NCBI GenBank assembly: GCA_014879655.1
Contig: JACSRS010000200.1
Coordinates: 1 to 64,000 of the forward strand
Direction: 5' to 3'
Source: Burkholderiaceae bacterium
GTDB lineage: Bacteria > Pseudomonadota > Gammaproteobacteria > Burkholderiales > Burkholderiaceae_C
DNA length: 64,000 nucleotides
In this document: piece by piece, positions 1 to 64,000 of the stretch
How the letters are laid out: every line of letters begins with the position of its first letter
How positions within the stretch are numbered: position 1 is the stretch's first letter
Notes under the pieces: generated by a model
The model's input: the letters and a program-made list of their open reading frames with translations, nothing else
Databases searched by the model: none
Told to the model about the DNA's origin: nothing
Program-made: the position numbers and the translations under genes

Positions 1-67
1 TAGCAAAGCGGTTATGCACCGGATTGCAAATCCGTGTAGGTCGGTTCGACTCCGGCCCGCGCCTCCA
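1..67 (+). tRNA. tRNA-Cys (GCA), 5' end cut by window
   Basis: The anticodon GCA lies at 26-28 in a seven-base loop closed by a five-base stem. The T arm is 40-56 with loop 45-51. The 3' acceptor strand is 57-63, and CCA is encoded at 65-67. The 5' acceptor strand lies outside the window, so only the 3' part is present. Confidence 0.93.
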
Positions 68-94
68 GACAGTCTCGCCGCTTCAGCGGTGTTT

Positions 95-122
95 GCGCCC
101 CGTGTACCGGGGCGCTTTCATT
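95..122 (+). terminator. Rho-independent terminator after tRNA-Cys
   Basis: Seven-base GC arms (95-101 and 109-115) form a hairpin followed by TTTCATTT. It lies 28 bases after the tRNA-Cys CCA end and probably ends that transcript. Confidence 0.65.
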
Positions 123-254
123 TGAAGCGCGCGCATCGGCCTTGCAGGTGTGAATCGCTCACGCGCGGTGCAGGCAATCGCAAACGGCCCGGCCCTGGCC
201 GACACCGCTGGCCGCTTCTGGGAGCGCTCAAACTGCTGCGACAATGCAGGCATC

Positions 255-347
255 GCCTCGATGGTGGAATGGGTAGACACAGCGGACTTAAAATCCGCCG
301 CTTTCCCGAAAGGGGGCGTGCCGGTTCGACCCCGGCTCGAGGCACCA
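255..347 (+). tRNA. tRNA-Leu (TAA)
   Basis: Acceptor strands 255-261 and 337-343 pair fully, and CCA is encoded at 345-347. The anticodon arm is 282-298 with anticodon TAA at 289-291. A long variable arm (about 299-318) and the T arm with TTCGACC fit a class II leucine tRNA. Confidence 0.96.
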
Positions 348-363
348 ACGACACGAGAAGACC

Positions 364-987
364 ATGACACAGTACGACGCCCCTTTTGAAATTCATGTGC
401 ATGGCGAAGTTCGCTTGCGCGCCGATGTGTCGTTCGATGCCTTGCAGGACGCGCTCAAGCCTCTCTGGAAATATGCCGGCGCCCGTTCCTTGTCCGACGG
501 CGCCGCCAGTGCTTTCGAAGACGAGCCGGGCATCCGTTTCGATGCGGACCAGCACCTGCTGCAGATGTGCTGGACCGTACGCGGTGGCGAGGATTTTCGC
601 CAGTCGCTCGACGAGATGTGCATGAACCTCAATGACCTGGCCGATGCCGGCGCCGCGATTGAGGTGACGTTCTACGACGCAGAGTTTGACGAGGAAGAAG
701 AGGACGACGGCGAAGAGTCGCGGGATGACTTCGTCATGCTTTTCGTCGGGCCCACCCCTGCGGCCATCATGCAGGCGCAGCGGGATCTGCTGGTGGAGGA
801 CGTGGTGAACCTGATGGAGCGCCATTTCGACGGCGCCGAACTGTCGGGCGTTGTCGGTGAAATCGACAAACTGTTCAGTCAGCGCTTCGATGCGCTGGTC
901 AATTCACTCGAAATTGGCCGTCCGCCACGCGGTCCGGGTGGCTCCGGTCACGGCGGCGGCGGGCGCCGGCCTCGCCACCTGCACTGA
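364..987 (+). CDS. conserved hypothetical acidic protein (possibly DUF6806)
   Basis: A 207-residue soluble protein with no signal peptide or membrane segment. The middle (about residues 105-120) is a run of Asp and Glu. The C-terminus is Gly/Arg/His-rich (GHGGGGRRPRHLH). It starts 16 bases after tRNA-Leu, so it may be read through from the tRNA promoter. I recall similar proteins in Burkholderiales under the label DUF6806, but that is from memory. No catalytic motif is visible and the function is unknown. Confidence 0.8.
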   Translation: MTQYDAPFEIHVHGEVRLRADVSFDALQDALKPLWKYAGARSLSDGAASAFEDEPGIRFDADQHLLQMCWTVRGGEDFRQSLDEMCMNLNDLADAGAAIEVTFYDAEFDEEEEDDGEESRDDFVMLFVGPTPAAIMQAQRDLLVEDVVNLMERHFDGAELSGVVGEIDKLFSQRFDALVNSLEIGRPPRGPGGSGHGGGGRRPRHLH

Positions 988-1002
988 CATTCAACTGCTG
1001 AA

Positions 1003-1075
1003 ATCTATCAATTTTTGATAGCAAAAAAAGACCATTTGACGCTGGGTTGAACCGATTTTTTCATGAATTGAGCCT
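1003..1075 (-). repeat. dispersed repeat, copy 1 of 9
   Basis: The core GACGCTGG (1038-1045, reverse of CCAGCGTC) is preceded by a perfect stem-loop with seven-base arms, CTATCAA (1005-1011) and TTGATAG (1015-1021). It lies between the 3' ends of two convergent genes. Confidence 0.75.
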
Positions 1076-1222
1076 GAAACCGGCGCGAGGGTCCCCGTTC
1101 TGAAGCTGCCGGTTCGTGACTTGCCGGGCCCGTGCCTCTGGACAGACCGGCGCCAACCAGCAGCAGCGGGCTGAGGGCCGCCAGCTGCGAGTCAGGCCGC
1201 TGGAGCGTCGGCCGGCCAGCCC

Positions 1223-2779
1223 TCAGCTGCCGGCGACGGTAATACCCTTGAACTCGCCGGTGGCGATCTTCTTTTGCCATTCAGCCGGCCCTGTGTTGTG
1301 CACGCTGGTGCCGCCCGCGTCAACCGCGACGGTGACGGGCATGTCGACCACGTCGAATTCGTAGATCGCCTCCATGCCCAGATCGGCGAATCCCACCACT
1401 TTCGCCGTTCTGATGGCTTTGGAGACCAGGTAGGCCGCGCCACCGACCGCCATCAGGTAGGCGGACTTGTGTTTGCGAATGGCTTCGATGGCCACCGGTC
1501 CGCGCTCGGCCTTGCCGATCATCGCGATCAGGCCGGTCTGCGACAGCATCATTTCGGTGAAGCCATCCATGCGGGTGGCAGTGGTCGGGCCGGCAGGGCC
1601 TACTGCTTCATCGCGCACCGGGTCGACAGGGCCGACGTAGTAGATCACCCGGTTGGTGAAGTCCACCGGCAGCTTCTCGCCCTTGGCCAGCATGGTCTGG
1701 ATGCGTTTGTGGGCGGCGTCGCGTCCGGTCAGCATCTTGCCGTTGAGCAGCAGCGTGTCGCCCGGCTTCCAGCCGGCCACCTCGGCCGGGGTCAGGGTGT
1801 TCAGATCGACCTTGCGGCTCTTCTGGTAGTCCGGCGTCCAGTCCACCTGCGGCCACAGATCCAGGCTCGGTGGGTCCAGATAGACCGGGCCACTGCCGTT
1901 GAGCACGAAATGGGCATGGCGGGTCGCGGCGCAATTGGGAATCATCGCAACGGGTTTGCTGGCCGCATGGGTGGGGTACAGGCGGATCTTCACGTCCAGC
2001 ACCGTCGTCAGGCCGCCGAGCCCTTGTGCGCCGATGCCGAGGGCATTGACCTTTTCGTGTAGTTCCAGCCGCATTTCCTCGACCTGCGTCAGCTTCTCGC
2101 CCTTGGAGGCCTTCGCCTGCAGTTCATACATGTCCAGGTCTTCCATCAGGCTTTCCTTGGCCATCAGCACCGCCTTTTCGGCGGTTCCGCCAATGCCGAT
2201 ACCCAGCATGCCGGGCGGGCACCAGCCGGCGCCCATGGTCGGCACGGTCTTGAGCACCCAGTCAACCACGTTGTCGCCCGGATTGAGCATGGCCATCTTG
2301 CTCTTGTTCTCGGAGCCGCCACCCTTGGCCGCGACCGTGACGTCGACGGTGTTGCCCGGAACGATCTGCGTGAAGATCACCGCCGGGGTGTTGTCTTTGG
2401 TGTTCTTGCGGGCAAACTGCGGATCGTCGACGACGGAGGCGCGCAAGGTGTTGTCCGGATGGTTGTAGCCGCGCCGAACGCCTTCGTTGATGGCGTCGTC
2501 AAGACTGCCGGTGAAGCCTTCCCAGCGCACGTCCATGCCCACTTTCAGGAACACGTTGACGATGCCGGTGTCCTGGCAGATCGGCCGGTGCCCGGTGGCG
2601 CTCATCTTGCTGTTGGTCAGAATCTGCGCGATCGCGTCCTTGGCGGCCGGGCTTTGCTCTATGGCATAGGCGCGGGCCAGGTGGGCGATGTAGTCGGCGG
2701 GGTGGTAGTAGCTGATGTACTGCAGGGCTGCAGCGATCGATTCGGTCAGGTCTTCCTGGCAGATGGAGGTCATGTTCAA
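1223..2779 (-). CDS. class I fumarate hydratase
   Basis: This is an iron-sulfur fumarase that interconverts fumarate and malate in the TCA cycle in the cytoplasm. The 518-residue protein has the alpha and beta parts joined in one chain, as in class I fumarases. The expected [4Fe-4S] cysteines are visible in RPICQDTG (C68), GAGWCPPG (C187) and IPNCAATRH (C283). The C-terminal domain carries GPAGPTTATRMDG. Two Met codons lie at the start (MNM), so the start could move by two residues. A related L-tartrate dehydratase activity cannot be excluded, but the fused arrangement favours fumarase. It appears monocistronic, next to the antiporter operon. Confidence 0.93.
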   Translation of the reverse strand: MNMTSICQEDLTESIAAALQYISYYHPADYIAHLARAYAIEQSPAAKDAIAQILTNSKMSATGHRPICQDTGIVNVFLKVGMDVRWEGFTGSLDDAINEGVRRGYNHPDNTLRASVVDDPQFARKNTKDNTPAVIFTQIVPGNTVDVTVAAKGGGSENKSKMAMLNPGDNVVDWVLKTVPTMGAGWCPPGMLGIGIGGTAEKAVLMAKESLMEDLDMYELQAKASKGEKLTQVEEMRLELHEKVNALGIGAQGLGGLTTVLDVKIRLYPTHAASKPVAMIPNCAATRHAHFVLNGSGPVYLDPPSLDLWPQVDWTPDYQKSRKVDLNTLTPAEVAGWKPGDTLLLNGKMLTGRDAAHKRIQTMLAKGEKLPVDFTNRVIYYVGPVDPVRDEAVGPAGPTTATRMDGFTEMMLSQTGLIAMIGKAERGPVAIEAIRKHKSAYLMAVGGAAYLVSKAIRTAKVVGFADLGMEAIYEFDVVDMPVTVAVDAGGTSVHNTGPAEWQKKIATGEFKGITVAGS

Positions 2780-2969
2780 AGCCTTGAAAAGTCACGCGAA
2801 GAAAAAGGCCGCGGCAAGATGCTGGAACAGCGCGCCGGCGACGGGTGGCAGTGGCGCATTTTGACAGGTCCGTTTCACACGGGGCTGACAATACCGTTCG
2901 CCGGGTTTGCGCGCACCCGGCGCCCGTTTCCGCAGGCTCGCGCCGGCAAGCGTTCGCCGGTCCGGCGGT

Positions 2970-3317
2970 TCAGTCGTTCGTCCGCTCTGGCACGGCCTGC
3001 GGCGGCGGCGATTTGCGGCTGTCCACGCCAAGGTGCAATGCCGCCTGCGCCATCAGGTTGGCGGAAACCGGCGCGGTCACGAAGACAAAGAGGGTGATCA
3101 GCAACTCGGCAAAGCCGGTGCGCCCCTGGGCCATCGACAGGATCATGGCTGCCAGCAGCATGCTGCCGACGCCCAGCGTGGATGCCTTGGTCGGCGCGTG
3201 CAGCCGCGAGAAAAAGTCAGGCAGCCGTACCAGACCGATCGCGCCGACCAGCGAGAAAAAGCTCCCGACCAGCAACAGGATTGCCGCCAGCCATTCCAGT
3301 GAAGCTTGCAAAGTCAT
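2970..3317 (-). CDS. mnhG: Mrp/Mnh cation/proton antiporter subunit G
   Basis: A 115-residue membrane protein and the last gene of the minus-strand antiporter operon. It has three hydrophobic segments (about residues 5-27, 45-63 and 70-90) and the family stretch GLVRLPDFFSRLHAPTKAST. The subunit is part of the multi-protein Na+(K+)/H+ antiporter of the inner membrane. The polar C-terminal tail is poorly conserved. It begins 13 bases after the F gene. Confidence 0.92.
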   Translation of the reverse strand: MTLQASLEWLAAILLLVGSFFSLVGAIGLVRLPDFFSRLHAPTKASTLGVGSMLLAAMILSMAQGRTGFAELLITLFVFVTAPVSANLMAQAALHLGVDSRKSPPPQAVPERTND

Positions 3318-3330
3318 GAAGTTCCCCCGG

Positions 3331-3612
3331 TCATTCGATCACGTCGCCGCGCGTCAGGTAGCGTGCCAGCGCCACGGTGGAGGCGAAACCCAGCATCGCG
3401 ATGATCAGTGCCGCTTCGAACACCAGGGCGGTCTGCTGGCGGATGCCCAGCAGCAGCACCAGCGAAACCGTGTTGAGGTAGAGCGTGTCAACGGCCAGCA
3501 CCCTGTCGATGGCGCTGGGGCCGCGGAACAACCGCCAGCAGCACAGCAACATGCCCACCGAGACTGCCCCGGTGGCGATATTCAGTGCCAGCATCAGAAA
3601 GCTCGTGCTCAT
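3331..3612 (-). CDS. mnhF: Mrp/Mnh antiporter subunit F
   Basis: A 93-residue protein with three membrane segments and the typical RLFRGPSAIDRVLAVD loop followed by a helix with LVFEAALIIAMLGF. It overlaps the stop of subunit E by four bases, as expected for a co-translated operon. MrpF is required for a working antiporter complex in characterised species, but its exact role is not defined. Confidence 0.93.
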   Translation of the reverse strand: MSTSFLMLALNIATGAVSVGMLLCCWRLFRGPSAIDRVLAVDTLYLNTVSLVLLLGIRQQTALVFEAALIIAMLGFASTVALARYLTRGDVIE

Positions 3613-4127
3613 GAGGACTCCCCGCTGGAAGTGGCAGCAGGCTGGAAAATCTGCTGCAGCGGTGCTTCATAGCGCTGCTTGATGTCGGCAGCCATCTGAG
3701 CAGGGTCCGGGCAGTCCAGCGCATGGACCAGAATCAGTCGGCGCTTTTCATCCACGGTGCACGAAACCGTGCCCGGCGTGTTGGTGATGATGCTCGCCAG
3801 CAGTGCGATGGCCGTCGGATGGGTCAGTGCCAGCGGCACCGGCACCCAGGCCTGGCGCAGCCGGCTCTGCGGGCCAAGAACCAGACGGGCCACGGTGATG
3901 TTCGACAACACGATGTCCCAAAGCACCACCAGCGTGAGCCGCAACGCCGGCGCCACCCGTACGGTCACGGGCAGGCCGATAAACCCGTCGAGCAGACGGG
4001 GCACGACCAAGGCGATCACGGCTGCCGACAGCAGGTGGACCGGTGCCACGGTCTGCTGCAACAACAGCCAGCTCAAAGCCAGCAACGCAGAAAGCCACGG
4101 ATGGGCGAACCACGATGCGCGCTTCAT
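3609..4127 (-). CDS. mnhE: Mrp/Mnh antiporter subunit E
   Basis: A 172-residue protein with N-terminal hydrophobic segments and a soluble C-terminal half. The stretch ITNTPGTVSCTVDEKRRLI is typical of MnhE. It overlaps both neighbours (subunit D upstream, subunit F downstream) by four bases. It belongs to the membrane antiporter complex and probably helps assembly. Confidence 0.92.
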   Translation of the reverse strand: MKRASWFAHPWLSALLALSWLLLQQTVAPVHLLSAAVIALVVPRLLDGFIGLPVTVRVAPALRLTLVVLWDIVLSNITVARLVLGPQSRLRQAWVPVPLALTHPTAIALLASIITNTPGTVSCTVDEKRRLILVHALDCPDPAQMAADIKQRYEAPLQQIFQPAATSSGESS

Positions 4128-5758
4128 GGCCTCGCTCCCGGCAGTTTGACTTCGCCCGCGCCGGCCCGGTAGGGGCGGGTGGTGGCGGACGACGAACCGT
4201 CGGCGCGGCCGATGATGGCGCGCCCATAGGCCGCGTGATCGGACAGCTGGGCCGCTGCGGCGTCGGTGTACCGCTTGAATGGCGAGGCGGCAGCGGCCAG
4301 CACCAGGCTCAACGCCAGCAGCCCCAGTGTTGCCGCGCTCAGTCGCCAGCTGCTGCCCGACGAGGTGGCACCTTGCACATCCGGCAGCACGCTCCAGAAC
4401 AGGATGCTGCCGGCACGGGCGACACCGATCAGTGTGAAAAAGCCGGCCAGCAGCACGGTGGTCCAGACCCAGGCGTGCATCGGTGTGGCTGCGGCACTTT
4501 GCAGAATCATTACTTTGCCCAGAAAACCCGGCAAGGGCGGCAAACCTGCGACGGAAGCTGCGGCCAGCAGCGTCATCAGCCCCAGCATGACCGGTTGCGC
4601 GACCGGTGCGGCCGGCTGCAGACGGTCACCCACATCGCCGCGCTGCGACGAAACCAGTTCCACCAGCAGGAACAGCGCTGCCACGGCCAGTGTGCTGTGA
4701 ACCGTGTAGTACAGAGCCGCCGACATCGAGGCCGTGGTGTACAGGCCCACGGTCGCGAGGATGGTTCCGACCGAGGCAATGGTCAGGTAGGACACGAGCC
4801 GGCTCAAACTGTGCGCGGCCAGCGCCCCGAGCACGCCGAGCACGGTGGTGGTCAGCCCCAGTGGCAGCAGCACGCCCTTGGCGGCATACGCTGCATGACC
4901 GGCGGCGTCGCCGAAGATCACCGCATGCACACGGATGATGCTGTAGACGCCCACCTTGGTCATGATGGCAAACAACGCCGCCACCGGCGCACAGGCGGCG
5001 GCGTAGGTGCCCGGCAACCACATGTACAGGGGCACGATGGCGGCTTTCAGGCCGAAGACCACCAGCAGCACAAAAGCGCCAGCCGTCATCAGCGTCGCTT
5101 CCTCGGGACCCAGTTGTCCGACTCGCAGCGCGACGTCCGCCATGTTGAGGGTGCCGACGACGCCGTACACGATGGCCAGCCCGATCAGGAACAGTCCCGA
5201 CGCCAGCAGGTTCAGCACTACATAGTGCACACCCACGCGAAAACGCTCGCGCCCCTGGCCGTGAACCAGCAGCACATAGGAGGCGATCAGCAGGATCTCG
5301 AAGAAAACGAACAGGTTGAACAGGTCGCCCGTCAGGAAGGCGCCCGAGAGGCCCATCAGCTGGAACTGGAACAGCGCGTGGAAATAGCGGCCATGCGCGT
5401 CCCAGCCCCCGCTGGCATATCCCAGCACCGGCACGGCGATGGTCCAGGTCAGCGCCAGCATCATCGCACTCAGACGGTCGACCACGAGCACGATGCCGAA
5501 TGGTGCGCTCCAGTTGCCCATCTGGTAGACCACCAGCGTGCCGGTGGCAGCCTCGGCCATCAGGCGCCAGGACAGAACTGCGCCCAGCAAGGCGCTGGCC
5601 ATGCTCAACACGCGACGCCGTCCCAGCATCGGGCCGGCGTGCCCGGTACGCACGCCTTCGTCGCCCATCAGCAGCAGGGCCACCGCCGTGAACAGCGGCA
5701 GCAACACCGGCAAGACCGGCAGATGGGTTGCAAAGAACGCGGTGGCGAGATCTGTCAT
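4124..5758 (-). CDS. mnhD: Mrp/Mnh antiporter subunit D (NADH-quinone oxidoreductase-like)
   Basis: A 544-residue polytopic protein related to the proton-pumping subunits ND2, ND4 and ND5 of complex I. It has the family blocks FFEILLIASYVLLVHG and GLKAAIVPLYMWLPGTYAAA, the latter containing the conserved membrane lysine. It probably forms one of the two ion channels of the antiporter. The start (MTDLATAFFATHLP) overlaps the stop of subunit C by four bases. Confidence 0.94.
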   Translation of the reverse strand: MTDLATAFFATHLPVLPVLLPLFTAVALLLMGDEGVRTGHAGPMLGRRRVLSMASALLGAVLSWRLMAEAATGTLVVYQMGNWSAPFGIVLVVDRLSAMMLALTWTIAVPVLGYASGGWDAHGRYFHALFQFQLMGLSGAFLTGDLFNLFVFFEILLIASYVLLVHGQGRERFRVGVHYVVLNLLASGLFLIGLAIVYGVVGTLNMADVALRVGQLGPEEATLMTAGAFVLLVVFGLKAAIVPLYMWLPGTYAAACAPVAALFAIMTKVGVYSIIRVHAVIFGDAAGHAAYAAKGVLLPLGLTTTVLGVLGALAAHSLSRLVSYLTIASVGTILATVGLYTTASMSAALYYTVHSTLAVAALFLLVELVSSQRGDVGDRLQPAAPVAQPVMLGLMTLLAAASVAGLPPLPGFLGKVMILQSAAATPMHAWVWTTVLLAGFFTLIGVARAGSILFWSVLPDVQGATSSGSSWRLSAATLGLLALSLVLAAAASPFKRYTDAAAAQLSDHAAYGRAIIGRADGSSSATTRPYRAGAGEVKLPGARP

Positions 5759-6126
5759 GCCACGTCGTCCTGTTTCGTCCTGGTTGGCGCGTGGTCATGG
5801 GCGGCGTGCCCGTCAACCTGGTCCGTTCCCGATTCATGAAAACTGCGCAGCGCCAGTTCGATGATGAAACCTGTGGTGGCAAAACCGATCACGATGGCGG
5901 TCAGCACCAGCGCCTGCGGCAGTGGATCGGCCACCGGCCCGTCACCGCTCAGGATTGGCGCAGCGTTCTGCCAGAGCCGGCCCATTGCAAAAATGAAGAC
6001 GTTGACCGCGTAGCCGAGCAGACTCAGCCCCACCACCACTGGCCAGGTGCGCCCGCGCAACATCAGGTAAATGGCGGTCGCGGTGACCACACCGATGCCG
6101 CTGGCAAGCAGAAACTCCAGGCTCAT
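5755..6126 (-). CDS. mnhC: Mrp/Mnh antiporter subunit C (NuoK-like)
   Basis: A 123-residue three-helix membrane protein related to NuoK. It begins MSLEFLLASGIGVV and carries ALVLTAIVIGFATT, the NuoK-like helix. The open frame extends further upstream, but this ATG overlaps the end of the A gene by four bases (ATGA) and starts the recognisable domain. The C-terminal tail is rich in His and Asp. Confidence 0.93.
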   Translation of the reverse strand: MSLEFLLASGIGVVTATAIYLMLRGRTWPVVVGLSLLGYAVNVFIFAMGRLWQNAAPILSGDGPVADPLPQALVLTAIVIGFATTGFIIELALRSFHESGTDQVDGHAAHDHAPTRTKQDDVA

Positions 6127-9005
6127 GACCGGCCTTCCCGGCGGCTTTGCGGCGGGATCACGGCTTTGACTGCCGGCGCGTCGCCACCACTTTCGCGCGA
6201 AACGGTGCCCAGTGTGGACAGTGTGAGCAGTGTGGCACCCACCACCGTGATGAACACACCCAGGTCGAACAGCGCTGCGGTCGCCAGCGGCAACTCCCCC
6301 AGTAGCGGCAACGCAGGATGGCCGTGGGCGCTGGTCAGGAAGGGCTGGCCGAAGGCGAAAGCGCCCACGCCGGTCAGCCCGGCGATGCCCAGGCCGATGC
6401 CGATCCATTTCACATAACGACGGCCGCCGGCAGCATGCAGCACCGCCTCGGCACGGGACTGGCCCATCGCCATGTACTGCAGGACCAGCGCGACGGCCGT
6501 CACCAGTCCGGCAATGAAGCCGCCGCCTGGCAGGTTGTGCCCGCGCATGAAGATATAGACGGCCACCACCATCGCCAGCGGCAGCACGATGCGTGCTGCC
6601 ACGCGCAGCATCAGCGGCGGGGACGCAAAGGTCCAGCCGCGACCGACGTCGTCGGTCTGTGGCCGCCGCAGGCGAAGGCCGTCCATCAGCGCCAGCACGC
6701 CCACCGCCGCGATGCCGAGCACGGTGATTTCGCCCAACGTGTCGTAGCCGCGGAAGTCGACCAGGATGACGTTGACGACGTTGGTGCCGCCACCGGCGAT
6801 GGCCGACTGGTTCAGGAAATACCAGGAAATCGATTCGTGGTCGCGGGTGAGCATGACCCAGGCCAGCCAGGCAATGGCGCCGCCGCCGGCCAGCGCCAGC
6901 GTTGCGTCCCGGGTTTTGCGGCCGCTACCCGATTCGGCGGGCGAGTGCCGCGGCAGCAACGCCAGCCCCATCAGCAACAGCACGGTGGAGACCATTTCAA
7001 CCGACAGCTGGGTCAGCGCAAGGTCGGGCGCCGACAGGCCAACAAAGGCAAAAGCTGTCACCAGACCGACCACACCGGCCATCACCACCGACTGAAAGCG
7101 GTCATGGTGGCGCAACGCCAGCCAGGCGCAGGCGACCAGCAGCACGATCCACAGCACCACCGCTGTGAGGTTGGCCGGCAACGGATCCCGGCTGCCGGTG
7201 GCGGGTGCCGTTCCGGTCACGATGGCGCCCGCTGCCAGCGTCAGCGCGGCCATCAGGGTCCATGCCACATAGCGCTGCAGCGAGCCGTTCTCCAGGCGCC
7301 CGGTCAGGCGGCCGGCACCGGCAAAAAGGCCGTCGACGGTCCGGTTGAACAGGTGGAACCCTGTCAGGCGTCCGAACCAGGCGTCCGCGTCGATTCCGTG
7401 CAGGCGGCGGTGACGCGCCAGGCGGAAATAGAGGACCAGACCCGCAACGAGCGCCACCGCGCTCAGCGCCAGCGGCGCGTTCAGGCCATGCCAGAGGGCC
7501 AGGTGATAGTCCGGGGCAGGTGATCCCAGCATCGCGGCGGTCGCAGAGAGCACCAGCGGACCGGCCAGCAATGCCGGCATCAGGCCGACGGCCACGCAGA
7601 CGGCGGCCAACAGCGCGACCGGGGCACGCATGGCCATGGGCGGCTCGTGCGGGTGCGGGTTGGGCAGATCCCGCGGCGGGCCGTTGAAGAACAGGTCGTG
7701 CACCAGCCGCACCGAGTAAGCCATGCTGAAGATGGCGCCGAAGGTGGCCAGTACCGGCACCAGCATGCGCCAGCCGCCGCCGCTAGAGGTAATCAGCGCT
7801 TCGCTGAGGAACATCTCTTTCGAGATGAAACCGTTCAGCGGCACCACGCCCGCCATCGCGGCCGCAGCGACCATGGCCATCGTTGCGGTCCAGGGCAGAA
7901 ATTTCAGCAGGCCGCCCAGACGGCGCAGATCGCGGGTCCCGGTCTCGTGGTCGACGATACCGGCGGTCATGAAAAGAGCCGCCTTGAAACTGGCGTGATT
8001 GAGAATGTGAAACAGCGCTGCGATGGCCGCCAGTGGCGAGCCCAGTCCGATCAGGAACGTGATCAGCCCGAGGTGGCTGATGGTCGAGTAGGCGAGCAGG
8101 CCTTTGAGGTCATGCTGGAAGATGGCCAGAAAGGCGCCCACCAGCAGTGTCACCATTCCGGCGGTCGCGACCGCCCCGGTGAAAAAGTCGTTGCCGCCGA
8201 CGATCGGCGTCAATCGGGCCAGCAGGAAGATGCCGGCCTTGACCATGGTCGCCGAGTGCAGATAGGCAGAAACAGGGGTGGGTGCCGCCATCGCGCGGGG
8301 CAGCCAGAAGTGGAACGGAAACTGCGCGCTCTTGGTAAAGCATCCCAGCAGAATGAGTGCCAGCGCTGCAGGAAAGCGGGGATCGGCCTGGATCTGCCCG
8401 GCCATGCCGGCCATTTGGCTCAACTCCATGGTTCCTGCAATCTGGCCCAGCAGCACAAAGCCGCCGAGCAAGGCGAGTCCGCCGCCACCGGTGACGGCCA
8501 GCGCCATGCGGGCACCGGCCCGGGCGTCGGCCCGGTGGCTCCAGTAACCCACCAGCAGAAAGGACGAAATGCTGGTCAGCTCCCAGAACACAATCATCAT
8601 CAGCACGTTGTCCGACAGCACGATGCCCAGCATCGCGGCCATGAACAGCATCAGTGTGCTGAAGAACTTGCCCGCCGGGTCGGTGCTGCCCAGGTAGCCG
8701 TGGGCGTAGGTGATGATCAGCAACCCCATCGCGGAGATCAGCAGGGCGAACATCAGCGAGAGTCCGTCCAGTCTGAACGCCAGGTTCAAGCCGATTTCGG
8801 GCAGCCAGGGCAGGAGCCACTGGAACGTTTCTCCGTCGAGCACCGCAGGGGCCTTCGACAGCAGCAGCCCCAGGCAGGCCGCCGTGACCAGCCCGGCCAG
8901 CCACGCGGTACGCAAGCGTGCAACGGAGGAGTTTCCCGCGCCGGACCATCCGGTCAGCACGGTTCCGGCGAGCAGGGGAAGCAGGACGATCAGCGCGAGC
9001 AGCAC
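6123..9005 (-). CDS. mnhA: Mrp/Mnh antiporter subunit A fused to subunit B
   Basis: A 960-residue protein. The first two thirds are an ND5/NuoL-like channel subunit (FWELTSISSFLLVGYW; AQFPFHFWLPRAMAAPTPVS with the conserved lysine in KSAQFPFH). An MbhD/MbhE-like region follows, with VGLSAPDLALTQLSVE. The last 150 residues or so form the MnhB domain (YIFMRGHNLPGGGFIAGL). No separate mnhB exists, which marks the fused Group 2 (Pha-like) type. The start codon is GTG at 9005, with no clear ribosome binding site, so the exact start is uncertain. First gene of the operon. Confidence 0.94.
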   Translation of the reverse strand: MLLALIVLLPLLAGTVLTGWSGAGNSSVARLRTAWLAGLVTAACLGLLLSKAPAVLDGETFQWLLPWLPEIGLNLAFRLDGLSLMFALLISAMGLLIITYAHGYLGSTDPAGKFFSTLMLFMAAMLGIVLSDNVLMMIVFWELTSISSFLLVGYWSHRADARAGARMALAVTGGGGLALLGGFVLLGQIAGTMELSQMAGMAGQIQADPRFPAALALILLGCFTKSAQFPFHFWLPRAMAAPTPVSAYLHSATMVKAGIFLLARLTPIVGGNDFFTGAVATAGMVTLLVGAFLAIFQHDLKGLLAYSTISHLGLITFLIGLGSPLAAIAALFHILNHASFKAALFMTAGIVDHETGTRDLRRLGGLLKFLPWTATMAMVAAAAMAGVVPLNGFISKEMFLSEALITSSGGGWRMLVPVLATFGAIFSMAYSVRLVHDLFFNGPPRDLPNPHPHEPPMAMRAPVALLAAVCVAVGLMPALLAGPLVLSATAAMLGSPAPDYHLALWHGLNAPLALSAVALVAGLVLYFRLARHRRLHGIDADAWFGRLTGFHLFNRTVDGLFAGAGRLTGRLENGSLQRYVAWTLMAALTLAAGAIVTGTAPATGSRDPLPANLTAVVLWIVLLVACAWLALRHHDRFQSVVMAGVVGLVTAFAFVGLSAPDLALTQLSVEMVSTVLLLMGLALLPRHSPAESGSGRKTRDATLALAGGGAIAWLAWVMLTRDHESISWYFLNQSAIAGGGTNVVNVILVDFRGYDTLGEITVLGIAAVGVLALMDGLRLRRPQTDDVGRGWTFASPPLMLRVAARIVLPLAMVVAVYIFMRGHNLPGGGFIAGLVTAVALVLQYMAMGQSRAEAVLHAAGGRRYVKWIGIGLGIAGLTGVGAFAFGQPFLTSAHGHPALPLLGELPLATAALFDLGVFITVVGATLLTLSTLGTVSRESGGDAPAVKAVIPPQSRREGRS

Positions 9006-9098
9006 GGACAGGCGGGCAGGTGGTCGGTTATCGGATTGCGGGAAAGGCGCCCGGGCGCCTTGCGGCCATCGACGCGACCGCGAAAGCTCTTTTTACCA

Positions 9099-9698
9099 TC
9101 AGTGCTTGCCGCCGGGCTTGGACATCAGCTTGTCCGTAAGGGCAATCGCCAGCGCGCTCAGCAGGAAAGTGATGTGAATCAGCGTCTGCCACATCAATAC
9201 CTTGGTGTCGTAGTTGGCAGCGTTGATGAACGTCTTGAGCAGGTGGATCGAACTGATGCCGATGATGGCGGTGGCCAGTTTCACCTTCAGCACGGAGGCG
9301 TTCACGTGGTCCAGCCACTCCGGCTGGTCGGGGTGGCTGCGCAGGTCCATGCGGCTGACGAAGGTTTCATAGCCGCCGACGATCACCATGATCAGCAGAT
9401 TGGAGATCATGACCACATCGATCAACGCCAGCACCACCAGCATGATGATGGTCTCGTTCAGCGCAGTCACATCCACATCGGACCGGTAGCCGATACTGGA
9501 CACCAGCGCCTTGAGCGCGGCCTGGTTGCCGAAGGCCGCTTCCAGCAGGTGCACCAGTTCCACCCAGAAATGAAACACGTACACCGCCTGGGCGAGGATG
9601 AGCCCGAGATAGAGCGGCAGCTGCAGCCAGCGGCTGGCAAAAATCAGGCGGGGGATGGGGCGCAACGGAGAAGCTTTTGCAGGAATGTCGGGTGTCAT
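9099..9698 (-). CDS. YqhA-like (UPF0114) membrane protein
   Basis: A 199-residue membrane protein with about four hydrophobic segments. The blocks [26 protein letters not shown] and [26 protein letters not shown] are strongly typical of the UPF0114 family. No biochemical role is established for the family. It lies 93 bases upstream of the antiporter operon on the same strand and could be co-transcribed, though the gap suggests a separate promoter for the antiporter. Confidence 0.88.
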
Positions 9699-9845
9699 GG
9701 CAAGATGGGTTCCACGGGAAGTCCGGCCTGCATTCTAGGTGCTGACGATGGCGGGCCTGCTTGCCTCGTCAGTGGCTTGTAAGAGCGGTCCCGGATAGTC
9801 ACCGGAGCTTTTCAGAACCACCGTCACATTCACAGGAGACAGCCC

Positions 9846-11840
<1,995 letters not shown>

Positions 11841-11900
11841 AGCCGGATACGGGCGCTGCCTTGCTGGTGGCGCCCGTTATTGAGCGGCCAAGCGCTCAGC

Positions 11901-11938
11901 AAAGAAAAAGCCCGCCAGATACGGCGGGCTTTTTCTTT
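11901..11938. terminator. bidirectional Rho-independent terminator
   Basis: A perfect 16-base stem (11901-11916 and 11923-11938) with a six-base loop has an A-run on one side and a T-run on the other. It works in both directions and separates acs (+) from the convergent cytochrome c gene (-). Confidence 0.92.
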
Positions 11939-11992
11939 GGTTGCTGCCCGGCAATCGCCCAGCGGGCGGATGGCCGACGCAGCCTGCCAGAA

Positions 11993-12304
11993 TTACTTCT
12001 GGGCCAGAACCCAGGTAGCCAGTTGCTTGGCTTCAGCTTCGTTGACCTGCGTGTTCGCAGGCATCGGCACCGGGCCCCAGACACCCGAGCCACCCTTGAT
12101 GATCTTGGCTGCCAGCATGTTCACGGCGTCTTTCTGGCCCGCATACTTGGCGGCGACGTCCTTGTAAGACGGTCCCACCAACTTCTTGTCCACCGCGTGG
12201 CAGGCCATGCAGTTCTTCGACTTGGCGAGCGCGGCAGCATCCTGTGCCAGCGCGGGTGCCGAAACTGCGGCGAGGGCGATCAGGGAGAAGAGAACTTTTT
12301 TCAT
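11993..12304 (-). CDS. small periplasmic class I cytochrome c
   Basis: A 103-residue protein with a clear Sec signal peptide (MKKVLFSLIALAAVSAPALA, cleavage near residue 20). The mature domain is about 80 residues, with one haem site CMACH (residues 32-36) and a distal Met in WGPVPMPANTQV. This is the layout of c551/c8-type electron carriers that pass electrons to oxidases or reductases. It is monocistronic and convergent with acs. Confidence 0.92.
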   Translation of the reverse strand: MKKVLFSLIALAAVSAPALAQDAAALAKSKNCMACHAVDKKLVGPSYKDVAAKYAGQKDAVNMLAAKIIKGGSGVWGPVPMPANTQVNEAEAKQLATWVLAQK

Positions 12305-12431
12305 CGGGTTTCCTTGCTGGTTAAGTTACAGTAATCGGACGGCACACGGGCCTGTTTCTACTAACGCGATTGTAGGCAGACCGGTTGACCGAATACTGAC
12401 AGGGGTTATTGAGCTCACAGAGGAGTCTGCG

Positions 12432-12674
12432 ATGTATTTCCTGGGTTTGGGTCTGATTCTGCTGTTCCTGAAGTACATGGAAATCGGCCCCGTTGCCGCC
12501 TGGAACTGGTGGGTGGTGCTGGCGCCTTTTGGACTGGCGGTTGCCTGGTGGGCCTACGCGGACTGGTCCGGCTACACCAAGAAAAAAGAGATGGAAAAAA
12601 TGGACAAGCGCAAACAGGACCGCATCGACAAGCAGCGGGTCGCGCTGGGCATGGGACCCAAGAAGCGGAATTGA
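12432..12674 (+). CDS. small Trp-rich membrane protein (TIGR04438-like)
   Basis: An 80-residue protein. Two hydrophobic segments (residues 1-14 and 24-42) contain the Trp-rich stretch AAWNWWVVLAPFGLAVAWW. A highly charged Lys/Arg C-terminus follows. The longer open frame is ignored because GAGG lies a few bases before this ATG and the domain begins here. I recall the family name small Trp-rich protein from Burkholderiales. The function is unknown. Confidence 0.8.
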   Translation: MYFLGLGLILLFLKYMEIGPVAAWNWWVVLAPFGLAVAWWAYADWSGYTKKKEMEKMDKRKQDRIDKQRVALGMGPKKRN

Positions 12675-12677
12675 GCC

Positions 12678-12752
12678 GGATTTCAGCTTTTTTGGCCGAA
12701 ATCCAGCGTCAACAGGTCATTTATTGCTATTGATTCAGGAATGCATCAATAG
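12678..12752 (+). repeat. dispersed repeat, copy 2 of 9
   Basis: Core CCAGCGTC at 12703-12710, then the stem arms CTATTGAT (12727-12734) and ATCAATAG (12745-12752). It lies between convergent genes. The second stem arm covers the stop codon of ilvD. Confidence 0.78.
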
Positions 12753-14452
12753 TTGTCGAGGACGGCGCCCTTGCTGGCGCTGGCCGCGTTGAAAGCAAAT
12801 TTTGCCTGCACGCCCCGGGTGTAGCGCGGCGCAGGCGCTTTCCACAGTGCACGGCGGCGTTCGATTTCCTCGGCCGGCACGTTCAGTTCCAGTTTGAGCT
12901 GGCGCGAATCGATGGTGATGGAGTCGCCTTCCTGCACCAGCGCAATCGTGCCGCCGGCGGCTGCCTCGGGCGCCACGTGGCCTACCACCATGCCCCAGGT
13001 GCCTCCCGAAAAACGCCCGTCGGTGATCAGGCCCACGCTTTCGCCCAGGCCGGCGCCAATCAGTGCGCCGGTCGGGGCCAGCATCTCGGGCATGCCGGGG
13101 CCACCCTTCGGACCGAGGTAGCGCAGCACCATCACATCGCCGGCGACGATCTTGCCGTCCAGAATGGCTTTCAGCGCCGAATGCTCGTCGTCGAACACCC
13201 GGGCCGGACCGGTCATCACCGGGTTTTTCAGGCCGGTGATCTTGGCCACGCAGCCTTCGGGGCTCAGGTTGCCCCGCAGGATCGCCAGGTGCCCCTGCTT
13301 GTACATCGGGTTGCTGATCGGCCGGATCACGTCCTGATCGGCGCGCGGTTCATCCGGCACGTCGGCCAGCACCTCGGCCATGGTCTGGCCGGTGATGGTG
13401 ATGCAGTCGCCATGCAGCAACCCGGCCTTCAGCAGGATTTTCATGACCTGCGGAATGCCGCCGGCCTGGTGCAGGTCGACTGCCAGATATTTGCCGCTTG
13501 GCTTCAGGTCGCACAGCACCGGCGTGCGCTGGCGAACCCGCTCGAAGTCGTCAATCGTCCACTCGACGCCGGCCGCATGCGCGATGGCCAGGAAGTGCAG
13601 CACGGCGTTGGTCGAGCCGCCGGTGGCCATGACCACGGCCACGGCGTTTTCCAGCGACTTGCGCGTCACGATGTCGCGTGGCTTGAGGTCCTTGCGGATG
13701 GCCTCGATCAGCACGCGGGCCGATTCCTTTGCCGAGTTCACCTTTTCGTCATGCGGATTGGCCATGGTGGACGAGTAGGGCAGCGACATGCCGAGCGCCT
13801 CGAAGGCTGACGACATGGTGTTGGCGGTGTACATGCCGCCGCAGGAGCCGGTGCCGGGGATGGCGCGCTTTTCGATCTCGCACAGATCTTCGTCGCTCAA
13901 GTTGCCGGCGGCGTTCTGGCCGACGGCTTCGAACACGCTGACGATGTTCAGGTCCTGGCCCTTGTAGCGGCCTGGCAGGATGGTGCCACCGTACACGTAG
14001 ATAGCCGGCACGTTGGCGCGCAGCATGCCCATCATGCCGCCGGGCATGTTCTTGTCGCAGCCGCCGACGACGACCACGCCGTCCATCCACTGGCCTTGCA
14101 CGCAGGTTTCGACGCAGTCGGAAATCACCTCGCGGCTGACCAGCGAATACTTCATGCCCTCGGTGCCCATGGCCATGCCGTCAGAAATGGTGGGCGTGCC
14201 GAACACCTGGGCGTTGCCACCGGCTTCTTCGATGCCTTCGATGGCGGCATCGGCGAGCTTTTGCAGTCCGGAGTTGCACGGGGTGATGGTGCTGTGTCCG
14301 TTGGCAACGCCGACCATGGGCTTGACGAAGTCGCCTTCCTCGTAGCCCATCGCGTAGTACATCGACCGGTTCGGCGCACGGGACTTGCCTTGCGTGATAT
14401 TTTGACTGCGGGGGTTCATCGGGGTGATCGGAATGACTTTGCTGTCTGCCAT
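12746..14452 (-). CDS. ilvD: dihydroxy-acid dehydratase
   Basis: Converts 2,3-dihydroxy-isovalerate and its methylvalerate analogue to the keto acids in valine and isoleucine synthesis. The protein is 568 residues from [10 protein letters not shown]. Fe-S ligand cysteines appear in TPCNSGL (C59), [10 protein letters not shown] (C132) and [14 protein letters not shown] (C204). The upstream Met in the same frame (14491) is less likely because conservation begins at the chosen start. The last codons (Asn-Tyr-stop) are formed in part by the adjoining repeat copy. It is divergent from a LysR gene, which may regulate it. Confidence 0.95.
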
Positions 14453-14546
14453 GGCTTGCCTCTGCGTTGTGGGGGGATGGAAAAAGTCCATTCGCAGTAT
14501 GCCCCGACCGATAAAGTCTTTCCAATAGAACTTTGGCCACCGATTA

Positions 14547-14561
14547 ATATGCTAGGCATAT
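14547..14561. promoter_or_regulatory. inverted repeat at LysR start, candidate operator
   Basis: ATATGC-TAG-GCATAT is a perfect six-base-arm inverted repeat that also fits the LysR T-N11-A pattern. It overlaps the ATG of the LysR gene and sits in the ilvD/LysR divergent region, so it could serve autoregulation. Confidence 0.5.
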
Positions 14562-15489
14562 GACAGAGGCAAAAATTTCACCCCGAATCGATCTGCGCCA
14601 GTGGCGGCAGTTTCTGGCCGTTGCCGAGGAACTGCACTTTGGGCGGGCCGCGTTGCGCCTGCACATGACGCAGCCGCCGCTGACGCAGTCGATTGCCGGA
14701 CTGGAGGCGGCGGTGGGTGAGCGGCTGTTCGACCGGACCAAGCGCAGTGTGCGCCTGACTCCGGCCGGTGCCGCGCTGGTGGACCCCGCCCGCGAATTGC
14801 TGGCGCGCGCCCAGGCCTTGCCCGCGCTGGCCCGCGCTGCTTCTGCGGGCGAGATCGGCACGCTCAGACTGGCATTTGTCTCGACGGTGGGCTTCGCGCT
14901 GTTGCCACAGTGGGTGCGAGGGTTCGGCGAGCAGGCGCCGGGCGTGCGGCTGGAACTGATCGAGGCGACCGGCGATGCCCAACTGGTTGCGCTGGCGCGC
15001 GGCGAGATTGACGCCGGGGTGCTGCTGCACGCGCCGGGCTTTGCGCCAGCGGGGCTGTCGCACCTGCGGATCGCAGACGAGGCGCTGGTGCTGGCGCTGC
15101 CGCAGCCGCACGCGCTGGCGGCTGCACAGTCGTTGCGGCTGGCGCAGGCGCTGGCCGAGCCGCTGGTGATGTTTCCAAGGCGCATCCTGCCGTCCCTGCA
15201 TGATGCGCTGTTCAGCCTGTATCACGCGCACGGCCAGTCGCCGCAGGTGGCGCAGGAAGCGATCCAGATGCAGACCATCGTGAACCTGGTGTCCGCCGGA
15301 CTCGGCCTCGCCTGGGTGCCGGACAGCGTGCGCCAGTTTCAGCGCAGCGGCGTGATCTACCGCCAGCTGGATTCCGCCGACGCCCGGGTGATGCCGCGCT
15401 GCGAGACCAGCCTCGTCTGGGCGCGTTCGGCGATGACACCGGCGCTGGGCCGTTTCGTCGATTTCCTGCAGTCCTGGCAGGGTGTCTGA
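14560..15489 (+). CDS. LysR-family transcriptional regulator
   Basis: A 309-residue regulator. The N-terminal winged helix-turn-helix (residues 10-70) has [26 protein letters not shown] followed by [19 protein letters not shown] substrate-binding-like effector domain occupies residues 95-300. It is divergent from ilvD with about 107 bases between starts, which suggests control of ilvD and of itself. The effector is not predictable from sequence. Confidence 0.93.
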
Positions 15490-15521
15490 GCAACCGGGCG
15501 TTGGGTGCACAATCCTTGCCC

Positions 15522-16331
15522 ATGCTGATCCATCCGCAAATCAACCCTGTCGCGCTGCAATTGGGGCCATTGGCCATCCATTGGTACGGGCTGACCTATC
15601 TGGCCGCGTTCGGCCTGTTCTGGTATCTGGCCAATCGCCGCTTGCAGCACCAGCCTTACGCATCGATCACCGGCACCGGCGCCTGGAAGCGTGCCGATGT
15701 GGAAGACATCCTGTTCCTCGGCGTGATGGGGGTGGTGCTCGGCGGGCGGCTGGGATATTGCCTGTTCTACAAGCCGCTTTATTACCTGCAGCATCCGCTG
15801 GAGGTTTTCTTCATCTGGCAGGGCGGCATGAGTTTTCACGGGGGCATGCTGGGCGTCATTGCGGCGATGGCCTGGTTTGCCCGGTCGCGCCAGCGGCCGT
15901 TTCTGCAGGTGATGGATCTGGTCGCGCCCTGTGTGCCGCTGGGGCTGGCGGCCGGACGCGTGGGCAATTTCATCAATGGCGAGCTGTGGGGACGGGTGGC
16001 CGACCCCTCGCTGCCCTGGGGCATGGTGTTTCGCGGCGCCGGCAGTTCGGCGCGCCACCCGTCCCAGATCTACCAGTTCCTGATGGAAGGCGTGCTGCTG
16101 TTCATCCTGCTGTGGCTGTTTGCGCGCAAGCCGCGCCCGATGGGCCAGGTCAGCGCCGCTTTCCTGCTGGGCTACGGGTTCTTCCGTTTCGTCGCCGAGT
16201 ATTTCCGCGAACCCGATGCCCATCTGGGGCTGCTTTCGCTGGGCATGAGCATGGGCCAGTGGCTGTGCGTGCCGATGATTCTGGGCGGCGTGTGGCTTTG
16301 GCGCTGGTCTGTCAGGCAGCAGGGGGGGTGA
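15522..16331 (+). CDS. lgt: prolipoprotein diacylglyceryl transferase
   Basis: Transfers diacylglycerol from phosphatidylglycerol to the lipobox cysteine of prolipoproteins at the inner membrane. The 269-residue polytopic protein carries the Lgt signature [14 protein letters not shown] and the N-terminal [12 protein letters not shown]. The chosen ATG gives the usual [12 protein letters not shown] start; an upstream Met adds seven residues. It lies 32 bases after the LysR gene on the same strand. Confidence 0.96.
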
Positions 16332-16344
16332 GGGGTCGCTGGCG

Positions 16345-16413
16345 GCATTTTTTCACAATTTTTGGCGCCAATCCAGCGTCAAATGGTGATTTCTTGCTAC
16401 AAATAAACGATCA
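16345..16413 (+). repeat. dispersed repeat, copy 3 of 9
   Basis: Core CCAGCGTC at 16373-16380, followed by AAATGGTGATTTCTTGCTA. The terminal stem is not clearly formed in this copy. It fills the gap between the convergent ends of lgt and the ABC1 kinase gene. Confidence 0.72.
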
Positions 16414-17835
16414 TCATGGGCGTTTGCGGGAGGCCAGCCCGGTCTGCGCCAGTTCGTGCAGATTCACCCGCGCCCTCAGCCGGATCGCCAGCAGATACAG
16501 GCCACCGAATTTGCGCTGAAGCAGCATCGCGTCGGCCGGCGGGAGCTGCCAGAAATCCCGGTCCAGGCCCAGATCGATGCCCAGCGCACGCAGGCGGGGC
16601 AGAACGTCGCTGGTGCCGAAGTCATAAGGACCGTGCCGGGTGAAAGGCTCGATGGCGATCTCGCCCATGTCGAGAATGGTCTGGCGGTGTTTCTCCTGCG
16701 TACTCGCGTCGTAGTAGCCGATGGCCATGGCTGCCTTGTCCATCATGTCCCGGTCGCCGGCCATGGCGCCCTTCATGAGTCGGCGAAACTCGTTCGCCAT
16801 GGCGGCCTTGTAGGGCCGGGTGGCGCCGAAGTCCAGCAGGATCAGCTGTCGGGTGGCGGTGTCGTAGCGATAGTTGGCAAAGTTGGGGTCAGTCTGGACC
16901 AGCCGAAACTCGAACAGTTCGCGCAGCAGCAGCGCGAACAGCAAGGTCATCACCCGGTCACGATCGGCCTGCGGCGCGTCTGCCAGCGATTCGATAGGCA
17001 CGCCACCGACCACTGACATGGCCAGCACGCTGTGGGTGGTCAGGTCGGGGTGCAATTGCGGCAGCGCGTAGTCGGGCGCATCGGCCAGCAGCTCGCCATA
17101 CTGGCGCAGGTAGCCGCCCTCGCGGATGTAGTCGGCCTCATCGTGCAGCTGGCGCTTGGCGTCGCGCAGAAGCGGCTGGATGTCCATGGATTTGGGCAGC
17201 AGACCAGACAGGCGAAACAGGGTGGCCACGTTGTCCACGTCGCTGTCGATGCTCTCGCGCACGCCGGGATACTGGATCTTGACGGCCAAGTCGCGTCCGT
17301 CTTTGGTCTGCGCGCGGTGCACCTGCCCGATGGATGCCGCCGCCATCGGTGTGAAGGAAAAGTGCCTGAACTTCTTTTGCCAATCCTTGCCCCACTGGGC
17401 GTCCAGTACGCTGGACACCTGTGCTTTGGGCATGGCCCGGGCGTCTGAGCGCAGGCGCGCCAGGATCTCGGCCAGCGCGGGTGGCAGCAGGTCGCCGGAC
17501 TCCATCGAGACCAGCTGCCCCACCTTCATGGCCGCACCGCGCAGCTTGGCGAGCTGGTCTGCAACGCGGCGCGCATTGGCCGGTGTCAGCAGCAGGTCGC
17601 TCATCTTCGGGCGGTTGCCCTGTGCCAGCTGCCGGGCGCCTTCGGCCACCATGCCACCGGCAATGCCGGTCGCCATCCAGCCCAGCCGGGCGAGGCGCGA
17701 GCCGCGCCCACTGGGAACGGCGAGGGTCGGGGCGGAGGGGCGGTCGGTGAAATCTTCCTGCAAGCGGATGTCCTTGGTATGTCCTTGATATCTGTTGCCC
17801 GGCCTCGTCGTCAAGGCCTGGACAGGCGCTGGCAA
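16414..17835 (-). CDS. ABC1/UbiB-family atypical protein kinase-like
   Basis: A 473-residue member of the ABC1/AarF/UbiB family. The family K-x-G-Q motif is in AAMKVGQLVSME. The Ala-rich loop is AAASIGQVH, the ATP-site lysine region is AVKIQYPG, and the catalytic Asp regions are QTDPNFANY and LLDFG. Members support ubiquinone synthesis or lipid metabolism. The length and the absence of a C-terminal membrane pair suggest a paralogue rather than UbiB itself. The start is uncertain because there are several in-frame options near 17650-17835. Confidence 0.88.
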   Translation of the reverse strand: MPAPVQALTTRPGNRYQGHTKDIRLQEDFTDRPSAPTLAVPSGRGSRLARLGWMATGIAGGMVAEGARQLAQGNRPKMSDLLLTPANARRVADQLAKLRGAAMKVGQLVSMESGDLLPPALAEILARLRSDARAMPKAQVSSVLDAQWGKDWQKKFRHFSFTPMAAASIGQVHRAQTKDGRDLAVKIQYPGVRESIDSDVDNVATLFRLSGLLPKSMDIQPLLRDAKRQLHDEADYIREGGYLRQYGELLADAPDYALPQLHPDLTTHSVLAMSVVGGVPIESLADAPQADRDRVMTLLFALLLRELFEFRLVQTDPNFANYRYDTATRQLILLDFGATRPYKAAMANEFRRLMKGAMAGDRDMMDKAAMAIGYYDASTQEKHRQTILDMGEIAIEPFTRHGPYDFGTSDVLPRLRALGIDLGLDRDFWQLPPADAMLLQRKFGGLYLLAIRLRARVNLHELAQTGLASRKRP

Positions 17836-18015
17836 TCACGGACCTCACGCGGGGCGGCGGATGCAGGCGCACACAGCCGGCTGCCTATTACAACAGGGCC
17901 GGCAGGTGATTCTTCTTGCGAAAGCCCTGAAACGGGCTGTGATCGCCCGCTGGCGCTGATCCTTGTCGCTGCCCCGGGCGCCTGCCTGATGGCTTTGCGG
18001 GCTCCCTCGTCGGGG

Positions 18016-19035
18016 TCACGGCCGGCTTGCCGGTGCCGGGGCTGGCGTCTGCACAGAACCCAGACGGATCGAAACGCTGTCTTCAAAGACCGTCCTGCCG
18101 TCGTTTGAAACGCGATAGTCGGCGCGGTAGAGTCCGGCGGGCCAACCCGCCACCGGGCGTTTGCGCCCGATCAGGGCCAAGGTCTGGGCCTGCGCCCTTG
18201 GCAGCGGCTGCAACTGCTTTTGCGCCAGCACCGAACCATCGGGTGCGCGCAGCGTGAGGTTTGCGACATCGCCCGCTTCGAGGCCGATCATCTTCACAAA
18301 GGTCACCAGTGCAGGGCTGTCCGGGGACAGCGCCAGGGTCTCCGGCTGGAGGTTTTCGACTTCTTCCATCGACAGCATCCGGTCGGCAAAACCGCTGTTG
18401 AGCCGGACGCGCCGGCGGTAGGCGAGTTGGGCGGCCGCGGCCTCAAGCCAGAGCGTGGTCGGCGAACCGCACTCGCCGTCCTTCGGGTCCGGCGCAAACG
18501 GGTCGACAAATTTCCCGTCGCGCCTGACCGTGAAATGCAGGTGCGGGAACTCGGTCAGCCCCGAGAGTCCGACCTTGCCGAGCGGTTGTCCCAGGGTCAC
18601 GTGCTGACCCGGCCTCACGCTCAGGCTGCCTTGCGCCATGTGACAGTACTGGGTTTCCCATCCCCCGGCGTGGCGCAGCACCAGACCGTTGCCGCACTCG
18701 CGCCCTTTCACGGCTTGTATGCCGGTATCCCGGATGGAAACGTCCTTCATGCCGTCCCTGACGCCGCCCACCACGCCGTCGGCCGCCGCCAGAACGGCCA
18801 CGCCGGCCCGCTGCGCCACCAACGATCGCAGGCGGAAATCGGTCCCGTCGTGCCCATCGTAGGTGCGGGCGCCACAGGCGTAGTCCCGGTAGCCGGTGGA
18901 CGGGTCATGGTCCACATAGTTCTGCACAAAGCAGTCGCTGCCAGGCGTGCAGGCCACGGGCAGGGCCAGGCGCAAGGGTTCGGCACCGAAGGCCAGGGTG
19001 CTCGTGAGCAGCGCCAGCGACATTCCGGTGAGCAT
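18016..19035 (-). CDS. M23-family metallopeptidase (LytM-like)
   Basis: A predicted exported protein of about 339 residues with a signal peptide (MLTGMSLALLTSTLAFG). The M23 zinc-site elements are GHDGTDF and HLHF, with the region between typical of lysostaphin-like endopeptidases. The C-terminal 150 residues lack a domain I recognise. The frame extends to 19113, but those first codons (MLFFLKRRSS) lie at the edge of a repeat copy, so the downstream ATG is preferred. It probably acts on peptidoglycan cross-bridges or recruits an amidase. Confidence 0.85.
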   Translation of the reverse strand: MLTGMSLALLTSTLAFGAEPLRLALPVACTPGSDCFVQNYVDHDPSTGYRDYACGARTYDGHDGTDFRLRSLVAQRAGVAVLAAADGVVGGVRDGMKDVSIRDTGIQAVKGRECGNGLVLRHAGGWETQYCHMAQGSLSVRPGQHVTLGQPLGKVGLSGLTEFPHLHFTVRRDGKFVDPFAPDPKDGECGSPTTLWLEAAAAQLAYRRRVRLNSGFADRMLSMEEVENLQPETLALSPDSPALVTFVKMIGLEAGDVANLTLRAPDGSVLAQKQLQPLPRAQAQTLALIGRKRPVAGWPAGLYRADYRVSNDGRTVFEDSVSIRLGSVQTPAPAPASRP

Positions 19036-19097
19036 CGACGCTCCGGTTCCGGGCCATCGAGAGGTACGACCACGACCACCCCCTGATGACCTTCTTT

Positions 19098-19166
19098 TCA
19101 GAAAAAACAGCATTTTTGGCTACCAGCCATCGTCGATTGGAAAGTTGTTGCTATTGAAAGGGGAAT
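19098..19166 (+). repeat. dispersed repeat, copy 4 of 9 (diverged)
   Basis: The core is CCATCGTC (19127-19134), one base off the family core. The right side still reads GTTGTTGCTATTGAAA. It lies upstream of the M23 gene and downstream of the XRE-like gene. Confidence 0.6.
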
Positions 19167-19224
19167 AAAAGGAGGCCGGATGTCTGCCGCCAACGGGCTC
19201 CTGCGAACGATCGGTGGCTGGCAG

Positions 19225-19980
19225 TCAGGAGTGGGTCTTTACCGGTTTCGACTTTGTGTTTTCGGTTCCGGCTTCGTGGTCGTCCTTGTGTTTCGCGCCG
19301 CGACCATGCTTGCCCTGAAAGGCGATGGCGGTCTTGAACGCCGCATCCGCGAAACCGAGCGCGGCGGCAAAGTCCGCATCGGAGAGGCTGCGCGCGGCAT
19401 CGTTGCTGCGATAGATGTTGGCAAACTCGCGTTCACGGCCCGCTTGCACCAGCAACTTGCCGATACCCAGGGCTTCCAGTGTTTTCCAGGTTTTCGGGTT
19501 GTACGAGCGCGTCATCTGCAGCACGAACCCCACCGGGTCGTTGCGGCCCAGCACGGCGGCCAGACGGAGGATGAGGTCAAACGGCAGTCCGACGCTGCCT
19601 TTTTCGACCAGTTTCAGGAACGACGGGTCTTCAAGGTCCAGCGCCTCGCCCAGGTCGTCAATCGTCAGGCCGGCGGCCTGCCGCAGGTCGCGCAACAAGG
19701 CCGCCGCCTTGTCGACCGCAGCCTTGGGTCCCGGCTTCAGATTTTGCGATTGCGCCAGCGTGAGGGCCACGTCGGTCGCGGTGCCCATGCCGCCCAGGAT
19801 CGACCCGCTCCAGGACTGAAGTTGTCGCGCCAGGGAAAGCACCATCGAAGGTGATGCCGGTTTGACGGGAAGCGAGGCGGGCAGGTCGGCCTTGCCGGCG
19901 GGTCGCTTGCGGCTCTCGGATGCTGCCCTGGGCGACTTCGCGGCCTGGGTTCGCGCGATGGTTTTGATTTTCTGGACCAC
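19225..19980 (-). CDS. XRE-type helix-turn-helix protein
   Basis: About 251 residues from a GTG start at 19980, which has GGAG eight bases upstream. The frame runs to an ATG at 20100, but that extension is Gln/Ala-rich and looks non-coding. The N-terminal part is basic. A helix-turn-helix domain lies in the middle (LLRDLRQAAGLTIDDLGEAL ... DLILRLAAVLG). The C-terminal half has no recognised domain and ends in a charged Lys/His tail. It may be a DNA-binding regulator; its target is unknown. Confidence 0.7.
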   Translation of the reverse strand: MVQKIKTIARTQAAKSPRAASESRKRPAGKADLPASLPVKPASPSMVLSLARQLQSWSGSILGGMGTATDVALTLAQSQNLKPGPKAAVDKAAALLRDLRQAAGLTIDDLGEALDLEDPSFLKLVEKGSVGLPFDLILRLAAVLGRNDPVGFVLQMTRSYNPKTWKTLEALGIGKLLVQAGREREFANIYRSNDAARSLSDADFAAALGFADAAFKTAIAFQGKHGRGAKHKDDHEAGTENTKSKPVKTHS

Positions 19981-20214
19981 GGTTTTCTCCGGTACTTGGT
20001 GTTCAGCGCTCTCGGCGGCTTGTTGATCTGCAGCCTGGCCGGTTGTGGCCGCTTGCCTGCTGGGGTGATGAAGGATTCCACATTCCTGATGAAACCGCAA
20101 ACGCGGCGTCCGGGCAGCTTCGCGGCACGACGGCAGTGGAGCGAGAGGTGTCTGGCGACTCGGCGCCCGCGTTGGCCGGTGCTTCGATCAAGTTTCCAAT
20201 CAAAGGAGAGATGA

Positions 20215-20451
20215 ATGATCATGAAAAAGCGCTTTCGTGCTGCGCTGGCCGTTTTTTCAGGGCCCGGGGTGGCTGCCGAAGTCCCCTTCGTTGCGGGTGA
20301 TCTCCGGACCCGGTCCACCAGCCATGTCAAGAAGGGCCATCTGGTCGGCATCGCGAACGTCATTCAGCTGGAAATGGCCTATGGCGCGGGCATCTTCGCC
20401 ATTTCCGGTGGCAGCGGGGCGGCGGACTCTGCAGCGCTTCCGGCCTGGTGA
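20215..20451 (+). CDS. small hypothetical ORF, doubtful
   Basis: A 78-residue frame behind a strong AAAGGAGAG ribosome site. Three ATG codons follow the site: 20211 in another frame (29 residues only), and 20215 and 20221 in this frame. The N-terminus is weakly signal-peptide-like (MKKRFRAALAVFSGPGVAAE). No domain is recognised. It may be a decayed gene or a short leader. The rest of the 19981-20657 gap holds only the palindrome at 20529. Confidence 0.3.
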   Translation: MIMKKRFRAALAVFSGPGVAAEVPFVAGDLRTRSTSHVKKGHLVGIANVIQLEMAYGAGIFAISGGSGAADSAALPAW

Positions 20452-20528
20452 ACCGGTTGCCGGATCGCACGTTGCAGGCGCTCAGAGGGCCTCCCGTTCT
20501 CCCAGTTGCACGGATGGCCGCACAAAGC

Positions 20529-20548
20529 CATAATTACACATAATTATG
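20529..20548. promoter_or_regulatory. perfect AT-rich palindrome, candidate GntR operator
   Basis: CATAATTA-CACA-TAATTATG is a perfect eight-base-arm inverted repeat in a GC-rich context, 109 bases upstream of the GntR start. Position and symmetry suit binding of a dimeric FCD-type GntR regulator. Confidence 0.55.
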
Positions 20549-20657
20549 AAAAATTACAAGTGTCCATCCAAAAAACCTCGCTGTCGGAAATCCCTTGTTC
20601 GGGGGTCAGGTGTGGGCGGGTATCGGCTTGGTACCTTTGCAGCCGGTTGAGCGTCAG

Positions 20658-21368
20658 ATGAATTCCACGCCGGCTCTCTCGTCTGCGGGCGTCACGAACA
20701 TGCGGGGCGTGAATTACTCGTTGCATGACGGCGTGGCGGCGCGCTTGCGCGAACAGATCTTCGACGGAACGCTGGGGCCGGGCAGCTTTCTGGATGAAGC
20801 CGCACTGTGTGAGCGTCTGGAGATCTCCCGCACACCGCTGCGCGAGGCGCTGAAAGTGCTGGCGGTCGAAGGTTTGGTGCGACACGAGCCGCGGCGCGGC
20901 TGTTTCGTCAATCAGGTGACGGAACAGGATTTGGACGAGATTTTTCCGGTCATCGCCCTGCTGGAAGGGCGATGCGCCTTCGAAGCGGCCCAAAACGCCA
21001 GCGATGCCGATCTGCAGGCGCTTGACACCCTGCACGTCAGACTGGCCGAACATGCCATGGCGGGGCGGATCAACGATTACTACGCGGTGAACTTCGCGAT
21101 TCACGAGGCCATCATCACGCTGGCGGGAAACCGCTGGCTGGCGCAGGTGATTGGCGATTTGCGCAAGATCCTGAAACTGGCGCGGCTGCAGCAACTGCAC
21201 GCGCCCGGCCGGCTGGAGCAGAGCCTGGCCGAGCACATGGCGGTGTTTGCGGCGCTCAAGGCCCGCGACGCCGATGGCGCCGAAGCAGCGATGCGCACGC
21301 ACCTTACGCGCCAGCGTGCCGCGTTGCGCGAACTGGCGCGCAGCCAGACGAGCCGGCTGCTGGCCTGA
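20658..21368 (+). CDS. GntR-family (FadR/FCD subfamily) regulator of malonate genes
   Basis: A 236-residue regulator. The winged helix-turn-helix (about residues 20-85) has LDEAALCERLEISRTPLREALKVLAVEGLV. An all-helical FCD ligand domain follows, with the metal-site pattern NFAIHEAI and a later EHMAVFAALKARD. The upstream in-frame Met at 20595 is not favoured. It lies 30 bases before the malonyl-CoA decarboxylase gene, so it resembles MatR. Malonate or malonyl-CoA as effector is an inference from context. Confidence 0.88.
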   Translation: MNSTPALSSAGVTNMRGVNYSLHDGVAARLREQIFDGTLGPGSFLDEAALCERLEISRTPLREALKVLAVEGLVRHEPRRGCFVNQVTEQDLDEIFPVIALLEGRCAFEAAQNASDADLQALDTLHVRLAEHAMAGRINDYYAVNFAIHEAIITLAGNRWLAQVIGDLRKILKLARLQQLHAPGRLEQSLAEHMAVFAALKARDADGAEAAMRTHLTRQRAALRELARSQTSRLLA

Positions 21369-21398
21369 TCGATTTCACTGTTTGCCTGCGAATCTCTC

Positions 21399-22880
21399 AT
21401 GAACACCTCCACCTGGATCGCCCGCACCGTTTCAAGCCTGCTGCCCGACGCCGAACGCAAGAAGAAGGCCGAGTCGGCCGCGCCACCGGCGGCGCCCGAC
21501 GGCCCCGCCAGCAGTCCCGCTGCGGGCAAGACAGTGCCTGAGCGCTCGATCGCCGAGCGTCTCGACGCGACCTTGCCGCGCAAGGGCGAAGCCATGGCGC
21601 CGCGCACCCTGCGGCGAACGCTGGAGTCGCTCAAGGCGATTGTCGATCCCGGCATCGGCGAGGTGGAGGGGGGAAGACTGGCCGGCGCTGTCATCAAGTC
21701 CTACGCGGCGATGTCGCCGGAGCAGCGCCGCGATGTGTGGTTGCTGATGAGCGAACGTTTTGTGGCCGACCCGAAGCAGGTGAAGCAGGCGCAGGCCCGG
21801 TTTTCGGCTGCGGTCGGGACGCCTGACGAAGCGGCGGCCGAGGTGCTGTACCGCCGCGCCACGGTGTCACCGCGGCGCCGGCTGCTGCAGCGCTTCAGCG
21901 CCGATCCTGCAGGGATCCGCTTTCTGGTGGATCTGCGCGCCGAAATGCTGGTCCATCTGAAGGCCGACCGGCGGCTGCGGGCGCTGGATGTCGAGATGGA
22001 GTACATGTTCTCGACCTGGTTCGATACCGGCTTTCTGGAACTGCGTCGCATCAGCTGGGACTCGCCGGCGTCGCTGGTGGAAAAGCTGATCCGCTACGAA
22101 GCGGTGCACGATGTGCGCGGATGGGACGACATGAAGAACCGGCTCGATTCCGACCGGCGCTGCTATGCCTTCTTTCACCCCCGGCTTGAGGGTGAACCGC
22201 TGATCTTTGTCGAGGTGGCGCTGCTCGATCACATGGCCAGCGAGGTGATGCCACTACTGGATGTCTCGGCCGGCAATGTCGACCTGAACAAGGTCAATAC
22301 CGCGATTTTCTATTCGATCAGCAACACCCAGGCGGGGCTCAAGGGGGTGAGTTTTGGCGACTCGCTGATCAAGCGGGTGGTCGAGGCGCTGCACGATGAA
22401 TTCCCCAGGCTCAAGACCTATGCCACGCTGTCGCCGATTCCGGGCCTGCGGCCCTGGCTGCTGCGCAACGCCGCGCGGCTGCTGGAACTGACGCCGCCCA
22501 AGGAGCGCGAGCAGCTGGCGCAGGCCTTGCAGGTGGAAGACCTGCAGGCCCAGCATCTGCTGGCCGATCTGGACCGGGTTCACGAACTCGATGCCCGCTC
22601 GCCACGGCGCAAGTGGTTGCTCAGGGCAGCCTCGCAATATCTGGCCAGCGAATGGCAAGACGGCAAACCGGTCGATGCCGTTGCACGCTTTCACCTGGGC
22701 AACGGTGCGCGGGTCGAGCGCATCAACTGGGCGGCCGATCTCTCGCCGCGGGGGCTGCGCCAGTCTTGCGGCATGATGGTGAACTACCTGTATGACCTCA
22801 AGCGCCTGGACAAACACCGGGCCGCGCTGGCGGCCGGTACGGTTCCGGCCTCGCGCACCATCAGCTCACAGCATTTCTGA
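21399..22880 (+). CDS. matA: malonyl-CoA decarboxylase
   Basis: Decarboxylates malonyl-CoA to acetyl-CoA and CO2. The 493-residue protein has a helical N-terminal domain and a C-terminal acyltransferase-like catalytic domain. Family blocks are CYAFFHPRLEGEPLIFVEVAL, FYSISNTQAGLKGVSFG, TLSPIPGLRPWL and RFHLGNGARVERINWAADLS; the last contains the His expected in the active site. The first 50 residues are Ala/Pro-rich and probably disordered. It works with the synthetase at 23792. Confidence 0.93.
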   Translation: MNTSTWIARTVSSLLPDAERKKKAESAAPPAAPDGPASSPAAGKTVPERSIAERLDATLPRKGEAMAPRTLRRTLESLKAIVDPGIGEVEGGRLAGAVIKSYAAMSPEQRRDVWLLMSERFVADPKQVKQAQARFSAAVGTPDEAAAEVLYRRATVSPRRRLLQRFSADPAGIRFLVDLRAEMLVHLKADRRLRALDVEMEYMFSTWFDTGFLELRRISWDSPASLVEKLIRYEAVHDVRGWDDMKNRLDSDRRCYAFFHPRLEGEPLIFVEVALLDHMASEVMPLLDVSAGNVDLNKVNTAIFYSISNTQAGLKGVSFGDSLIKRVVEALHDEFPRLKTYATLSPIPGLRPWLLRNAARLLELTPPKEREQLAQALQVEDLQAQHLLADLDRVHELDARSPRRKWLLRAASQYLASEWQDGKPVDAVARFHLGNGARVERINWAADLSPRGLRQSCGMMVNYLYDLKRLDKHRAALAAGTVPASRTISSQHF

Positions 22881-22979
22881 AGCACCCATGCCGCACCCTT
22901 GCGTCCGCCGTACAAACACGCCCCTGAAGTTGAACCGGGTGCCCCCTCATGTTGACGCAGCCGCAGGGGCAAGCCACCG

Positions 22980-23771
22980 ATGACCGGCCAGGTGCAACTG
23001 CAGGTGGACGGGCGCCTGGCCCGTGTGACGCTGGCGCACAGCGGGCGGATGAACGCCATGTCGCGCGAGATGTGGCGTGAGCTGAAACAGGTGGCCGAAT
23101 CGCTGCAGGCCCGGGCCGATCTGCGATGCGTGATCGTCTGCGGCGAAGGCGGGCATTTCTGCGCGGGTGGCGATATTGCCGAATATCCGGCGTTCCGGTT
23201 CGATGAAGCGAAGTTGCGCGAGTTCCACGAAGAAACGGTCTGGGGCGCACTGCAGGCGCTGCTCGATTGTGATTTGCCGCTGATCGCGCAGATTGAAGGC
23301 AATTGCATGGGCGCGGGGGTTGAAATCGCCGCCTGCTGCGACATTCGCATTACCGGGCAGGGGGCGAAGTTCGGCGCGCCGATCGCGCGGCTGGGTTTCC
23401 CGATGGCGCCGCGCGAGGCGCAACTGGTGGCAGGGGCAGCGGGCCTGCTGACCGCGCGCGAAATGCTGCTGGAAGCGGCCGTGCTGGACGCGCCCACGCT
23501 GCTGGCGCGCGGCTTCGTGAATGCTGTCGTCCCTGATGCAGATGTGGCGCAGGAAGTGCTGCGGCGTGCACACCGGATCGACAAGCTGGCGCCAAAGGCG
23601 GCCCGCCTGAACAAGCAGACCTTGCGAGCCCTGTCAGCCGCTCCGGCGCAGGGCGGCAACGTAGCTGTGGCACTGGAAGCCTGGATGGCTGTGGCCTATG
23701 CTTATGCCGACAGCGCCGAACACCGGGAGGGCATCCACGCCTTTCTGGACAAACGACAACCCGATTTCTGA
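22980..23771 (+). CDS. enoyl-CoA hydratase/isomerase-family protein
   Basis: A 263-residue crotonase-fold protein. The oxyanion-hole segments are HFCAGGDIAEYPAF and NCMGAGVEIAACCDIRI. The usual two catalytic Glu positions of hydratases are not evident: the segment after CDIRI reads FGAPIARLGFPMAPREAQ. It may therefore catalyse another crotonase-type reaction. It sits between malonyl-CoA decarboxylase and malonyl-CoA synthetase, so it may act on a malonyl or methylmalonyl thioester, but nothing proves that. Confidence 0.85.
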   Translation: MTGQVQLQVDGRLARVTLAHSGRMNAMSREMWRELKQVAESLQARADLRCVIVCGEGGHFCAGGDIAEYPAFRFDEAKLREFHEETVWGALQALLDCDLPLIAQIEGNCMGAGVEIAACCDIRITGQGAKFGAPIARLGFPMAPREAQLVAGAAGLLTAREMLLEAAVLDAPTLLARGFVNAVVPDADVAQEVLRRAHRIDKLAPKAARLNKQTLRALSAAPAQGGNVAVALEAWMAVAYAYADSAEHREGIHAFLDKRQPDF

Positions 23772-23791
23772 CAACCATGGCCCAGAAGAAC

Positions 23792-25345
23792 ATGTCCAAC
23801 CAGAACCTTTTTGCCGCGTTGCGCGCCGCCTTTCCGTCCGATCTGGACGCCATTGCCGTCGAGACGGTCGAAGCCGATGGTCCGGGCCTGCGCTATTCGT
23901 GGCGGGATCTGGACCGCGCCACGGCCATGATGGCCAACCTGCTGGCTTCGCTGGCACTGCCCGAGGGCAGCCGGATTGCGGTGCAGGTCGAAAAGTCGGT
24001 CGAAGCGATGGTGCTGTACCTGGCCAGCCTGCGCGCCGGCTATGTTTTCCTGCCGCTGAACACTGCCTACATGAGTGCGGAAATCGAGTATTTCATCGGC
24101 AACGCCGAACCCGCCGTCGTGGTGTGCAGCCCGAAAAATTTCGGCTGGGTCAGCAAAATTGCGTTTTCGGCTGGCACGCAGCATGTGTTCACGCTGGGCG
24201 ACGACCGCAGTGGCAGCCTGCTCGAGCGCGCCGCCCACTGCAGCGACCAGCATGCGCCGGCTGTCAAAAAGACCGACGATCTGGCGGCCATCCTGTACAC
24301 CAGCGGCACCACCGGGCGCAGCAAGGGTGCCATGCTGACGCACGGCAACATGCTGTCCAACGCCCGGGTGCTGCACGACTACTGGGGCTTTCGCAAAGGT
24401 GATGTGCTGATCCACGCCTTGCCGATCTTTCACGTGCACGGTCTGTTTGTCGCGATTCACGCGGCGCTTTTGAACGGCAGCCGCATGATCTGGCTGTCGC
24501 GCTTCGACCCCGCAACGGTGGCAAGCCGGCTGCCCGAAGCGACTGTGTTCATGGGGGTGCCGACGCTGTACGTGCGCATGCTGGGCGAGCCGGGGCTGAC
24601 GAAGGCGGCGTCGCGCAACATGCGCCTGTTCATCTCGGGCTCGGCGCCGCTGCTGATCGAAACCTTCAACGACTGGAAAGCACGCACCGGTCACACCATT
24701 CTGGAGCGCTACGGCATGAGCGAAACCGTGATGCTGACGTCCAACCCCTACCAGGCCGACAAGCGCTACGGCGGCCAGAGCGAACGGCGCGGCGGCACGG
24801 TCGGTTTTCCGTTGCCGGGCGTGAGCCTGCGGGTGCGCGGCGACGACGGACGCGATCTGCCGGTGGGCGAGGTCGGCGCCATCCAGGTGAAAGGCCCGAA
24901 CGTTTTCAGCGGCTACTGGCGCATGCCGGAGAAGACCGCCGAAGAATTCACCGCTGACGGCTATTTCAAGACCGGCGACGTCGGGCGGGTTGACGAGCGC
25001 GGCTATGTGACCATCGTCGGACGCAGCAAGGACCTGATCATCAGTGGCGGCTACAACGTCTACCCGGCCGAGATCGAAGGCTATCTGAATGAACTGCCCG
25101 GCGTTGCCGAGAGTGCGGTGGTGGGTGTGCCGCACGCGGACTTCGGCGAAGTGGGCGTGGCAGTGGTGGTGGCCCGGCCCGGTGCCCGCGTATCGCCGGA
25201 GGCCCTGATCGCATCGCTGAAGGCGAAACTGGCGAATTTCAAGATTCCCAAGCGCTGCGTGGTTGTCGCCGAACTGCCGCGCAACACCATGGGCAAGGTG
25301 CAGAAGAACCTGTTGCGCGAGCAGTACAGGGACATCGCTGCCTGA
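23792..25345 (+). CDS. matB: malonyl-CoA synthetase-type acyl-CoA ligase
   Basis: An AMP-forming ligase of about 517 residues predicted to activate malonate. Motifs are LYTSGTTGRSKGAM, the MatB-like HALPIFHVHGLFVA, RYGMSETVML, GYFKTGDVG and the C-terminal PRNTMGKVQKN. HVHGLF and RYGMSE are typical of MatB/RhiE-like malonyl-CoA synthetases. The start may be the Met at 23777 or the Met at 23792. Together with the decarboxylase it converts malonate to acetyl-CoA. No malonate transporter gene is adjacent. Confidence 0.9.
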   Translation: MSNQNLFAALRAAFPSDLDAIAVETVEADGPGLRYSWRDLDRATAMMANLLASLALPEGSRIAVQVEKSVEAMVLYLASLRAGYVFLPLNTAYMSAEIEYFIGNAEPAVVVCSPKNFGWVSKIAFSAGTQHVFTLGDDRSGSLLERAAHCSDQHAPAVKKTDDLAAILYTSGTTGRSKGAMLTHGNMLSNARVLHDYWGFRKGDVLIHALPIFHVHGLFVAIHAALLNGSRMIWLSRFDPATVASRLPEATVFMGVPTLYVRMLGEPGLTKAASRNMRLFISGSAPLLIETFNDWKARTGHTILERYGMSETVMLTSNPYQADKRYGGQSERRGGTVGFPLPGVSLRVRGDDGRDLPVGEVGAIQVKGPNVFSGYWRMPEKTAEEFTADGYFKTGDVGRVDERGYVTIVGRSKDLIISGGYNVYPAEIEGYLNELPGVAESAVVGVPHADFGEVGVAVVVARPGARVSPEALIASLKAKLANFKIPKRCVVVAELPRNTMGKVQKNLLREQYRDIAA

Positions 25346-25379
25346 AACCATTGAGCCGCGGCTTCAGCCGCCTCGAAAA

Positions 25380-25414
25380 GCAAAAAAGTCCGGCGGATGC
25401 CGGACTTTTTTTGC
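25380..25414. terminator. bidirectional Rho-independent terminator
   Basis: A 14-base stem (25380-25393 and 25400-25414) has a six-base loop, an A-run on the left and a T-run on the right. It ends the malonate cluster (+) and the universal stress protein gene (-). Confidence 0.9.
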
Positions 25415-25484
25415 GTATTTGCTATCAATAATGATAGCGAAAAACGTCCATTCGACGCTGGATAATGCCAGAAAGATCCAAAAA
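25415..25484 (-). repeat. dispersed repeat, copy 5 of 9
   Basis: Core GACGCTGG (25454-25461), preceded by the stem GCTATCA-ATAA-TGATAGC. It lies between convergent genes, directly after the terminator. Confidence 0.76.
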
Positions 25485-25928
25485 TCAGCGCAGAATGAGC
25501 ACAGGGGTGTGCGAATGCGTCAGCACATGCTGCGTCTCGCTGCCCAGCAACAGGCGCTTGATGCCCTTGCGGCCGTGCGATGCCATCACGATCAGGTCGG
25601 CCTTGTGCTTCTTCGCCGCTGCGATGATGGCGTCGGCCACCAGGTCGGACTTGGCCGTCACGGCCTTGACCGTCACGCCTTTGGCCTGCGCCTGCGCCTT
25701 GACCGCCTCCACCACGGACTTGCCGTCTTCGGACCACTGCGCTTCCACGCGCTTGACGTCCTCAACCGACAACGGAATCGAGCCTTCAAAGTAACTTTGC
25801 GGATAACGCGGGATGACCTTGAGTGCCACCAACTCGGCGCCGGACAGCGCCGCCAGCGAAATCGCGGCGGTGACCGCTTTTTTGGACAAGGTGGAACCGT
25901 CGGTAGCGACGAGAATGCGTTTATACAT
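25485..25928 (-). CDS. universal stress protein (UspA family)
   Basis: A 147-residue single-domain Usp. It begins MYKRILVATDGS and ends with the ATP-site pattern G-x2-G-x9-G in SHGRKGIKRLLLGSETQHVL, so it probably binds ATP. A perfect Fnr-type box and a fitting -10 element (TAATCT, 25956-25961) lie upstream, which suggests induction at low oxygen, as for Anr-dependent usp genes in Pseudomonas. Confidence 0.93.
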   Translation of the reverse strand: MYKRILVATDGSTLSKKAVTAAISLAALSGAELVALKVIPRYPQSYFEGSIPLSVEDVKRVEAQWSEDGKSVVEAVKAQAQAKGVTVKAVTAKSDLVADAIIAAAKKHKADLIVMASHGRKGIKRLLLGSETQHVLTHSHTPVLILR

Positions 25929-25982
25929 GGTGATCTCCTGATTGGACGGACTGTCAGATTAGCGAAAGTCGCCGGCTCCGCC

Positions 25983-25996
25983 TTGATCAGAATCAA
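25983..25996. promoter_or_regulatory. Fnr/Anr box between usp and ccoI
   Basis: TTGATCAGAATCAA fits the TTGAT-N4-ATCAA consensus exactly. On the minus strand it lies 21 bases before a TAATCT -10 element of usp, the spacing of a class II Fnr-activated promoter. It may also act on ccoI, which starts 33 bases away. Confidence 0.85.
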
Positions 25997-26029
25997 GACA
26001 ATCACAGGCTCTGCCGTTAAGCTTACTGC

Positions 26030-28381
26030 ATGCTCGCCACCACCACTTCGTCCCTGATCGCTGCCGCCGTCGAAAAACCGGCGATGGCGTCTGCGGCACC
26101 TGCGGCGGCACCTTCGGCTTCGATGCTGGAACTGCTGGACGATCCGGCCGAATGGTCGGCCTTCAGCCGGCCCGCCCCCGGGCGCGAAGCTTGCTGGGAG
26201 TCCAGCGTGGTGTTCGAGGGCATGCATTGCGCGGCCTGTGCGCTGACCATCGAAGATGCACTGAGGGCCGTGCCCGGTGTGGCTTCGGTGCAGGTCAGCG
26301 CCGGCAGCCACCGTGGCCGCATCATCTGGTCGGACAAGGCGACCCGACCGTCCGACTGGATGCAGGCCGCGCGACGCGCCGGCTATCCGGCGTTGCCCGC
26401 CAACGACGCTTTCGTGAGCGAACGGCGCAAGGCCGAAACCCGGCGTGCCGTCTGGCGGCTCTCGGTGGCCGGTCTTTGCATGATGCAGGTCATGATGTAC
26501 GCATGGCCGGCTTACGTGGCCGGGCCCGGTGACATGGCGCCGGACATGATGCAACTGCTGCGCTGGGCCTCCTGGGTGCTGACCCTGCCGGTGATGCTGT
26601 TCTCCTGCGGACCGTTTTTCAGCAACGCGCTGCGCGATCTGCGCGAGCGCCGCGTCAGCATGGATCTGCCGGTGGCGCTGGGCATGCTGATCACTTTTGT
26701 CGTCAGCACGGCCGGCACTTTTGACCCGGCCGGCATTTTTGGCGCCGAGGTCTATTTCGACTCACTGACGATGTTCGTCTTCTTCCTGCTGACCGGGCGC
26801 TGGCTGGAACTGCGCCTGCGCGACCGCACGGCCGGGGCGCTGGAAGCGTTGATGAACCGCTTGCCCGACAGCGTCGAGCGGCGGCGCCCGGACGGGCAGT
26901 TCGAGCGCGTGGCCGTGCGCCGGCTGGCAGCCGGTGATGTGGTGCGCGTATTGCCCGGCGAGGTTTTTCCCGCGGACGGCCAGGTGCTGGAAGGCCAGAC
27001 CATGGCCGACGAAGCCTTGCTCACCGGCGAATCACACCCGCTGGCCCGGGGGCCGGGCAGTGCGGTCATCGCTGCCAGCCACAACCTGACGGCGGCCGTG
27101 GTGGTGCGCGTGGAGCGCGTGGGGGAACAGACCCGCTTCGCACAGATCGTCGCGCTGATGGAGGATGCGTCCACCTCGCGCCCGCAGATTGCCCGGCTGG
27201 CCGACCGGATTGCCAAACCGTTCCTGATCGGCGTGCTGCTGGCCGCTGCAGGCGCGTGCGCCTGGTGGTGGCCGCAAGATCCCGGTCACGCACTGATGGT
27301 GGCGGTTGCCGTGCTGGTTGTAACCTGTCCGTGTGCGTTGTCGCTGGCCACGCCGGCGGCCATGCTGGCCAGTGCCGGCGCGCTGGCCAGGCGTGGCGTG
27401 CTGGTGCGCCAGTTGCAGGCACTGGAAGCCCTGGCGAAGGTGGACACGCTGGTTTTCGACAAGACCGGCACGCTGACCCGGGATGCGTTTGCGCTGGCCG
27501 ACGTCCAGACCCGCCCGGGCGTCAGTCGACAGCAGGCGCTGGCCTGGGCGGCTGCGCTGGCGCGCCAGTCGCTGCACCCGGCGTCGCGGGCGCTGGCCGC
27601 AGCCGCGCAGGCCGACCCCGACGTGTCGCAGTTGCAGGCGGTTGATTGTCACGAGGAGCCGGGGCAGGGTGTCAGGGGTCGGTTGCTTGCGAGCGAAGCC
27701 GGCGATGAGCACGCCGAAGCCACCATGCGGCTGGGGTCGGCGGCCTTCTGCGGCTGCGCGCCGCTGACCGACGATGCGCTTCACGTGAGCCTGGCCGATG
27801 ATCATGGCTGGGTGGCGACCTTCTCGCTGCGCGAAGACTTGCGCGCCGACGCAGCTTCGACCCTGCAGGCGCTCAGGGATTGCGGACTGACGGTCCGGCT
27901 TTTTTCCGGCGATGGCTCTGCAGCCGTCCAGCGCGTTGCCGCGGAACTGGGCATCGCCGATGCGCGTGCCGCGTGTGCTCCGCAGGACAAGCTGAATCTG
28001 CTGCGGGAAGCGCAGACATCCGGCCACGTGGTGGCGATGGTCGGCGACGGCCTCAACGACGGGCCGGTGCTGGCCGGCGCCAATGTGTCGTTCGCGTTCG
28101 GCCAAGCCGTGCCGCTGGCCCAGGCCAAAGCCGATTTCGTCGTGATGGGCGGTCAGTTGCAGGTCATTGCCCAGACCGTGCTGTTGGCGCGCCGGACCAT
28201 GAAGATCGTCCGTCAGAATCTCGTATGGGCTGCGGTATATAACGTCGTCTGCATACCACTGGCAGTAATCGGGTGGTTGCCCGCCTGGCTGGCCGGGTTG
28301 GGCATGGCGCTGAGCTCGCTGGTTGTCGTCGGCAATGCGCTTCGGTTGAGCCGGACGGGATCTGAAAAAGTGGCGATTTGA
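26030..28381 (+). CDS. ccoI: copper-exporting-type P1B ATPase for cbb3 oxidase assembly
   Basis: A 783-residue heavy-metal P-type ATPase. The N-terminal metal-binding motif is GMHCAAC (near residue 65). The membrane CPC motif is in VTCPCALSLATPAA, the phosphorylation site is DKTGTLT and the hinge is GDGLNDGPVLAGA. It supplies copper for the CuB site of the cbb3 oxidase across the inner membrane. Its stop overlaps the ccoS start by one base, and the oxidase genes follow. Confidence 0.95.
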   Translation: MLATTTSSLIAAAVEKPAMASAAPAAAPSASMLELLDDPAEWSAFSRPAPGREACWESSVVFEGMHCAACALTIEDALRAVPGVASVQVSAGSHRGRIIWSDKATRPSDWMQAARRAGYPALPANDAFVSERRKAETRRAVWRLSVAGLCMMQVMMYAWPAYVAGPGDMAPDMMQLLRWASWVLTLPVMLFSCGPFFSNALRDLRERRVSMDLPVALGMLITFVVSTAGTFDPAGIFGAEVYFDSLTMFVFFLLTGRWLELRLRDRTAGALEALMNRLPDSVERRRPDGQFERVAVRRLAAGDVVRVLPGEVFPADGQVLEGQTMADEALLTGESHPLARGPGSAVIAASHNLTAAVVVRVERVGEQTRFAQIVALMEDASTSRPQIARLADRIAKPFLIGVLLAAAGACAWWWPQDPGHALMVAVAVLVVTCPCALSLATPAAMLASAGALARRGVLVRQLQALEALAKVDTLVFDKTGTLTRDAFALADVQTRPGVSRQQALAWAAALARQSLHPASRALAAAAQADPDVSQLQAVDCHEEPGQGVRGRLLASEAGDEHAEATMRLGSAAFCGCAPLTDDALHVSLADDHGWVATFSLREDLRADAASTLQALRDCGLTVRLFSGDGSAAVQRVAAELGIADARAACAPQDKLNLLREAQTSGHVVAMVGDGLNDGPVLAGANVSFAFGQAVPLAQAKADFVVMGGQLQVIAQTVLLARRTMKIVRQNLVWAAVYNVVCIPLAVIGWLPAWLAGLGMALSSLVVVGNALRLSRTGSEKVAI

Positions 28382-28518
28382 TGGATATCCTCTACCTGCT
28401 GATTCCGTTGTCAGTCATCCTGGTGTTTTTCATCCTGGGCGGACTCTGGTGGGCGATCTACCGTGGGCAGTTTGACGACATCGATGCTGAAGGCGAGCGG
28501 ATTTTGAGAGACGATTGA
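28381..28518 (+). CDS. ccoS: cbb3 oxidase maturation protein CcoS
   Basis: A 45-residue protein with one N-terminal membrane helix (LYLLIPLSVILVFFILGGLWWAI) and the CcoS-typical tail RGQFDDIDAEGERIL. It is needed for cofactor insertion into cbb3 oxidase in characterised species. Too short for many ORF callers. Start and stop are shared closely with ccoI and with the downstream Fnr-type box. Confidence 0.94.
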   Translation: MDILYLLIPLSVILVFFILGGLWWAIYRGQFDDIDAEGERILRDD

Positions 28519-28528
28519 CATTTGTCAA
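28515..28528 (+). promoter_or_regulatory. Fnr-type box upstream of ccoN
   Basis: TTGACATTTGTCAA is a symmetric variant of the Fnr consensus and overlaps the ccoS stop codon. It lies 60 bases before the ccoN start. A good -10 element at the class II distance is not obvious. Confidence 0.65.
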
Positions 28529-28588
28529 CTTTCTGAGCGGGGCGAGAGAACACACTCGCCGCATGGTTTTTTGGTAAAGGTGAAGTAA

Positions 28589-30025
28589 ATGAAGTTTCCG
28601 AACGCACAGGCGACAACGTACAACGACACCGTTGTGCGCCAGTTCGCCATCATGACGGTGGTCTGGGGAGTCGTCGGGATGCTGGTGGGGGTGATCATCG
28701 CCGCCCAGCTGGCCTGGCCCGAACTCAACCTGGGGATTCCTTGGCTCAGCTACGGTCGCCTGCGACCGTTGCACACCAACGCGGTGATCTTCGCGTTCGG
28801 TGGTTGTGGACTTTTTGCGTCCGCGTACTATGTGGTGCAGCGCACCTGTCAGGTTCGCCTGTTCGGCGACAAACTGGCGGCATTCACGTTCTGGGGCTGG
28901 CAGCTGGTCATTCTCGCGGCTGCCATTTCTCTGCCGCTGGGCTATACCCAGGGCAAGGAGTATGCCGAGCTTGAGTGGCCAATCGACATCCTGATCACGC
29001 TGGTCTGGGTTTCATTTGCGATTGTGTTCTTCGGCACCATTGGCACCCGCAAGGTGCGCCACATCTATGTGGCCAACTGGTTCTACGGCGCCTTCATTCT
29101 GGCTGTTGCGCTGTTGCACCTGGTCAACAGCGCCGCCATCCCCGCCGGCTTCATGAAGTCCTACTCGGCCTATGCCGGTGTACAGGACGCGATGGTGCAG
29201 TGGTGGTACGGCCACAATGCGGTGGGCTTTTTCCTGACCGCCGGCTTCCTGGGCATGATGTATTACTTCATCCCGAAGCAGGCCGAGCGTCCGGTTTATT
29301 CGTATCGCCTGTCCATCGTCCACTTCTGGGCACTGATCTTCACCTACATGTGGGCAGGTCCCCACCACCTGCACTACACCGCGTTGCCGGACTGGACCCA
29401 GTCGGTCGGCATGGTTTTCTCGCTGATCCTGTTGGCGCCGAGCTGGGGCGGCATGATCAACGGCATCATGACCTTGTCGGGCGCGTGGCACAAGCTGCGC
29501 GATGACCCCATCCTGCGCTTCCTGATCGTGTCGCTGTCGTTCTACGGCATGTCCACGTTCGAAGGCCCGATGATGTCGATCAAGACCGTCAACGCACTGT
29601 CGCACTACACCGACTGGACCGTGGGTCACGTGCACTCGGGTGCCTTGGGCTGGGTCGGACTGGTGACGATGGGCTCGATGTACTACCTGATCCCGCGCCT
29701 GTTCGGCCGCAAGCAGATGTACAGCATGCGTGCCATCGAAATCCACTTCTGGACCGCCACCATCGGTATCGTGATCTACATCGCCGCGATGTGGATTGCC
29801 GGTGTGATGCAGGGCCTGATGTGGCGCGCCATCAACCCGGACGGCACGCTGACCTACACCTTCGTCGAATCGGTGAAGGCAACCTATCCCTTCTATGTAC
29901 TGCGTCTGGCCGGTGGCCTGCTGTACCTGACCGGCATGATCATCATGCTGTGGAACGTGATCAAGACCGCGACGGCGGGTCGTTCGGTGACCGTGAACAT
30001 CCCGGCCGCCGTTGCCCACGCCTGA
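28589..30025 (+). CDS. ccoN: cbb3-type cytochrome c oxidase subunit I
   Basis: A 478-residue catalytic subunit with about 12 membrane helices. It binds low-spin haem b, high-spin haem b3 and CuB. Haem and copper histidines appear in [34 protein letters not shown] and [13 protein letters not shown]. It reduces oxygen with high affinity. First gene of ccoNOQP. Confidence 0.97.
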
Positions 30026-30038
30026 GGAGAACAAGAAA

Positions 30039-30665
30039 ATGGCCAATCAAAATACAAGTGGCGGTCTGTCGCACGAGAAGATCGAAACCAACAACTTCCT
30101 GATGATCGTGCTGATCCTGCTGGTGTTGATGGTGGGGGGGCTGGTGGAGATCGTTCCGCTGTTCTTTCAGAAATCCACGACCGAACCCATCAAGGGGGTG
30201 CAGCCGTATACCGCGCTGCAACTGGCGGGGCGCGACGTCTACGTGCGTGAGGGCTGCTACAACTGCCACTCGCAGATGATCCGCCCGTTCCGCGCCGAGA
30301 CGCTGCGCTACGGTCACTATTCGGTGGCCGGTGAGTCGGTCTATGACCATCCGTTTCAGTGGGGCAGCAAGCGCACAGGTCCCGATCTGGCGCGCGTCGG
30401 CGGCCGCTACAGTGACGAGTGGCATCGCACCCACCTGATCAATCCGCGTGATGTGGTGCCCGAGTCCAACATGCCGGCTTACCCCTGGCTGGCCAAGACG
30501 CCGGTTGATGCCGACGTGATGCCTGCACACATGAAGGCTTTGCGGATGGTCGGCGTGCCCTACACCGACGAGCAGATCGCCAAGTCGTCCGAAGAGGTGA
30601 AGGGCAAGACGGAACTGGATGCGGTCATCGCTTTCCTGCAGGGCCTTGGCCTTGCGCTGAAATGA
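30039..30665 (+). CDS. ccoO: cbb3 oxidase subunit II (mono-haem cytochrome c)
   Basis: A 208-residue membrane-anchored cytochrome c. It has an N-terminal helix ([23 protein letters not shown]) and one haem site CYNCH (residues 73-77). The Met ligand probably lies in SNMPAYPWL. The chosen ATG follows GAGGAG, and the open frame begins nine codons earlier. It lies 13 bases after ccoN. Confidence 0.96.
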
Positions 30666-30680
30666 AGATGGGGGTGCAAC

Positions 30681-30824
30681 ATGGACTTTGACATCAATAC
30701 CCTTCGGTCGATTGCGACTGTGGTCAGCCTGTTCACTTTTCTCGGCATCGTGGTCTGGGCCTGGTCCCGCCGCAACGCGCGCGACTTCGAGGAAGCCGCC
30801 AATCTGCCGTTCGAGCAGGACTGA
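30681..30824 (+). CDS. ccoQ: cbb3 oxidase subunit CcoQ
   Basis: A 47-residue protein with a single membrane helix (TVVSLFTFLGIVVWAW) and a short charged tail, RNARDFEEAANLPF. This is the form of CcoQ, a small subunit that stabilises cbb3 oxidase. It is between ccoO and ccoP as expected. Too short for many ORF callers. Confidence 0.93.
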   Translation: MDFDINTLRSIATVVSLFTFLGIVVWAWSRRNARDFEEAANLPFEQD

Positions 30825-30845
30825 TGGTTTGCCAAAGGAAAGAAA

Positions 30846-31766
30846 ATGAGTGACTTTACAAGCAACTTCTGGAACCTGTACGTCGCAGGCATCACCATTG
30901 TCAGCATCCTGGCCTGTGCGTTGCTGCTGTGGTTCAGTGGCAAAGCCAAGGCGATGACGGCCAATGACAACACCACGGGCCACGTCTGGGATGGCGACCT
31001 GCGCGAAATGAACAACCCCCTGCCGCGCTGGTGGGTCTGGCTGTTTGTCATCACCATCGTGTTTGCGCTGGTCTACCTGGCGATGTACCCCGGAGCGGGC
31101 ACCTTCAAAGGGCAGTTGAACTGGACATCGCAGGGTCAGCACGAAGCCGAGGTTGCCAAGGGCAACAAGGACGTGGCACCGATCTACGCCAAGTTCGACG
31201 CCATGACGCCCGAGCAGATTTCCAAAGACCCGCAGGCGATGGCAATCGGTGAACGCCTGTTCATGAACAACTGCTCGCAATGCCATGGCTCCGATGCGCG
31301 TGGCAGCAAAGGCTTTCCGAATCTGACAGACGGTGACTGGTTGTACGGTGGCGATCCGGCGGTCATCCAGGAAACCCTCACCAAGGGCCGGATCGGCATG
31401 ATGCCGCCGATGGCGGCCGCAGTCGGCACGCCAGATGACGTGCGCAACGTTGCCCAATACGTGCTCAGCCTCTCGGGCGGCCCGCATGATTCGCTGAAGG
31501 CTTCGCTCGGCAAGGCCAAGTTCGGCGCCTGCGCGGCTTGCCACGGCATGGACGGCAAAGGCAACCCGGCGCTGGGCGCGCCCAACCTGACCGACGATAT
31601 CTGGCTGCATGGATGGGGTGAGAACGCCATCGTCGCCATGATCACCAACGGCAAGACCAACCAGATGCCGGCCCAGGCCGACAAGTTGACCGAGCCGCAG
31701 ATCAAGGTGCTGACGGCCTATGTCTGGGGGCTCTCCAACAACAAGGCCGCAACGGCGACCAAGTGA
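30846..31766 (+). CDS. ccoP: cbb3 oxidase subunit III (di-haem cytochrome c)
   Basis: A 306-residue protein with two N-terminal membrane helices (residues 10-30 and 62-82). Two cytochrome c domains follow, with haem sites CSQCH (143-147) and CAACH (229-233). The N-terminal stretch DNTTGHVWDGDLREMNNPLPRWW is a CcoP hallmark. It passes electrons from soluble cytochrome c to CcoN. Ends the ccoNOQP run. Confidence 0.97.
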   Translation: MSDFTSNFWNLYVAGITIVSILACALLLWFSGKAKAMTANDNTTGHVWDGDLREMNNPLPRWWVWLFVITIVFALVYLAMYPGAGTFKGQLNWTSQGQHEAEVAKGNKDVAPIYAKFDAMTPEQISKDPQAMAIGERLFMNNCSQCHGSDARGSKGFPNLTDGDWLYGGDPAVIQETLTKGRIGMMPPMAAAVGTPDDVRNVAQYVLSLSGGPHDSLKASLGKAKFGACAACHGMDGKGNPALGAPNLTDDIWLHGWGENAIVAMITNGKTNQMPAQADKLTEPQIKVLTAYVWGLSNNKAATATK

Positions 31767-31836
31767 AGCGTGGCGGTTGCCGGCGGCCGCAGGGTCTGCC
31801 GGTGGCCGGATGTTCTGATTTTTCCGGAATTAATTT

Positions 31837-33303
31837 TTGACATCGCCCAACGCATCCCCCGAGCGCCCAGTTCCGGCCGCAGCCACCAATGTTGCTGCAT
31901 CCGAAGGTCCGACCATCGAGGCCGAAGGAGAACTGATACCGCTCTATCAGGCGCACAAGAAGATCTATCCCAGAAGTGTGACGGGCCTGTTTGCCCGCTG
32001 GCGTTGGGGTCTGGTGTTCCTGACGCAACTGGTGTTCTACGGGCTGCCGTGGCTGGAGTGGGGTCAGCGACAGGCAATCCTGTTTGACCTTGAAGCGCGC
32101 CGCTTCTACATCTTCGGACTGGTTCTCTATCCGCAGGATTTCATTTTCCTGACAGGCCTGCTGGTCATCTCGGCGATGGCGCTTTTCCTGTTCACGGCAG
32201 TGGCCGGGCGGCAGTGGTGCGGGTACGCCTGTCCGCAGACGGTCTACACCGAGATCTTTCTCTGGATTGAAAAGCGCATCGAGGGCGATCGCAGCGCGCG
32301 CATGCGCCTGGATGCAGAGCCGATGTCCATGACCAAGGCCATGCGCAAAACTGCCAAACAGGTGGTCTGGATTGCCGTGGCACTTTGGACCGGGTTCACC
32401 TTCGTCGGCTACTTCACCCCGATTCACGAACTCGCTGGCTTGTTTGCACGCTTCGAGATGGGGCCCTGGGAGACTTTCTGGGTCTTTTTCTATGGCTTTG
32501 CCACCTACGGCAATGCCGGATTCATGCGCGAGCAGGTCTGCAAGTACATGTGCCCTTACGCGCGCTTCCAGAGCGCGATGTTCGACAAGGACACGCTGAT
32601 CGTTTCCTACGACGCAGCACGCGGCGAGCCACGCGGGCCGCGATCCAAAAAAGCAGACCCGAAGGCGCTGGGCCTGGGTGCCTGCGTGGACTGTACGCTG
32701 TGCGTGCAAGTCTGCCCGACCGGCATTGACATCCGCAAGGGGCTCCAGTACGAGTGCATCAGCTGCGCGGCCTGCATCGACGTCTGTGACACGGTGATGG
32801 ACAAGGTCGGTTATCCGCGCGGGCTGATCCGATATTCGACCCAGCACGCGATGAGCGAAGGCTGGAGTCGCGCGGAAGTCATTCGCCACATGCTGCGTCC
32901 CCGTGTGCTGGTTTACCTGGCCATCCTCACAACGGTGGTCGTGGCAGTGCTGGGCGGCCTTGCATTGCGAACGCCGTTCAAGGTCGACATCGTGCGAGAT
33001 CGTGGATCGCTGGCGCGCATCGTCAGCGGTGGCAAGATCGAGAACGTCTACCGTCTGCAACTGATGAATGCATCGGAGCAGCCGCACCGTTACGAGATTT
33101 CAGTGACGGGCCTGCCGGGGCTGTCCGTTTCGACGGAGAACGTTTTCTCGGTGGAAGCCACGCAGGCACGCTGGGTGGTCGTGAACCTTCAATTGCCCTA
33201 CGAAAGTGCGACCCCGGGCTCTCATCCGGTCGAGTTCCAGATCAAGTCGCTCGATTCAACTGCAAAAGTGGCGGAAAAATCCGTCTTTCTGGTACCTCGT
33301 TAA
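31837..33303 (+). CDS. ccoG: cbb3 oxidase accessory protein CcoG
   Basis: A 488-residue membrane ferredoxin-like protein (RdxA/FixG family), thought to handle copper reduction in oxidase assembly. It has the family opening IPLYQAHKKIYPRSV and CGYACPQTVYTEIF. Two cluster motifs are CVDCTLCVQVCPTGID and CISCAACIDVC. A C-terminal Ig-like domain follows. The start is unusual: a TAA lies in frame at 31831 and the only early start is TTG at 31837. Confidence 0.92.
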   Translation: MTSPNASPERPVPAAATNVAASEGPTIEAEGELIPLYQAHKKIYPRSVTGLFARWRWGLVFLTQLVFYGLPWLEWGQRQAILFDLEARRFYIFGLVLYPQDFIFLTGLLVISAMALFLFTAVAGRQWCGYACPQTVYTEIFLWIEKRIEGDRSARMRLDAEPMSMTKAMRKTAKQVVWIAVALWTGFTFVGYFTPIHELAGLFARFEMGPWETFWVFFYGFATYGNAGFMREQVCKYMCPYARFQSAMFDKDTLIVSYDAARGEPRGPRSKKADPKALGLGACVDCTLCVQVCPTGIDIRKGLQYECISCAACIDVCDTVMDKVGYPRGLIRYSTQHAMSEGWSRAEVIRHMLRPRVLVYLAILTTVVVAVLGGLALRTPFKVDIVRDRGSLARIVSGGKIENVYRLQLMNASEQPHRYEISVTGLPGLSVSTENVFSVEATQARWVVVNLQLPYESATPGSHPVEFQIKSLDSTAKVAEKSVFLVPR

Positions 33304-33314
33304 GGAGCGTTGAC

Positions 33315-33587
33315 ATGACACAAGTCCATTCCCAGCCGTGGTGGAAGCACGGTCATCTGTGGCTGGTTATTTCCGGCCCGGCGGTGGTGGTGCTGGCCAG
33401 CTTCGTCACCTTGTACCTGGCGATACGCACGCCAGACCCCGTGGTGGAGGAGGACTACTACCGAAAGGGTATCGAAATCAACAAAGCCCTGGAAGGTGCA
33501 GAGAGCAGTCTGGCGCCGGCCATGAAGGCACGCAATCACGCCCAGACCGGGGTTCCGCCGAAGACCATTCTGGGCGTTGAGCGGTAA
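33315..33587 (+). CDS. ccoH: FixH-family protein
   Basis: A 90-residue protein with one membrane helix (residues 17-38) and the FixH pattern KHGHLWLVISGPAVVV ... DPVVEEDYYRKG. FixH/CcoH aids cbb3 oxidase assembly. The protein is shorter than many FixH proteins and keeps only the N-terminal domain. It starts 11 bases after ccoG. Confidence 0.88.
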   Translation: MTQVHSQPWWKHGHLWLVISGPAVVVLASFVTLYLAIRTPDPVVEEDYYRKGIEINKALEGAESSLAPAMKARNHAQTGVPPKTILGVER

Positions 33588-33612
33588 TGGGCAATCGAGT
33601 CCGGAGGCGGTA

Positions 33613-33906
33613 ATGGGTTCACAAAGATGGATGTGGGTGGCCTGGCCGGCGTTTCTGGTCGCCGGCCTGCTCGAAATGCTGGTGTTCGCGATGGTCGATC
33701 CGGGTGATCTGCACTGGTTCGGCCGACCGCTGGATTTGTCGCCCCAGGCAGTCTACACCTTGTGCTTCTTTGCATTCTGGCTGCTGACGATGCTCGCCAG
33801 CGGATTGACCGCGATGCTGTCAATGTCGCCGTTCGAGGTCAATCGGTGCCCGTTGCCCGCTGACGGTCGGCCGGACGGCTGTCCCAAGCAGGGCGGCTGC
33901 AACTGA
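33613..33906 (+). CDS. small membrane protein of the cbb3 cluster
   Basis: A 97-residue hypothetical with two or three membrane segments (about residues 5-25 and 42-68). The C-terminus is Cys-containing (NRCPLPADGRPDGCPKQGGCN), which could bind metal. The start follows GGAGG. The open frame begins 12 codons earlier, overlapping the FixH-like gene. The placement suggests an oxidase-related role, but no family function is known to me. Confidence 0.75.
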   Translation: MGSQRWMWVAWPAFLVAGLLEMLVFAMVDPGDLHWFGRPLDLSPQAVYTLCFFAFWLLTMLASGLTAMLSMSPFEVNRCPLPADGRPDGCPKQGGCN

Positions 33907-33957
33907 CGAGCGGTTAATCCGGCAGCCGCGGCCGGTTGCGACCCTCCCCGTGACAGT

Positions 33958-34683
33958 CTACTGGCAGGGCTGCTGGTTGTTGACGATCAGTTTCAGCGCT
34001 TCGGTATCCAGAATGCGCACATGGCGCTGCTTGACTTCGACGATGCCGTCTTCGACAAACTTCGAAAACGTGCGGCTGACTGTTTCCAGCTTCAGGCCGA
34101 GGTAACTGCCGATCTCTTCGCGCGTCATGCGCAGAATCAGTTCGGACTGCGAAAAGCCTCGTGCGTGCAGCCGCTGCACCAGATTGAGCAGGAACGCCGC
34201 CAGCCTCTCTTCAGCACGCATGCTGCCCAGCAGCAGCATCACGCCGTGCTCGCGCACGATCTCCCGGCTCATGATCTTGTGGACGTGGTGCTGCATCGCG
34301 TTGATCTCGCGCGAAATCTCTTCGATGCGTTCAAATGGCATGACGCAGACTTCGGCGTCTTCCAATGCAACCGCGTCACAGGTGTGATGGTCGTTGACGA
34401 TGCCGTCTAGGCCGATGATCTCGCCGGCCATCTGGAAACCGGTGACCTGGTCGCGGCCGTCTTCGGTCGCAATGCAGGTCTTGAAGAATCCGGTGCGGAT
34501 GGCGTAGAGCGAGGTGAACTTTTCGCCATTGCTGAACAGCGCGCTGCCGCGTTTGACCTTGCGTCGCACGGCAACGATTTCTTCGATGCGATCAAGTTCC
34601 TCGGGCTTCAGGCCCATCGGCATGCACAGTTCGCGCAGGTTGCAGTTCGAACAGGCAACTTTGAAGGACTGGTGGATATTCAT
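33958..34683 (-). CDS. fnr: Fnr-type oxygen-sensing transcriptional regulator
   Basis: A 241-residue Crp/Fnr protein. N-terminal cysteines C11, C14 and C20 (ACSNCNLRELCMP) plus C102 are the expected ligands of an oxygen-labile [4Fe-4S] cluster. A cyclic-nucleotide-like fold and dimer helix follow. The recognition helix LGLKLETVSRTFSKF has the E-x2-S-R contact set that reads TTGAT. It lies convergent with the oxidase accessory genes and divergent from hemN, and the boxes in this window match its expected site. Confidence 0.95.
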   Translation of the reverse strand: MNIHQSFKVACSNCNLRELCMPMGLKPEELDRIEEIVAVRRKVKRGSALFSNGEKFTSLYAIRTGFFKTCIATEDGRDQVTGFQMAGEIIGLDGIVNDHHTCDAVALEDAEVCVMPFERIEEISREINAMQHHVHKIMSREIVREHGVMLLLGSMRAEERLAAFLLNLVQRLHARGFSQSELILRMTREEIGSYLGLKLETVSRTFSKFVEDGIVEVKQRHVRILDTEALKLIVNNQQPCQ

Positions 34684-34801
34684 GCTGGCTCGTTCAAGGC
34701 TTTGTTACGGCGCCAAATCAGACGGAATCAGGGTTAGCCGGTATAGAGAAACGACCACATTCTGACATGGCTCAACGATCGCCCGATTGTGCGCCATCGA
34801 A

Positions 34802-34815
34802 TTGATGTGTATCAA
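34802..34815 (+). promoter_or_regulatory. Fnr box upstream of hemN
   Basis: TTGATGTGTATCAA fits the consensus exactly. A CATAGT element begins 22 bases after it (34838-34843), matching a class II activated promoter. The hemN ATG is at 34867. The site is also in the fnr/hemN divergent region. Confidence 0.88.
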
Positions 34816-34866
34816 GGACCGGGTGGGGATCATTGCGCATAGTACGCGCTCCTTGAAGGAATTCCG

Positions 34867-36246
34867 ATGAGTGCCGTTTCTCCCGATCTGCTGCGACGTT
34901 TTGATATTTCGGGGCCCCGCTACACCTCTTACCCCACGGCCGACCGCTTTGTCGAGGCTTTCGGTGCTGATGACTACGTCCGGGCGCTGGAGCATCGGCG
35001 CAGCGGCGCTGCGATGGCGCAGCCGCTGTCGCTTTACGTGCACCTGCCATTCTGCGAGTCGTTGTGCTACTACTGCGCCTGCAACAAGATCATCACCCGG
35101 CACCACGATCGCGCGGCCGAATACCTGCGCTACCTGGGACGTGAGGTCGACCTGCACGTGGCGCATGCCGGTATCGGGCAGTCCGTTTCGCAGTTGCACC
35201 TGGGTGGCGGCACGCCCACCTTCCTCAGCGACGACGAACTGACCGACCTGATGACCATGCTCAAGCGCAGCTTCACGCTGGCGCCGGGCGGAGAGTATTC
35301 GATCGAAGTCGATCCGCGCACGGTTGATGCCAAGCGCCTGGAGTCGCTGGCGCGGCTCGGGTTCAACAGGCTGAGCTTCGGCGTGCAGGATTTTGACCCG
35401 GCGGTGCAGAAGGCGGTGCACCGCATCCAGCCGGCGCAGCAGGTGTTTGAACTGGTGGCTTCGGCGCGCGCCATTGGCTTTGATTCGATCAATGTCGACC
35501 TGATCTACGGCCTGCCGCGGCAGACGCCTGAATCGTTCGACCGCACGCTGGCGCAGGTGGTCGATCTGCGCCCGGATCGCATCGCGCTGTACGCCTACGC
35601 CCACCTGCCCGAACGCTTCAAGCCGCAGCGGCGCATCATCAGCGTCGAACTGCCGGGCGGCGCCTCCAAGATTTCGATGCTGTCGCGTTCGCTCGATACC
35701 TTCATCGACGCGGGGTACGTGTATGTCGGCATGGATCACTTTGCGCTGCCCAATGACGCGCTCGCAGTGGCCAAACGGCAAGGGCGGCTGCACCGCAACT
35801 TCCAAGGCTACAGCACGCAGCCCGATTGCGACCTGATCGCGCTGGGCGTCTCGGCGATCGGGCGAGTCGGTGCGACCTACAGCCAGAACGCGAAGACGCT
35901 GGAGGAATACTACGACCTGCTCAACCAGGGGCGCCTGCCAGTGGTGCGCGGCCTGGCCGTCAACCGCGACGACCTGGTTCGCCGGGCCGTCATCATGGCG
36001 CTGATGTGCCAGGGCGAAGTCCAGTTTGAAGCCATCGAACTGGCGCACCTGATCGATTTCAGGAGCTATTTCGCAGCCGAACTGGTAGCGCTGGGTGAAC
36101 TGCAGGCGCAGGGACTGGTTCAGGTCGAGGACAGCCAGATTCAGGTCACGGCCGATGGCTGGTTTTTTGTGCGGGCGATCGCCATGGTGTTCGACCGCTA
36201 CCTGCAGGCTGACCGTACGCGCGCAAAATTCTCCAAGATCATTTAA
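34867..36246 (+). CDS. hemN: oxygen-independent coproporphyrinogen III oxidase
   Basis: A 459-residue radical SAM enzyme converting coproporphyrinogen III to protoporphyrinogen IX without oxygen, for haem synthesis at low oxygen. The cluster motif is CESLCYYC (C63, C67, C70), preceded by SLYVHLPF. The N-terminal RYTSYPTADRF and the C-terminal HemN domain are present. True HemN proteins carry this full layout, unlike HemW. An Fnr box precedes it. Confidence 0.95.
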   Translation: MSAVSPDLLRRFDISGPRYTSYPTADRFVEAFGADDYVRALEHRRSGAAMAQPLSLYVHLPFCESLCYYCACNKIITRHHDRAAEYLRYLGREVDLHVAHAGIGQSVSQLHLGGGTPTFLSDDELTDLMTMLKRSFTLAPGGEYSIEVDPRTVDAKRLESLARLGFNRLSFGVQDFDPAVQKAVHRIQPAQQVFELVASARAIGFDSINVDLIYGLPRQTPESFDRTLAQVVDLRPDRIALYAYAHLPERFKPQRRIISVELPGGASKISMLSRSLDTFIDAGYVYVGMDHFALPNDALAVAKRQGRLHRNFQGYSTQPDCDLIALGVSAIGRVGATYSQNAKTLEEYYDLLNQGRLPVVRGLAVNRDDLVRRAVIMALMCQGEVQFEAIELAHLIDFRSYFAAELVALGELQAQGLVQVEDSQIQVTADGWFFVRAIAMVFDRYLQADRTRAKFSKII

Positions 36247-36255
36247 AACCGGGGC

Positions 36256-36936
36256 ATGCAGACTTCCCTGGCCTTGACGGCCTTGCTCATGGGTCTGGCC
36301 GGTGGGCCGCATTGCATTGCCATGTGCGGCGCCGCCTGTGCCGGCATCGGCAAGGCCGCCGGTGATCACGGCGCCCGTGCAATCTGGCTGTTTCAGGCCG
36401 GGCGCCTGGCGGGCTATGCGACGCTGGGGGCGCTGGCTGCCGCTTCGATGCAGGGCCTGGGCTGGCTGACCGTTCAAACGGCGGCGATCCGGCCGGTCTG
36501 GACGCTTTTCCACGTGGCGGCGGTGGTGCTGGGCCTGACGCTGCTGCTCCTCGCGCGCCAGCCGGTCTGGCTGGACACCGGCGCGCGTCGCGTCTGGTCC
36601 AAGGTCCGTGCGCTGAATGCTTCCTGGGGGGCCGGCGCGCCGCTGGCGATCGGGTCGCTGTGGGCCTTGATGCCCTGCGGTCTGCTGTACTCGGCGGTGA
36701 TGGTGGCGGCGCTCAGCGGTAGCGTGGCCAATGGCGCCATGACGATGGCACTTTTTGCCGCCGGCAGCAGTGTCTCGCTGCTGGCAGGGCCGTGGCTGCT
36801 GCTGCGGCTCGGCGCGGACGCAACCGGCACCTGGGGCATGCGCCTGGCCGGGCTGGCGCTGGCTGTTACCTCAGGCTGGGGATTGTGGATGGGTCTGGCG
36901 CACGACGCGGCGCCGTGGTGCGTGACGCCGGGCTGA
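36256..36936 (+). CDS. UreH/TauE-like membrane protein
   Basis: A 226-residue protein with six or so membrane segments. It has the paired motifs GGPHCIAMCG (residues 16-25) and LMPCGLLY, as in the UreH-like/DsbD_2 group of proteins that occur with cco clusters. A role in copper or thiol handling for oxidase assembly is plausible from position (nine bases after hemN) and the cysteines, but is inference. Confidence 0.82.
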   Translation: MQTSLALTALLMGLAGGPHCIAMCGAACAGIGKAAGDHGARAIWLFQAGRLAGYATLGALAAASMQGLGWLTVQTAAIRPVWTLFHVAAVVLGLTLLLLARQPVWLDTGARRVWSKVRALNASWGAGAPLAIGSLWALMPCGLLYSAVMVAALSGSVANGAMTMALFAAGSSVSLLAGPWLLLRLGADATGTWGMRLAGLALAVTSGWGLWMGLAHDAAPWCVTPG

Positions 36937-36956
36937 GCGCCCGTTCCAGGTCGCGT

Positions 36957-37772
36957 TCAGGCCATCAGACCCTTGTACAGCATGTAGGCCGCCAGCAGGT
37001 AAAGAATGCTCGCAAACACCCGCTTGAGCTGCTTCACCGGCAATTTGTGCGCGGCGCGGGCGCCGAGCGGTGCCGTGATCACGCTGCAGGTGGCAATCAC
37101 GGCCAGCGCGGGCAGCCAGATGTAGCCGAATGACATCGGTGGCAGGTTCTGCACACCCTGGCCGCTGAAAATATAGCCGGTCACATTCGCCAGCGCGATC
37201 GGAAAGCCCAGCGCCGCCGACGTGGCCACCGCATTGTGGATGGCGACGTTGCACCAGGTCATGAAGGGCACGCTGATGAAGCCGCCGCCCGCGCCCACCA
37301 GTCCGGAAAGAAAGCCGATGAGGCCGCCCGCGCCCAGCAGCCCGGCGGTGCCGGGTACCTGACGCGTTGGCGCAGGCTTTTTGTCCAGAAACATCTGCGT
37401 GGCCGAGAAACCGACGAACCCGGCAAACACCAGGGCCAGCCAGCTGCCCTTGAGCAGGGCAAAAACCCCCAGGCTGGCCAAGGCGCCGCCGAGCACGATG
37501 CCGGGCGCGAGCTTTTTCACCAGATCCCAGCGCACCGCGCCGCGCTTGTGGTGCGCGCGCACGCTGGAGACCGAGGTGAACAGGATGGTGGCCATCGAGG
37601 TGGCAATCGCCATCTTGATCGCCAGGTCGGGTGAAACGCCTCGTCCGGAGAGGATGATGGTGATGAACGGCACCATCATCATGCCGCCACCGATGCCCAG
37701 CAGACCGGCCAGGAAGCCTGTGGTCAGGCCCAGCAGCGCAAGTTCGAGGATCAGCGATATTTCAAAGGGCAT
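36957..37772 (-). CDS. TauE/SafE-family permease
   Basis: A 271-residue permease with about eight membrane segments and the repeated family motifs GLTTGFLAGLLGIGGGMMMVPF and GLVGAGGGFISVPFM. The family exports or imports sulfur-containing and organic anions; the substrate here is unknown. It is oriented toward hemN/TauE-like. Its ATG lies about 25 bases after the 6S RNA terminator, so it may receive some readthrough from that locus. Confidence 0.9.
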   Translation of the reverse strand: MPFEISLILELALLGLTTGFLAGLLGIGGGMMMVPFITIILSGRGVSPDLAIKMAIATSMATILFTSVSSVRAHHKRGAVRWDLVKKLAPGIVLGGALASLGVFALLKGSWLALVFAGFVGFSATQMFLDKKPAPTRQVPGTAGLLGAGGLIGFLSGLVGAGGGFISVPFMTWCNVAIHNAVATSAALGFPIALANVTGYIFSGQGVQNLPPMSFGYIWLPALAVIATCSVITAPLGARAAHKLPVKQLKRVFASILYLLAAYMLYKGLMA

Positions 37773-37797
37773 GGTCAGCGGCGCCGCAAAAAAGGCA

Positions 37798-37821
37798 ATC
37801 GCCAGCCAAAGGGCTGGCGAT
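37798..37821 (-). terminator. terminator of the 6S RNA gene
   Basis: Ten-base arms ATCGCCAGCC and GGCTGGCGAT with loop AAAG. On the minus strand they are followed by TGCCTTTTTT. It sits a few bases beyond the 3' end of the predicted 6S RNA. Confidence 0.85.
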
Positions 37822-37826
37822 CAGAA

Positions 37827-38002
37827 GGGGTGTCTGCGAATGCCACCGGACCGGCATCCTGAACCGGGGTTCAGGTGGGCGAGGGCAACCTGACGTTGGG
37901 TTCATCTGACGCGAGATGATCACGCTCACCAGGTGATGTACCAAGCCCGGGCTCTAAGAGCATTGGTTCAAGGAAATATAAAGCCCAGCATGCATCGCAG
38001 AC
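37827..38002 (-). ncRNA. ssrS: 6S RNA
   Basis: About 176 nt on the minus strand directly downstream of zapA, the conserved location of ssrS. The 5' end GTCTGCGATGC pairs with the 3' end GCATTCGCAGAC (one bulge) as the closing stem. The 3' half has CACCTGAACCCCGGTTCAGG, resembling the 6S segment CACCTTGAACC. A TACAAT -10 element lies at 38009-38014, seven bases before the predicted first base. 6S RNA binds sigma70 RNA polymerase as a promoter mimic. Ends are approximate. Confidence 0.82.
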
Positions 38003-38086
38003 GGGTTCATTGTAGGCGCCTGACCGGCGACGAAGGGAGCGAACCGAAAAAAACCCGGTTCCAACGGCGGACCGGTTGCCGGCCGG

Positions 38087-38416
38087 TCAGATCAGCTGAC
38101 CGTCCTGCCCCAGCGCCTGGTCCAGCCGCTCGATCAATGTCGTCAGACGTTCGTCCGAAGCCACTGCACTTGCGGCAGCTTCTGGCTGATCGCGACGGGC
38201 TTCGAGTTCGGTGAAGCTACGGTCGGCCAGTTCAAACGCCAGGTTCAGCGCGGCCAGCACCGCGATGCGGTCGCGTGCCCGAATCTTGCCGCCGTCGCGA
38301 ATCTTGCACATGGCGGTGTCAACCCGTTCCACGGCTTCCAGCAGGCGCGATTCACCGCCTTCGGGGCAACCCAGCAGGTAGCCCTGACCCATGATCTGAA
38401 CTTCCAGCTGCTTCAT
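38087..38416 (-). CDS. zapA: cell division protein ZapA
   Basis: A 109-residue protein beginning MKQLEVQIMGQGYLLGCPEG, typical of ZapA, with the helix RIAVLAALNLAFEL and a C-terminal coiled coil. ZapA cross-links FtsZ filaments at the division ring. The gene overlaps the upstream ZapB-like gene by four bases and is followed by 6S RNA. Confidence 0.93.
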   Translation of the reverse strand: MKQLEVQIMGQGYLLGCPEGGESRLLEAVERVDTAMCKIRDGGKIRARDRIAVLAALNLAFELADRSFTELEARRDQPEAAASAVASDERLTTLIERLDQALGQDGQLI

Positions 38417-38643
38417 GACTGGGCCTTCGAAGGCGCGGTTTCGGTGATTTCCGGCAGGCGTTCGAGCAGGGCATCAACCCGCGCCCTGGCTGCGCTCAGC
38501 CGAGACTTGAGCGAGTCGCGCTCGTGCGTCAGCAAGTCCACCTGCTGCGCCAGCAACGCGTTGGTGCGCTGCAGTTCCTCGTAACGCAGCAGCAGGTGCT
38601 CGACGCGTTCGGCAATCTGATCGATCTGGGAGGAGTTCGACAT
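38413..38643 (-). CDS. ZapB-like coiled-coil protein (TIGR02449-like)
   Basis: A 76-residue protein that is almost entirely coiled coil (IAERVEHLLLRYEELQRTNALLAQQVDLL ...). It precedes zapA as in other betaproteobacteria and probably joins the same division function. The start could also be an ATG nine codons upstream at 38670. The longer frame beyond that runs back through the riboswitch region and is not credible. Confidence 0.85.
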   Translation of the reverse strand: MSNSSQIDQIAERVEHLLLRYEELQRTNALLAQQVDLLTHERDSLKSRLSAARARVDALLERLPEITETAPSKAQS

Positions 38644-38708
38644 GAGGGTGGGGTGCGGTTGGTCTGTCATTGTAGGGTTAGCGAAAGCAGCGTCATTACA
38701 ATCGTCCA

Positions 38709-38935
38709 TGTTGGTGCTCGCGGTGTGGTTCGCACGCCGCAGTTCAACGGGAAGCAGGAGGGAGACGCCCGCACGGGCCAACCTAACCTGCGCTGCCCCC
38801 GCAACGGTAAGTGGATGAACCGGCCTTGGCTGGTTCCGCTGTCGGCTCATCGCCACTGGTCGCACCTGCTGCGACCGGGAAGGCGCCGACAGTAATTCCA
38901 ACAGCCCGGATACCGGCCAACAAGGCGCCGTCGCT
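38709..38935 (+). promoter_or_regulatory. cobalamin riboswitch
   Basis: The conserved parts appear in order: a GAAGCAGG-type segment, GCTGCCCCCGCAACGGTAA (about 38793-38811), CCACTGG, GGGAAGGCG, and the B12 box AGCCCGGATACCGGCC (38903-38918). It ends about 80 bases before btuB. It should lower expression of the B12 operon when adenosylcobalamin is plentiful. Ends are approximate. Confidence 0.93.
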
Positions 38936-39017
38936 GCTCCTGCAGCGGCGATGGCATGACGTCCATGCGCTGGCGGGGAAGCCGGCGAGGACTTGCATCG
39001 ATCCGGTTCCCGTCATC

Positions 39018-40874
39018 ATGAATCCTGTGTTTTTCCGACCGCGCCTCCAGGCGCTTGCGTGTGCGCTCGCCGCCACTTTCCCGGCCTTTGTGCTGGCCCA
39101 GGCGGCGCCGCAACTGCCCGAGATGGTGGTCACTGCCAACCGAACCGGCCAGTCGCTGACCGACGCGCTGCCGCACACCACGGTGATTGGCCGCGAAGCC
39201 ATCGAACGCTCGCAGGCGGTTGATCTTGCGTCGCTGCTGGCCAATGAAGCGGGCTTTCAGTCAACCCAGAACGGTGGCCGCGGCACCGCCACCAGTCTCT
39301 TCCTGCGCGGCAGTGCGTCGACCGGGGTGCTGGTGATGATCGACGGCGTGCCGCTGACCAAGCAGGACGCCACCGGCACGGTGAGCCTGGAGCACATCAT
39401 GCTCGACCAAATCGAACGCGTCGAGATCGTGCGCGGCAACGTGTCGGCCATCTACGGTAGCGGCGCCATCGGCGGCGTGATCCAGCTTTTCACGCGCAAG
39501 GGGCAGGGCGCGCCGGCCGGTTACGCGCAACTGGAAGCCGGCTCGTTCCACAGCGCGCGCGCCTCGGTCGGTTATGGCGGGCAGATTGGCGATACGCGAT
39601 TTTCGCTGGGCATTGCCGGCCACACGACAAGGGGCATTTCGGCAATGAACACCATTCAGTACCCGAACGAAAACCCCGACGCCGACGGCTACCGCAACCT
39701 CAACTACAACCTGTCGCTGTCGCAATTGCTGGCGCCGGGCCAGACGCTGGGCCTGCGCGCGCAGGGCGCGCAGGGCGATTTCGACACCGACGGCGGTGGC
39801 TACGGCACGCCCACCGATATCTACACGGGCGCCAGCAAGCTCGGGTCGGTTGCGCTGTTCAGCCACAACCAGATCACGCAGGACTGGCGCAGCGAGCTCA
39901 CGCTGAGCCAGGGGCGCGAGCGCTCCACCTACAACGCCGATCAGACCAGCTGGCCCTACAACAGCCAGGCCACCACGCGCAACCGCACGCTGAACTGGAC
40001 CAACGTCATCGGCTGGAGCGGCTGGCAACTGACCCTGGGTGGCGAGCGGCAACTGCAGTCGATCGACACCTCCGACAGCACGGCCACCACGCTGAATGCG
40101 GATCGCGGCGTGACCTCGCTGTTCGCGGGCGCCGCCACCACCCGCGACGCCCATTCGCTGCAGCTCAATGTGCGCTGGGACGACGCCAGCGGCCTGTCGC
40201 CCAAGACCACCGGCTATCTGGGCTACGGCTACCAGTTGAGCCCGGCCTGGAAAGCCATCGCATCGCTCTCGTCGGCGTTCAACCTGCCGCCGCTGGGCTA
40301 CCTGTACGACCCGTTCTCGGGCAACCCGCAGCTGCAGCCCGAAACCGCTCGCTCGGCCGAACTGGGTCTGCAGTGGGCGCAGGGTCCGAACGTGGTGCGG
40401 GCCACCTACTTCAACACCCAAACCGACAATCTGATGCTGTATGACTTCAACAGCTACAGCTTCAGCAACGTGGCCCGGACCGCGAACCAGGGCCTGGAGG
40501 TCAGCGCCAGCGCGCAAGCCTGGGGCGCCAGCTGGCAGGCCAGCTTCACCGCGCAAAACCCGGTGAACGAGACCACCGGGCAATGGCTGGTGCGCCGTGC
40601 CCGGACGATGGCCTCGCTGGGTGTCAGCGTGCCCTGGGGTGACTGGCTGCTGGGCGCCAATGTCCGCTACACCGGCGAGCGGCCCGACACCGTCGGCCGC
40701 CCGATGCTGCCGGCGTATGCGGTGACCAACGTGACTGCCCGCTATGCGCTGCGGCCCGATGTGGCGCTGACCGCCCGCGTCGACAACCTGTTCGACCGCA
40801 GCTACCAGACCGCCTGGGGTTACAACCAGCCCGGCATCGGTGCCTACATCGGCATTGTCTGGTCGCAGAAATAA
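39018..40874 (+). CDS. btuB: TonB-dependent vitamin B12 receptor BtuB
   Basis: A 618-residue outer-membrane receptor. The signal peptide ends near ALAATFPAFVLAQA. A TonB-box-like region (LPEMVVTANRTGQ) follows, then the plug domain (IYGSGAIGGVIQLFTRKG) and a beta-barrel ending with the final aromatic strand IGAYIGIVWSQK. The substrate is assigned as cobalamin from the riboswitch and the btuFCD and cobQ neighbours. The chosen ATG starts the signal peptide; the frame extends upstream into the riboswitch. Confidence 0.93.
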   Translation: MNPVFFRPRLQALACALAATFPAFVLAQAAPQLPEMVVTANRTGQSLTDALPHTTVIGREAIERSQAVDLASLLANEAGFQSTQNGGRGTATSLFLRGSASTGVLVMIDGVPLTKQDATGTVSLEHIMLDQIERVEIVRGNVSAIYGSGAIGGVIQLFTRKGQGAPAGYAQLEAGSFHSARASVGYGGQIGDTRFSLGIAGHTTRGISAMNTIQYPNENPDADGYRNLNYNLSLSQLLAPGQTLGLRAQGAQGDFDTDGGGYGTPTDIYTGASKLGSVALFSHNQITQDWRSELTLSQGRERSTYNADQTSWPYNSQATTRNRTLNWTNVIGWSGWQLTLGGERQLQSIDTSDSTATTLNADRGVTSLFAGAATTRDAHSLQLNVRWDDASGLSPKTTGYLGYGYQLSPAWKAIASLSSAFNLPPLGYLYDPFSGNPQLQPETARSAELGLQWAQGPNVVRATYFNTQTDNLMLYDFNSYSFSNVARTANQGLEVSASAQAWGASWQASFTAQNPVNETTGQWLVRRARTMASLGVSVPWGDWLLGANVRYTGERPDTVGRPMLPAYAVTNVTARYALRPDVALTARVDNLFDRSYQTAWGYNQPGIGAYIGIVWSQK

Positions 40875-40900
40875 TGGACATCCGTTTCTGAGAACTGTCC

Positions 40901-41734
40901 ATGCCCGCTGAAGCCGCTTCAACCACCGTGACGCCCACCCCGGGACCGCAGCGCATCGTCTGCCTGACCGAGGAGACGACCGAGTGGCTGTACCTGCTGG
41001 GCGAGCAAGCGCGCATCGTCGGCATTTCGGGCTACACGGTGCGCCCGAGGCGGGCGCGGGACGAAAAACCCCGGGTCAGCGCCTTCACCAGCGCAAAGAT
41101 CGACAAGATCCTCGCGCTGGCGCCCGACTGCGTGTTCGGCTTTTCCGACCTGCAGGCCGACATTGCGGCGGCGCTGATCCGCCACGGCGTGCAGGTCACG
41201 GTGTTCAACCAGCGCAGCGTGGAACAGATTTTCTCGGTGCTGTACCAGATCGCGGCGATGGTGGGCCAGGCAGAGCAGGGCGTGGCGCTGCTGGGCCGGT
41301 GGCGCGCCGACCTGGCCGCCATGCAAGCCGCAGCGGCCCGGCTGCCCCGGCGCCCGCGCGTCTATTTCGAGGAGTGGGACGAACCGCCGATCAGCGCGAT
41401 TCGCTGGGTGTCGGAACTGGTTCGCATCGCGGGCGGCGACGACTGCTTCCCCGAACTCGCCGCCGAGCCGATGGGCAAGAACCGCATCATTGCCGACAGC
41501 GGCGAGATCATCCGCCGCAACCCGGACATCGTCATCGGCTCCTGGTGCGGAAAGAAATTTCGTGCGGAGAAGGTCGCGGCGCGGCCCGGATGGGGCGCGG
41601 TCAATGCCGTGCGCGACGGCCAGCTGTTCGAGATCAAGTCTGCCGACATCCTGCAGCCCGGCCCGGCCGCGCTGACCGACGGCGTGGCGCAGCTGCACCG
41701 CATCGTGCAGGACTGGAGCGCGCGCCATGGCTGA
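40901..41734 (+). CDS. BtuF-like cobalamin-binding protein without signal peptide
   Basis: A 277-residue substrate-binding-protein-type fold. It has RIVCLTEETTEWLYLLGEQARIVGISGYT and IDKILALAPDCVFGFSDLQADIA, the common pattern of the B12/iron-complex family. The N-terminus (MPAEAASTTVTPTPGPQ) is not a signal peptide, so it is likely cytoplasmic. It may bind corrinoid inside the cell, but its role is not established. It overlaps the next gene by eight bases. Confidence 0.82.
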   Translation: MPAEAASTTVTPTPGPQRIVCLTEETTEWLYLLGEQARIVGISGYTVRPRRARDEKPRVSAFTSAKIDKILALAPDCVFGFSDLQADIAAALIRHGVQVTVFNQRSVEQIFSVLYQIAAMVGQAEQGVALLGRWRADLAAMQAAAARLPRRPRVYFEEWDEPPISAIRWVSELVRIAGGDDCFPELAAEPMGKNRIIADSGEIIRRNPDIVIGSWCGKKFRAEKVAARPGWGAVNAVRDGQLFEIKSADILQPGPAALTDGVAQLHRIVQDWSARHG

Positions 41735-42830
41735 AATCCGGCGGGACCCCCTGATCGCTTTCAGGGGGAAAAATGAACAAAAATGGCAGGTAGCCAGCGT
41801 CATATGGTCAGTTTCAGCTATTGTTTCAGGATTGATCGGCTGCGCTGAAGACACCCGGCGGCACCGGGCCGGGCGTCTGGCCTGCACCGGCGGCTGGCTG
41901 GCCGGGCTGGCGGCCGCGCTGCTGGCGCTGCCGGCAGCGGCGCTGCAGCTTCGCGACGACCGCGGCGTCACCGTCAATCTGCCGGCGCCGCCCGCGCGCA
42001 TCGTCAGTTTGCTGCCGTCGCTGGCCGAAACCGTCTGCGAGCTGGGCCAGTGCCAGCGCCTGGTCGGGGTGGACCGCTATGCCAACTGGCCGGCCAGGGT
42101 GCGCAAGCTGCCACGGGTGGGCGGCGGGCTGGACCCGGACATCGAAGCCGTGCTGGCGCTCAAGCCCGACGTGGTACTGCTGGCTACATCCAGCCGGGCA
42201 GCAGCGCGGCTGGAGTCGCTGGGCGTCAAGGTGATTGCGCTGGAGCCCAAGAGCCATGCCGATGTGCGCCGCGTGCTGGTGCAGGTGGCGCGCGTACTGG
42301 GTCTGTCCGATGCGGAAGGCGATCGGGTCTGGCGGCAGATCGATGCCGGCCTCGCCGAAGCGGCGGCGTCGGTGCCGCTGGCCGGCCGTGGCGCCCGTGT
42401 GTATTTCGAGGTCAGCAGCGGCCCTTACGCGGCGGGCGAGTCGTCGTTCATCGGCGAGACGCTGACGCGGCTGGGCGCGCACAACATCGTGCCGGCGTCG
42501 GCCGGCGCCTTCCCCAAACTGAACCCCGAATTTGTCGTGCAGGCCGACCCGGACCTGATCATGATCGGCGACGAGAACTTCACCACGCTGGCCGGTCGGC
42601 CCGGCTGGGCCGGCATGCGAGCGGTGAAGAGCGGACGGGTCTGCGTGTTCACGCCCGAGCAGGCCGACACCGTGGTGCGCGCCGGACCGCGCCTCGTCGC
42701 CGGTGCGCGCCTGGTGGCGGACTGTCTGGCCACGCTGGAGCGTCCGGGCCCGAAAAAGGGCGTGTCCAAAACCGAGCCACGGACAGCCGGCGCCCCGGTC
42801 GGCGCACCCGTGAGTGGGGTGGTGCAGTGA
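41727..42830 (+). CDS. btuF: BtuF-like periplasmic substrate-binding protein
   Basis: Up to 367 residues. The signal-peptide-like stretch is GRLACTGGWLAGLAAALLALPAAA (about residues 49-72). The mature domain carries PARIVSLLPSLAETVCELG and VGVDRYANWP. It delivers B12 to BtuCD. The first 35 codons read through a repeat copy, so the true start may be downstream, for instance TTG at 41832. The C-terminal 25 residues are Pro/Gly-rich and unlike the family. It overlaps btuC by one base. Confidence 0.88.
   Translation: MAEIRRDPLIAFRGKNEQKWQVASVIWSVSAIVSGLIGCAEDTRRHRAGRLACTGGWLAGLAAALLALPAAALQLRDDRGVTVNLPAPPARIVSLLPSLAETVCELGQCQRLVGVDRYANWPARVRKLPRVGGGLDPDIEAVLALKPDVVLLATSSRAAARLESLGVKVIALEPKSHADVRRVLVQVARVLGLSDAEGDRVWRQIDAGLAEAAASVPLAGRGARVYFEVSSGPYAAGESSFIGETLTRLGAHNIVPASAGAFPKLNPEFVVQADPDLIMIGDENFTTLAGRPGWAGMRAVKSGRVCVFTPEQADTVVRAGPRLVAGARLVADCLATLERPGPKKGVSKTEPRTAGAPVGAPVSGVVQ
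41765..41833 (+). repeat. dispersed repeat, copy 6 of 9
   Basis: Core CCAGCGTC at 41794-41801, then ATATGGTCAGTTTCAGCTATTG. It lies inside the open reading frame at the 5' end of the btuF-like gene, just after the preceding gene's stop. Confidence 0.74.
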
Positions 42831-43837
42831 TGGCGCTGGTGCGCCAGCGCCGGCGTGTCGCGATCGTGTTCGCTGCGCTGGTGCTGGCAGCGCTGGTGCT
42901 GGTGATGCTGGGCACCGGCGTCGGCAGCACCGGTTTCGGCAGCGTCTGGCAGGCCGCCAGCGATCCGCTGGCTGCGCAGATCGTCTGGGACATCCGGCTG
43001 CCGCGCACGCTGGGCGCCTGGCTGGCCGGCGCCTTGCTGGGGCTGGCGGGCGCGGTGGCGCAGGGGCTGTTTCGCAATCCGCTGGCCGACCCGTTCCTGC
43101 TGGGCAGCGCGTCGGGGGCGTCGCTGGCGGTGGCGCTGACGCTGGCGCTGTTTGGCGTCAGCCCGTTTGCCGCCGCCTGGCTGACCGCGCTGGGCCTGAC
43201 GGGCGCGGCATTTGCGGGCGCGGTGGCGGCCGTGCTGCTCACGCTGGCGCTGGCGCGTGGGGTGCTGCACACGCTGCGCCTGCTGCTGGCCGGCGTCATC
43301 GTCGGCGTGGTGCTGGGCGCGCTGGCCTCGCTGGTGACGCTGCTGGTGCCGCAGACGCTGCCGGCCATGCAGGCCTTCATGCTCGGTTCGACCGGTTTTG
43401 TCGGCTGGCCGTCCTGCGTGCTGATGGCGGGCGTGCTGCTCATCGGGCTGCTGGTGGCCTGGGCGCTCAGCCCGGTGCTCGACGGCCTGACGCTGGGCGA
43501 GGCCACGGCGCAGAGCCTGGGCCTGCCGCTGGCGCCGCTGCGCCTGGCGCTGGTCGGCGTGATCGCGCTGGCCACTGGCGCAGCGGTCGCGCAGGCCGGG
43601 CTGATCGCCTTCGTCGGTCTGGCCGCGCCGCATCTGGTGCGCTCGATGGTGCAGACCACGCACAGCCGGCTGATTGCCTTGTCGGCTTTCACCGGCGGCG
43701 TGCTGCTGCTGGCCGCCGACATCCTGGCGCGCGGCGTGACGGCGCCCCAGGAATTGCCGGTGGGCGTGCTGACCGCCGTGCTCGGCGGCGGCTACCTGCT
43801 GTGGCTGATGCACCGCGGGCGCGGAGGCGCAGCGTGA
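42830..43837 (+). CDS. btuC: vitamin B12 ABC transporter permease
   Basis: A 335-residue FecCD/BtuC-type permease with about ten membrane segments. Typical blocks are IRLPRTLGAWLAGALLGLAGAVAQGLFRNPLADPFLLG and GLIAFVGLAAPHLVR. It starts with an ATG overlapping the previous stop and ends overlapping the GTG of btuD, so the three transport genes are translationally coupled. Confidence 0.95.
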   Translation: MALVRQRRRVAIVFAALVLAALVLVMLGTGVGSTGFGSVWQAASDPLAAQIVWDIRLPRTLGAWLAGALLGLAGAVAQGLFRNPLADPFLLGSASGASLAVALTLALFGVSPFAAAWLTALGLTGAAFAGAVAAVLLTLALARGVLHTLRLLLAGVIVGVVLGALASLVTLLVPQTLPAMQAFMLGSTGFVGWPSCVLMAGVLLIGLLVAWALSPVLDGLTLGEATAQSLGLPLAPLRLALVGVIALATGAAVAQAGLIAFVGLAAPHLVRSMVQTTHSRLIALSAFTGGVLLLAADILARGVTAPQELPVGVLTAVLGGGYLLWLMHRGRGGAA

Positions 43838-44607
43838 ACGCGCCGGCCCTGCACGCGCTGCAGGCTCTACAGGTGAGCGCGTCGCTCGGCGGCGTCGAGG
43901 TACTGCACGACGTGAGCCTGAGCTTGCCGCAGGCGCGCTGGACCTGCATCGTCGGCCCCAATGGCGCGGGCAAGTCAACCCTGCTGAAGGTTCTGGCCGG
44001 CTTGCTGCCGCACCGGGGCGCCGTGCAACTGATGGGCCGGCCGCTGCCATCACTGCCGGCGCGCCAGCGGGCGCGGCAACTGGCCTGGCTGGGCCAGAAC
44101 GAGGGCGCGGCGCCGGACCTGTGCGCCTGGGACGTCGTGATGCTCGGCCGGCTGCCACACCAGGCCTGGCTGGCCGCACCCGGCGCAGCCGACCGGGCGG
44201 CGGTGGAGCAGGCGCTGCGCGCCACGCAGGCCTGGGAGTGGCGCGACCGTCCGCTCGGGCAGCTTTCGGGTGGCGAGCGCCAGCGGGTGCTGCTGGCGCG
44301 GGCGCTGGCGGTGCAGGCCAAGGTGCTGCTGATGGACGAACCGCTGGCCAACCTCGATCCGCCGCACCAGGCCGACTGGCTGCGACTGGTGCGCCAGCAG
44401 GTGGCCGCTGGCGTCACCGTGGTCAGCGTGCTGCACGAGATATCGCTGGCGCTGATGGCCGACGAACTGGTGCTGCTCGACCAGGGGCGCATCGCCTGGC
44501 AGGGAAACTGCGCCGACCCCGCCACGCACCGGGCGCTGGAGCGCGTGTTCCAGCAGCGCATCGCGGTGCGAGCGCTCGACGGCCAGTGGGTGGCGGTCTT
44601 GCGCTGA
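43834..44607 (+). CDS. btuD: vitamin B12 ABC transporter ATP-binding protein
   Basis: A 257-residue ATPase with a GTG start overlapping btuC. The Walker A motif is GPNGAGKST, the signature LSGGERQR, Walker B LLMDEPL, and the switch His is in LHEISLA. It powers import with BtuC and BtuF. The substrate is inferred from the riboswitch and neighbours. Confidence 0.94.
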   Translation: MNAPALHALQALQVSASLGGVEVLHDVSLSLPQARWTCIVGPNGAGKSTLLKVLAGLLPHRGAVQLMGRPLPSLPARQRARQLAWLGQNEGAAPDLCAWDVVMLGRLPHQAWLAAPGAADRAAVEQALRATQAWEWRDRPLGQLSGGERQRVLLARALAVQAKVLLMDEPLANLDPPHQADWLRLVRQQVAAGVTVVSVLHEISLALMADELVLLDQGRIAWQGNCADPATHRALERVFQQRIAVRALDGQWVAVLR

Positions 44608-44628
44608 GCCCACCTCGAAACGCCCGTC

Positions 44629-46260
44629 GTGAGCAAAGCTGAAAACCCGCTTTCCCGCCCGCCCGCCGTCTGCGTGATGGTGCTGGGCACCACCAGCGGC
44701 GCCGGCAAGAGCTGGCTGGCCACCGCGCTGTGCCGCTACTACGCGCGCCAGGGTTTGAAGGTCGCGCCGTTCAAGGCCCAGAACATGAGCAACAACGCGC
44801 GGGTGGTGCAAGGCGAAGGCAGGAGCGACACGCAGTGCGCGACCGTGGGGGCGGAAGGTTTCGCCGCCGGGCCGCCCCAAGGCGAAACGCGGCCCCCCCG
44901 GGGGGCAGGGAGCGACACGCAGTGCGCGACCGTGGGGGCTGAAATTGGTTCAGCTCAGTATTTCCAGGCATTGGCGGCGCGCGCCGAGCCGGACGCGCGC
45001 ATGAACCCGCTGCTGCTCAAACCCGAGGCCGATACGCACAGTCAGGTGGTGCTGATGGGGCAGGTCAGCGCCGAACTGACCGCGCTGCCCTGGCGCGAAC
45101 GCGGCCCGCGTGTCTGGCCGCAGATTGCGGCGGCGCTCGATGCCCTGCGGGCGGAAAACGACGTGGTGGTGATCGAAGGCGCCGGCTCGCCGGCCGAAAT
45201 CAACCTGTCGGACTGCGACATCGTGAACCTGCGGGTCGCCCGCCACGCCGGTGCACGCTGCCTGCTGGTCACCGACATCGACCGGGGCGGCGCGTTTGCC
45301 CATCTGTTTGGCACCTGGGCCCTGTTGCCCGAGGCCGACTGTGCGCTGATCCACGGTTTTGTGCTGAACAAGTTCCGCGGCGACCCGGCCCTGCTGGCGC
45401 CCGGCCCGCAGATGCTGCACCAGCTGACCGGCGTGCCGACGGTGGCAACGCTGCCCATGTGGTGGCAGCACGGCCTGCCCGAGGAAGACGGCGTGCTGCA
45501 CACGGCGCCGGTCCCGAACGGTGCGCCCGCCCGCACGGTGGCCGTGATCGCCTGGCCACGCATCAGCAACCTCGACGAGTTCCAGCCGCTGTGCAATGTG
45601 CCGGGGCTGCATCTGAAGTGGGCACGCTCGCCGGCGGATGTGGCCGGTGCCGACTGGATCATCCTGCCCGGCAGCAAGAACACCGTGCAGGACCTGGCCT
45701 GGCTGCGCGCGCAGGGACTGGACCGCGCCGTCGCCGCGCACGCGGGCGCCGGTCACCCGGTGCTCGGCATTTGCGGCGGCCTGCAGATGCTGGGGGAGGC
45801 GCTGATCGACCCGCAAGCCATCGACGGCAACGGCCCCGGGCTGGGCCTGCTGCCACTGGTCACGCTTTTCGAAGCTGAGAAAGCGCTTTCACGCACCACG
45901 GCCCGGTTCGGCGAGCTGGCCGGCGTCTGGGGCAAGCTTTCCGGCGTGTCCGTCAGCGGTTACGAGATTCACCAGGGTCAGACAGCGCAGCACCCGGCAA
46001 TGGCGCGATCCGGCGACGTGGCACGTGAGGCCCTGCAGGCAGCCGGGGGCGAATGCATCGGCTGGCAGAACGCCGCCGGCAACGTGCTGGGCCTGTACCT
46101 GCACGGCCTGTTTGAAGACGCGACCGTGATGCAGGCACTGTTCGGCGCGCACGTGCCGACGCTGGACAGCGTGTTCGACGGGCTCGCCGATTTCATCGAG
46201 CAGCACTTCGAGCCCGGCGTGCTTGACGCTCTGGCGCGCCCCTTGCCGGCCGGCGACTGA
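44629..46260 (+). CDS. cobQ: cobyric acid synthase, with in-frame insertion
   Basis: A 543-residue enzyme that amidates adenosylcobyrinic acid a,c-diamide to adenosylcobyric acid. The N-terminal ATPase domain has LGTTSGAGKSWLA and FKAQNMSNN. The glutaminase domain has GICGGLQMLG (the Cys nucleophile) and YEIHQGQT. About 39-40 extra residues split VVQGEG from EIGSAQYF, where other CobQ proteins have a short GGEIG link. The frame is kept. Whether the enzyme is active is open. Confidence 0.9.
   Translation: MSKAENPLSRPPAVCVMVLGTTSGAGKSWLATALCRYYARQGLKVAPFKAQNMSNNARVVQGEGRSDTQCATVGAEGFAAGPPQGETRPPRGAGSDTQCATVGAEIGSAQYFQALAARAEPDARMNPLLLKPEADTHSQVVLMGQVSAELTALPWRERGPRVWPQIAAALDALRAENDVVVIEGAGSPAEINLSDCDIVNLRVARHAGARCLLVTDIDRGGAFAHLFGTWALLPEADCALIHGFVLNKFRGDPALLAPGPQMLHQLTGVPTVATLPMWWQHGLPEEDGVLHTAPVPNGAPARTVAVIAWPRISNLDEFQPLCNVPGLHLKWARSPADVAGADWIILPGSKNTVQDLAWLRAQGLDRAVAAHAGAGHPVLGICGGLQMLGEALIDPQAIDGNGPGLGLLPLVTLFEAEKALSRTTARFGELAGVWGKLSGVSVSGYEIHQGQTAQHPAMARSGDVAREALQAAGGECIGWQNAAGNVLGLYLHGLFEDATVMQALFGAHVPTLDSVFDGLADFIEQHFEPGVLDALARPLPAGD
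44822..44943 (+). repeat. GC-rich palindromic element inserted in cobQ, with direct repeats
   Basis: Two 35-base direct repeats (44822-44856 and 44909-44943, one mismatch) flank a structured centre. The centre has GTTTCGCC (44858-44865) pairing with GGCGAAAC (44881-44888), and the palindrome CCCCCCGGGGGG (44894-44905). The repeat period is 87 bases, a multiple of three. Confidence 0.88.
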
Positions 46261-46284
46261 GCGACCCCTCGGGCTTCTGGCGGG

Positions 46285-46352
46285 CCAAATTCATGCCAAA
46301 TTGGCACTTAGCCAGCGTCAAACGGCGTTTTTAAGCTCCTGATTCAGGAGTT
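46285..46352 (+). repeat. dispersed repeat, copy 7 of 9
   Basis: Core CCAGCGTC at 46312-46319, followed by a perfect hairpin CTCCTGA-T-TCAGGAG (46336-46350). The arm sequence differs from other copies but pairing is kept. It lies between the convergent cobQ and cupin genes. Confidence 0.76.
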
Positions 46353-46397
46353 AAAGCGGGTGAACGGATGCGCGCCCGCCAGGCGCCCGGCGTCCCG

Positions 46398-46880
46398 TCA
46401 GGCGTAGGGCGTGCCGTCGCGGTGGGTGAACTGCCATTGACCGCCCACCAGCGCGGCCAGCAGATCGTCGTCCGGGTAGCTGGCCGTGTCGCCAGGGCTG
46501 CGGTCGCCCACCTCCAGGTACACCACCTCGCTGTCGGTCTCGTTCGTCAGGCTGTGGGCGTTGCCGGTGCCGGCCTTGAAGCCGGCGCACTGGCCGGGCG
46601 CGAGTACCGTGCGGCCTTCGTCGGTGAACAGCGTCGGGTGGCCTTGCAGGATGTAGATGAACTCGTCCTGCCGCGAGTGTGCGTGGCGCAGCGCAGATAC
46701 CGAGCGCGGCGCCAGCCGCGTCAGGTTGACGCCGAAGTTGCTCAGGCCGAACACGTCGCCCAGCTGGCGCTTTTCGCGGCCGGCCATGCGCGAGGCAAAC
46801 GGCTCAGGGTAGTTTGATGGCTTGTTGCGCGGCGCAACATCGGCAGCGACGATGGCCACCGGGCGGTTCGTTTCAGACAT
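46398..46880 (-). CDS. cupin-domain protein
   Basis: A 160-residue single cupin. The metal motif region LRHAHSRQDEFIYILQGHPTLF has the two His and Glu of cupin motif 1, and AGTGNAHSLTNETD is motif 2. It is probably a small metal-binding enzyme or sensor of unknown substrate. The upstream in-frame Met at 46901 adds seven residues. Convergent with cobQ. Confidence 0.85.
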   Translation of the reverse strand: MSETNRPVAIVAADVAPRNKPSNYPEPFASRMAGREKRQLGDVFGLSNFGVNLTRLAPRSVSALRHAHSRQDEFIYILQGHPTLFTDEGRTVLAPGQCAGFKAGTGNAHSLTNETDSEVVYLEVGDRSPGDTASYPDDDLLAALVGGQWQFTHRDGTPYA

Positions 46881-46993
46881 GCAACACTCCTGAAATTCCA
46901 AGAGCGCAGATTCTGGCGCAAGTGGCCGCGCCCGGCACGGCCGCTGGTCGGCGCGGGGGCCGGACTGGTTTCTGTCAGAAGCCGCAAGACCGC

Positions 46994-47269
46994 CTATTTC
47001 CGGGGCTTCTGGGCGCGCTCGAACTTGCGCCAGTAGCCGAACTCGTCCTCGTGCACCTCGATGTCGAGCTCGTCGATGCGCAGCCGCAGCCGGTCCTGCA
47101 CGTCGGCCACGGCCTGGTTGTAGATGGCCGGGCCGATTTCTTCCAGAAAGTAGCCGAGCAGGCCGCTGGCGGCGATGTTGCCGATGCGCTCTTCCATGTG
47201 TTCCTGAAAATAGCGTTCGATCGAGGCGACGGCCTGCTGGCGGACATCTTTGGGCAGTTCAAGGGGCAT
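46994..47269 (-). CDS. DUF2164-family protein
   Basis: A 91-residue soluble helical protein: MPLELPKDVRQQAVASIERYFQEHMEERIGNIAASGLLGYFLEEIGPAIYNQ. This is typical of the DUF2164 family. The function is unknown. The longer frame starting at 47347 overlaps the next gene and is not favoured. Confidence 0.85.
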   Translation of the reverse strand: MPLELPKDVRQQAVASIERYFQEHMEERIGNIAASGLLGYFLEEIGPAIYNQAVADVQDRLRLRIDELDIEVHEDEFGYWRKFERAQKPRK

Positions 47270-47343
47270 GTTGGCAATTTTTTGATTGAGGAAGCCTTTG
47301 TTCCGCAGCCTGCACGGTCGCCAAACCAGCCGCCGCCGCAGGC

Positions 47344-47808
47344 TCAATTCCGAGCCTTGATACTGGACGGCAGTTCCACAAAGTCTTCCGTTCTGGGAAG
47401 TGATTGATAGGCGGAGAGCACATTGGGTGGCGGCGCCACCAGCTTGCGCGCGTCAAGGTCCATGAAGCCGCCGGTGCTGATAACCCGGGCGCACAAAGCA
47501 CCCGCAGCGTTGAGAATTTCGTTCACCACCTTGAAGCGGCTGCCGTCGGGCGCCAGGCCGGCGATGGCGAACGTGATGCCGATCTCGTCCATCCACTTGA
47601 CCTCGCGGCGGTACTCCAGCTCGTCTTTCATGATGACGACGCCAAGCCGAAGCCGGATGAACTCCTCCAGCGGAAAGCCTTTTTGCGCCAGCATCAACAC
47701 GCGCGCATCCACCACCTTGTTCAGGTAGGCGGTGTTGGCCATATGCGAATTCCAGTCCATGTCAGCCCAGCCGGCAAGGAATTTCTGAACGGGGATGGGC
47801 GTCGTCAT
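47344..47808 (-). CDS. acyl-CoA thioesterase (hot-dog fold)
   Basis: A 154-residue 4HBT-type thioesterase-like protein with the opening WADMDWNSHMANTAYLNKVVDARV, which contains the Asp of this family. It likely hydrolyses an acyl-CoA. The ATG at 47808 is preferred over 47838. It is oriented with the DUF2164 gene. Confidence 0.82.
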   Translation of the reverse strand: MTTPIPVQKFLAGWADMDWNSHMANTAYLNKVVDARVLMLAQKGFPLEEFIRLRLGVVIMKDELEYRREVKWMDEIGITFAIAGLAPDGSRFKVVNEILNAAGALCARVISTGGFMDLDARKLVAPPPNVLSAYQSLPRTEDFVELPSSIKARN

Positions 47809-48135
47809 GGGCAGATTCTCCGGAAGCATCGCGGGCATCAGGACCTTGATGCTACAGGCAAGTCAGCGTGGAGGCCCGCGCCAGCCGAATCCGTCGGGCG
47901 CTGAAGGCGTCCTTCAGTAACGATCGGCCAAATAGCACACAGTCACCATCTGAAAGGGGTTTGGCCGTTTCCAGTCAGTGTCTCCGCTTGCCGGGATGGA
48001 TCGACACTCGCGCGCACGGGTTTGACAATCTGGTGGGCCCAGGCAGCACCTCGAACCCGGTTATTGTGCGGCTTTCGAAGGTCTTTCGAGTGCCCCAGGA
48101 GACTGGGTCCGGTCATTCAGTTCGCTCCAAAGCAG

Positions 48136-48198
48136 TCGGAACGTAAAAGTGAGGGGCTGCGCGCTTTTGCGCAGTCCCTCTCGACTGCCGGGTTGGGC
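48136..48198 (-). other. attC-like recombination site 3
   Basis: On the minus strand it starts with GCCCAAC (R''-like), just after the stop of the 48206 gene. A 12-base stem GAGGGACTGCGC / GCGCAGCCCCTC (one mismatch) follows, and it ends ACGTTCCGA (R'-like, degenerate). At 63 bases it is within the usual attC size range. It would mark the end of the cassette array. The rest of the 47809-48205 gap shows nothing coding that I can support. Confidence 0.6.
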
Positions 48199-48205
48199 AT
48201 AGCCG

Positions 48206-48592
48206 TCAAAAGAGCTTTGCCAATATTTGTGATTGAACTGCCGGATGAAACTCTTCGTACATTGTGTTTAACCGGACATTGTTTTTTTCCGTCGGCTTTG
48301 GGATGCGGAAGCTGTCTTTGACTACCCACTTGATATTCCTGCCCGCTGAAACAACTTGGCTGGTAGTGATAACTTGGTCGTCTGTAATTACACCAATAGC
48401 TTTGACAATAATATCGGGGCTGGTCGGAGAGAAGGACTTGATATATATGATGTCGCCAACTTTCAACGAACGCACAAATTGATGCAACTCAGGCGCATCG
48501 GTTATGTTCCACCCTGGGCCAGCTATGTTGTTTGCAATGAAATCATCGCTAACATCACCATCGTAATACGCGCCAACTGCATAAATTGCCAT
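48206..48592 (-). CDS. cassette-borne hypothetical, possible EVE/PUA-like domain
   Basis: A 128-residue soluble protein with a good AGGAGG site. The pattern AIYAVGAYYDGDVSDDFIANNIAGPGW ... LKVGDIIYIKSFSP ... IIVKAIGVI resembles small EVE/PUA-like modules that accompany defence or modified-base recognition proteins. That assignment is fold-level recall and weak. AT-richer than its neighbours and bounded by attC-like sites on both sides, so it looks acquired. Confidence 0.75.
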   Translation of the reverse strand: MAIYAVGAYYDGDVSDDFIANNIAGPGWNITDAPELHQFVRSLKVGDIIYIKSFSPTSPDIIVKAIGVITDDQVITTSQVVSAGRNIKWVVKDSFRIPKPTEKNNVRLNTMYEEFHPAVQSQILAKLF

Positions 48593-48616
48593 AGATGCCT
48601 CCTGAGTTATGTGAAT

Positions 48617-48657
48617 GCCCAACGTGCAGTTTGACCAGCCCTGCGCGAAGCGTTATA
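48617..48657 (-). other. attC-like recombination site 2 (short)
   Basis: On the minus strand it begins TATAAC four bases after the stop codon of the upstream cassette gene. A short imperfect stem CGCGCAG / CTGCACG follows, and it ends GTTGGGC (R', fits GTTRRRY). At 41 bases it is shorter than most attC sites. Confidence 0.5.
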
Positions 48658-48661
48658 AAAC

Positions 48662-49510
48662 CTATTTAATCTCATCAGAGGATGTGCAAATCGGATGCAC
48701 GCCTGAGATGACTGGATATTCGCAAACTTCATCAATACGTTTTCGATAAGCGTCAGATAAACATTGATTGTTTGCACATCTGTTGCGCTCAATAAGCCAT
48801 TTCTTTTGGGATTCTTTAAGATCAGCTCTTGCCCCATCGCCAATATCTGAAGCAAGCATGTATTTGTAATTTTCCGATAGCGCACCATCCAATTTGCCAA
48901 GCAGCGGGTCACTGCAAATCGCCTTTTCCGAGAATGTGGATGCCTTGGCACAGTCGAAACTTGGTGTCCAGTTCTTTTCCGGTGCCATTTTAGATTGATC
49001 AGGAGCGGTTGAAATTGCTGGAGTGGATGGAGGCTCAGAGACAGGCGCAGGAACAGGTGTGGTCTGTGCTTGGGGCGTTGAACCTGTGGATGGCGAAGCT
49101 GGACCGTCTTTTGCTGCGCGTCCCTTTTTGATGCCCTCGGCAATGGCATATTGCAGGGTCAATAGATCACCTCTAGCAATGCCTCCAACAGAAACGATGT
49201 GCTGATTCTTGTCATCAAGTTGCGATTCGTAAGTTATTGGCAGTTCAACCGTACCTCCGGCAATCAGTTTTGCTTTGCAGCTATATTTTTTGATTTTCTC
49301 GTCAAAAGCGCTCGCTCTGGGAAACTCAATTTTCATGTTATCTTGAAGTTCTTTGTCACTTACCCCTTCACGCCCGCCAAGCTGTTCGACGATGATCTGT
49401 CGTATCAGTGAGAAAGTATCTTCATCCGAGCATTTTGGCGGTTCTTTTGCGCACCCTGCAATGAAAGCAGTTACCAGAGTGACAATAATCGTTGACTTCA
49501 TTTTATGCAT
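48662..49510 (-). CDS. cassette-borne lipoprotein with LprI-like (DUF1311) domain
   Basis: A 282-residue predicted lipoprotein. The signal peptide ends in the lipobox FIAGC (Cys at 20). A linker rich in Pro, Ser and Thr (about residues 135-180) joins two parts. The C-terminal part is LprI/DUF1311-like: FDCAKASTFSEKAICSDPLLGKLD and WLIERNRCANNQCLSDAYRKRI, with paired cysteines. LprI-type domains include lysozyme inhibitors, so a role against host or competitor lysozyme is possible. AAGGGG precedes the ATG. Confidence 0.82.
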   Translation of the reverse strand: MHKMKSTIIVTLVTAFIAGCAKEPPKCSDEDTFSLIRQIIVEQLGGREGVSDKELQDNMKIEFPRASAFDEKIKKYSCKAKLIAGGTVELPITYESQLDDKNQHIVSVGGIARGDLLTLQYAIAEGIKKGRAAKDGPASPSTGSTPQAQTTPVPAPVSEPPSTPAISTAPDQSKMAPEKNWTPSFDCAKASTFSEKAICSDPLLGKLDGALSENYKYMLASDIGDGARADLKESQKKWLIERNRCANNQCLSDAYRKRIDEVCEYPVISGVHPICTSSDEIK

Positions 49511-49611
49511 GATTTCCCCTTGTGATGAATGAAAGAATTAGATGCCCAACGTGATGTCCAGAGCATAAAAGACTGCTCTGGAAGTTGGGCACAGCTCCAT
49601 AAGTTGGCCAT
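49498..49611 (-). CDS. small ORF running through attC site 1 into the cassette gene
   Basis: A 37-codon frame with AGGAGG six bases before its ATG. It reads through the attC-like site and ends 13 bases inside the lipoprotein gene in another frame. The arrangement resembles the short ORFs at integron attI sites that help translate the first cassette. The peptide (MANLWSCAQLPEQSF...) has no recognised domain. It may be chance. Confidence 0.35.
   Translation of the reverse strand: MANLWSCAQLPEQSFMLWTSRWASNSFIHHKGKSCIK
49544..49590 (-). other. attC-like recombination site 1
   Basis: On the minus strand: GCCCAAC, TT, CCAGAGCA, an eight-base loop, TGCTCTGG, ACATCAC, then GTTGGGC. The outer boxes fit RYYYAAC and GTTRRRY and pair perfectly; the inner stem also pairs perfectly with an offset. 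At 47 bases it is short for attC. The lipoprotein cassette begins right after it. In the rest of 49591-49895 I see only a weak hairpin next to GTTAAAC. Confidence 0.65.
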
Positions 49612-49895
49612 CAAATCCTCCTGAAAGTGGCTTGTAGCCTCACTTGCGCTGTTTTCCCGCCTTGTTTAACGTATCTCTGTATTCTGGCAGATACAGTGCC
49701 GGGCGGGCCATGCATTCCGGTGTTCCGGGTCGAATCTGGATCAAACTGGATGGGCCAGCCCAATGCCCGCCGCCGCTGCTCTTCAGACGATTAACCGTTC
49801 ACACAGTGCAATCAAAGCTGTCGAAAACGATGCCGGCAAAGCTTGGGCCGTTTGCGAAGTAAATCTCCCGTGGGCGCTCGGCGGTACCGTTCATT

Positions 49896-50804
49896 TCAGC
49901 GGACCTTGTGCGGCACCTGATAGTGCGCGCACAGCGTCTCGATCAACGAGCGCGCAAAGGCCGGCAGCTTGTTCGGGTCGCGCACCAGGATGTAGCGCTC
50001 GCGCACGCTCCAGGGCTCCAGCAGTTCGATCAGCGCCAAGCCCATGCTGGCCTGGTTGCGCCGCGCGGCGCTTTCGGGAACGATGCCGACGCCCACCCCG
50101 GCGCCGATCATGCGGCACATCGCGTCGAAGCTGCTGAGCTGGATGCGCAGCTTGAGCGGCCGGCCGAGTTTTTCCGTGACCTGGGCCAGGAAGGTCTGCA
50201 GCGTGCTGCCCTGCTGCATGCCGACCTGGTGCTCATCGAGCGTATCGGCGAAGGCGATGGTCTTGCGCATGGCAAACGGGTGGCTGCGGGCCGTGACGAG
50301 CACCAGCCGGTCGGTGCTGAAGTGAATGGCCTGCAGGCCCAGGCTATCGACCGGGCCGGCGACGATGCCGAGGTCGGCGCGCCCGTCGAGCACGCCTTTG
50401 GCGATTTCAGCATTCGGTTTTTCCTGAAGGTCGATGTTGACCTTGGGGTTGGCGGCCAGAAAGGCGGGCAGGATCTCGGGCAGAAAGTCCGATACCGCCG
50501 TGGTGTTGGCAAACACCCGCACATGGCCGCGCAGGCCGCCGCCGTATTCCTGCAGGTCGGCTCGCAGCTGGTCGGTCTGGCGCAGCACGCCGTGTGCGTG
50601 GTGCAGAAAGGCTTCGCCCGCCGGCGTCAGGCGCACGCCCCGCGCTTCGCGGTACAGCAGTGGCAGGCCGGCTTGCGCCTCCAGCGATTTCACGCGCGCG
50701 CTGGCCGCAGCCAGCGACAGGTGCTGGCCGGCGGCGGCGCGGGTCAGGCTGCCCTCGTTGGCCGCGCGAACGAACAGGCGCAGGTCGGTCAGGTCAAAGT
50801 GCAT
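49896..50804 (-). CDS. LysR-family transcriptional regulator
   Basis: A 302-residue regulator. The helix-turn-helix is FVRAANEGSLTRAAAGQHLSLAAASARVKSLEAQAG, followed by the usual effector domain. The frame extends upstream to 51131, but the family start MHFDLTDLRLFVRAA is at 50804. It is divergent from the MaoC-type gene, with a T-N11-A operator candidate between them, so it probably controls the catabolic cluster. Confidence 0.92.
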   Translation of the reverse strand: MHFDLTDLRLFVRAANEGSLTRAAAGQHLSLAAASARVKSLEAQAGLPLLYREARGVRLTPAGEAFLHHAHGVLRQTDQLRADLQEYGGGLRGHVRVFANTTAVSDFLPEILPAFLAANPKVNIDLQEKPNAEIAKGVLDGRADLGIVAGPVDSLGLQAIHFSTDRLVLVTARSHPFAMRKTIAFADTLDEHQVGMQQGSTLQTFLAQVTEKLGRPLKLRIQLSSFDAMCRMIGAGVGVGIVPESAARRNQASMGLALIELLEPWSVRERYILVRDPNKLPAFARSLIETLCAHYQVPHKVR

Positions 50805-50821
50805 CGCCCGGATGCTAGCAA

Positions 50822-50844
50822 AGCCTTCGGTTCTGGTGAAGGCT
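50822..50844. promoter_or_regulatory. inverted repeat, candidate LysR operator
   Basis: AGCCTTC (50822-50828) and GAAGGCT (50838-50844) are perfect seven-base arms around nine bases, containing T-N11-A. It lies between the divergent LysR and hydratase genes. Confidence 0.6.
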
Positions 50845-50897
50845 AGTTCAGGAATTTGCAGATTGCGCCGGGCCGGCAAAGCAGCGACGATGACGCC

Positions 50898-51785
50898 ATG
50901 GACGATCAGACCCGCACCCTGGACGCCGCCACGCTCGCGCACCTGCAAAGCTGGATCGGCAAGAGCGAAACCCTGCACGACGACATCACCGCAGCGCCGG
51001 TGCGGGGCCTGGCCGCCACGCTGGACCGCGACGACCCGTTGCCCGCGCCCGGCACCACGCTGGCGCCGCTGTGGCACTGGCTGTACTTTTTGCCCCAGCA
51101 CCGGCAAAGCCAGCTCGGACCGGATGGTCACGCCATGCGCGGCGGTTTCCTGCCGCCGGTGCCGCTGCCCCGGCGCATGTGGGCCGGCGGGCGCCTGATC
51201 TGGTTGCCGCAGAACCCGCTGGTGGTGGGCGACGCGGTGGAGCGCCGCTCACGCATCGAATCGGTCACGCACAAGACCGGCCGCAGCGGCGAAATGGTGT
51301 TTGTGCTGGTCAGGCACGAGATCCACAACGCCACGGGCCTGGCGCTGACGGAAGAGCATGACATCGTCTACAGAGCTGCAGCGACTCCAACCGATCCTGC
51401 GCCGACCCCGATCCCGGCCGAAACCGGCGCCGCCTGGCAGCGCGAAATCGTCCCCGACGACGTGTTGCTGTTCCGTTATTCGGCACTCACTTTCAACGGC
51501 CACCGCATTCACTACGACCGCCAGTACGTGACGCAGGTTGAGGGCTACCCCGGCCTGATCGTGCACGGCCCGCTGATCGCCACGCTGCTGGTCGATCTGG
51601 TGCGCCGCCACGCACCGGCCGGTGCATTCGTGCGGTCGTTCAACTTCAAGGCGGTGCGGCCGACTTTTGACCTGCACCCGTTCCGGCTGAGCGGCCAGCC
51701 CTCGCCAGACGGCAAGTCCGTGCGCCTGTGGGCCCAGGACCACGAAGGCTGGCTGACCATGCAGGGCGTGGCCGAACTCGCTTGA
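50898..51785 (+). CDS. MaoC-like acyl-CoA hydratase (mesaconyl/itaconyl type)
   Basis: A 295-residue protein with a double hot-dog arrangement. The N-terminal FAS1-like dehydratase part contains FLPQHRQSQLGPDGHAMRGGFLPPVPLPRRMWAGG, and the C-terminal part contains FNGHRIHYDRQYVT ... YPGLIVHGPLIATLL. This layout is typical of mesaconyl-C4-CoA and itaconyl-CoA hydratases and HTD2-like enzymes. The exact substrate cannot be read from sequence. The upstream Met at 50856 is not favoured. Confidence 0.85.
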   Translation: MDDQTRTLDAATLAHLQSWIGKSETLHDDITAAPVRGLAATLDRDDPLPAPGTTLAPLWHWLYFLPQHRQSQLGPDGHAMRGGFLPPVPLPRRMWAGGRLIWLPQNPLVVGDAVERRSRIESVTHKTGRSGEMVFVLVRHEIHNATGLALTEEHDIVYRAAATPTDPAPTPIPAETGAAWQREIVPDDVLLFRYSALTFNGHRIHYDRQYVTQVEGYPGLIVHGPLIATLLVDLVRRHAPAGAFVRSFNFKAVRPTFDLHPFRLSGQPSPDGKSVRLWAQDHEGWLTMQGVAELA

Positions 51786-51819
51786 CCCGTTCCATTCCCG
51801 CCAACCGGACCCCGAACCC

Positions 51820-52980
51820 ATGCAACACGCCCCCGACAAATACCAGGACATCCGCGACGCGGTGCGCGACCTGTGCGCCGAATTCCCCGACGAATACCAC
51901 CGCAAGATCGACGAGCAGCGCGGCTACCCCGAAGCCTTTGTCGATGCGCTCACCAAAGCCGGCTGGATGGCCGCGCTGATTCCGCAGGCCTATGGCGGCT
52001 CGGGCCTATCGATGGCCGAGGCCTCGGTGATCATGGAAGAGATCAACCGCAGCGGCGGCAATTCCGGCGCCTGCCACGGCCAGATGTACGTGATGAACGC
52101 CATCGTGCGCAGCGGCACCGAAGCCCAGAAAGAAACCTACCTGCCGCGCATCGCCACGGGCGAGCTGCGCATCCAGTCGATGGGCGTGACCGAGCCCACC
52201 ACCGGCAGCGACACCACCAAACTCAAGACCACGGCGGTGAAGAAAGACGGACGCTGGGTCATCAACGGCCAGAAGGTGTGGATCTCGCGCATCCAGCACA
52301 GCGACATGATGATTCTGCTGGCCCGCACCACGCCGCTGGCCGAGGTGCAGAAAAAGAGCGAAGGCCTGAGCTGCTTCCTGGTCGACCTGAAGACGGCCAT
52401 CGGCAATGGTCTGACGGTGCAGCCGATCCTGAACATGGTCAACCACGAGACCAACGAGCTGTTCTTTGACAATCTGGAGATACCGGAAGAGAACCTGCTC
52501 GGCCCCGAAGGCAAGGGCTTCAAGACCATTCTGGACGGCCTGAACGCCGAGCGCACGCTGATCGCGGCCGAGTGCATCGGCGACGGCTACTGGTTCATCG
52601 AGCGCGCGCGCAAGTACGCCACCGAGCGCGTCGTCTTCGGCCGCCCCATCGGCCAGAACCAGGGCGTGCAGTTCCCGATTGCCGACGCCTATATTGAACT
52701 CGAAGCCGCCAACCTGATGCGCTGGCGCGCCTGCGAAAAAATCGACGCCCTCGAAAACGCCGGCGCTGAAGCCAACATGGCCAAGTACCTGGCCGCCAAG
52801 GCCAGCTGGGAAGCGGCCAACGTCTGCCTGCAGACGCATGGCGGCTTCGGCTTTGCCTGCGAATACGACGTGGAGCGCAAGTTCCGCGAGACCCGCCTGT
52901 ACCAGGTGGCGCCGATCTCGACCAACATGATCTATGCGTACATTGCCGAGCACGTGCTCGGGCTACCGAGGTCTTTCTGA
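51820..52980 (+). CDS. acyl-CoA dehydrogenase
   Basis: A 386-residue FAD-dependent dehydrogenase. The flavin-binding segments are MGVTEPTTGSDTTKLKT and WISRIQHSDMMILLA. The C-terminal helical bundle contains LQTHGGFGFACEYDVERKFRETRL. The usual catalytic Glu of short-chain enzymes is not obvious to me. It is probably co-transcribed with the hydratase (34-base gap) and acts on the same acyl-CoA pathway. Confidence 0.92.
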   Translation: MQHAPDKYQDIRDAVRDLCAEFPDEYHRKIDEQRGYPEAFVDALTKAGWMAALIPQAYGGSGLSMAEASVIMEEINRSGGNSGACHGQMYVMNAIVRSGTEAQKETYLPRIATGELRIQSMGVTEPTTGSDTTKLKTTAVKKDGRWVINGQKVWISRIQHSDMMILLARTTPLAEVQKKSEGLSCFLVDLKTAIGNGLTVQPILNMVNHETNELFFDNLEIPEENLLGPEGKGFKTILDGLNAERTLIAAECIGDGYWFIERARKYATERVVFGRPIGQNQGVQFPIADAYIELEAANLMRWRACEKIDALENAGAEANMAKYLAAKASWEAANVCLQTHGGFGFACEYDVERKFRETRLYQVAPISTNMIYAYIAEHVLGLPRSF

Positions 52981-53054
52981 AACCTTGTGGGACAGACCAA
53001 GCGTTACACGCAGTGAACGTTGCTCGGTCCCCAACTGATCAAGCAAGGATGTCC

Positions 53055-54236
53055 ATGACCCGCCCCCTTGACGGCATCACCGTCGTCTCACTCGAACACG
53101 CGATCGCCGCGCCTTTCTGCACTCGCCAGCTGGCTGACCTTGGCGCGCGGGTCATCAAGGTCGAGCGTCCGGGCGTCGGCGACTTTGCGCGCGCCTACGA
53201 CACCCGGGTCAGGGGCGAAGCCTCGCATTTCGTCTGGACGAACCGCTCCAAGGAAAGCCTGACGCTGGACCTGAAGAACCCGGACGCGCTGGCGGTGCTG
53301 CTGCGGCTGCTGGAAAAGGCCGATGTGCTGGTGCAGAACTTGGCGCCGGGCGCGGCGGCGCGCATGGGGCTGTCGTTCGACGCTCTGAAAGCAGCGCATC
53401 CGAAGCTCATCGTCTGCGACATTTCCGGCTATGGCGAAGACGGTCCCTACCGCGACAAGAAGGCCTACGACCTGCTGATCCAGAGCGAGGCGGGGTTTCT
53501 GTCGGTCACCGGCACGCCCGAGACGCCGGCCAAGGCAGGCAACTCGGTGGCCGACATCGCCGCCGGGATGTATGCCTATACCAGCGTGCTGTCGGCGCTG
53601 TTGCTGCGCGGCAGGACGGGGCAGGGCAGCCACATCGACGTGTCCATGCTCGAATCGCTGGCCGAATGGATGAGCTACCCGATGTACTACGCCTTCGACG
53701 GCGCGCCGCCGCCGCCGCGCACCGGCGCCTCGCACGCCAGCATCTACCCCTATGGACCGTTCGCCGTGGGCGATGGCGGCACCGTGATGCTGGGCCTGCA
53801 AAACGAGCGCGAGTGGAAACTGTTTTGCGAAGTGGCGCTGCAGGACGCCGCGCTGGCGACCGATCCGCGCTTTGACAGCAACGCCCGCCGCAACGAGAAC
53901 CGCGAGGCGCTCAAGGCCATCATTCTTGAAACTTTTGCCGCGCTGACCACGGCCGAGGTGCTGGCGCGGCTGGACGCCGCGCCCATTGCCAACGCGCGCA
54001 TGAACGACATGGCGGGGCTGTGGGCGCATCCGCAACTGGCGGCGCGAGGGCGCTGGGCCACGGTGGGCTCGCCGGGCGGCGACATTGCGGCGCTGCTGCC
54101 GCCGGGTCGCAGCAACGCGTTTGACTACCGCATGGACGCTGTGCCGGCGGTGGGCGCGCACACCGACGCCATCCTGCACGAACTGGGCCACGGCGACGCA
54201 GCCATTGCCGCTCTGCGCGAGGCCGGTGCGATCTGA
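53055..54236 (+). CDS. CaiB/BaiF-family (class III) CoA-transferase
   Basis: A 393-residue class III CoA-transferase. It opens PLDGITVVSLEHAIAAPFCTRQLADLGARVIKVE. It carries KKAYDLLIQSEAG, whose Asp fits the catalytic residue of formyl-CoA transferases. Members move CoA between acids such as succinate, malate, mesaconate and itaconate. The start could be 53049 or 53055. It likely supplies the CoA ester used by the two upstream enzymes. Confidence 0.9.
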   Translation: MTRPLDGITVVSLEHAIAAPFCTRQLADLGARVIKVERPGVGDFARAYDTRVRGEASHFVWTNRSKESLTLDLKNPDALAVLLRLLEKADVLVQNLAPGAAARMGLSFDALKAAHPKLIVCDISGYGEDGPYRDKKAYDLLIQSEAGFLSVTGTPETPAKAGNSVADIAAGMYAYTSVLSALLLRGRTGQGSHIDVSMLESLAEWMSYPMYYAFDGAPPPPRTGASHASIYPYGPFAVGDGGTVMLGLQNEREWKLFCEVALQDAALATDPRFDSNARRNENREALKAIILETFAALTTAEVLARLDAAPIANARMNDMAGLWAHPQLAARGRWATVGSPGGDIAALLPPGRSNAFDYRMDAVPAVGAHTDAILHELGHGDAAIAALREAGAI

Positions 54237-54245
54237 GTACGATCA

Positions 54246-54321
54246 ATCCGCTGGCTCTTACTACTGATTCAATAGCTGAAACTCACCATTTGATGCTGGG
54301 TTGATGCCGATTTGTCACCAA
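54246..54321 (-). repeat. dispersed repeat, copy 8 of 9
   Basis: Core GATGCTGG (54292-54299, one base off), preceded by CTGATTCAATAGCTG. It lies between the CoA-transferase and MmgE/PrpD genes and ends 15 bases before the latter's start. Confidence 0.7.
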
Positions 54322-54336
54322 AATGAGGGATTTCTG

Positions 54337-55734
54337 ATGCCGACCCCCCCTTCTCCCGCAGCGGTGCTGGCCGCCTTCGCCGCCGGTCTGCGTTTTGACG
54401 CGATTCCCGAGGCCGTGGTGCGCAAGACCGAAGACCTGCTGGTCGACTGGTTCGGCTCGGCCGTGGCCGGCCATGGCGCCCGCCCGGTCGAGACCATCAC
54501 CGCCTTCGCGCTGGCGATGGGGCCGGCGGCCGCCGCGGGGTGCGACGTGCCCGCGGCCGGGCCGAGCGAGGTGATCGTCCGCCGTGACTTCACCAGCCCC
54601 TACCTGGCGGCGATGGCCAATGCCGCCGCCTCCCACGTGGCCGAGCAGGACGACGTGCACAACGGCTCGGTGTTTCACCCGGCCACCGTGGTTTTTCCGG
54701 CCGCGCTCGCGGTGGCGCAGGCGCTCGGTGCCAGCGGTCAGCAACTGCTGGCAGCCTGCGTCGCCGGTTATGAGGTGGGCATTCGCGTCGGCGAGTTTCT
54801 GGGGCGCTCGCACTACAAGGTGTTTCACACCACCGGCACCGCTGGCACGCTGGCGGCTGCTGCTGCCGTGGGCAACCTGCTCGGGCTGAGCCCGGCGCAG
54901 ATGCAGCATGCCTTCGGCTCGGCGGGCACGCAGTCGGCCGGTCTGTGGGAGTTTTTGCGCACCGCTGCCGACAGCAAGCAGTTGCACACCGCGCACGCCG
55001 CCGCCGCCGGCCTGATGGCGGCGTATCTGGCCCGTGACGGCTTCACCGGCGCGGCGGACATCTTCACCGGGCCGCAAGGCATGGCGGCGGGCATGTCCAC
55101 CGACGCCGATCCGGCCCGCCTGACCGACCGGCTGGGCACGCGCTGGGCAACGGCCGAAACCTCGTTCAAGTACCACGCCTCCTGCCGTCACACGCACCCG
55201 GCAGCCGACGCGCTGCTGCAGGTGATGCAGGCCAACCAGCTGAAGCCGGCTGACCTTGCCCGCGTGGTCACCCACGTGCATCAGGGCGCGATCGACGTGC
55301 TGGGCCCGGTGGTGAAACCGGCCACCGTGCACCAGAGCAAGTTTTCGATGGGCACGGTGCTGGCGCTGGTGGCACGTTTCGGCCACGCCGGCCTGAGCGA
55401 ATTCGACCGGCATTTCGATGATGCCGAAACGCGGGCCCTGTGCGAGCGCATCACGATGGCGCTGGACGCCGAGGTCGACGCTGCCTACCCGCAGCGCTGG
55501 ATCGGCAAGGTCACGGTGACCACCACCGACGGGCGCGTGCTGCAGGGCCGCGTGGACGAACCCAAGGGCGACCCCGGCAACACGCTCAGCCGCGCCGAAA
55601 TCACCGCCAAGGTGTTGCAACTGGCGGCTTTCAGCGGCGGCGCGCAGGCGGCCGAAATGCAGGTGGCAGTGGATGCGCTGTGGGGCGTGGCCGACTGGCC
55701 GAAGGTGGGCGCGCTGCTCGGCCCGCGCGGCTGA
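54337..55734 (+). CDS. MmgE/PrpD-family protein
   Basis: A 465-residue protein of the family that includes 2-methylcitrate dehydratase and cis-aconitate decarboxylase. Motifs are VDWFGSAVAGHGARPV, NAAASHVAEQDDVHNGSVFHPATVV and KYHASCRHTHPAADAL. The open frame begins 12 codons earlier inside the repeat copy, so the ATG at 54337 is chosen. It may dehydrate or decarboxylate a tricarboxylic acid and feed the CoA cluster. Confidence 0.9.
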   Translation: MPTPPSPAAVLAAFAAGLRFDAIPEAVVRKTEDLLVDWFGSAVAGHGARPVETITAFALAMGPAAAAGCDVPAAGPSEVIVRRDFTSPYLAAMANAAASHVAEQDDVHNGSVFHPATVVFPAALAVAQALGASGQQLLAACVAGYEVGIRVGEFLGRSHYKVFHTTGTAGTLAAAAAVGNLLGLSPAQMQHAFGSAGTQSAGLWEFLRTAADSKQLHTAHAAAAGLMAAYLARDGFTGAADIFTGPQGMAAGMSTDADPARLTDRLGTRWATAETSFKYHASCRHTHPAADALLQVMQANQLKPADLARVVTHVHQGAIDVLGPVVKPATVHQSKFSMGTVLALVARFGHAGLSEFDRHFDDAETRALCERITMALDAEVDAAYPQRWIGKVTVTTTDGRVLQGRVDEPKGDPGNTLSRAEITAKVLQLAAFSGGAQAAEMQVAVDALWGVADWPKVGALLGPRG

Positions 55735-55746
55735 CCCGCCGGCCGT

Positions 55747-56772
55747 TCAGCCGGGCAGGGCGCCCGGAAACAGTGGCCAGACCGATGAGTGGTCGACCGT
55801 CTCGTGGCGAAGCCGTTCACGGATCGACTGCCATACTGACGGGCTTTCCCAGGCGGACATGTGGCCGCCGTCCAGGCAGTCGAAGCCGCGTGCCAGCGCT
55901 TGCTGCTGCACGTGCAGGAAGTCAGCCGGCGCGGGCGTGATCGCCAGCACCGGAGGCCGGCGCGGGGCGTCGTCAAAGATCTCGGTGACCCGGTCCAGCA
56001 GCGCCTCGTCACGCCGGGCGTCGCCATCGAACAGCAGCGCCAGAAAGTGCCACTCGGGCGCCATCGATCGTTGCAGGCCTTGCGTCAGCGCGGTCCGGGC
56101 GACGGCGACCACACGGCAGGGCATGTCGTCGAGCATGAAGTCCACATAGTCGCTGGCACTGTCGCGGTCCGCCGGGCCGGCCGTGCGGCGGCTTTCGCGC
56201 GGAACGTCCTGCGTTTCAGACAGCCAGTGGGTCAAGTCGAACGCGCCCTGACCGCTGGCCGCGCAGACCACCACGCGGTAGTAGGCGTCGGCGGGCGTCG
56301 GCCCCTCGGGGCCGGGCAGGCGCATCGGCAGCACCAGTCGCCGGATCACGGTCGTTGGAGAGAGTTGCGTGCCGGCGCGAATCTGGTCGCGGATCGCCAG
56401 CACGCGCCGACCGAAGCCGTCGGCGCTTTCGGTGGCGGACGACAGCAGCATCGACCACGGTGTCATCAGCAGGCGCCGGCCGGTGCTGGCGTGCACCACG
56501 TGCGGCTCGTGGTGGCGCTTGTCGATGGCGATGCGGCCGAAAAGTTCCGCCACGCTGCGGTGCGGCCCTTCGGCCCAGTGCAAGAACCAGCCGCTCTGAT
56601 ACATCAGCGCTGCACGGATGTCCAGTTGCGGGTTGTGATGCAGCGCGCGATCCCGGATGGCTTCGAGCGTTGCATAGACGTTCTGCGTGTCGGTCGCCCG
56701 GCTGGCGCAGATCACCCGGTCAACTTCCTGCTGACCAGGCTTGGCGGGGTATGCGGCGCTGATTTGAGGCAT
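55747..56772 (-). CDS. BLUF-like domain protein lacking the photoactive residues
   Basis: A 341-residue protein. Residues 17-110 match a BLUF flavin-sensor pattern: a HN pair (46-47), AALMYQSGWFLHWAEGPHRSVAELFGRI, and a Trp in TPWSM (W106). The photoactive Tyr is replaced by Ser24 and the Gln by His65. The C-terminal part (about 155-335) is an unrecognised domain with alternating strands. It may be a sensor with another trigger. It is convergent with MmgE/PrpD. Confidence 0.75.
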   Translation of the reverse strand: MPQISAAYPAKPGQQEVDRVICASRATDTQNVYATLEAIRDRALHHNPQLDIRAALMYQSGWFLHWAEGPHRSVAELFGRIAIDKRHHEPHVVHASTGRRLLMTPWSMLLSSATESADGFGRRVLAIRDQIRAGTQLSPTTVIRRLVLPMRLPGPEGPTPADAYYRVVVCAASGQGAFDLTHWLSETQDVPRESRRTAGPADRDSASDYVDFMLDDMPCRVVAVARTALTQGLQRSMAPEWHFLALLFDGDARRDEALLDRVTEIFDDAPRRPPVLAITPAPADFLHVQQQALARGFDCLDGGHMSAWESPSVWQSIRERLRHETVDHSSVWPLFPGALPG

Positions 56773-56843
56773 TTTTTCTGACAGGCAGAGGTCAAATCTA
56801 TCACGGAGTTCGGACCGTCAGGCGACACCTGCCGCAAATCGTT

Positions 56844-57482
56844 TCAGGGCCGTGGCGTCTTGTCCCTGAAGTCGCAGCAGGCGGCCACGCTGCAGTGCCA
56901 GCATTGCGGTTTGCGCGCCTGGCAGACGTAGCGCCCGAGCAGGATCAGCCAGTGGTGCGCGTCCACGCGGTAGGCCGGCGGGATGCGTTTGAGCAACTGC
57001 ATCTCCACCGCCAGCGGCGTCTTGCCCGGCGCCAGCCCGGTGCGGTTGCTGACGCGAAAGATGTGCGTGTCGACCGCCATCGTCGGCTCGCCAAACGCGA
57101 CATTCAGCACCACGTTGGCGGTCTTGCGGCCCACGCCCGGCAGCGCCTCCAGTTCTTCGCGGCTGCGCGGCACCTGGCCGCCGTGCCGCTCGATCAGCAT
57201 GCGACAGGTCCGCAGCAGATGCCGCGCCTTGCTGTGGTACAGGCCGATGGTCTGGATGTAACCCTCCAGCCGCTCCAGTCCCAGGTCCAGCATGGCCTGC
57301 GGCGTGTTGGCCACCGGGAACAGCCGCCGCGTGGCCTTGTTCACACCCACATCGGTGGCCTGCGCCGACAGCAGAACGGCAGTCAGCAGTTCAAACACGC
57401 TGGTGTATTCGAGTTCGGTCACCGGTTGCGGGTTGGCCGCCTTCAGGGTGGCGAAGAAGGCTTCGATGCGCGCGGGTGTCAT
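56844..57482 (-). CDS. nth: endonuclease III
   Basis: A 212-residue DNA glycosylase/AP lyase for oxidised pyrimidines. It has the helix-hairpin-helix LPGVGRKTANVVLNVAF with the catalytic Lys, the Asp in AVDTHIFRV, and the [4Fe-4S] pattern C-x6-C-x2-C-x5-C near the C-terminus (CQARKPQCWHCSVAACC). The frame extends to 57659, but the family start MTPARIEAFFATLKAANP is at 57482. Confidence 0.95.
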   Translation of the reverse strand: MTPARIEAFFATLKAANPQPVTELEYTSVFELLTAVLLSAQATDVGVNKATRRLFPVANTPQAMLDLGLERLEGYIQTIGLYHSKARHLLRTCRMLIERHGGQVPRSREELEALPGVGRKTANVVLNVAFGEPTMAVDTHIFRVSNRTGLAPGKTPLAVEMQLLKRIPPAYRVDAHHWLILLGRYVCQARKPQCWHCSVAACCDFRDKTPRP

Positions 57483-57538
57483 GGTTTTCAAGGGCTGGGT
57501 TGCGGGATTCGGCGGATCTGCAGGACGGCTGGCCCGGG

Positions 57539-58270
57539 CTACTGCAGGTTGCGGCGAAACAGGCTGAACAGCCGTTCCCAGTGACGCTCGGCAGCCGGCG
57601 GGTTGTAGATGCCGGCGCGTTGCGGAAAGACAAAGCCGTGCTCGGCTTTCGGGTACCACTCGATACGGTGCGGCGTGCCGGCGGCTTTCAGTGCGGCTTC
57701 GAGCTTTTCAATGTCGGCCGGTGGCGCCCACTTGTCGACTTCCGCGCAGGCGAAGTAGCTCTCGCACCGGATCTTCGGCGGCATGCGATGGGGTGAATCG
57801 GGCTTGTCGGTCGCCATGTTGGCGCCGTGAATCGACGCAATGCAGCGCAGACGCCCCGGAAACTGCGCGGCCGCCCACATCACGAACGGGCCGCTCATGC
57901 AGTAGCCCACCGCGCCGATGCGGCTGGCGTCGGCTTCCGGCTGCGCGTCGACAAAGGCCAGCATGGCGGCGGTGTCGACCTCGGTGGTGCGGGCGTCCAG
58001 CCTGGCCATGTGACCGAACATCACGGCCATGGCGGCCTCGGTGCGCTCGCGTAGCCAGAAGTCGCGCGTTTCGCGGTAGTACAGGTTGGGCAGCACCACG
58101 TAATAGCCGACCGATGCCAGCCGGCGCGCCATGTCGTGCAGTTCCTCGCGCTTGCCGGGCGCGTCCATGTAGAACAGCACCACCGGGAACGGGCCGCCTT
58201 CTTCGGGGTACACGACGAAGCTGTTCATGGCGCCGTCGGCGGTGGGAATGTCGAGTTGTTTTTCGATCAT
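57539..58270 (-). CDS. dienelactone hydrolase-family protein
   Basis: A 243-residue alpha/beta hydrolase. The nucleophile is Cys in GAVGYCMSGPF, the acid is probably Asp in CAEVDKW, and the His is in KAEHGFVFP. The PLPN-x-YYR loop and overall length fit the family. Substrate is unknown; carboxymethylenebutenolidase is only one possibility. It lies 56 bases upstream of nth on the same strand. Confidence 0.88.
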   Translation of the reverse strand: MIEKQLDIPTADGAMNSFVVYPEEGGPFPVVLFYMDAPGKREELHDMARRLASVGYYVVLPNLYYRETRDFWLRERTEAAMAVMFGHMARLDARTTEVDTAAMLAFVDAQPEADASRIGAVGYCMSGPFVMWAAAQFPGRLRCIASIHGANMATDKPDSPHRMPPKIRCESYFACAEVDKWAPPADIEKLEAALKAAGTPHRIEWYPKAEHGFVFPQRAGIYNPPAAERHWERLFSLFRRNLQ

Positions 58271-58396
58271 GTCGTCTCCTGGTTTTGAGCAAGCACGGGC
58301 GGGCGGTCAGCGTATCACGGCCGCCAGAAGGCCGCGCCGGCGTGTGAAAATGCGTGCTCCCGGAACTGCAACCACCGCCCGACGGAAAATCACGCC

Positions 58397-59605
58397 ATGC
58401 CACTGCAATTTGCCGACCGCCTGAACAACGTCGAAACCTCAGCCATCCGGGAGCTGTTCAAGCTGCTGGGCAAACCCGGCATCATCAGCTTTGCCGGCGG
58501 CTTTCCGGACAGTGCGATGTTCGATGTCGACGGCATTCGCGAAGCCGCCAACGCCGCGCTGACCGAGGAGCCGGGCGGTGCGCTGCAGTACGGCGCCACC
58601 GAGGGCTACAACCCGCTGCGCGAGCAGCTCGCGGCGTTCATGACGGCCAAGGGCTGCACGGGCGTGGCCAGCGACAACCTGATCGTCACCACCGGCAGCC
58701 AGCAGGCGCTGGACCTGATCGGCAAGACGCTGATCTCGCCCGGTGACAAGGTCATCGTCGAAGGGCCGACCTTTCTGGCCACCATCCAGTGTTTCCGCCT
58801 CTATGGCGCGCAGCTGATCAGTGCGCCGATCGACGGCAACGGCGTGAAGACGGACGAGCTGGAACAGCTGATCGCCGAACACAAGCCGAAGTTCGTCTAC
58901 CTGATTCCCACCTTCGGCAACCCCAGCGGCGCGATGCTCAGCGCCGAGCGGCGCAAGAAGGTGCTGGAGATGGCGGTGCGGCACCAGACGCTGATCGTCG
59001 AGGACGACCCCTACGGCGACCTCTACTTCGGCCAGACCGCCGAAGACCGCCCACCGCCCAGCCTGCTGGCGATGAGCCCGCTGGTGCCCGGCAGCCGCGA
59101 GCTGCTGGCGCATTGCGGCTCGATGAGCAAGGTGCTCAGCCCGGGCCTGCGCGTGGGCTGGATGATCGGCCCGGCCGAACTGCTGGCCAAGGCAACGATG
59201 TGCAAGCAGTTCAGCGACGCCCATACCAGCACCTTTGCACAGGCAACTGCCGCCCAGTACCTGAAAGCCGGCCGCATGCCGGCCACGCTGGCGCGTGTGC
59301 GCAAGGTCTACGCCGAGCGTTGCCAGTTGATGTGCGACGCGCTGCGGATGGAGCTGGGCGACGCCATCGAGTTCGTGCAGCCGCAGGGTGGCCTGTTCGT
59401 CTGGGCACGGCTGACCGGCGCAGGCGGCAAGGTGGCCGACGGCGCCGAGCTGGCCCGACGGGCGATTGAAAAGGGCGTGGCCTTTGTTCCGGGTGCGCCG
59501 TTTTACTGCGCCAACCCCGATACCGCCGCGCTGCGCCTGAGCTTTGCGACGGTGGGCACCGACAAGATCATCGAAGGGGTGGGGCGGCTGGCGCAAGCCG
59601 TCTGA
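58397..59605 (+). CDS. PLP-dependent aminotransferase (class I/II)
   Basis: A 402-residue aminotransferase without a GntR-type N-terminal domain. The PLP lysine is in CGSMSKVLSPGLRVGW. Other features are FAGGFPDSAMF, the substrate-loop region LQYGATEGYNPLREQ, and VEDDPYGDLYF. The closest well-known relatives by pattern are 2-aminoadipate and LysN-type aminotransferases and valine-pyruvate enzymes. The substrate is not fixed. Confidence 0.93.
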   Translation: MPLQFADRLNNVETSAIRELFKLLGKPGIISFAGGFPDSAMFDVDGIREAANAALTEEPGGALQYGATEGYNPLREQLAAFMTAKGCTGVASDNLIVTTGSQQALDLIGKTLISPGDKVIVEGPTFLATIQCFRLYGAQLISAPIDGNGVKTDELEQLIAEHKPKFVYLIPTFGNPSGAMLSAERRKKVLEMAVRHQTLIVEDDPYGDLYFGQTAEDRPPPSLLAMSPLVPGSRELLAHCGSMSKVLSPGLRVGWMIGPAELLAKATMCKQFSDAHTSTFAQATAAQYLKAGRMPATLARVRKVYAERCQLMCDALRMELGDAIEFVQPQGGLFVWARLTGAGGKVADGAELARRAIEKGVAFVPGAPFYCANPDTAALRLSFATVGTDKIIEGVGRLAQAV

Positions 59606-59659
59606 CGTCCCCAGCGGGTCGGGCCCTAGCGGGCCGGCTTCAGGCGGCCAGGCGAGCGC

Positions 59660-61276
59660 TCAGTGCAGGGCGGCAGCCTTGCGGCTCGTTGCCCGCTTGC
59701 GGGGCGCCGCCGGGGCTGCGGGCTTTTTTGCCGACGCGGACCTGATCCGGCTTTTTGCAGCGGTAGCCGCAGTGGGCGCCGCCTTGGCGCCGCGCCGCGT
59801 CTTGACCGGTGCGCGCGCCGCTTCTTCGGCAGCGGCGGCTTCAGCCGCCGCTGCGGCCGCAACCTCGTTCGCGCGCGCCAGCAGCGTCTGGTGCTCAGCG
59901 AGCAGCAGGTCGCCCAGGTCGTTGATGTCGGGGACCGCCCTGCGGCAGGCGATCAGGCCGTAGTCGAGCCGCCCGGCGTAGCTTTGCACGGTGACGTTCA
60001 GCGCCATGCTGTGTGCCGGGATCGACACCGGGTAGTAGCTGACGACCTTGGCGCCTGCCAGGTACAGCGGCACCGGGCTGCCCGGCACGTTGGAGATCAG
60101 CACGTTGGCAAACGGCGGCAGCACATTGGCCAGGCGCGAGCGGCCGAACAGCGACGCCAGACCCGAGATCAGCCAGGGGGCGCCCAGCAGCGGAAAGTCG
60201 GTCGGGATGGCCGTTTTCACCCGGCCCATCATGGCCTTGTTCGCATCCGCCGCCTTGTGGATGGCCTGCAGGCGCTCGACCGGGTCTTTGATGTCGGTCG
60301 CCAGCGTCACGGTCATCATGCTGACCTGGTTGTTGGCCGAGGCGTCACCGGGCGCGCGCAGGCTGACGGGCACGGCGGCAATCAGTGATTTGGCCGGCAA
60401 CTCGTGGTGTTCGCGCAGGTAGCGGCGCAACGCACCGGCGGTTTCGCACATCACCACGTCGTTGAGCGAGCCACCGAGGGTTTTGCCGATGAACTTGGTT
60501 TCGGCCAGCGAAATGGTGCGGCCCGCAAAGCTGCGCTGGTTCGTGATGGCCACGTTGAGCACCGTGCGGGGCCCGAACAGCCGCACGCCCGTCGGCAGCG
60601 ACCAGTTGCGTTTGCCGTTCTCATCCTTTTGCGGCAGCGCCACATCGCGCACGGCCCGCGCCATCGCCGGCGCCGTCCTGATCAGCTGGACGATCTGCGA
60701 CAGCGTGTTGCGCGCAGCCGCACCGGCCAGTTCGGCCATGCCGAGCTGGTACTGGTTGCGGCGCACCTTGGCGCGCGGCGGCTTCACGGTGCGGCCGGCG
60801 GGCGTCAGGTCAAAAATCGCCTGCGCCACCGCAACGCCGGCCTGTCCGTCCATGCCCGCGTGATGGGCCTTGACGTAGACGGCCACCTGGCCGCTCTTGA
60901 GACCATCGATGACAAACAGTTCCCACAGCGGGCGGCTGCGGTCCAGCAGCGACGAATGCAGTCGCGCCACGTACTGCTGCAACTGGCGGTTGCTGCCCGG
61001 CTTGGGCAGGGAAATGTGGCGGATGTGGTAGTCGAGGTCGATGTCTTCGTCTTCTACCCAGACCGGATTGGACAGGTCGAAGGGCATCAGCGCGAGCTTG
61101 CGGGTGAACAGATCGGCCAGGTGCAGGCGGCTGGCCATGTGCGCCTTGACGTCTTCGAAATAGTCGCCGCTATAGCCAGCGGGCAGGTCCAGCACGTTGA
61201 GCGAGCCGACGTGCATCGGCATCTCTGGCGACTCGATGTGCAGGAAGGTGGCGTCAAGGCCGCTGAGATGTTTCAT
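59660..61276 (-). CDS. WS/DGAT acyltransferase with Lys/Ala-rich C-terminal tail
   Basis: A 538-residue acyltransferase of the wax ester synthase/diacylglycerol acyltransferase family. It opens MKHLSGLDATFLHIESPEMPMHVGSL and has the catalytic HHxxxDG in VKAHHAGMDGQ. The last 55 residues (about 485-538) are mostly Ala, Lys and Arg, like the histone-H1-like tails of PhaF or AlgP, and unusual for this family. It makes storage lipid esters at the membrane or granule surface. Confidence 0.92.
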   Translation of the reverse strand: MKHLSGLDATFLHIESPEMPMHVGSLNVLDLPAGYSGDYFEDVKAHMASRLHLADLFTRKLALMPFDLSNPVWVEDEDIDLDYHIRHISLPKPGSNRQLQQYVARLHSSLLDRSRPLWELFVIDGLKSGQVAVYVKAHHAGMDGQAGVAVAQAIFDLTPAGRTVKPPRAKVRRNQYQLGMAELAGAAARNTLSQIVQLIRTAPAMARAVRDVALPQKDENGKRNWSLPTGVRLFGPRTVLNVAITNQRSFAGRTISLAETKFIGKTLGGSLNDVVMCETAGALRRYLREHHELPAKSLIAAVPVSLRAPGDASANNQVSMMTVTLATDIKDPVERLQAIHKAADANKAMMGRVKTAIPTDFPLLGAPWLISGLASLFGRSRLANVLPPFANVLISNVPGSPVPLYLAGAKVVSYYPVSIPAHSMALNVTVQSYAGRLDYGLIACRRAVPDINDLGDLLLAEHQTLLARANEVAAAAAAEAAAAEEAARAPVKTRRGAKAAPTAATAAKSRIRSASAKKPAAPAAPRKRATSRKAAALH

Positions 61277-61492
61277 CGTGAAAGTCCTTCGATGGGGGCC
61301 GGGAGGAAAAGTTGCATTGTGACCGGCAGATCCGGTTCAGGCTGGAATGCGCGGGACAGCCGCTTGCGCCGTTCGGGCGGCCGGTTCGACAACCGGCCTG
61401 AAGTGCAACTGCAGGAGTCGGCCACGATCATCACCGTTCGGGACGTTCCGGCCCGCCGGCCAGCCGGGACCCCTGAGCGGCTTTCAATCGAA

Positions 61493-61556
61493 TTTCATGA
61501 ATTTTTCGGCACAACCCAGCGTCGTTCGGTCAGTTTTTGCTATCATTTATGGAGTG
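61493..61556 (+). repeat. dispersed repeat, copy 9 of 9
   Basis: Core CCAGCGTC at 61516-61523, then GTTCGGTCAGTTTTTGCTATC. It lies in the 336-base gap between the divergent acyltransferase and RraA-like genes. Nothing else in that gap is recognised. Confidence 0.72.
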
Positions 61557-61613
61557 TCCGGGATGCAGTAAGGCGGGTTTACGGGAACGGGTTTTCCAGC
61601 CGACAATCGGCCC

Positions 61614-62333
61614 ATGAACACCGAACCCCTTCCCCTTGATCCGCACATCGTTCAAACCCTGGCTGGCGTGACCACTGCCACGCTGACCACCGTGCTGCTG
61701 AAAAAAGGGCTGCGCAACGTCTGGTTGCGCGGTGCGTTTCCAGTGCGGGCCGGTCAGCCCCGGCTGGTGGGTCGGGCTTTCACGCTGCGCTTTGTGCCGG
61801 CGCGGGAAGATCTGGCGACGCCGGCGTCCTGGGCATCGCCCATTTCGACGCGCGCGGCCATCGAGGCCATGCCGGCCGGTTGCATCGCGGTGGTCGACGC
61901 CATGGGCGTGACCGACGCCGGCATCTTCGGCGACATCCTTTGTGCGCGCATGCGCAAGCGCGAGGTGGCGGCGCTGGTGACCGACGGCGTGGTGCGCGAC
62001 CTGGCCGGCGTGCTGGGCACGGGCCTGCCGGTTTGGTGCAGTGGCACGGCGGCACCGCCGTCGGTGGCCGGCCTGACCTTTGTCGGCTGGCAGGAACCGG
62101 TGGCCTGCGGCGGCGTTGCGGTCTTTCCGAACGATGTGGTGGTCGCGGACGACGACGGTGCGGTGCTGATTCCTGCTGCGCTGCTCGATGACGTGGTGGC
62201 CGAAGCCGTCGAGAAGGAGCGGCTGGAAGCCTGGATCATGCAGGAGGTCGAGCGCGGTGCCGAGCTGCCCGGCCTGTACCCGCCGAACGCGCAGAACAAG
62301 GCGCGCTACGAAGCGTCTAAAGCGCCGCGCTGA
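61614..62333 (+). CDS. RraA-like / HMG-aldolase-family protein
   Basis: A 239-residue RraA-fold protein. It has VVDAMGVTDAGIFGDILCARMRKREVAALVTDGVVRDLAGVLGTGLPVW, matching the G-x-G-D and RD pattern of the family. Relatives are 4-hydroxy-4-methyl-2-oxoglutarate aldolases and oxaloacetate decarboxylases as well as RNase E inhibitors. The longer C-terminus and a metabolic SDR neighbour favour a catabolic enzyme role. Confidence 0.88.
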   Translation: MNTEPLPLDPHIVQTLAGVTTATLTTVLLKKGLRNVWLRGAFPVRAGQPRLVGRAFTLRFVPAREDLATPASWASPISTRAAIEAMPAGCIAVVDAMGVTDAGIFGDILCARMRKREVAALVTDGVVRDLAGVLGTGLPVWCSGTAAPPSVAGLTFVGWQEPVACGGVAVFPNDVVVADDDGAVLIPAALLDDVVAEAVEKERLEAWIMQEVERGAELPGLYPPNAQNKARYEASKAPR

Positions 62334-62379
62334 ACGTTGCGCGGCATCCCCCCATCGTTTTCAAGATCAGGAATCCCGC

Positions 62380-63180
62380 ATGCCAGGTTCATCATCGGAT
62401 CGAAAAGTTGCCCTCGTCACCGGCTCGGCCACCGGCGTGGGCGCCGCAACCGCGCTGCAACTGGCGCAGCGCGGCTACAACGTGCTGATCAATTATTCGC
62501 GCAGCGAGGACGAGGCGGTGCGGTCCGAGGCCGCCTGCCGCGAAGCCGGGGCCGACACGCTGCTGCTGCGCGGCGATGTGGCGCAGGACGCCGACTGCCG
62601 GGCGATGGCGCAGGCCGTGATGGCGCGCTGGGGCCGCATCGACGCGCTGGTGAACAACGCCGGTATCACCAGCTTTGCCGGCGCGGCCAACTGGGAAGCG
62701 CTGGACGCCGAAACGTTTCAGCGAATTTATGCGGTCAACAGCGTCGGCGCGTTCCAGATGGTTCGGGCCTGTGCGCCGCACCTGAAGGTGGCGGGCGGCG
62801 CCATCGTCAATGTTTCGTCGGTGGCCGGGTCGCTGGGGATTGGTTCATCGGTGCCCTACATCGCGTCCAAAGGCGCCCTCAATGCCATGACGCTCTACCT
62901 GGCGCGGGCGCTGGCGCCGCAGGTCCGGGTCAACGCGGTCTGCCCCGGCCTCATCACATCGCGCTGGTTCGTCGACGGCCTCGGCCAGGACGGCTTTGAA
63001 AAGGTCAAAGCGCTGACCGAGCAGAGCACGCCTCTGGCACGCGCCAGCACACCGGAAGACATTGCCGACGCCATCGTCTGGCTGATCGAGAGTGCGCGCA
63101 CCATGACCGGCGAGTTGCTGCAGCTCGATGCCGGCCTGCACCTGGGCGCTGCGCGGATGCAGATTCCGGGCAAGACCTGA
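62380..63180 (+). CDS. short-chain dehydrogenase/reductase
   Basis: A 266-residue SDR. The cofactor motif is TGSATGVGAA, the structural motif NNAGIT, and the catalytic set is Ser in VNVSSVAGS, then YIASK. The INYSRSE loop suggests NADP(H). Substrate is unknown. The open frame extends upstream into the RraA-like gene, but the ATG at 62380 begins the domain. It lies 46 bases after the RraA-like gene. Confidence 0.94.
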   Translation: MPGSSSDRKVALVTGSATGVGAATALQLAQRGYNVLINYSRSEDEAVRSEAACREAGADTLLLRGDVAQDADCRAMAQAVMARWGRIDALVNNAGITSFAGAANWEALDAETFQRIYAVNSVGAFQMVRACAPHLKVAGGAIVNVSSVAGSLGIGSSVPYIASKGALNAMTLYLARALAPQVRVNAVCPGLITSRWFVDGLGQDGFEKVKALTEQSTPLARASTPEDIADAIVWLIESARTMTGELLQLDAGLHLGAARMQIPGKT

Positions 63181-63249
63181 TCGAGGCGCCGAACGCATAA
63201 TCCGATCGACGAGCCGTTCAGGCGCCCATCCAACAAAAACGCAGCCGCC

Positions 63250-63711
63250 ATGCCGTTCCCCGCTTTCCCGCTTGATTCGTCCGCCATCACGCACGGCATC
63301 CAGCTGGCAGTTGCGCCGGTGTTCCTGCTGACCTCGGTGTCCGGCATGATCGGCGCTGTTGCGGGCCGGCTGGCGCGCATCGTCGATCGGGCACGCGAAA
63401 TGCAGGAGCGGGCACGGTTGTCGGACGATCCCGTTTTTCTGGCACGTGCCGCAGGCGAGTTGCGCGCGCTGAGGCGCCGTGGCCGTCTGGCCAATGGCTG
63501 TATCGCGCTGCTGACGTTGTGCTCGTTCCTGATCGGGCTGACCATCATCCTGCTGTTTCTGGGCGAGACAGCGGGGCTGGAGAGTGCGCGCTGGGCGGTC
63601 TGGGGGTTTCTTTCCGGCGTCGTGTGCTTTCTGCTGGCGCTGGTGTGTTTTCTGGCCGAAACAGTGATTGCCACCCGCCAGCTGAGCTTTCACGTGGTGC
63701 AGCGCGACTGA
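63250..63711 (+). CDS. DUF2721-family membrane protein
   Basis: A 153-residue protein with three hydrophobic segments (about residues 18-40, 82-106 and 112-138) and a charged middle helix RLARIVDRAREMQERARL, as in DUF2721. The function is unknown. It follows the SDR gene by 69 bases. Confidence 0.85.
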   Translation: MPFPAFPLDSSAITHGIQLAVAPVFLLTSVSGMIGAVAGRLARIVDRAREMQERARLSDDPVFLARAAGELRALRRRGRLANGCIALLTLCSFLIGLTIILLFLGETAGLESARWAVWGFLSGVVCFLLALVCFLAETVIATRQLSFHVVQRD

Positions 63712-63722
63712 GCGCCGCCGTT

Positions 63723-63950
63723 TCAGGGCGCGCGATGCAGGCGCGGTGCTGACAGCGCGTCCAGGTTGTCGGCGACGGCGACGTCGACGGTGGGCCATCG
63801 TCCTTTCAGCCCGCCGACGATCAGGGCGGCTTGCAGAGCCTTGAGGTCTTTCACGCTGGGCGCGACCTTGATCTGTTCGATCGCCGCACGCGAATTGCCA
63901 CCTTTGAGCAAGGCCAGCACCTTGTTTGCCCAGTCGCTCGTTCGCGCCAT
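63723..63950 (-). CDS. small conserved hypothetical
   Basis: A 75-residue protein beginning MARTSDWANKVLALLKGGNSRAAIEQIKVAPSVKDLKALQAALI. It is basic and helical with no recognised domain. Convergent with DUF2721. The ATG at 63950 is preferred to 63977. No function is assigned. Confidence 0.6.
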   Translation of the reverse strand: MARTSDWANKVLALLKGGNSRAAIEQIKVAPSVKDLKALQAALIVGGLKGRWPTVDVAVADNLDALSAPRLHRAP

Positions 63951-64000
63951 TTGTTTTGCACCTTCCTGATCGTCCAATGAATCTGCCCGGCCGTGTTTCT

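What the first reader, a model, noticed from the sequence alone, without database searches (positions are those of the whole stretch)
44822..44943. Palindromic element inserted in frame within cobQ
Seen: about 39-40 extra codons split the conserved N-terminal ATPase region between VVQGEG and EIGSAQ. They consist of two 35-base direct repeats 87 bases apart around a GC-rich palindromic core. The frame is preserved. Established: Rickettsia palindromic elements do this in proteins. Here a similar mechanism in a betaproteobacterium would be notable. Inference: the flanking direct repeats suggest a duplication or mobile small element, and the enzyme may tolerate an exposed loop.
Basis: partly seen in the sequence, partly recalled or inferred. 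Interest (0 to 1): 0.8.

Follow-up and report, generated by a model that had tools for sequence, protein, structure and literature searches.

The report
Repeat element inside a vitamin-B12 enzyme
A short hairpin-forming DNA repeat that is scattered through many Burkholderiales genomes has inserted itself, without breaking the reading frame, into one loop of the vitamin-B12 enzyme CobQ, and it appears to have done so separately at this same loop in seven related bacteria, which shows that such repeats keep adding coding sequence to working enzymes.

Summary
Window cobQ (44629-46260) carries about 36-41 extra in-frame codons between NMSNNARVV and EIGSAQ. They are one full copy (44855-44939) plus the 3' part of a second copy (period 87 nt) of an 80-90 bp GC-rich repeat with 12 further strong copies in this genome. 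Nearly all relatives have only a short loop, but seven sampled genera carry this repeat in the same CobQ loop with an open frame, three in the opposite orientation; the tree requires seven changes. Window CobQ keeps 166 of 167 columns invariant among relatives, so the enzyme is probably functional. Across Burkholderiales, 49 of 136 copies lie in frame in coding-like ORFs (RecQ, PurL, RadA, ValS, UvrD, TrpE, LigA and others). Size, tandem habit, taxa and occurrence in genes match the published Beta-proteobacterial Repeat Element (BRE), noted in 2011 to lie sometimes in coding sequence; I could not compare sequences directly. New here: the recurrent CobQ hotspot, and a hairpin arm that differs between copies yet stays Watson-Crick complementary. 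It works like a Rickettsia palindromic element but is not shown to be one. The mobilising activity is unknown; target-site duplications are not general.

The parts
44629..46260 (+). cobQ, cobyric acid synthase, 543 aa, GTG start, frame intact across the insert
   Evidence: 166 of 167 columns invariant in relatives are kept
44822..44852 (+). 3' part of a truncated upstream unit of the repeat (first of the two 35-bp direct repeats, 44822-44856)
   Evidence: absent from the otherwise similar insert of G707 and G737
44855..44939 (+). complete repeat unit (model R2 match)
   Evidence: E=2.5e-12; R1 match 44851-44939, E=3.6e-8
44858..44888 (+). hairpin 1: variable arm GTTTCGC (44858-44864), fixed core CGCCGGGCCGCCCCAAG (44865-44881), complementary arm GCGAAAC (44882-44888)
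   Evidence: read; covariation
44892..44906 (+). hairpin 2: GCCCCC-CCG-GGGGGC, nearly invariant in the family
44907..44939 (+). variable segment (a hairpin in many copies) and conserved 3' end (consensus GAGCGTGGGGGC, here GCGACCGTGGGGGC)

Best explanation
The extra segment is a copy (1.4 tandem units) of a small non-autonomous dispersed repeat of Burkholderiales, most likely the Beta-proteobacterial Repeat Element (BRE). It inserted into a tolerant loop of CobQ after the P-loop segment. Shown: it is a member of a repeat family; relatives lack it; the frame is kept; the rest of CobQ stays conserved; the same loop holds the repeat in several genera in both orientations. Inferred: the roughly 79% GC of the repeat makes most frames stop-free, so it reads through as a Gly/Pro/Ala/Ser-rich linker. 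An insertion that keeps the frame in a loop is nearly neutral and survives; others are removed by selection. A later slippage or unequal exchange gave the partial second unit (29 codons, so frame-neutral). The repeat is probably moved in trans by an activity not identified here, through a folded single-stranded DNA stage. The near absence of G-U and the copy-specific but complementary arm of hairpin 1 fit arms that are newly copied as inverted repeats at the DNA level rather than an RNA stem evolving step by step. The host gains no evident function; the element behaves as selfish or neutral DNA.
For: Copies in the own genome. In-frame copies in this genome in RecQ, PurL, AMP nucleosidase and RadA, and elsewhere in ValS, UvrD, biotin carboxylase, TrpE, Mpl, RecJ, LigA, formate dehydrogenase, acetyl-CoA synthetase, GcvP, PEP carboxylase and others. 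Same CobQ loop: G000, G707, G737 forward, G031 forward partial, G002, G084, G721 reverse; 7 carriers need 7 parsimony changes; close relatives lack it. CobQ conservation. Hairpin 1: 60 of 131 copies pair at 7 of 7 positions and 99 at 5 or more; mean stem 4.5 bp against 0.83 in shuffled pairings; covariation score 0.556 against 0.121 shuffled and at most 0.11 slid. Tandem units in other copies.
Against: No transposase is tied to the element: the only Y1-type transposase found in the genome has no copy within 1.5 kb. Flanking target duplications are not general. G000, G707 and G737 share a very similar 3' junction, so transfer of a cobQ segment between them is not excluded. Enzyme activity and loop exposure are untested; the structure model failed. 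Stop-free frames are explained by GC content alone.
Confidence: 0.88

Rival explanations
1. The segment is an ordinary lineage-specific loop expansion of CobQ by local duplication, unrelated to a mobile repeat.
For: The loop length varies without the repeat in other genera, and the 35-bp direct repeats look like a local duplication.
Against: The unit matches many dispersed copies in the genome and in other families, and it occurs in reverse orientation at the same site.
Confidence: 0.02
2. CobQ is decaying and accumulates repeats because it is no longer needed; the insert marks a gene on the way to loss.
For: In G015 cobQ holds three repeat insertions, one of which shifts the frame. About a third of the sampled family genomes lack a CobQ match. 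G727 has a stop in the insert.
Against: In the window genome 166 of 167 invariant columns are kept, as in genomes without insert. The gene follows a B12-type TonB receptor, substrate-binding and ATPase genes in one direction.
Confidence: 0.07
3. The element was inserted once in an ancestor, or spread by homologous transfer of cobQ pieces, and was lost many times, rather than being inserted many times.
For: Forward inserts in G000, G707 and G737 share stem type and 3' junction.
Against: Opposite orientations and different arms in G002, G084 and G721; the nearest relatives of most carriers lack it; 7 of 7 changes on the tree. G721 and G015, of one genus, hold different repeats in this loop.
Confidence: 0.15
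4. The repeat is a functional RNA or protein-level element (for example an mRNA processing hairpin, or a linker that tunes CobQ), kept by selection in cobQ.
For: Strong conserved hairpins; a BRE copy overlaps the bprJ small RNA in Bordetella (PMC3110155).
Against: G-U pairs are rare in the variable stem (12 of 693 cells), unlike a stem kept as RNA. The repeat occurs in unrelated proteins and in both orientations.
Confidence: 0.06

Closest known systems
BRE, Beta-proteobacterial Repeat Element (Hot et al. 2011, PMC3110155)
   Same: About 75-91 bp full length or 40-60 bp partial; GC-rich; tandem copies with little spacing; chromosomal; reported from Polaromonas, Delftia, Acidovorax, Rhodoferax, Bordetella, Azoarcus; some copies entirely inside coding sequences. 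The element here is found in Polaromonas, Delftia acidovorans, Acidovorax, Rhodoferax, Achromobacter and Azoarcus and is rare on plasmids.
   Different: The BRE sequence is in a figure and a supplement that are not held, so no direct alignment was made. The copy-specific complementary arm, the recurrent CobQ insertion and the translated tandem arrays are not described in the 2011 text that I read.
Rickettsia palindromic elements (RPE; Ogata et al. 2000, reviewed in PMC2229807)
   Same: Small palindromic repeat, in frame in conserved enzymes, also intergenic; host proteins apparently still active.
   Different: RPE are 105-146 bp and Rickettsia-specific; here 75-90 bp with a multi-hairpin layout, in free-living Burkholderiales. 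No sequence relation was shown.
GTAG- and CGTC-tagged REPs (Di Nocera et al. 2013, PMC3733652)
   Same: Palindromic repeats, some inside ORFs, often DNA-repair genes, as in RecQ, RadA, UvrD, RecJ and LigA here.
   Different: REPs are 20-40 bp with a terminal tetranucleotide; here about 85 bp without a GTAG or CGTC tag at a conserved place, and no RAYT gene beside it. That paper itself lists the Bordetella repeats as REP-like without a conserved terminal motif.
MITEs such as Correia/NEMIS and ERIC
   Same: Small, hairpin-forming, dispersed, sometimes fused to ORFs.
   Different: No clear terminal inverted repeats with target-site duplications.

Membership tests
BRE (Beta-proteobacterial Repeat Element) | sequence similarity to the bprJ repeat of Bordetella | not testable with these tools
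BRE (Beta-proteobacterial Repeat Element) | length 75-91 bp, GC-rich, partial copies of 40-60 bp | tested here: met
   units of mostly 75-90 bp, 78.5% GC, partial copy in G031; published mean GC in Bordetella is 69%
BRE (Beta-proteobacterial Repeat Element) | tandem arrays of variable copy number | tested here: met
   L111, L113, L152, L216, G486 and others
BRE (Beta-proteobacterial Repeat Element) | taxonomic range (Comamonadaceae, Alcaligenaceae, Rhodocyclaceae), chromosomal | tested here: met
   only 8 places in 72,556 plasmids and none in phages
Rickettsia palindromic element (RPE) | in-frame insertion in conserved protein genes | tested here: met
Rickettsia palindromic element (RPE) | RPE sequence family, Rickettsia host | tested here: not met
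   Hosts found are Burkholderiales and Rhodocyclaceae; the sequence itself was not compared with RPE
REP (GTAG/CGTC) | terminal GTAG or CGTC tag on a 20-40 bp stem-loop | tested here: not met
   no tag at a conserved column; GTAG/CTAC near the ends in only 7 of 152 copies, CGTC/GACG in 35
REP (GTAG/CGTC) | association with a RAYT (Y1) transposase | tested here: not met
   one Y1_Tnp in the genome, no element within 1.5 kb
MITE | terminal inverted repeats and target-site duplication | tested here: inconclusive
   flank similarity mean 4.37 against 4.06 shuffled, long matches in few copies

The most novel reading that the evidence does not exclude
A small mobile repeat whose first hairpin arm is rewritten as a fresh, perfectly complementary inverted copy when it inserts or is copied (a DNA-level fold-back writing step), and which repeatedly enters particular enzyme loops in frame, so that it acts as a recurrent source of new protein segments in free-living bacteria.
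Probability: 0.3. Interest if true: 0.82.

Novelty: new variant of a known kind. Interest (0 to 1): 0.62.

Why it matters
In-frame palindromic repeats in proteins are best known from intracellular bacteria with reduced genomes (Rickettsia, Wolbachia). A widespread family doing the same in free-living Burkholderiales, with repeated hits of one enzyme loop and close relatives without the insert, gives natural before-and-after pairs to measure what such an insertion does to an enzyme. The copy-specific complementary arm is a clue to the unknown way in which these repeats move. It also warns annotators: Gly/Pro-rich stretches such as GPPQ..APSGG..SVGA or APTL..LPPEGA..LGRPG in Burkholderiales proteins are likely repeat-derived.

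Tried and rejected
Target-site duplication by comparing the two flanks of 92 single copies: no general signal. RAYT mobilisation: the one Y1 transposase of the genome is not next to a copy. Stop-free frames as a selected trait: not above composition-matched shuffles (45 of 131 open in all six frames against 36.9 on average, maximum 48). Rfam: no family. Direct identification with Bordetella BRE through the lexA locus: no element beside lexA in the genomes reached. No PDB entry covers the CobQ N-terminal loop. A phage or plasmid origin: no phage match, 8 plasmid places.

Full report
Observation. The window holds cobQ at 44629-46260, 543 aa, with a very strong match to cobyric acid synthase. Two 35-bp direct repeats, 97% identical, lie at 44822-44856 and 44909-44943, 87 nt apart. 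The segment NMSNN...SAQ has 59 residues here and mostly 18-25 in relatives, so 36-41 codons are extra and the frame is kept. The finding is confirmed.

What the segment is. BLAST of the segment against the own genome gave 15 further matches at E<=1e-3, and a covariance model built from 12 copies gave 12 further copies at about E<=1e-7 besides the one in cobQ. Most of those copies were also in the model's seed, so the BLAST result is the independent evidence. The aligned copies share a fixed layout: a variable arm, the fixed core CGCCGGGCCGCCCCAAG, the complementary arm, GCCCCCTCGGGGGGCAGCG, a variable segment often able to pair, and GAGCGTGGGGGC. The 35-bp repeats of the finding are the 3' portions of one truncated and one complete unit. 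Tandem units of similar period occur in other copies (C24, C87), and the similar inserts of two other genera, G707 and G737, have a single unit. The partial duplication therefore looks specific to this lineage.

The family is large. A second model found matches in 46 of 399 genomes of the order and in 119 of 199 of a second family that may be Alcaligenaceae, the genomes there being unnamed. It is absent from phage records and rare on plasmids.

In-frame insertion is common. Of 136 copies with enough flank, 49 lie in coding-like open frames by a simple codon-position test; that test is heuristic and some of these are likely spurious. For many, curated protein models match on both sides of the element: RecQ, PurL, AMP nucleosidase and RadA in this genome, and valyl-tRNA synthetase, UvrD, biotin carboxylase, TrpE, Mpl, RecJ, LigA, formate dehydrogenase, acetyl-CoA synthetase and an RND permease elsewhere; Pfam domains flank it in GcvP, PEP carboxylase and acyl-CoA dehydrogenases. 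Tandem arrays are translated as peptide repeats in the permease, GcvP and acetyl-CoA synthetase. Of the 49, 29 use one forward frame (GPPQ..APSGG) and 12 the reverse strand (APTL..LPPEGA..LGRPG). Open frames themselves are explained by the 78.5% GC content and are not a special trait. Coding density in such genomes is near 90% by general knowledge, so 36% in ORFs means depletion, as expected if most coding insertions are removed.

CobQ is a hotspot. Among 123 genomes of the family with this CobQ region, the loop between NMSNNARVV and EIGSAQ carries this repeat in forward orientation in G000, G707 and G737, as a forward 3' half in G031, and in reverse orientation in G002, G084 and G721, all with open frames. 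G727 has two tandem copies with a stop and two N letters, so it was left out. G015 and G751 carry another palindromic repeat, of the CCCTCTCCC type, in the same loop. G002 and G084 have a second copy in a later segment of CobQ, and G015 one further on. On a CobQ tree of 36 sequences, seven carriers need seven changes, the maximum possible; the carriers were all included but only a sample of non-carriers, which favours separation. Sequences of the same genus without the insert exist for G031 and G737 (G732, G623), and the nearest sequences of G002 and G707 (G705, G709) also lack it. The forward inserts of G000, G707 and G737 share a very similar 3' junction, so either a preferred site or some exchange of cobQ pieces is possible.

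Is the enzyme still under constraint? Leave-one-out counts of invariant columns give 1 change in 167 for the window CobQ, 0-2 in the other six carriers, and 0-8 in genomes without insert; only G015, with a frame shift, departs strongly. The gene follows genes for a B12-type TonB receptor, substrate-binding proteins and an ABC ATPase in the same direction, which fits corrinoid salvage. Activity was not measured.

How it may work. In 131 copies from different loci (a few loci overlap) the arm of hairpin 1 is nearly free in sequence (102 distinct 8-mers), yet 60 copies pair at all 7 positions and 99 at 5 or more; real partners give a mean stem of 4.5 bp, shuffled partners 0.83. On 36 chosen copies, which lean towards strong stems because I picked them, the covariation score is 0.556 against 0.121 for shuffles and at most 0.11 when slid. 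G-U cells are 12 of 693. An RNA stem under selection would be expected to show more G-U steps, so copying of an inverted arm at the DNA level is the simpler reading. This is inference. I could not show that the arm derives from the target: flank similarity in single copies is barely above shuffles. No mobilising enzyme was found: the only Y1 transposase of the genome stands alone.

Comparison with known kinds. The 2011 description of BRE fits in length, tandem habit, host range, chromosomal location and presence inside some coding sequences (PMC3110155). A direct sequence comparison was not possible, and a test through the Bordetella lexA locus did not reach the published genomes. I put membership at about 0.85. 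Rickettsia palindromic elements behave the same way but are a different, Rickettsia-specific set (PMC2229807). GTAG and CGTC REPs also occur in ORFs (PMC3733652), but the defining tag, size and RAYT neighbour are not met here.

Verdict. Real, well supported, and a known kind of phenomenon in a host group where it was only noted in passing. The recurrent CobQ loop and the copy-specific hairpin arm are the parts I would follow.

Noticed in passing
L049 (G015 cobQ, about 1641-1860 and 2360-2490) and L376 (G751 cobQ): A second, unrelated palindromic repeat of the CCCTCTCCCGC..GCGGGAGAGGG type sits in the same CobQ loop; in G015 another such insert shifts the reading frame.
   Followed up: partly
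L020, L021, L061, L096, L098-L100 (own genome C88, C139, C98, C61): A composite repeat shares the core GCCGGGCCGCCCCAAG but continues with GGGGCTGAG..GCGGCTC..GAGGAGCCGCC, another hairpin; it may be a hybrid or sister family.
   Followed up: no
L110, L115, L117, L132, L169, L185, L199 (reverse strand): In several copies the variable arm, read on the other strand, looks like a ribosome-binding site (often GGAGG) followed by ATG, so the element abuts or supplies the start of the next gene.
   Followed up: no
L152, L127, L216, L233: Tandem arrays of the element are translated as peptide repeats inside an RND permease, acetyl-CoA synthetase, GcvP and an AMP-binding enzyme.
   Followed up: partly
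L114:686-2227 (-): A copy lies in frame, on the opposite strand, inside a phage-type terminase large subunit, so prophage genes are also hit although no phage record matched.
   Followed up: no
window 40901-41734 and 41727-42830: Two adjacent open frames both match periplasmic substrate-binding protein models, next to the B12-type TonB receptor; a possible duplicated corrinoid-binding protein.
   Followed up: no

Follow-up and report, generated by a model that had tools for sequence, protein, structure and literature searches.

Two genes and three core boxes on the minus strand

In the window, which denotes the whole 64,000-nucleotide stretch of DNA that was analysed, the minus strand carries two AT-rich genes in the same orientation, bounded by a LysR gene (49896–50807) and a thioesterase gene (47344–47808). 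Three core boxes are found on this strand: GTTGGGC at 49544–49550, GTTGGGC at 48617–48623 and GTTCCGA at 48136–48142. A preliminary description placed three attC-like sites at these boxes, and the minus-strand cores, re-read from the sequence, lie where it put them. The cassette limits were set by cutting at the G^TT of the cores. Cassette 1 (48623–49549, minus strand; 927 bp, 45.8% GC) is delimited by the first and second cores, and cassette 2 (48142–48622, minus strand; 481 bp, 47% GC) by the second and third. The GC content of the cassettes, 46–47% compared with 64.7% for the whole window, bears out the earlier remark that the genes are AT-richer than their surroundings.

The cassette 1 gene (48662–49510, minus strand) encodes a protein of 282 aa with a lipoprotein-like signal and a C-terminal LprI domain (Pfam PF07007, 25.0 bits; cut-off 22), which suggests a cell-envelope LprI-domain lipoprotein. 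The cassette 2 gene (48206–48592, minus strand) encodes a protein of 128 aa with a predicted EVE/YTH (PUA-like) fold. Its AlphaFold model has a pLDDT of 90.3, and a Foldseek search with this model gave PH1033 (1wmm/2hd9) as the best match, followed by YTH and EVE proteins (fold match E = 2.8e-4). The predicted fold is like that of EVE/YTH (PUA-like) readers of modified bases such as PH1033, whereas the identity to PH1033-type readers is 12–16%, the TM score is about 0.5–0.64 and Pfam gives no match. The protein may, on the basis of this model, be a PUA-like reader of modified nucleic-acid bases. PADLOC returned no hits and assigned no family to it.

Among 399 genomes of the order, the cassette 2 gene was found in its own genome and as one weak match of 26%. 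Relatives of its product that are 30–69% identical occur in Mangrovibacter, Psychrobacter, Pseudoalteromonas, Bacteroidetes, spirochaetes and Clostridia, and an integron cassette protein of Pseudoalteromonas is 65% identical. In Pseudoalteromonas sp. T1lg48 (L073), the homolog is flanked by attC sites at 2903–2975 and 3412–3512, in an array that extends to at least 5397, and its downstream attC has an R'' (ACATAAC) that complements the R' of the same cassette exactly. The cassette 2 gene is a true cassette elsewhere.

The second gene is followed by an attC

IntI was detected above the curated cut-off in 63 of 151 family genomes, and regions beside integron integrases in such relatives were taken as the source of attC sites. 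The sites were extracted by R''/R' complementarity and fold, and 22 of them were aligned to build a covariance model (R1) that contains no window sequence. The helices of R1 covary: 9 pairs are altered on both sides, and the covariation score is 0.358 compared with 0.120 after shuffling. The top R1 match in the 64-kb window is 48135–48198 (21.0 bits, E = 0.0055, filters off), whereas control DNA, 166 kb taken from relatives around the LysR–MaoC query region, reaches at most 15.6 bits (default filters).

This match is S2 (48136–48198, minus strand), the attC of cassette 2, with R'' at 48192–48198, L arms at 48169–48182 and 48151–48162, and the core GTTCCGA at 48136–48142. Its fold has z = −5.09 on the plus strand. 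The R'' of S2, GCCCAAC, pairs perfectly with the R' GTTGGGC at the start of cassette 2. When S2 is joined to its own cassette start (TTGGGC), it forms a 7-bp R stem, 5-nt spacers and an L stem with three bulged bases on one arm, so that both the R''/R' and the L''/L' pairing of an attC are found with extrahelical bases. The joined site folds at −34.3 kcal/mol, a value that none of 500 shuffles reached. S2 is a real attC with canonical anatomy once it is joined to its own cassette start, and its final core, GTTCCGA, is a non-cassette half-site that is not the cassette's own.

The site between the cassettes, S1 (48617–48658, minus strand), combines the core GTTGGGC at 48617–48623 with an R''-like TTATAAC at 48652–48658. 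This 42-nt site fails the covariance model, with 8.0 bits over 19 nt, and its fold (z = −1.05) is no better than that of shuffles. As a folded attC it is indistinguishable from chance; it is probably a decayed, truncated or minimal attC of cassette 1 of which only the core has been kept.

The chance-level score of S1, together with the presence of AT-rich genes in a GC-rich genome, would also suit two ordinary horizontally acquired genes with boxes that are fortuitous or belong to hairpin terminators. Scans of the region for promoters and terminators gave nothing above chance and no terminator-like site, and an Rfam scan gave no relevant family. In addition, S2 outscores all control DNA, gene 2 is a cassette in another genome, and homology to attI is found before cassette 1 (see below). 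This explanation is scarcely credible.

The first site is the attI of the platform

The site before the first gene is S0 (49544–49590, minus strand). With its upstream part, it comprises the core GTTGGGC (49544–49550), an inner inverted repeat CCAGAGCA/TGCTCTGG (49574–49581/49558–49565, minus strand) and a conserved upstream half reaching 49639. S0 is the second-best R1 match in the window (12.8 bits), which is not significant as an attC (E = 0.62), and none of 200 shuffles equals its fold. The segment 49548–49639 is 75% identical over 92 bp (E = 8e-11) to the stretch between an IntI stub and the first cassette on another contig of the same genome, C62. A generic attI HMM built from 12 other IntI-adjacent attI sites gave a weak match on C62 (E = 0.42) and next to nothing in the window; this HMM is too divergent for the window's attI, and the direct homology search succeeded.

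Homologs of the 118-bp region at window 49543–49660 were detected in 34 of 401 family genomes, some of the matches being short, and homologs of the C62 attI stretch in 37 of 401. Twenty attI loci were fetched. In three of them (L152, L154 and L160), the site is flanked on one side by an intact IntI, of which more than 330 residues could be aligned, and on the other by attC arrays, so that it lies between intI and the first cassette. The window's own site ends in a GTTRRRY core (GTTGGGC), and the window itself is without intI. Seven carry IntI stubs only (L149, L150, L153, L155, L157, L161 and L163), and no IntI was detected in the remaining ten. A strong attC follows the attI-like site in at least 11 of the 20. 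Because these homologs sit between intact IntI and attC arrays, homology and position identify S0 (49544–49639, minus strand) as the attI of the platform and not as an attC.

The preliminary description had counted all three sites as attC-like and had inferred a cluster of attC sites lacking an integrase (CALIN). Under that reading, the first attC would be the leftover of a lost upstream cassette. S0 does have a perfect R''/R' pair (GCCCAAC/GTTGGGC) with an inner 9-bp stem, and it ranks second with the attC model. However, S0 with 50 bp upstream is homologous to the IntI–array junction in three genomes and to the flank of an IntI stub in seven more, and S1 does not score. Both features that gave S0 the look of an attC, GCCCAAC and the AGAGCA/TGCTCT repeat, recur across the attI family. 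A strict CALIN is very unlikely. Of the three proposed sites, S2 stands as an attC, S0 is reassigned to attI and S1 fails the model; the expectation that at least two would score as attC was not borne out, since only S2 passes R1.

The same homology bears on the possibility that an integrase inserted the cassettes at a secondary site outside any integron, where there never was a platform. It is favoured by the lack of any intI remnant at the locus and by the outer half of S2, which reads GTTCCGA rather than GTTRRRY. The 92 bp of attI homology before cassette 1 argue against it, as the upstream half of an attI family is unexpected at a secondary site, and we regard this alternative as even less likely than a strict CALIN.

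The region upstream of attI (49640–49788, minus strand) has no IntI similarity and recurs in three other genera, in copies that also lack intI. L147 and L151 match the window around and upstream of attI at 73–74% over about 235–242 bp, and L158 does so at 84% over 98 bp. These three loci are intI-less attI copies with eroded cores that lie before ordinary-looking genes, and they possibly represent an old attI lineage without intI that has been put to new use as a gene leader. A LexA-like palindrome in this region, CTGT-N12-ACAG at 49677–49696, was rejected. The LexA box is CTGT-N8-ACAG, and the palindrome is not claimed as a LexA site because its spacing is N12 rather than N8.

A leader ORF spans the attI core

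The attI contains a leader ORF of 37 codons (MANLWSCAQLPEQSFMLWTSRW...; 49498–49611, minus strand) preceded by the Shine-Dalgarno sequence AGGAGG (49617–49622). This frame reads through the core because GTTGG supplies no stop, and it ends in a TGA that shares bases with the second ATG of cassette 1. The attI homologs share an AGGAGG-like Shine-Dalgarno sequence, an ATG and a frame with the consensus MTNLWSSAQLIEQVLLWTLR that reaches the core as CGT TRR. The stop of the leader is set by the start of the cassette: GTTAG or GTTAA gives a stop, whereas GTTGG reads on. The frame is open to the core in 20 of 22 attI copies, which have the ORF-11-like layout of a Shine-Dalgarno sequence, an ATG and a frame across the crossover. 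No selection at the peptide level was seen in the 22 copies; the synonymous fraction is 0.20 compared with 0.24 expected, and without an excess of synonymous changes the leader peptide is not under visible selection.

In class 1 attI1, ORF-11/ORF-18 consists of a Shine-Dalgarno sequence and a short ORF spanning the crossover, whose TAG stop is given or not by the GTTRRRY of the cassette (PMC8876359). Amino-acid changes in ORF-11 are reported to have only slight effects (reviewed in PMC8876359). The leader described here follows the same logic of a Shine-Dalgarno sequence and a short ORF with a cassette-dependent stop, whereas its sequence differs and its frame is longer (20 codons to the core). 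By analogy, the leader ORF may aid cassette expression.

No integrase at the locus, and other integron loci in the genome

The earlier observation that no integrase is in view is upheld. No IntI was detected in 49000–51500 of the window, and at this locus no intI stands beside attI as in a complete integron. No intact IntI exceeds the cut-off in the genome assembly (227 contigs, 96% complete), which may have missed an intact intI at another place; because the assembly is fragmented, the absence of intact intI from the genome is not proven. Two distinct N-terminal IntI stubs occur in the same genome, on C62 (residues 11–51) and C185 (residues 21–85), and further attC sites are present on C62 (43.5 and 28.6 bits), C206 (29.1 and 19.3 bits) and C185 (26.4 and 15.4 bits). 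Therefore, the genome holds several decayed integron loci.

The C62 locus (L011, 6961–9190) is a second decayed integron with an N-terminal IntI stub, an attI and three attC sites by eye, two of which scored. Its cargo consists of small membrane-protein cassettes, and the last unit resembles a VapBC-type toxin–antitoxin pair. The third locus, on C185 (L010, 486–2505), has a different IntI stub and degraded attC sites at 1520–1643 and 2447–2505. On C206 (L068, 4740–5229), two attC sites surround one small gene and no IntI is present in the 7.4 kb fetched, which makes this locus a true two-attC CALIN. A motif GCCTAAC...TATGGACTCCCCC follows the attC R'' in two genera (L011 9190–9220; L046 about 2443). 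This motif may be the end of an attC-targeting insertion sequence of the IS1111 type.

The closest relatives by region (L113 and L116) keep cobQ and the LysR–MaoC–acyl-CoA dehydrogenase genes, and their cobQ–LysR interval is filled by other genes, cobT or a methyltransferase. A relative lacking exactly 48136–49550, which the preliminary description had proposed as support, was not found among those compared. These comparisons support the view that the cobQ–LysR interval is variable, rather than a precise empty site. The cobQ gene itself (44629–46260) contains about 45 extra codons (window 44822–44943), inserted in frame between two 35-nt direct repeats; the inserted sequence is a member of an interspersed repeat that is matched 17 times in the genome.

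An attI-anchored integron remnant and its known counterparts

We conclude, with a probability of about 0.92, that the locus is an integron remnant in which an attI and two captured cassettes are retained and the integrase gene has been deleted. The proposal that the two genes are integron cassettes of foreign origin is supported. A past integrase, encoded at this locus or supplied in trans by a sister platform, would have joined the single-stranded attC of circular cassettes to the G^TT of the attI core. Joining at the attI core would account for the two genes in line, and attC–attI joining for the start of cassette 1 in the attI core and for S2, which keeps its own R'' and ends in the non-cassette GTTCCGA. 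The intI gene was presumably lost by deletion, and the cassettes would no longer be shuffled unless an integrase acts in trans. Their expression would start from a promoter upstream of attI, with the leader ORF assisting.

It is possible, but on balance doubtful, that the whole attI family serves as a set of fixed expression platforms that are still in use after intI loss, perhaps with one remaining integrase acting on them in trans. The family was not found in the literature searched. It would be present in about 9% of the sampled family genomes, in most cases with no intact integrase alongside and often with 2–3 copies per genome. Each copy would have an ORF-11-like leader whose stop is set by the cassette that comes in (TAG, TAA or read-through TGG).

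An attI is recognised here without its integrase, and the same sequence retrieves dozens of relatives, with complete integrons at one end of the range and stubs that keep intact arrays at the other. They form a natural series on integrase loss with retention of captured genes. This series also bears on whether attI sites in general carry an ORF-11-like leader or whether it is peculiar to class 1.

By default, IntegronFinder 2 requires at least two attC sites for a CALIN, and attI sites outside class 1 are poorly described and undetected by the program (PMC9024848). Loci like this one are filed as CALIN or missed by programs because a non-class-1 attI is hard to recognise. Like the CALIN and single attC elements of IntegronFinder, the window locus has an attC without a neighbouring integrase; unlike a CALIN, only one attC passes, as judged with model R1, and the attI is still there. 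The CALIN label is thus inexact, and the locus is better described as an attI-anchored, integrase-deleted integron. The chromosomal integrons of Xanthomonas with inactivated intI, in which the platform is fixed, intI is deleted or truncated and the cassettes are kept (PMC12444791), share with it a chromosomal platform that has lost intI and kept its cassettes. The window locus differs from them in lineage and position, in having only two cassettes and in its distinct attI family, and its genome carries two further IntI stubs on other contigs.

Follow-up and report, generated by a model that had tools for sequence, protein, structure and literature searches.

A WS/DGAT gene with a basic C-terminus

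The window, a stretch of 64,000 nucleotides from a Burkholderiaceae bacterium (contig JACSRS010000200.1), carries a WS/DGAT acyltransferase gene close to its end. Its open reading frame, strand and coordinates (Table 1) were correctly given in the initial annotation, and the start codon is backed by the conserved N-terminus of relatives, which mostly reads M-K/N-H-L-S-G. The protein scored 448.1 bits against TIGR02946, for which the curated cut-off is 309.95, and positions 1–452 of the 453 in the model were covered. Two solved relatives of the AtfA type, 7nxg (1.8e-70) and 6chj (1e-69), align to residues 2–458 and 4–458, respectively. HHxxxDG is the catalytic motif of WS/DGAT enzymes; in an alignment of 43 sequences, H138, H139, D143 and G144 were invariant. 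By family the protein is a WS/DGAT acyltransferase (wax ester synthase/diacylglycerol acyltransferase), predicted to move acyl groups from acyl-CoA onto a fatty alcohol or diacylglycerol. A search of positions 59550–61640 found no sigma-70-like promoter, and terminator-like matches in the same region were equal in number to those in shuffled sequences.

Table 1. Coordinates of the features described in the text. Positions refer to the window unless a locus (L) is named; residue numbers are those of the WS/DGAT protein.
Feature	Position	Strand	Basis
WS/DGAT acyltransferase gene, 538 aa	59660..61276	minus	ORF, Pfam, TIGR02946, solved relatives
Stop codon of WS/DGAT gene	59660-59662	minus	
Start codon of WS/DGAT gene	61274-61276	minus	
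Catalytic domain WS_DGAT_cat, residues 4-275	60452..61267	minus	Pfam, 8.6e-69
WS_DGAT_C domain, residues 316-458	59903..60331	minus	Pfam, 1e-29
HHAGMDG (HHxxxDG) motif, residues 138-144	60845..60865	minus	Sequence and alignment
Predicted C-terminal helix, residues 451-488	59813..59926	minus	AlphaFold2 model
Basic, disordered, histone-like tail, residues 489-538	59663..59812	minus	Composition and AlphaFold2 model
BLUF blue-light sensor protein	55750-56772		PF04940, 3.4e-13
Gene A (Variovorax)	L070:6843-7400		
Orthologues of gene A	L063-L065, L067-L069, L071-L073		
Own-genome homologue of gene A	L109:1312-2046		
Thioalkalivibrio sp. XN8, 717-aa protein	L102:2836-6446		

An AlphaFold2 model built with 43 sequences was mostly confident in the core (mean pLDDT 87.2). 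In this model the C-terminal helix does not stop with the domain but continues across an Ala/Glu-rich stretch, and the residues that follow it are without predicted secondary structure, pLDDT falling below 50 from residue 510. The last 50 residues consist of A18, K7, R7, P5, T4, S4 and five single residues; they carry a net charge of +14 with neither Asp nor Glu, and Lys and Arg are equal in number. The tail had been described as nearly all Ala, Lys and Arg with repeated AAK/APRK-like units. A basic, A/K/R-rich tail is indeed present, although the first wording is slightly strong for a share of 32/50 residues (64%, or 74% with Pro; AKRP 0.74). The units proved loose and irregular: AKKP and APRK are each present a single time, and no regular tandem repeat was found. 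Of the two rows returned by Tandem Repeats Finder, one (15 bp x1.9) lies outside the gene and the other (11 bp x1.9) within it. By reading, PAKKA or AKKA repeats were not found in the window tail, where only AKKPAAP and APRKR are present; AKKA-like runs occur in the tails of some relatives (L063, L070).

No phasin domain (PF05597, TIGR01837 or PF09361) was detected in the enzyme, the two WS/DGAT families being the only Pfam matches at 0.001. Searching NCBIfam at 0.1 gave TIGR02946 and, for the tail, a weak match to a valine-tRNA ligase model (0.0023). Over 51 representative WS/DGAT tails, the aromatic residues F, W and Y together account for 0.1% and the sum of I, L, M, V, F, W and Y for 13.0%, mostly Val, with Pro and Ala high.

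Conservation and recurrence of the tail

Relatives were collected from 60 genomes around that of the window, 26 of which gave a match; a single scan of GTDB contigs contributed 70 loci. Nine of the 102 rows, cut or duplicate, were dropped and the query was set apart. With a tail defined as at least 30 aa bearing a charge of +6 or more, 56 of the 57 distinct relatives at a core identity of at least 60% carry one, as do 11 of 15 at 44–60% and 4 of 20 below 44%. The initial annotation would have given up its proposal if the tail were absent from close homologues and the protein failed to bind DNA; as to the first half of this, the close homologues were found to have the tail almost without exception. 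Above 44% core identity the exceptions are L087 (64% identity), which is tail-less with 15 aa after the core, L094 (75 aa, charge −5), L096 (31 aa, +4), L013 (10 aa) and L014 (15 aa); L013, L014 and L016 all fall within 10–15 aa. The two paralogues in the window's own genome (L002 and L003) have 13 and 14 aa beyond the core and no basic tail.

At 60% core identity or more the tails range from 39 to 171 aa, L087 apart. Beyond close relatives they cannot be aligned by eye, and both letters and length drift; as far as the sequences tell, composition and charge are what persists. As nearly every close relative has retained such a tail while its letters changed, the tail is probably functional.

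The distribution of the trait was mapped onto a tree of 116 cores, built by a quick method that gave long-branch warnings, with the label set at a tail of at least 30 aa and a charge of at least 8 (65 rows). To explain the trait, this tree requires a minimum of 15 changes, gains and losses undistinguished, of which 12 are forced by starred branches; shuffled labels average 38. A phylum-wide set comprised 30 loci, the best matches at one locus per genome, from 51 genomes with a match. Excluding the query and L139, which has a short core, a tail was found in 5 of the 28 WS/DGATs among these best 30 of 51. Four of the five (L119, L122, L126 and L135) lie outside the main tailed clade and L137 lies inside it. 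Leaving the query aside, 20 of 29 loci, again among the best 30 of the 51 genomes, have a tail of 25 aa or less.

Tests against chance

The bases of the tail DNA were shuffled within each codon position, which preserves base make-up. The whole 76-residue tail of the window enzyme, counted from residue 463, has a charge of +12, compared with −1.1 ± 2.7 in these shuffles. For 70 unique tails, each 30 aa or longer and with a core identity no lower than 44%, a set that by definition leaves tail-less relatives outside, the mean charge was +12.7 versus −0.8 after shuffling; z exceeded 2 in 67/70, which are not 67 independent tests, as the tails are related by descent. Drift in GC-rich DNA was rejected as the origin of the tail, the charge being far above that of the codon-position shuffles.

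A sample of 235 kb from the own genome, made up of the window and ten stretches on contigs already met and hence non-random, yielded 199 genes by home-made calls. A single one, the WS/DGAT gene itself, passes a charge of at least 8 together with an AKRP fraction of at least 0.6 in its last 50 residues. The idea that A/K/R tails are common across the genome was therefore rejected for this 199-gene sample. The same thresholds were applied to the window plus the fetched loci (from L034 on, without N; 73 sources with a call), where 501 genes were called in 745 kb, again by home-made calls, some WS/DGAT genes being lost to antisense ORFs. Here 37 of the 61 called WS/DGAT genes pass. Only 5 of the 440 other genes do so, four of them a neighbour in Variovorax (gene A, below) and one the gene upstream of the Thioalkalivibrio WS/DGAT; since the sample was drawn around WS/DGAT genes, this company of tailed genes is partly built in.

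Short motifs within the tails

An unguided pattern count over the 51 representative tails ranked two short motifs first for their lengths. Among 4-letter patterns this was hydrophobic-basic-hydrophobic-hydrophobic, typically LKLV, found in 12/51 tails (2.25 expected, shuffle maximum 8), and among 5-letter patterns PA followed by three basic residues, found in 10/51 (1.11 expected, shuffle maximum 5). A wider LKLV-like pattern occurs in 21/51 tails, and in 17 of these 21 it sits 12–32 residues before the end. A first count of LKLV, 21 of 70 tails against 1.6 expected, was post hoc, the pattern having been noticed by eye beforehand. The motif recurs in the otherwise unalignable basic tails of L034, L037, L041, L042, L088, L093 and others, and this pattern of sequences hints at a docking peptide besides charge. 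In the window tail, SRIRSASA stands where the nearest relative, L034, has SRLKLVSA, so that the LKLV motif seems to have decayed there. The patatin of L108 has a similar string, LHLVST, close to its N-terminus; the string was not seen in the patatin relatives that were read.

Genomic context

The window WS/DGAT gene stands alone between an aminotransferase gene and an RraA-like gene, neither of them evidently linked to storage, and a Pfam scan of nine window genes revealed no granule genes beside it. Near it lies a gene for a BLUF blue-light sensor protein with about 230 further residues that have no Pfam match at 1e-5.

In Variovorax a fixed order was found: in 10 of the 13 loci so titled, the tailed WS/DGAT gene is followed on the same strand by two genes, here called A and B, and by an alpha/beta hydrolase gene. 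Genes A and B were not seen in the fetched stretch of the remaining loci, L042, L087 and L099. The hydrolase adjoins the WS/DGAT gene or lies within a few kb of it at 32 loci, the ten of Variovorax included; L006 and L058 are the same gene. Gene B encodes a protein that matches the phasin family PF05597 over the last 42–44 model-matched residues (5.8e-10 and 1.4e-8 for the two members tested), and its N-terminal end is basic in all nine cases with a plausible readable start.

The product of gene A has 165–186 aa and, by reading, a basic C-terminal tail. A fold prediction from 11 sequences gave three long helices and a disordered tail (mean pLDDT 70.7), with no match in the PDB at E ≤ 0.001. 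Two members were searched against Pfam and NCBIfam, that of L070 at 0.1 and the own-genome homologue at 0.01, and neither gave a match. With no family or fold match, the label ‘phasin-like’ for gene A rests on its position, helices and tail. We regard the family as a candidate new inclusion-surface protein.

In Thioalkalivibrio sp. XN8 the WS/DGAT has a tail of 30 aa with a charge of +9. Just upstream of this gene another is found, coding for a 717-aa protein with an A/K/R tail of its own. In NCBIfam this protein matches part of PigE (5.5e-53) and the acyl-ACP reductase TIGR04058 (1.3e-19), in both cases far under the cut-off.

Elsewhere in the own genome we found two PhaC-domain genes, two Phasin_2 genes and a 28% homologue of gene A with a longer basic tail. 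A further protein, of the PF05597/TIGR01837 type (3.2e-49; TIGR01837 above cut-off), bears a long A/K/R tail; its gene adjoins genes for a patatin and for a fatty-acyl-reductase-type SDR (PF07993; PRK07201), which presumably resembles Marinobacter Maqu_2507. The Variovorax context and this tailed phasin tie the tail trait to storage inclusions.

Comparison with known tethers

The WS/DGAT structures 7nxg and 6chj are like the window enzyme in catalytic fold, HHxxxDG motif and both Pfam domains, but neither shows such a tail, as the deposited chains have 463 and 455 aa and in both cases the match stops at residue 442 of the chain. The tail finds its counterparts in proteins of other kinds. MLDS and HBHA/HbhA are non-enzymatic proteins. 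MLDS is described as residing on Rhodococcus lipid droplets and binding DNA through PAKKA motifs, an ability lost on changing Lys to Glu (PMC5504291), and the C-terminal domain of mycobacterial HbhA is reported to be necessary and sufficient for DNA binding (PMC10665949). These lipid-inclusion proteins share with the window enzyme a Lys/Ala-rich C-terminus; they differ in their PAKKA repeats, whereas the window tail has no PAKKA run and as much Arg as Lys. PhaF of Pseudomonas is a phasin of the PHA granule surface, built from a granule-binding helix, a leucine zipper and eight AAKP-like repeats, and is reported to bind DNA and to position granules through its tail (PMC5658603). Here the likeness lies in a polycationic A/K/P-rich C-terminus on an inclusion-surface protein, provided the window enzyme is located as we infer; unlike PhaF, however, the carrier is a synthase with no phasin domain and no regular repeat. 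In their published descriptions, the tails of PhaF, MLDS and HbhA bind DNA without sequence preference (PMC5658603, PMC5504291, PMC10665949). PhaM of Ralstonia eutropha is described as binding PHB, DNA and the synthase PhaC1 and as attaching PHB granules to the nucleoid (PMC3556143). It is a separate adaptor, whereas in the window a synthase of another family bears the tether-like part on its own chain.

Judged by titles and the beginnings of abstracts, searches of the open-licence PMC literature brought up no WS/DGAT with a lysine-rich or histone-like tail. For Bacteroidota, PHA genes and a putative phasin have been reported on WS/DGAT scaffolds, as well as a C-terminal domain in the WS/DGATs, SCP-2 in two of four sequences (PMC10351704); none of these features is the basic tail seen here. 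A known type of tail and a known enzyme are thus joined in a new combination, with a tether-like tail on a synthase and not on a phasin.

A possible role in tethering inclusions to the nucleoid

The initial annotation had suggested that the enzyme might tie lipid or PHA inclusions to the nucleoid. That reading emerges strengthened from our analysis, with DNA binding putative. According to this model, the enzyme would make neutral lipid at the surface of the growing inclusion, and the disordered polycation behind its C-terminal helix, about 50 residues long, would grip a polyanion irrespective of sequence, most likely chromosomal DNA. Each synthase molecule on an inclusion would then also tie that inclusion to the nucleoid, so that inclusions would be spaced and divided among daughter cells. 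PhaF and PhaM serve PHA granules in this way, and the binding of Rhodococcus lipid droplets to DNA by MLDS is much alike. The inclusion may consist of wax ester or TAG or be associated with PHB, the own genome having two PhaC-domain genes as well. We consider it quite plausible, stopping just short of probable, that the tail grips DNA in this manner and aids the spacing and segregation of inclusions. Against it stand the isolated position of the window gene, the relatives whose tail is missing, short or not basic enough, and the three Variovorax loci where genes A and B were not seen. The own genome moreover has a tailed phasin of the PhaF family already, which may make another tether redundant.

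WS/DGATs act at the membrane and at the inclusion surface, and the tail follows directly on a long predicted helix. Both points would suit a tail that serves an otherwise soluble enzyme as an electrostatic anchor on anionic phospholipids, either of the inner membrane, the site of neutral-lipid formation, or of the inclusion monolayer, with DNA uninvolved. Anionic-lipid binding explains the same tail sequence as DNA binding does, and the lysine-rich repeat region of HBHA is reported to be required for phosphoinositide binding and inclusion formation (PMC6176652). The same source, however, describes charge alone as insufficient for PIP2 binding by HBHA (PMC6176652). Moreover, WS/DGATs with tails of 9–25 aa are common in the sets examined, hence the fold needs no such anchor, and the near absence of aromatics, the low content of bulky hydrophobics and the richness in Pro and Ala, as in DNA-binding tails, lean mildly towards DNA. 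We therefore consider a lipid anchor unlikely, if still a serious competitor.

The enrichment of the LKLV-like motif and of PA with three basic residues, needless for charge alone, might point instead to another partner: polyphosphate, RNA, an acidic protein or the tail itself in a condensate, the LKLV-like and PARKR-like motifs being docking sites for granule proteins. No such partner is known, the window tail is without the LKLV-like motif that its nearest relative has, and shared ancestry of the tails means that shuffle counts overstate significance; this explanation appears distinctly improbable. That the tail should be functionless low-complexity sequence drifting in GC-rich DNA is hardly credible. 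Its sequence and length do vary widely, and the close relative L087 is tail-less; but its charge is far above codon-position shuffles, and nearly every member of the orthologous group shows the trait, which is rare in the other sampled genes of the own genome and clustered on the tree.

Returning to the nucleoid tether, a wider proposal may be made, which we hold to be possible rather than likely. In Burkholderiales and some other Proteobacteria, the synthase would carry the tether and seed inclusions on the chromosome, and the basic A/K/R tails on synthase, phasins and the Thioalkalivibrio reductase-like protein would be a common address, acquired convergently, by which the wax/TAG machinery and its product are brought together on the nucleoid. 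The placement and sharing-out of neutral-lipid inclusions are known in few bacterial systems, and in those named above the tether is a separate protein. If the proposal is true, the making and the positioning of inclusions would be coupled in one synthase with its tether built in, and a simple sequence rule would be at hand for spotting inclusion proteins in this group.

Patatin neighbourhoods and tail-less synthases

The surroundings of the tailed phasin in the own genome recur in Burkholderiales as a neighbourhood (L108 and L140–L155) of a fatty-acyl-reductase-type SDR, a TIGR01837-type phasin, by reading with an A/K-rich tail in most, and a patatin. In the 16 loci with a strong patatin match, out of 30 fetched, the phasin adjoins the patatin in all 16 and the reductase does so in 12. 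A WS/DGAT paralogue lies at most 3 kb from the patatin in 5 of the 15 other genomes of this strong set, and in four of the five it has no basic tail (14–48 aa, charge −1 to +2). Since these patatin-near WS/DGATs are mostly tail-less beside a tailed phasin, a tail-less synthase with a tailed phasin and a tailed synthase look like two solutions of one task. Against a clean split, both parts are combined in Variovorax and in the fifth paralogue, L181, which belongs to the normally tail-less group (24% identity to the core of the window enzyme) and has a tail of 103 aa with a charge of +8 and an ARKKPAR run.
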